From contig RBNI01003144.1 of NCBI GenBank assembly GCA_003990745.1, positions 1 to 16,549 on the forward strand: a stretch of 16,549 nt of DNA, written 5' to 3'. The DNA is from Jimgerdemannia flammicorona (lineage: Eukaryota; Mucoromycota; Endogonomycetes; Endogonales; Endogonaceae). The notes beneath the pieces are model-generated. The model was given only the letters and a program-made list of their open reading frames with translations, did no database searches and had not been told where the DNA came from. The translations under genes were made by a program, and so were the position numbers. Position 1 is the first letter of the stretch. Every line of letters begins with the position of its first letter. Shown in pieces: positions 1 through 16,549 of the stretch.

Positions 1-55
<55 letters not shown>
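1..55. repeat. Poly-A tract at window edge
   Basis: An uninterrupted run of A opens the window and passes into A+T-rich sequence. It could be the 3' tail of a plus-strand poly-A retroelement lying outside the window, or a simple homopolymer. The sequence cannot separate these, and homopolymers of this length are also prone to assembly error. Confidence 0.8.
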
Positions 56-65
<10 letters not shown>

Positions 66-246
66 TATTAGTAAATATTTTAATTAAATAATAATTTAAA
101 TAATAATTAAATAAAAATAAATAAGTATTTAGAAATTATTTTTATAAAATTTATTACAAACGAAGAAAAATATATATAATAGTATTTCAGTAAGAAATAG
201 AAATTTCATATAAAATATTTCAATCAGTAAGAGATCTAATATATAA

Positions 247-513
247 TGGCACCTAAAGCGATTAAGAAAAATTCACCATGCACGAGAAAATGCCTTGGAA
301 CACTTCTATGGCAATTTACGGTAACATTCTGCCCTCCTGGAAATGCAATTCCCTGGATCGCTAGAGGATCACACCATCTGGATTACAAGAGATGCTGAAC
401 CCGGACTTTGAAATGCGACCAACCATTGGCGGAGGGAGGATATTGAAAGTATAGAGATACACGCCGCTTGCGAGGAATGGCTGGATGACATCTCCGAAGC
501 CTTGAAGCCTTAG
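247..513 (+). pseudogene. Degraded coding-like fragment, unknown product
   Basis: One reading frame runs from just after a TAA at 244-246 to a TAG at 511-513 and has normal-looking amino-acid content, broken by two stops (near 325 and 409). Recognisable stretches are ARENALEHFYGNLR near the start and REDIESIEIHAACEEWLDD near the end. The last part is acidic and would suit an amphipathic helix. The stretch keeps CpGs and has balanced base composition, unlike the A+T-rich DNA around it. I do not recognise the family. It may be the C-terminal exon of a host gene or an old element ORF. An ATG at 246 opens a different 50-codon frame ending at 398, which looks less protein-like. The claim rests on composition only. 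Confidence 0.35.
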
Positions 514-527
514 ACTGATTATTCTGG

Positions 528-579
528 GTGAGTAATATATATTCTGAGGTAAGTTTTCATTTATTAATTTGTATTACAG
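528..579 (+). other. Candidate short fungal-type intron
   Basis: The segment begins GTGAGT, contains a TTATTAAT branch-like element about 13 bases before its end, and closes with ATTACAG. A length of 52 nt is typical of fungal introns. It lies 15 bases after the stop of the preceding coding-like fragment, so it would be in a 3' UTR or belong to another transcript. A second donor-like GGTAAG at 548-553 and a second acceptor-like TTTTACAG ending near 635 lie nearby. Splicing is inferred, not shown. Confidence 0.3.
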
Positions 580-635
580 TAATGTCTCACGTCTGAAATC
601 TTACCTAATATCCTGTTCCTTAAATGTTTTACAGG

Positions 636-983
636 CTGCATGCCAAGGTTTCAAACAAATTAACCACTACAAAGAACTTGGTGCGAATCTTGCCTGTGGA
701 AGAATAAATAGAGCCAGCGGCAGGAGGATATATTGGTCGCGGTTCGTTACTCCAAAACTATCCCCTATGAGTGAATACGTTCACGACAGTCATTTTTCAT
801 TGAGTAATTCATACCTACAGTATATCTACGCACCAATCAAATTAACACAACACTGTTGCACACTACACCTTTGCCATCAACCCTGCTTAATTAGTTGAAG
901 CGGTGTCATCCTTGCTCAAGGGACCCATCAGTTGGCGTAAAGCTACCAAGACGGCAAAAGCTGCAGTCAAAAATAAACGTTAG
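636..983 (+). pseudogene. Coding-like remnant with basic C-terminal end
   Basis: After a candidate splice acceptor near 635 the sequence keeps a mixed composition. One frame is open from 569 to 898 (109 codons). A different frame from 891 to a TAG at 981-983 encodes 29 residues rich in K, R and A, including SWRKATKTAKAAVKNKR, which looks like a genuine basic C-terminus. An AG at 893-894 could be an acceptor joining it to upstream exons. I could not assemble a convincing single gene model and recognise no domain. It could be the end of an intron-containing host gene or random open sequence. Confidence 0.25.
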
Positions 984-1203
984 GAAAAAATAATTTCCGA
1001 ACTCAATATGATACACTGCAATGCTGTATTCAATTAGTATAAAAAGATACTTAACTGACCAAAATTTCTTGTATATATCGCAAATACCAGGTAAAACCGC
1101 TTGAATTATTAACCATATGAGTTTAAGTTAGCAACAACGACACGGTAATGTCAGGGTATTCAACCACTAGAAAACGATTGGCATGACAAATAGTATCGCA
1201 TCA
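984..1203. other. Spacer with no recognisable feature
   Basis: Moderately A+T-rich sequence with no convincing reading frame, repeat or RNA gene between the coding-like remnant and the tandem repeat. Confidence 0.5.
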
Positions 1204-1652
1204 GTCGAAGGGATCTACATAGGTGGATGAGGCCAAGCGAGCATAGGATACCATTAAGTCCAATATACTGGAAAGGAGGCCTATCAGGGCTATCCGACGC
1301 TGCTGCTAAAGCCGCGGAAGTAACCTGACTCCTCTTTCCCAAGCAACGGTCGCAGGGGTCCACGGTGGACACAGGGTCCAGGTAAGTGGATGAGGCCAAA
1401 CGAGCGTAGGATATTCATTGACAAAATGGTTTCGAAACGGTCGAAGGGGTCCACATAGGCGGACGAAGCCAAGCGAAGATAGGATACCATTATGTCCAAT
1501 ATACTGGAAAAGAGGCCTATCAGGGCTATCCGGCGCAGCTGCCAAGCCGCGGAAGCCATTTGAACTCCTCTTTCCCAAGCATCGGTCGCAGGGGTCCACG
1601 GTGGACGCAGGGTCCACGTAAGTGGATGGGGCCAAACGAGCGTAGGATATCG
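1204..1652. repeat. Two-unit tandem repeat, 236-bp period, with nested submotif
   Basis: Unit one starts at about 1204 and unit two at about 1440, offset by 236 bases. A submotif of about 34 bases, whose core is a GGATGAGGCCAA-type stretch followed by GAGC(G/A)TAGGATA, occurs four times at about 1220, 1382, 1456 and 1619. The spacing alternates 162, 74 and 163, so each 236-bp unit itself holds two half-related copies. Both units carry the perfect inverted repeat GTCCAC-G-GTGGAC (1358-1370 and 1594-1606). The block is G+C-rich and keeps many CpGs, unlike the elements downstream. Minus-strand frames are open across parts of it, but 236 is not a multiple of three, so the units fall in different frames and coding is doubtful. 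Confidence 0.8.
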
Positions 1653-1939
1653 TGGATGCCATATGTGAGGAGACTAAGAGTACTTTGGGTACTTTCCTGA
1701 TGATATACGGGTTAAGAGGATGTGTAACAATGTCGGAGCTATGAAAAAGATGGAGGGATAAGAACGTTGGAATAAAGGGAAAGCCGGGAGTCACGAAAAA
1801 CGTCAAAACGGTGGGCTTACCCGAACAGAAAGCATTTGTGCCAGTGAACCAAATGCTAAATCTAAACGAAGGACAACACGAAGTGTTACAAATTGAACGA
1901 AAACAATGTGAAAGGTATGGTGACGTATCCTGCGAGTGA
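1646..1939 (+). pseudogene. Coding-like fragment, one internal stop, unknown product
   Basis: A single frame runs from after a TAG at 1643-1645 to a TGA at 1937-1939, interrupted by one TGA at 1742-1744. The second part has ordinary protein composition with stretches such as GIKGKPGVTKNVKTVG and EGQHEVLQIERKQCERYG. It begins where the tandem repeat ends and stops where the A+T-rich DNA begins. No domain is recognised. It may be the 3' end of an element ORF, because TGTTACA at 1884-1890 resembles the start of a retroelement LTR, but that motif lies inside the open frame, so both readings cannot be fully right. Confidence 0.3.
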
Positions 1940-1947
1940 CGTCACGT
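1937..1947. promoter_or_regulatory. CRE/ATF-type palindrome overlapping an E-box
   Basis: TGACGTCA at 1937-1944 overlaps CACGTG at 1942-1947. The same TGACGTCA octamer occurs in the U3 of the 5' LTR at 5819-5826. Octamers of this type bind ATF/CREB bZIP factors in fungi. Function here is inferred from sequence alone. Confidence 0.3.
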
Positions 1948-2344
1948 GTACTCTCCTTCGCTTTGGATAATTCAATAAATAATATAATTAATATTACGAA
2001 TATCTTTCAAAATAAATTAAAAAAGATAATAACTAAGACTCTTTATAATTTATAATAAGTCATTTTTATTTTTAAAAAATATTTTTTAATAATAATAAAT
2101 TATAATTATTATTATTAGTAATAAAATTTATATAAATAAAACAGTTTACTAATATATAATATTTTAAATTATTTGATTATTTGATATTCTAGATTTTTAA
2201 ATTATCTTTAGTTTAATATAATTATATTATATTATATTGCCCATATAGGGATATTTACTTATAAAGATAGTGTTATTCTTATATAAGGGTCATACCAATC
2301 TTCTTAATATTATTCTAATTTTTTAAGTATTAGTAATCATAAAT

Positions 2345-2686
2345 AGTGCTTCCAACAAATCAAATTGAATTGAATTTGACCCAAATTCAATTTGATTCCA
2401 TTGAATCAAAGGTACAATTTAAATTAAATCAAAGGTCTAATTTGATTTGAGATTTAATTTGAACTCTATTATTGGAAATATAATAACTCAATAAAAATAT
2501 ATTCAAATTTAATAAACTTTAGCTTGTTAAATTTGAACATGTTTTCATTGAGTTATTATATTTTGAATAATAGAGTTCAAATTGGACCCTCAATTTAATT
2601 TGAATTAAAAAATCTCTAATTCAATTTAATTCAAATAATCCTCAATTTAATTTGATTTAAATTAATTTAATTTATTTGGAAGTACT
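2345..2686. repeat. Foldback element (long near-perfect inverted repeat)
   Basis: The left end AGTGCTTCCAA is mirrored by TTGGAAGTACT at the right end. The inner arms match through GAACTCTATTATT (2461) and AATAATAGAGTTC (ending 2578), and through TAATAACTCAAT against ATTGAGTTATTA. The symmetry centre is near 2516-2520 with a loop of under 20 bases, so the whole 342 bp can fold on itself. This is the form of a foldback or MITE-like non-autonomous DNA element. No transposase is present and no clear target-site duplication is visible. Mismatches between arms are mostly C/T or G/A. Confidence 0.65.
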
Positions 2687-3497
2687 AGTTCTGAAGAACT
2701 TCACTATATTATATTATATTTATTTATTTACTATTTTAGATTTTTTATTATAAATATTTAAAATTAAAAATTATTAACTATTATAAACTATAATTTCATA
2801 ACTTATAATTTTATAACTTATAAATAATACAAAATTTAATAAAATATTTTATTTCAATATATTTTAATATTAAGAAAAGCTTTTTAACTTAAAAATTTAA
2901 TTTTTAGTACTTAAGGCAAATATTTAATTTTTTAATTATTTAGAGTTAATATTTTTAACTTTATATTAACTATAATTTATTTACTTATAATATTAAAAAT
3001 TTTAAATATAAATTTATTACTTTTAATTTATTCATAATAGTTATAAATTATAACTAATATTTAAAATAATATATAAAATTAATATAATTAGTAATAATAG
3101 TAATAATAATTATAATATTAGTTATTTTAAATAATTAAAAAAAAGTTAATTAATAAAAATAGTAATCAATTAAATTAATAATTATAAATATTATAATAAT
3201 ATAACAAATATCTGTTATCTCTTAGATGATAATATAATCAAATTTGACTACAAATTTTTGAAAATTCATAAGTCTGAAATCATAATAACTTTTTAAAAAT
3301 ATTTTAACTATTGATTTTTTATACTCTTTTTTTATCTCTAGGTAAAATTTTATCAGAAAAAAAAAAATAAAAATAAAAATAAAACTTGAAAAAATCAAAT
3401 TTTTTCAATTAAAAAATCAATACTAAAAACATATTCCTATAATTACTATTTATGAGATATAAATTTGAATCTTACATAAATCTTAGACAAAGAGTAC

Positions 3498-3787
3498 AAT
3501 ATATCTATGAATATTTATCCAAATTCAATAAAACAAAGTGTACTATATTTGTCTAATTAAGAGCCTTCCAGCAATATAAGTATATTTAATTTAGACTAAT
3601 ATTTAAGAAAAAGATTAACAAAATATCTATAGGTCATAGTTGTGCTGATTCTGTAATAGTTTTTGTTAAATTTTTTCATAAATACTTATAAAAATTAAAT
3701 GAACCCTATATTGCTGAAAAGCTCCTAATCAGGCAAATATAGTATACTTTATTTTATTGAATTTGGATGTATATTTATGGATATATT
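3498..3787. repeat. Second long inverted repeat (foldback-like)
   Basis: The left arm from about 3498 contains CCAAATTCAATAAAACAAAG, TACTATATTTGTCT and CCAGCAATATA. The right arm contains the reverse complement of each, ending near 3787. Pairing continues inward through a TTTAATTT and TTAACAAAA block, giving arms of about 140 bases around a centre near 3643. The arms differ mainly by transitions. Pairing may continue outward in a weaker form. It shares no obvious sequence with the foldback at 2345-2686. Confidence 0.6.
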
Positions 3788-4150
3788 AGGCGATTTATAT
3801 TGATTGTTTTTGTTTTTTCCAAATTAGAATATAATTTGAATTGTTTAATTCAAATCAGATTCACATTATACAAACTCATTCAAAGTACTATTATATAGTA
3901 TATATATATCTTATTTATATCTCTAATTTAACTCAATATATTATTTATAATAAGTTAATATAGTTTTAGTAATTCATAATAATATTACTTTAAAGCTAAT
4001 TATCTTATTTATAATTTTTATAGTAGTTTTTATAGTAAAAGAAGTTTATTAATTTAAATATTGATTATTTATTACTTAAAATAGTTATTTTATTCTTTAA
4101 ACTTTTTAGATTATAACTTATTTATTTTAGTTATTAGAATATAATATAGT

Positions 4151-4153
<3 letters not shown>

Positions 4154-4194
<41 letters not shown>

Positions 4195-4218
4195 TTTTTT
4201 TTTTTTTTTTTTTTTTTT
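4154..4218. repeat. Poly-T tract (possible minus-strand poly-A tail)
   Basis: Sixty-five bases of T with a single A at 4193. Read on the minus strand this is a poly-A tail at the 3' end of the degraded sequence to its right, which would suit a LINE-like or other poly-A retroelement. A plain homopolymer is the alternative. Confidence 0.7.
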
Positions 4219-5326
4219 ATAAGTACTACAATACTTTATTCTATTAAGTTCTATATACAGCAAAATGTTCTCATATTATATTAGTAGTAAACTATTTTAT
4301 ACAAAGAAGATATAGATCAGCAGTTTTCAGTAAGACTATTAGCTAATATTTTTTTCTATCTTATCTTCTGATTATCTAATATTAAGTAGTCCTGACTTCT
4401 CAGTATAATCTTTTATGTCTTTTTAAAAATACTCAATTGATTTTACTTTCTCTGATACTACTACTCCTATACTACTTCTTGGAGTAATCACAGTCATCTA
4501 TCTACTAACTCTCTATTCCTATCTATTATCTCTCATCAAAAACTCATTATTAATGAGTAATCATTAGAATTCAGATACTCAGAATCTGTCCAACACTACT
4601 CTACACACACCTGTCTTCTCTATCAACCTCCTCCTAATTACTATTCTGATGATATCTTTTAATCTTCTATATCAGAGCAAACTACTAAGAAATACTTTAA
4701 TATCTATACTATATCTCCTTAAAGCTCTATATACTATTTATAATCACAATAGTCATCTGCTTTCATTCAGTCTATTTGGTAACTTAGTATGATATTTTTT
4801 TCTCAGAAATTATTACTATACTATCTAGTATCTAAGAAGTAGAAAGTCTACTCAGTACCAACTTTTAAATATTACTAATCTCTGTCTTCTACCAACTAAC
4901 TGATTATCTCTCAAGAAAGTCTACTCTCATCTATTCTATTATCTCTCTTAATGAGAATCTCTCTAAGTTTCAATCTCTAATTTAGTACAATTATAGCTTC
5001 TCTTAATTTCTCTCAGAATTTTCTCCATCTTTTATCTCTAACCTAGCCAGACCTATGGTCAATTAGACCTTAATCATACTTAATCAAAACCTCTTATACT
5101 ATAGTCTACTAATACTCTCTATCTGGAGAAATATTTTCAAATTCTTCTATTTTATATTATAGAAGTAAAATCTAATCTCCAAATTGTCTACCCTGCCTCT
5201 CCTCTCCTAAGTCCACCAATCTTTGTCTCTATTAGTCTCAAAGAATCTTTAGTTTTCTTTAAAATTCCACCAGATCCAAGCCCACATTAGTTACTTATAC
5301 ATATTACTAATATCTCTCAACTAATC
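4219..5326 (-). pseudogene. Heavily decayed element-like sequence, unidentified
   Basis: About 1.1 kb that is C- and T-rich on the plus strand and poor in G, with no CpG seen. Read on the minus strand it is A/G-rich. One frame shows long arginine- and lysine-rich segments between many stops, as expected from a coding element ruined by C-to-T changes. No catalytic motif was recognised in any frame. Its left edge is the poly-T tract and its right edge is the terminus of the older LTR. A LINE-like retroelement in minus orientation is a reasonable guess only. Confidence 0.3.
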
Positions 5327-5772
5327 TGTAATAACTCTCACTTCTACCTCTCTCTTATCCTTTGGATAATTAAGGAAGTAAAACTATTACTTAGAGACTT
5401 AGTACACAATATATATCAAGAAGTCTTCAGTTTGAGGAAGTACTCACTTAAAAGTAGTTATAGCAACAGTGCCTTATCTTTTAAAGGTCTTTCTCTTTTG
5501 CCCTATCTTTCAAGAGTCTTGTTCTTTGCTGTATACAGACTGAATTCACCTTAGAATTCAGGTTCAATGGGTTTACTTAAGTCTTTTAAAGATTTATATA
5601 CTGGTCTCAGTTCTGGCAGAAGTTAGCTAGGCTTTTGGAGTTTAGTCAGAAACACTAGAGTCACTTAGATGTCATTACTAAGACTCAGGAGAATGTGTAT
5701 ATATAGGGAGGACTTGATTTTTGTATCAAGGACTAAACTAAAACTGCTTTATTTCAGATGGAAACTGGGGAT
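5327..5772 (-). mobile_element. Older LTR, outer part (split by insertion)
   Basis: This is the reverse complement of the second half of the LTR family seen at 5773-6524. It starts with TGTAATA (the mirror of the LTR's terminal TATTACA) and reads inward through U5, the poly-C tract (as G's), the AATAAA region and the GTTTCC segment. It breaks off at the GGGAT duplicated by the younger insertion. The remaining part of the same LTR resumes at 14833. The joined length is about 762 bp. It is the 3' LTR of an inverted older copy whose internal region lies to the right of the younger element, so sequence left of 5327 is outside that copy. Confidence 0.9.
5768..5772. repeat. Target-site duplication GGGAT, left copy
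   Basis: The five bases before the 5' LTR are GGGAT, identical to the five bases after the 3' LTR (14833-14837). A 5-bp duplication is normal for Ty3/gypsy integrase and fixes the element boundaries. Confidence 0.9.
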
Positions 5773-5818
5773 TGTAATAGAATGAGGCGCGACGAGCGAT
5801 CATGTGACCCAGAGGTGA

Positions 5819-5826
5819 TGACGTCA
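5819..5826. promoter_or_regulatory. CRE-like octamer in U3
   Basis: A TGACGTCA palindrome, the consensus of ATF/CREB bZIP sites, lies about 250 bp upstream of the TATA box. The equivalent site in the 3' LTR reads TGATGTCA, a CpG-to-TpG change. A role as a stress-responsive enhancer is inferred. Confidence 0.35.
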
Positions 5827-6067
5827 TCATACAATCGAGCACGGCATATGAATAACGAATGACGAACGAACAAACGATGTGAAAACGACGTGAAAAATGA
5901 TATCCAGCTTATCCCCAACAATCGGCGCCGCAGCAACAGTTGCCACAGCAGCTGATCATTGCCTAGTAATTGAGGTCTTGATCACAAAGTTGTTTTTGCC
6001 AAAAACCACCTCATTATAGTTACCAAATTAGTCACTCATACTTAGTCAGAAATCGCAGACCAACTTG

Positions 6068-6074
6068 TATAAAT
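6068..6074 (+). promoter_or_regulatory. LTR core promoter TATA box
   Basis: TATAAAT is followed by a C-run and then GAAATAAAG. It is conserved at 14377-14383 in the 3' LTR and, on the other strand, in the split older LTR, where the younger element inserted right beside it. Transcription would start some tens of bases downstream and define the U3/R border. The nearby AATAAA at 6095-6100 (14404-14409 in the 3' LTR) could serve as the polyadenylation signal in the 3' copy. Confidence 0.6.
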
Positions 6075-6527
6075 ACCCCCCAGTTTCCATCCGAAATAAA
6101 GCAGTTTTAGTTCAGTCCTTGATACAAGAATCAAGTCCCCCCCCCACATACACACATTCCCTTGAGTCTTAGTAATGACACCTAAGTGACTCTAGTGTTT
6201 CTAACTAAACTCCAGAAGCCTAGCTAACTTCTGCCAGAACTGAGACTGGTATATAAATCCCTAAAGACTTAAGTAAACCCAATTGAACCTGAATTCTAAG
6301 GTGAATTCAGTCTGTGTACAGCAAAGAACAAGACCCTTGAAAGATGGGGCAAAAGCGAAAGACCTTTGAAACAGAAGACATTGCTGCCATAATTACTTAT
6401 AACCAAGTACTTCCTCAAACTGAAGGCTTCTTGGTATACATTGTGTACTAAGTCCTTAAGTAATAGTCTTACTTCCCTAATTATCCAAAGGATAAGAGAG
6501 GGGTAGAAGTGAGAATTATTACAACTT

Positions 6528-6545
6528 GGTAGTAGTAGATTACTA
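6528..6545 (+). promoter_or_regulatory. Candidate primer-binding site
   Basis: Three bases after the 5' LTR the sequence reads TGGTAGTAGTAGATTACT. A TGG start complementary to the CCA end of a tRNA at this spot is standard for minus-strand priming in Ty3/gypsy elements. I cannot name the tRNA: the site may carry C-to-T changes, and no fungal tRNA was compared. Confidence 0.45.
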
Positions 6546-6624
6546 GCCAGGAAGGCACCAAAGAACATACTCCTGAAGATGAAACAAGACTAACCTTGGA
6601 CAGGAGTAACCCCCAGAATCAACT

Positions 6625-8420
6625 GTGAATCCTCAAACCAGAGCCAGAGAAGCCTTTGCCATTAGGACCAGGTGGTACCAGGAAACCACAGACCCAAGGA
6701 CCCACCAGCTTGTAATTGACCAGGCTTATAAGAATCTATACCAGGCCTTTAGGACATACCACCCAGGACTTAGAAATATTGTCAGCCACCATAGGTTCTA
6801 TGAACTCCTCTGAGGACACATTAGAACCACTAGAACCCCAGAATCTACTGCTGCAGCCACCCAGGATTTTCTAAATTATATCACACCCCCTGCTGTAAGA
6901 GAAGCAGCTACTGAGTGGATTGCTTCTGACAGATATCATCATACCCCTACCAAGACCTCCCTCTACTACAGGCTAGTTGTATATTATGCCTCTGCCATAA
7001 CCAGGTATGAGAATGAGTAAGCAGACCACCCATCCCCTACTGCTGAATAAGAAGTAAGCCCATATACCCAACCAGAGACTGATATCCTCTTTAAGGGATC
7101 TAGTCAGTATGAGGATGTACTATCTCATCAGGAAAGGGAGTCAGATGAAGACTCTATAGGTTACCAGTCTGAGAATAGCCAATAAGGAACAGCAGGCCTA
7201 GGAATTTACCAAGGAACCACAGGTCAAGAAGACCAGACCCCAAAACCAACCTAGCCACCTATACAAAGGTTTTATCTACTCTCTCTCACAGGACTCTTTG
7301 ATCTGATATCTGGGAATCAAGTAACTCCAAGTCATACAGCACTACAACCCCACCAAGCAGAACAATCTTCAGAAGAATCTACCTCAATAGACCCACCACT
7401 AATAGTCAACACAATGGTAGATGTCAACATTGCAGCACCAACTATCTAGCTAGCAGCACTAGCAAGGATAGTAGAACAGATTGCTGAACAGAACAAACCA
7501 ACCAAGACCTTGTGAATCTAAACATTTAGTGAAAAAAACAGTGACATCAAAAACTTTATCAATGTAGTTGACACAGACTACTGAGCAAACCAATGGAATG
7601 ACAACTGAGTGTCTATAGGAATGCTCACAAACAACTAGAATAACATCCTTCAATAGCTGTTTGCTATCTCAGTAGCTCAAGTGGAAACAGTAGCCACATT
7701 CTTCACTAGAACAGCAGCTGAATTCTGGCAAACCTTGGAACAACACCCAGTAACCTGGGAAGACCGCTCTCAAGTCAATGGACAAGCTTCTGCCAATAAT
7801 AGACCAGATTGAGATGACTACGAAGCAGGCCCAGGACTCAAGGCCTTGCTACTGACCAAATTCCGAAATGTGGCCTATATACAAGAGACTTGGAACAAAC
7901 TGTCCAAGATAAAGTTCCACAAGAATGGTGAAGAGGATCTAGAGACCTTTGCTACCAGAATGGATGCCTATCTCAAAACTATTGGACTTACCTACCAGGA
8001 GAACAATTTGGCCATCAATGGGACTAGAGCTAATCATCTTTTTGCAGCCCTACCAGACTGGCTCATCCAGAAGATTAAGGAACAAGAACTTCCCCAAGGA
8101 TACCCCCACTACTCATGATGCTTTGCCTAAGTACAAAGAAGAGCCCATGAAATTCTTGCTGCACAAGCTCTACGAAATCAAGAACACAAGAAGAATAACC
8201 AAGATAGAAGGAATCTTACCAGAAGGAATGACCAGAGAAATGAGCAAAGATATGATCAAAGGAATGATCAAAGAAACTAGCAAAACCCCAGAGGTCTCAG
8301 ACCTCCCACTGAGGATGAAAAGAAGTAGCTCTACTAAAAGGAATTGTGCTTCATCTGCAAGAAAGCAGGACACATCTCATTCAAATGCCCCAAGAAGAGA
8401 AACAGATCAGGCAAACTCAG
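6625..8420 (+). pseudogene. gag: Gag region with CCHC zinc knuckle
   Basis: The N-terminal part (6625-7015) is charged and aromatic-rich, followed by a Ser/Glu/Gln-rich variable stretch. A capsid-like core spans about 7680-8110, with TAAEFWQTLE and KLSKIKFHKNGEEDLETFA, resembling the retrotransposon Gag core that forms the particle shell. An Arg/Asn/Gln-rich basic segment (8170-8290) leads to CFICKKAGHISFKC at 8347-8388, a perfect C-x2-C-x4-H-x4-C knuckle for RNA binding. About nineteen stops interrupt it, most in the variable middle. It shares the frame of the downstream domains, so no programmed frameshift would have been needed to make Pol. The Gag N-terminal segment before the core is not one I recognise. 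Confidence 0.8.
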
Positions 8421-8514
8421 TAACCAGAACATTACTGTCATTGGAGAAGGTCCAGGGAAGAAGAACCTTGAGAATGTTATCAAAGTACAGAAGATATAGT
8501 ATAAGGCTACTATT

Positions 8515-8892
8515 CCCACTAAGGCCCACCCAACTGATGCTGGAAATGACCTCTACAGCAGTCAAGACCTCACCATTCCACCAAGTATCAATGCTACAGT
8601 ACAAACAGAAATTGTAATACAAGTCTCCAAAGGAATATACATTTGTCTTGCTGAGCAAAGCAGCCTAGCCAAAGAGTTCAACATTGGGCTAGGAAGAGGA
8701 GTAGTTGACCAAGGATTTACTGGCAAAATCTATATCATATTGCAAAATTTTAGAGACACATCATTTAAAGTCAAAACAGGTCAAAGGATTGCCCAAGCAA
8801 TTGTTGAAGAAATCTGTCAAGATCTCACCATTGAAGAAGTCCTCAAGCTCTCTCAGACAGACTGTTGCAAGAAAGGGTTTGAATCAACCAAC
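8515..8892 (+). pseudogene. dUTPase-like domain fused between Gag and protease
   Basis: About 125 codons with the five motifs of trimeric dUTPases in order and at plausible spacing. Motif 1 is DAGNDLYS (8536-8559), motif 2 EQSSLA (8653-8670), motif 3 GVVDQGFTGKI (8698-8730) with the catalytic Asp at 8707, motif 4 GQRIAQAIV (8779-8805) and motif 5 KKGFESTN (8869-8892). The family hydrolyses dUTP to dUMP and pyrophosphate, limiting uracil in cDNA. Motif 2 has Gln where Arg is usual, explained by CGA to CAA. Motif 5 departs from GFGSTG at two glycines, one explained by GGA to GAA. Motif 3 has Phe where Tyr is usual, which is not a deamination change and may be ancestral. The domain itself has no stop. 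It is in frame with the zinc knuckle before it and with the protease after it. The motifs make chance resemblance unlikely. Confidence 0.88.
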
Positions 8893-9213
8893 AAACCTCT
8901 CAGTCAAAAGGTCACTACTATGAAGGAAGATGATGAAAACTGATATAAGAGAATTGTAAATGGTTATGTACCATTTGGACAATACTCTCATTCTATTAGA
9001 ATGTACTGCATGGAATATATTGGTGAATGCCATGCATGCCTCTCCAAAGTTTTCAAGATTCAATCTGAAAAGTGCCAAGCCCAACAGACTGAGGAACCCA
9101 AACAAGACAACTCTTCTTATGAAGGATGGAAAGAAACTGACTTCAAGAAGACTGACAGCAATTGGGATAATAATGAGGATGAAGAGCTCAATACTATCAA
9201 GAAGAAGCACAGT

Positions 9214-9495
9214 TGTATCAAATTCACAGGCCAAGTCCACAGACAGAATGTCAATGTCTTGCTTGATAGCAGTGTTACTGGAATCTATATCAGTATCAAG
9301 ACTGCTAAGAGGATTGGAGCCCAAAGCAGACCTGCCACTGAGAAAAGAAGTGTTACCTTTGGTGATGGCAAAACTGCACCATTGACCAAAATCTGTGAAG
9401 ATCTCTTACTCAAGATTGGCAAATATCAAGAGAAGTTGGACTTCAGCATTGTAGACCTCCCAGGATAAGACATTATCCTAGGAAAAGCCTGGTTG
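9214..9495 (+). pseudogene. Retropepsin-type aspartic protease domain
   Basis: The active-site segment reads VLLDSSVTGIYIS, where D-S-G-A-T is expected. The catalytic Asp (9265-9267) is kept, but Gly and Ala of the triad loop are replaced by Ser and Val, both consistent with G-to-A and C-to-T changes. The second signature, DIILGKAWL at 9469-9495, matches the conserved D-x-I-L-G-x-x-W-L of Ty3/gypsy proteases and directly follows a TAA stop (9466-9468). This enzyme would release Gag and Pol products. An acidic, Lys-rich linker (9070-9210) joins it to the dUTPase. Confidence 0.8.
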
Positions 9496-9834
9496 ACCCA
9501 GCATAACCCAGACATCAACTGGAGAACCAATGAGGTTAACCTGACCCATGAAGGCAGAAAGATCACCCTGACACCCCAGGAAGGTACCAACTACTAAGGA
9601 ATTGAAATCATCTCTGCCATTCAAATGAAGAGACTCTCTCAAAAAAAGGGAAACACCTACTTTATTTGTACAGTACAAGAAGTCACTGAAGCTATAAGTA
9701 GCCCAATTTCAACAGAAGCTCAAGAACTGTTTGAAAAATTCCAAGATGTATTTCAAGATCCTCAAGGACTTCCACCCAAGCACCAAATCTAACATGGAAT
9801 TGATCTTATTCTAGGATCTGAACCCCTATACGAG

Positions 9835-10440
9835 AGTATCTATCAACTGGCCCAACCTGAGCTCAAGACCCTCAAGGATGAATTGACCAAACTACTGGCC
9901 CAAGGATATATTGAACCCAGCTGCTCTCCATTTGGAGCCCCCATTCTATTTGTCAAGAAGAAGGATGGTTCTCTGCAAATATGTATTGACTACAGAGCCC
10001 TCAACAAGATTACAATCAAGAACTGGTATGTCTTGCCTAGGATTGATGAGTTACTATACCAAATCTTCAAGGCCAAGACCTTTTCTCTACTGGATTTGTG
10101 AAATGGCTACTACCAGATTCTCATTGACAAGAAGGATATTGAGAAGACAGCTTTCTGAACATGGTTTGGACACTACCAGTTCTGAGTCATGCCTTTTGGT
10201 TTGATCAATATACCAGCAACATTCTAGTATCTGATGAATGATATCTTTGGACCACTTCTCAACATCTGTATCCTTGTGTATATTGATGATATACTAATCT
10301 ACAGTAAAACAGTAGAGCTACACTACACTCATCTCAGACAAGTACTGACCCTTCTGCAAGAACACCAGCTCTATGCCAAGATGAGCAAATACAAGTTCTA
10401 TCAAGATCAGATTGAGTACCTAGGACATATCATCTCTGCT
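9835..10440 (+). pseudogene. Reverse transcriptase domain
   Basis: Motifs in order are [16 protein letters not shown], then [12 protein letters not shown], then a LDL-stop-NGYYQ segment (R lost to TGA at 10099-10101), then MPFGLINIPATF followed by TAG, then the catalytic box YIDD at 10279-10290, then YLGHIISAEGI near 10420. The order and wording are those of Ty3/gypsy RTs. Five stops fall between 10099 and 10230, three of them at arginine or glutamine positions of the family. The catalytic Asp pair is intact. RT copies element RNA into DNA in the particle. Confidence 0.93.
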
Positions 10441-10689
10441 GAAGGTATCAATGTGGACTCCCGAAAGGTATCAGCTCTCAAGAATATTCCTATTCCCACT
10501 ACTCTCAAGCTACTTCAGTGCTTCCTGGGGATTGCTGGTTACTACCAAAGGTTTATCCAAGGATACTCTGCTATTGCAGCTCCATTGACCAGTCTGGCCC
10601 ACAAAGGAGTGAACATCAAAACTAAATGGACTCCTGAATGCACCCTAGCTATGGACCATCTCAAGAGACTTCTTACTGAGGCCCCAGTG

Positions 10690-11070
10690 CTAATTGCACC
10701 TAACCCTACCAGGCCATTCACTCTGACCACAGATGCCTCCAACATTGCCATTGGGGCAGTGCTCAGCCAAGAAGACTGCCCAGTGGTCTATCTTTCCCAA
10801 AAGCTCAAGCCAGCTGAGACCTGGTATACCATCCATGAGAAGGAACTCCTGGTCATTGTTACTGCACTCTAGGAATGGTGCTATTTCCTCCTAGGACAAC
10901 TATTTATAGCCTACACTGATTACTATGTCCTGTGGTATATTCATACACAGTCTATGCTGACCCACAGACAAGTCTGCTGAATGGAAATCATTACCAACTT
11001 TGATATGGAAATCAAGTATATCCCAGGCAAAACCAACCATGTAGCTGATGGTTTCTCCAGGTATATAGAA
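10690..11070 (+). pseudogene. RNase H domain and connection to integrase
   Basis: The first catalytic Asp sits in LTTDASNIAIGAVLSQ (codon 10732). The Glu is in HEKELLVIVTAL near 10840-10870, followed by TAG, and a TDYY segment near 10915 stands where TDH is usual. The tether motif IPGKTNHVADGFSR (near 11025) closes the domain, as in Ty3/gypsy elements. Stops are at 10870-10872 and 10978-10980. The enzyme removes RNA from RNA:DNA hybrids during minus-strand synthesis. Confidence 0.88.
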
Positions 11071-11214
11071 GATGAACTTGTCTTCATGGTTGAGGTAATT
11101 GGAGACCTCACTCAGATGATCAAGGATGACTACCAGCAGGACAGCTCCCTGATGAAATTCCTCCAATTCTGCCAAGACCTAGAAGCCAAGATCCCTGAAC
11201 TCATGAGGCAAATG

Positions 11215-12320
11215 TCCAAGAGATTTACATACCATGATAGACTTATCTACAGATACCATGACAGAGTAGTTGTACCCAACAATAATGCTCTGCGACTCAA
11301 GATCATGCAAGAACTCCATGATACCCCTGCAGTAGGACATTTTGGTTTTGAAAAGACCTACAACCTCCTCTCAAGATAGTTCTACTGGCCAAAGATGACC
11401 AAGGACATCAAAGACTTTGTGGCCTCATGCAAGATATGTCAAAGGTTCAAAAGTAGTAATAAGCTACTAGCAGGACTTTTGCAACTGCTACCAATCCCAA
11501 GTCACAACTGAGATCAGATTTCAATAGACTTCATTGTCCAACTCCCCAAGAACAAGGTAGGATGGGATGCCATTGTAGTATTCATGGACTGCCTAAGAAA
11601 ACAAGCCCATTTTGCACCACCAAGACCACCACTACAGCACCAGAGATTGCTGAGTTTTTTCTCAATCAAGTATTCAGGCTACATTGCATGCCTAGCACTA
11701 TTGTATCTGACTGAGATGCTAAGTTCACAAGTAACTTCTGGAAGATATTCTTCTCTCTCTATAGAACTAAGATGAAGTTCTCTACTGTCTACTACCCTCA
11801 GACTGATGGTTAAACCAAGCGAACTAACAGGACTCTCAAACAGATGCTTAGCATCTTTTACTATTACAAGCAAAATGATTGGGATAAGTACCTAGTCCAT
11901 GCTGAGTTTGCCTACAATAACAGTCAGCAAACCTCTATGAAGAAGACGCCATTCTTCCTAAACCATGGTCAACACCCAAGAACCCCTAGTACTACTGTGA
12001 AATCAGCAGTCCCAGCAGCCCAAGATCTGGCCAAGACCATTTCTGACCTTATCTGAATGACAAGAGATGCTCTAATAGAAGCACAAGACTACCAGATCAA
12101 GTATGTGAACTTGAAGTGAAGTGAAGTCTCCTATAACATTGGTGACCTGGTCATGCTTAGAATAGACTACCTCCACCCTGATACTCTAGCACAACAACTA
12201 GCCAAGAAACTTCATGCTAGAAGAATTAGACCATACAAGATTGTGGAAAAAGTCAGCAAAGTCAACTACAAGTTGCAACTTCTCCACAATATCTGAGTAC
12301 ACCCAGTATTCCATATCAGT
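11215..12320 (+). pseudogene. Integrase (HHCC, DDE core, GPY-like C-terminus)
   Basis: The zinc-binding HHCC lies in ELHDTPAVGHFG (His 11317 and 11338) and SCKICQRF (Cys 11428 and 11437). The first core Asp is in SIDFIVQLP (11527). The second is in a VSD-stop-DAKFTS segment (Asp 11709-11711, TGA replacing Arg). The catalytic Glu position, 35 residues further at 11817-11819, is Lys (GAG to AAG), so the DD35E triad is lost. A one-base deletion near 11615-11625 moves the frame. A C-terminal segment with NIGDLVMLRIDYLHP and ARRIRPYKIVEKVS corresponds to the GPY/F region. Stops at 12054, near 12117, and at two sites just before 12325 are further breaks. Confidence 0.88.
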
Positions 12321-12399
12321 TAATTGGTGAACTACCATGAGAACCCATTCCCTAAGTATACAGTTCCACCACTACCTCCAATTAGGATCAATGATCATA

Positions 12400-12605
12400 A
12401 GAAATTCGAAATTGAGGAAGTACTTGACCACAAGGTCCGCAAATATCCCAAAACAGTCAAGTGGTTTTTCCTGATCAAGTGGAAGGGTTACCCCATCTAT
12501 GACACTACCTGAGAAAAGGAAGAAACTCTGAAGAATGCACACAAAGCCCTCCAGGACTACATGGAAACACTCACCCCCCAGCAAAGGAAGGAGCTGCAGC
12601 TCTAA
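12400..12605 (+). pseudogene. C-terminal chromodomain
   Basis: FEIEEVLDHKV is followed by WFFLIKWKGYP, then TT, a TGA where the conserved Trp is expected, and EKEETLKNAHKALQDY, ending at TAA 12603-12605. Chromodomains at the integrase C-terminus define chromoviruses and bind methylated histone H3 to direct integration into heterochromatin. Two of the aromatic-cage positions look plausible (WFF and W-K-G-Y), but the TGG-to-TGA change truncates the copy. The last residues are basic and glutamine-rich. Confidence 0.88.
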
Positions 12606-13248
12606 GAGTCAGAGCACATAGTGAGCAGAAGGATACTATATATCTTATCTTAAACATATTATACCAAACATTGCAGTGAAAAGGAATACTATGAATAACC
12701 AACAAGAAGGTGCCTGAGTAAAGAACAATCTAGTACAGAACAGCAAAACACATTTGAATAACTCCATTTCACACCATCTGTATCATCTCTACTAGATGAT
12801 GATGGATACTTCATGTGGAACTTAGGAAAGCTGATAATGTCAAAACCAGTCTAAGTCTATCCATACGACAGATAATGTTACTAGAAATTGCCTTAGATTA
12901 TAAGAAAGTCTATTTCCAAGAGGTTCAAACCCCCAGCTGTAACAATGAGAGCCCTCACCCTAGATAAGGATGGCCAGTCCTCACAAATGCACCAACTAGA
13001 CAAATAAAAAGTGGACCAAGACCTGTCAACCCTGTGTAACCATAACTATAAGTGACAATATCTTCGAAATCAGGATTTTCTTATATGACCAGCACATGCC
13101 TTGCTTATAGCAAAAAGGTCACACATTTTGCCAGAAAGCATAACCAAAGGAAGGTCACACCAGATGGGTGAATAAATATAAATACTCAAGGCAAGAATAC
13201 CCTGCAACTCTAATCCCCCTCTTCTTATAAAGAAAAGATAAGACAAGA
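12606..13248 (+). other. Spacer between pol and ORF3
   Basis: About 640 bp without a convincing frame. It is conserved in the older inverted copy (16549 back to about 15993), so it belongs to the element. It holds a TATA-like box near its right end and a B-box-like GGTTCAAAC at 12922-12930 with no tRNA fold. It may be a promoter and leader for ORF3. Confidence 0.6.
13177..13184 (+). promoter_or_regulatory. TATA-like box ahead of ORF3
   Basis: TATAAATA lies about 65 bp before the ORF3 ATG. The older copy has the same TATA-like element at about 16057-16066 on the minus strand. This suggests a separate internal promoter. In an A+T-rich element the match could arise by chance, but its conservation in position supports it. 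Confidence 0.4.
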
Positions 13249-14070
13249 ATGCCTGCTATCTGCTGCCAAACTGCCTCCCATAGCCAGCCCCTCCCAAGCC
13301 AGGTTGACTGCCTCTTTGGCCACATTCAGGTTGCTATCCAAGAAAGGAACTGCCACTCTGAGGCCCTTAACCTCTCCAGCCCAGATCTAGGACAGTATGT
13401 CCTCAACTGCCATGAACTTATTGAAAGAGCCTACCTTGCCACCAGCCACCTAGAGATCTGATATGAATATAAAATTAGTTATCAACTCCTCTAACATACA
13501 AATAGCCTACCCACTGACCAGGTCTCTAACTGGACCCACCTGGACAGACATGAGCAAAGACTTGCCAAGAAGGTCTATCAAATCATGCACCATGCATCTT
13601 TTGCAATCTCCAACCTCAACTACATATAACTGAAGGACTTTCAGAACCTCTTCTTCTCTGAGGTTGATGCCCTAGAAACCAAGGTCGCCCAAGAAGCTAA
13701 CTCCTGGATTGCTCTTAAGTCTACTAACCGCAAACCCTACTGGAGCCCCCTCCTGAATGACAACCTAGACCAATGGCTCCAAGGCCTCTCTGACCTCTTT
13801 GAAGGACCCTCTATCTGAATGGATATTTCCAGGCATGAGGATCAAGAATCTTACTTGGATGGTCTCAATCACATCAGATAGAGAACCTCTACACCAGTAC
13901 CTATCCCAATGTAAGAACCATTTGCAGACCTCATTGATGTCTCCATCCTGGAAAGTGAGCCATCAGTGACCACCTCTCCTGCTACTGAAGAAGATGGCAA
14001 CAACTCTGATTCTCCACCTTTCTCTCCCCTGGTTCTAAATTTCTGAATCAACAAGGAAGTTGATTTCTAA
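13249..14070 (+). pseudogene. ORF3, extra 3' reading frame, unknown function
   Basis: A single frame of 273 codons runs from ATG 13249 to TAA 14068-14070, ending at the polypurine tract. Seven internal stops (13459, 13492, 13627, 13816, 13879, 13912, 14044) all fit changes from Q, R or W codons. The N-terminal third is Cys/His/Gln-rich with CLFGHIQVAIQERNCHSEA. The middle is charged and probably helical (QRLAKKVYQIMHHASFAISN). A Trp-rich part follows (SWIALKSTNRKPYWSPLL), and the C-terminal tail is acidic and Ser/Thr/Pro-rich (SVTTSPATEEDGNNSDSPP). No signal peptide or membrane segment is visible, so it is not a typical envelope gene despite its position. The same frame occurs in the older copy (15165-15992). 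I recognise no family. Confidence 0.75.
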
Positions 14071-14081
14071 GGAAGGAAGGA
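14069..14081 (+). promoter_or_regulatory. Polypurine tract
   Basis: AAGGAAGGAAGGA lies directly before the TG of the 3' LTR. It would prime plus-strand synthesis after RNase H cleavage. The older copy has a pyrimidine-rich mirror at about 15154-15165. Confidence 0.85.
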
Positions 14082-14832
14082 TGTTATAGATTGAGGCATG
14101 ACGAGTGATCACGTGACCCAGTGGCAATGATGTCATTATACGATCAAGTGTAGCATATGAATAATGAATGACAAATGAATAAATGATGTGAAAATGATGC
14201 GAAAAATAATATCCAGCTTATCCCCAACAATCAGCATCATAGCAACAGTTGCTACAGCAGCTGATCATTGCCTAGTAATTGAGATCCTGATCACAAAGTT
14301 GTTTTTGCCAAAAACCACCTCATTATAGTTACCAAATTAGTCACTCATACTTAGTCAGAAATTGCAGACCAACATGTATAAATACCCCCCAGTTTCTATC
14401 TGAAATAAAGCAGTTTTAGTTCAGTCCTTAATATAAGAATCAAGTTCCCCCCCCATACATACACATTCCCCTGAGTCTTAATAATGACACTTAAGTGACT
14501 CTAGTGTTTCTGACTAAACTCCAGAAGCCTAGCTAACTTCTGCCAGAACTGAGACCAGTATATAAATCTCTAAAGACTTAAGTAAACCCAATTGAATCTG
14601 AATTCTAAGGTAAATTTAGTCTGTATACAGTAAAGAACAAGACCCTTGAAAGATAGGGCAAAAGAGAAAGACCTTTGAAACAGAAAGCACTGCTGCTACA
14701 ATTACTTATAACCAAATACTTCCTCAAACTGAAGGCTTCTTGGTACATATTGTGTACTGAGTCCCTAAGTAATAGTCTTACTTCCCTAATTATCCAAAGG
14801 ATAAGAGAGAGGTAGAAGTGAGAATTATTATA
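14082..14832 (+). repeat. 3' LTR
   Basis: It starts TGTTATA and ends ATTATTATA, one base change from the TATTACA end of the 5' LTR. It aligns with 5773-6524 throughout. Most differences are CG in the 5' LTR against TG or CA here, concentrated in the first 170 bases. The TATA box (14377-14383), AATAAA (14404-14409) and C-run are kept. Confidence 0.93.
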
Positions 14833-14837
14833 GGGAT
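14833..14837. repeat. Target-site duplication GGGAT, right copy
   Basis: Identical to 5768-5772. Together they bound the younger insertion. The joined target reads, on the minus strand, TATAAAT followed by ATCCC and the GTTTCC part of the LTR, so the insertion lies just downstream of the older element's TATA box. Confidence 0.9.
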
Positions 14838-15153
14838 ATTTATACAATTTAGTCCATAATTTCTAAGTGACTAATTTGGTAACTATGGTGAGATTTGTGA
14901 TCATGATATCTATTGCTAGACAATGATCAGCATTGCTGTGGCACTGGTTACTGTGGTGTCAATTACTGTAGTGCTGGTTGCTATAGTGCTATACTATAGT
15001 GCTAATTATTGGGGATAAGTTAGATATTGTTTATTTGCATTATTCACATCATTTGTTATATTCATAATATTATATGTCATACTTGATCATATGATGACAT
15101 CATTGTCTGGTCACATGATTACTCATTGCATTTTGTCTGTTCACTTTATTACA
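14833..15153 (-). mobile_element. Older LTR, U3 part (split by insertion)
   Basis: Reverse complement of the first part of the LTR, from the TATA box (seen as ATTTATAC) back to the TG end, seen as TTATTACA ending at 15153. It contains TTATTGGGGATAAG, which matches the reverse of the U3 CTTATCCCCAACAA segment, and GGTCACATGATTACTCATTG, which matches its start. A short repeated GTGCTGGT-like expansion near 14940-14990 and a small insertion near the end make it slightly longer than the younger LTRs. CpGs are essentially absent. Confidence 0.88.
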
Positions 15154-16549
15154 TTCTTTTCTCTTTAGAAATCAATGTTCTCATTGATTTGGAAATTGAG
15201 AACCAGGGGAGAGAAAGATGGGAAGTCTTTCTTAGTATTGTTGCTATCTTCTTCAGTAGCAGAGAGGGTGGTTACTGATGGCTCACTGTCCAGAATAGAG
15301 AAGTCAATGAGGTCTGCAAATGGTTCTTATATTGGTATGAGCACTAGTATAGGGGTTCTTCATCTGATATGGTTGGGACCATCTAAGTAGGGTTCTTGAT
15401 CCTCATTCCTAAGGATATCCATTCAGATAGATGGTCCCTCAAGAAGATCAGAGAGGTCTTGGAACCATTAATCTAAGTTATCATTCAGAAGGGGGCTCCA
15501 GTGGGGCTTAATGTTAGTAGACTTGAGAGTAATCCAAAAGTTGGCTTTCTGGGCTACTATGATCTCTAATACATCAATCTTAGGGAAAGAGAGGTTCTGG
15601 AAATTCTTCAGTTAGACATAGTTGAGATTGGAGATTGCAAAGAGTACATAGTATATGATTTGATGGATCTTCTTGGCAAGTCTTTGCTCATGTCTGTCCA
15701 GGTGGGTCCAGTCTGAGACCTAGTCAGTGGGTAGGCCATTTATATGTTGAAGAAGCTGGTGACCAATTTTGTATTTATACCAGATCTCTAGGTAGCTAGT
15801 AGCAAGGTAGGACCTTTTGATGAGTTCACAGTGGTCAAGGATATACTATTCTAGGTTCTTACTGGAGAGGTTAAGAACATCAGAGTAGCAGTTCCTTTCT
15901 TGGATAGCAATCTGGATGTATCTAAAGAGACAGTAAATCTGGCATGGGAGGGGCTGGCTATAGCAGACAGTTTGGCAGTAGGTAGCAGATATTCTTATCT
16001 TGTCTTTTCTTTATGAAGAGAGGGGGATGAGGGTTGTTGGGTATTCTTACCTTGAATATTTATACTTATTCACCTGTCTGGTGTAACCTTCTTTTGATCA
16101 TACTTTTTATCAGAATGTGTGACCTGTTACTATAAGCAGAGCATGTACTGGTCACATGAGAAAATCCTGATTTCAAAGATATTGCTACTTGTAGTTATAG
16201 TTACACAGAGTTAATAGATCTTAGTTCTCTTTTTTTTTTTTTATTAGTATATTTATAAGAACTGACCATCCTTGTCTAGGGTGAGAGCTCTCATTGTTGT
16301 GGTTGGGGGTTTGAACCTTTTGGAAATAGTATTTCTTATAATCTGAGCTAATTCCTAATAATAATATCTATCACATAGATGGGCTTAGATTGGTTTTGAT
16401 ATTGTCAGCTTTTTTAAGTATCTGTCATCATCTAGTAGAAATGACACAGATAGCATAAAATGAAGTTGTTCAAATACATTTTGCTATACTGTACTAGATT
16501 GTTCTTCACTTGAGTATCTTCTTGTTGGTTAACTATAGTGTTTTTTTTT
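15154..16549 (-). mobile_element. Older element copy, 3' internal region (truncated by window)
   Basis: Inverted counterpart of about 12683-14081 of the younger copy, starting with the polypurine mirror and running through ORF3, its TATA-like box and the spacer up to the window edge. Matching landmarks include TCCAGGTGGGTCCAG near 15700, CCTGATTTCAAAGATATTG near 16166 and AGATTGTTCTTCACTTGAGTA near 16496. It has essentially no CpG and more transitions than the younger copy. Its gag-pol part must lie beyond 16549. Confidence 0.88.
15165..15992 (-). pseudogene. ORF3 remnant of the older copy
   Basis: Minus-strand counterpart of 13249-14070. The stop codon TAA (seen as TTA at 15165-15167) is kept. 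The start is ATA instead of ATG (seen as TAT at 15990-15992), a G-to-A change. The middle is broken by several stops and small indels, and the length is close to that of the younger ORF3 (828 against 822 bp). Its presence shows that ORF3 is a family trait, not a chance capture in one copy. Confidence 0.7.

What the first reader, a model, noticed from the sequence alone, without database searches (positions are those of the whole stretch)
8515..8892. dUTPase-like domain embedded in a chromodomain Ty3/gypsy polyprotein
All five motifs of trimeric dUTPases appear in order, in frame between the CCHC knuckle and the aspartic protease. Virally encoded dUTPases are well known in some retroviruses, where they sit in or next to protease or within pol. 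In Ty3/gypsy chromoviruses the usual order is Gag-PR-RT-RH-IN-CHR with no such domain. A capture between Gag and PR would suggest an element adapted to replicate in uracil-rich nucleotide pools, possibly linked to deamination-prone cDNA. I do not know whether this arrangement has been described in fungi.
Basis: partly seen in the sequence, partly recalled or inferred. Interest (0 to 1): 0.82.

Follow-up and report, generated by a model that had tools for sequence, protein, structure and literature searches.

The report
dUTPase inside a fungal retrotransposon
A mobile element in a probably fungal genome really does carry its own dUTPase, the enzyme that keeps uracil out of new DNA, between its coat and protease parts; such elements were already described in fungi, and this copy has decayed.

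Summary
Confirmed. Window 8515-8892 matches Pfam dUTPase almost end to end (E 5e-26, 91 bits). It lies in frame between the CCHC knuckle and the aspartic protease of a decayed Ty3/gypsy chromovirus with LTRs 5773-6523 and 14082-14832 and a 5-bp target duplication. The slot is regular: in 38 of 38 Gag-RT pairs that could be measured (of 150 Gag places) the spacing leaves room for it, and 18 of 20 copies chosen by Gag carry it. Shared transversions in its frame are synonymous (0 N: 5 S in those 18, p 2e-4; shifted frames 6 N: 0 S), so it was selected while the element spread. Three further families in the genome carry a dUTPase, two in the same slot, one apparently between PR and RT. dUTPase-bearing fungal chromoviruses are in print (Novikova 2010, PMC2864245), one with the domain at the N-terminus of Pol; NC-dUTPase-PR is also the betaretroviral order (PMC4531489). 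So: a new member of a known kind. Decay is C-to-T on both strands alike, so single-strand cDNA deamination is not supported. Side finding: a Cys/His-rich module without a Pfam match beside the dUTPase in three of four families.

The parts
5773..6523 (+). 5' LTR, 751 bp, TG...CA
   Evidence: 683 of 752 aligned positions equal to the 3' LTR
14082..14832 (+). 3' LTR, 751 bp, TG...TA
5768..5772 (+). target-site duplication GGGAT, left copy
14833..14837 (+). target-site duplication GGGAT, right copy
6527..6540 (+). putative primer-binding site (begins TGG) just after the 5' LTR; tRNA not identified
   Evidence: sequence printed; inference
14066..14081 (+). purine-rich tract before the 3' LTR (putative PPT)
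   Evidence: sequence printed; inference
7414..8262 (+). Gag (at least; relative P0003 extends further upstream), broken by stops
8347..8388 (+). CCHC zinc knuckle (NC)
   Evidence: PF00098 E 1.7e-4 on 8338-8496
8515..8892 (+). dUTPase domain, no stop inside, residues of three motifs altered
8938..9048 (+). Cys/His-rich module directly after the dUTPase (decayed here, one stop)
9220..9600 (+). aspartic protease
   Evidence: PF13975/PF13650 (below cut-off)
9703..10870 (+). reverse transcriptase and RNase H
   Evidence: relative L065
11280..12300 (+). integrase; frame changes between about 11376 and 11574 in this copy
   Evidence: zinc finger only; relative L065 matches rve and H2C2
12405..12590 (+). 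chromodomain (Pfam match covers its first part; a stop follows)
   Evidence: PF00385 E 1.7e-5

Best explanation
The segment is the dUTPase domain of a chromodomain Ty3/gypsy LTR retrotransposon, placed between nucleocapsid and protease in one Gag-Pol frame. Likeliest working: Gag-Pol packs the domain into the retrotransposon particle; the protease frees it, perhaps still joined to NC as in betaretroviruses; it forms the usual homotrimer and splits dUTP to dUMP and pyrophosphate beside the reverse transcriptase, so that little uracil enters the cDNA. Shown: domain identity, slot, regular presence in the family, purifying selection on shared transversions, predicted dUTPase fold of a close relative. 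Inferred: trimer, catalysis, cleavage pattern, benefit. The window copy itself is probably dead: stops, a frame change and altered motif residues, mostly of the kind left by C-to-T decay of inserted DNA.
For: Pfam PF00692 E 5e-26 in the window, 9e-31 in copy L065 and 5e-33 in metagenome relative P0002. AlphaFold model of P0002: dUTPase part at pLDDT 81-97 by blocks of ten; the 50 Foldseek rows printed (of 521 with E <= 10) are all dUTPases, best human 1q5h E 6e-14. Slot: among 150 listed Gag places, 91 pair with the downstream C/H module at 541-700 nt and 38 with RT at 1560-1632 nt, none shorter by a dUTPase (111 of 150 module and 82 of 150 RT places were entered, and of the rest 105 were checked and give no further pair). 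Selection: in 18 copies chosen by Gag, shared transversions N0 S5 (p 2e-4) against N6 S0 in both shifted frames; pooled 50 copies N4 S12 (p 1e-6). Family 3, same slot: 30 of 30 fetched loci.
Against: No activity shown. A stop lies inside the domain in 22 of 32 copies chosen by dUTPase or open frame and in 18 of 18 chosen by Gag. Motif 1 and motif 3 Asp are kept in 32 of 32 of the first set but only in 15 and 16 of 18 of the second; the motif 2 Arg in 15 of 32 and in none of the 17 readable. Transitions show weak constraint in the domain (ratio 0.73-0.76, p 0.03-0.07). The 32-copy set favours conserved dUTPases by how it was picked; hence the Gag-chosen control, which I picked by hand from the lower end of the list. 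2 of 20 of those lack the domain at the expected place.
Confidence: 0.82

Rival explanations
1. The domain is kept as a structural or NC-partner module (dUTP binding, particle assembly or signalling) and not for catalysis.
For: Motif 2 Arg and motif 5 Arg vary greatly among copies; motif 3 has Phe where the eight compared proteins outside family 1 have Tyr.
Against: The varying Arg codons are mostly CGA-type codons hit by C-to-T decay; motif 4 Arg is kept in 32 of 32 and 18 of 18 copies, the motif 3 Asp in 32 of 32 and 16 of 18; the motifs recur in families only 36-43% identical to family 1.
Confidence: 0.12
2. A passenger: a neutral host-gene fragment carried along with one burst of copies.
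For: Families with very many copies in one genome can carry passengers; single (late) variants in the domain look near neutral (N15 S5, p 0.30).
Against: Shared variants show selection in frame only; three other families carry a dUTPase; relatives elsewhere keep the same order.
Confidence: 0.03
3. The dUTPase counters deamination of cDNA by host deaminases.
For: The element is heavily C-to-T mutated and CpG-poor (CpG o/e 0.098 against 1.1 in two host gene loci).
Against: C>T and G>A rates are equal, 0.086 and 0.083, in the order CpG, CpA, CpC, CpT: decay of double-stranded inserted DNA, of the RIP or 5-methylcytosine kind. dUTPase does not remove uracil already in DNA (established enzymology).
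Confidence: 0.03

Closest known systems
dUTPase-containing chromoviruses of Postia placenta, PosPlaTy3-3/-4/-5 (Novikova 2010, PMC2864245; passages read); also cited there, not seen by me: Phanerochaete (Novikova and Blinov 2008), Tuber Tmt1 (Riccioni 2008)
   Same: Fungal Ty3/gypsy elements with a dUTPase; PosPlaTy3-3 has it at the N-terminus of Pol, presumably the same slot
   Different: No sequences compared here; the C/H module is not mentioned in the passages read
Betaretroviral NC-dUTPase (Hizi and Herzig 2015, PMC4531489; passages and section 9 read)
   Same: Order NC-dUTPase-PR; dUTPase directly after the nucleocapsid
   Different: Betaretroviruses join NC and dUTPase by a gag-pro frameshift (recalled); here one frame runs from Gag into PR. 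Different element class; no membership claimed
Bdelloid rotifer Juno/Vesta/TelKA (Rodriguez 2017, PMC5408684; passages read)
   Same: LTR retrotransposons with dUTPase; Juno has an extra Zn knuckle after it, compare the C/H module here
   Different: dUTPase between PR and RT; no chromodomain
Metagenome/transcript polyproteins P0136 (1111 aa), P0149 and others
   Same: Gag-CCHC-dUTPase-PR-RT order (CCHC profile match in P0136, not in P0149)
   Different: dUTPase of P0136 only 39% identical to family 1 although RT is 65-68%

Membership tests
Trimeric dUTPase (PF00692) | Profile match over the whole domain | tested here: met
   E 5e-26, positions 6-128/129
Trimeric dUTPase (PF00692) | Five motifs in order with catalytic Asp in motif 3 | tested here: met
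   Motif 3 Asp in the window, in 32 of 32 and 16 of 18 copies; window copy altered in motifs 1, 2, 5
Trimeric dUTPase (PF00692) | dUTPase fold | tested here: met
   Model of relative P0002, not of the window copy; 50 of 50 printed Foldseek rows
Trimeric dUTPase (PF00692) | dUTP hydrolysis, homotrimer | not testable with these tools
   needs expression
Ty3/gypsy chromovirus | LTRs, target-site duplication, order PR-RT-RH-IN | tested here: met
   RT of relative L065 nearest to Ty3 RT 4ol8 among solved structures
Ty3/gypsy chromovirus | Chromodomain C-terminal to IN | tested here: met
   PF00385 25.1 bits = cut-off, first 30 of 53 positions
Fungal host | Host genes nearest to fungi | tested here: inconclusive
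   RPB2 piece: six yeast-type chains at 396-399 bits, next group 326-328 (most organisms recalled); PF08407 and PF20152 searches rang nowhere, uninformative
Betaretrovirus | Env and gag-pro-pol frameshifts | not tested
   the order resembles it only; not filed there

The most novel reading that the evidence does not exclude
dUTPase and the Cys/His-rich module form a cassette that has been exchanged between retrotransposon families and moved between slots: DUT-C/H lies between NC and PR in families 1 and 2, C/H-DUT between PR and RT in family 4, and family 1 joins a P0136-like RT to a family-2-like Gag and a dUTPase unlike that of P0136. The module would be a new zinc-binding partner that tethers the dUTPase to nucleic acid, as NC does in betaretroviruses.
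Probability: 0.25. Interest if true: 0.55.

Novelty: new member of a known kind. Interest (0 to 1): 0.36.

Why it matters
It is a multi-copy case that an LTR retrotransposon outside the retroviruses depended on its own dUTPase: the domain was under purifying selection while the element spread, in a genome where several dUTPase-bearing families coexist, apparently in two slots. That makes testable, outside retroviruses, why some reverse-transcribing elements bring their own uracil control. The NC-dUTPase-PR order in these elements and in betaretroviruses suggests convergence on tethering the enzyme near cDNA synthesis.

Tried and rejected
Searches that led nowhere: viral-contig scan with L065 (nothing); PF20152 and PF08407 for host lineage (nothing rang in the host or in any control, uninformative); tRNA and Rfam scans of the window (0). 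RT tree: 1 of 13 inner branches starred, too weak to use. First selection count was spoilt by misaligned ends of truncated copies; replaced by the masked count. One search counted 20 Gag-chosen copies, two of which (L081, L087) do not align at the domain; left out, so 18. The host's own dUTPase gene was not recognised (only 150 places are scored per call, and I did not examine the flanks of each).

Considered and rejected: chance match; passenger DNA; single-strand cDNA editing.

Full report
Observation. The translation of 8515-8892 is one open stretch and matches Pfam dUTPase over almost the whole profile, E 5e-26, 91 bits; 65 distinct PDB sequences match at E 0.001 or better (60 shown), cellular eukaryotic enzymes first.

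The element. Two 751-bp LTRs, 5773-6523 and 14082-14832, start with TG and end TTACA and TTATA; 5-bp copies of GGGAT flank them. They differ at 69 of 752 aligned positions, 64 of them transitions. The inserted element is 9,060 bp. It seems to sit inside the LTR of an older, related element on the other strand, pieces of which lie at about 5326-5770 and 14833-15120, followed by that element's internal part to 16548 (inference). Domain order by Pfam on stop-free pieces: CCHC, dUTPase, protease, RT/RNase H, integrase zinc finger, chromodomain. The integrase core piece gave no Pfam match in the window; relative L065 matches rve and H2C2.

Copies in the same genome. The genome (134.8 Mb, 7,754 contigs, unnamed) yields 150 scored matches of 4,881 first-look candidates for the window dUTPase and 150 of 5,391 for PF00692; only 150 are scored per call, so real numbers are unknown. 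Four families were told apart. Family 1 (window): NC-DUT-C/H-PR-RT. Family 2 (one locus, L067): the same order. Family 3 (L068 1658-3697): NC-DUT-PR-RT in one open frame of 679 aa; 30 of 30 fetched loci belong to it and show CCHC before and PR after the dUTPase (they were fetched because they matched dUTPase). Family 4 (one locus, L068 about 6500-8028): PR-C/H-DUT-RT (its PR and module were read by eye from the translation).

Is the segment ever missing? A test not selected on dUTPase: 150 listed Gag places against C/H module places and RT places. 91 Gag places have a module downstream at 541-700 nt, 38 an RT at 1560-1632 nt; none is about 378 nt shorter. I had entered 111 of 150 module and 82 of 150 RT places; of those left out, 38 and 67 were checked and give no further pair, two were not. 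Gag places without a listed partner say nothing, because each list is cut at 150. Of 20 Gag-chosen places fetched, picked by hand from the lower end and leaving out copies already sampled, 18 carry the domain where expected; L081 and L087 do not align there, L087 apparently through a larger internal deletion.

Selection. Because C-to-T decay is heavy, transversions were counted apart, and variants shared by two or more copies (mostly from the time of spread) apart from single ones (mostly later decay). 32 copies (window, 29 picked by dUTPase similarity, 2 by open frame): dUTPase shared transversions N0 S8 (p 2e-6), protease N0 S3, RT N2 S2, Gag N8 S9, NC N3 S1 (not significant), linker after the dUTPase N6 S1; shifted frames show no constraint. 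That set is biased toward conserved dUTPases, so 18 Gag-chosen copies were used: N0 S5 shared (p 2e-4), N15 S5 single (p 0.30, near neutral), shifted frames N6 S0 each; pooled 50 copies N4 S12 (p 1e-6). Transitions give only weak constraint (ratio 0.73-0.76, p 0.03-0.07). Site numbers are small and related copies are not independent, so the p values are rough.

State of the copies. Stops arise mostly where other copies have CGA, CAA/CAG or TGG codons. 10 of the 32 copies have no stop in the domain, two of them fetched for their long frames; of the 18 Gag-chosen copies none. Motif 1 Asp, motif 3 Asp and motif 4 Arg stand in 32, 32 and 32 of 32 and in 15, 16 and 18 of 18; motif 2 Arg in 15 of 32 and 0 of 17 readable. 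The decay runs equally on C and G (0.086, 0.083) in the order CpG, CpA, CpC, CpT; element CpG o/e is 0.098, two host gene loci 1.1. This is a double-strand process such as RIP or 5-methylcytosine deamination of inserted DNA. It gives no support to cDNA editing.

Relatives elsewhere. P0002, from a JGI metagenome, is 94% identical over 84% of the L065 Gag-dUTPase piece; P0003 90% over 35%. Searching with the family 3 NC-DUT-PR stretch gave 271 proteins, 120 listed. I picked 20 for profiling; in 10 of 10 the dUTPase follows Gag/CCHC or precedes PR as far as each protein extends (P0160 and P0182 end after it). P0170 and P0171 have DUT-PR-RT; P0163, P0173, P0187, P0190, P0192, P0196 and P0236 have the dUTPase after PR; P0195 between RT and IN. 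P0004 is Gag-CCHC-DUT. So the slot varies among elements and this one recurs.

Origin. In a 46-row dUTPase tree families 1, 2 and 4 fall together (96/84) and family 3 with the P0136 group (99/92), with long branches and a warning for the join of families 2 and 4. Holding family 1 with the family-3-like rows (16 rows) costs 10.6 log units, AU p 0.235; adding family 2, 17.4, p 0.14: one capture is not excluded. Yet family 1 is 65-68% identical to P0136 in RT and only 39% in dUTPase, whereas P0136 and P0142 are 72% and 67%, and family 3 and P0136 57% and 55%. Family 1 Gag matches family 2 (36% over 231), and P0136-type Gag only at the knuckle. By BLAST the family 1 dUTPase is nearest to P0187 and P0173 (46-47%), not to family 2 (42%). 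Integrase cannot be compared fairly: P0136 ends before the core. This looks like a mosaic, but unequal rates could also do it.

Cys/His module. A core of 33 residues with five Cys and three His in the better family 1 copies follows the dUTPase in families 1 and 2 and precedes it in family 4. Families 1 and 4 share 21 of 32 compared positions (best of 20,000 shuffles 9), families 1 and 2 14 of 32, 2 and 4 16 of 31 (the cores were picked by a pattern, so the shuffles flatter the match). No Pfam match; by a strict pattern 1 of 245 fetched proteins, P0002, has it. Within family 1 its selection signal is not significant, a result against functional importance.

Structure. AlphaFold on P0002 (485 aa) is poor overall (mean pLDDT 61, pTM 0.36) but good over the dUTPase (81-97 by blocks of ten); the 50 Foldseek rows printed are all dUTPases, best human 1q5h, E 6e-14.

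Literature. Searches, in an open-licence library. Novikova 2010 (passages) settles that dUTPase in fungal chromoviruses, in several slots, was known. Llorens 2009 (PMC2774666, passages) likens the betaretroviral dUTPase to that of fungal chromoviruses. PMC6431247 (passages) reports the PR-RT slot in planarian giants; PMC11105155 (passage) dUTPase domains enriched with TE-related families in Entomophthora muscae. The C/H module was not searched for in the literature.

Verdict. A real, once-selected, now decayed dUTPase in a chromovirus Gag-Pol; a new member of a known kind. Host: an RPB2 piece is nearest to yeast-type chains, so a fungus is likely; the species is unknown.

Noticed in passing
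8938-9048; L067 about 3480-3580; L068 about 6735-6835: Cys/His-rich module beside the dUTPase in three of four families, after it in two and before it in one; no Pfam match.
   Followed up: partly
5326-5770 and 14833-16548, minus strand: Older related element into whose LTR this element seems to have inserted; gives the large inverted repeats.
   Followed up: partly
whole element; Extreme CpG loss (o/e 0.098) and strand-symmetric C-to-T decay in the order CpG, CpA, CpC, CpT; two host gene loci keep CpG o/e 1.1.
   Followed up: partly
L068 1-8500: A family 3 copy shortly followed by a family 4 copy with its dUTPase apparently in the other slot (PR-DUT-RT).
   Followed up: partly
1-130 and 4079-4218; 1188-1650: Other inverted and direct repeats left of the element.
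   Followed up: no
L075 (C3007): Mitochondrial-type COX3 reads through with TGA as Trp; two further COX3-like stretches nearby on the same contig.
   Followed up: no
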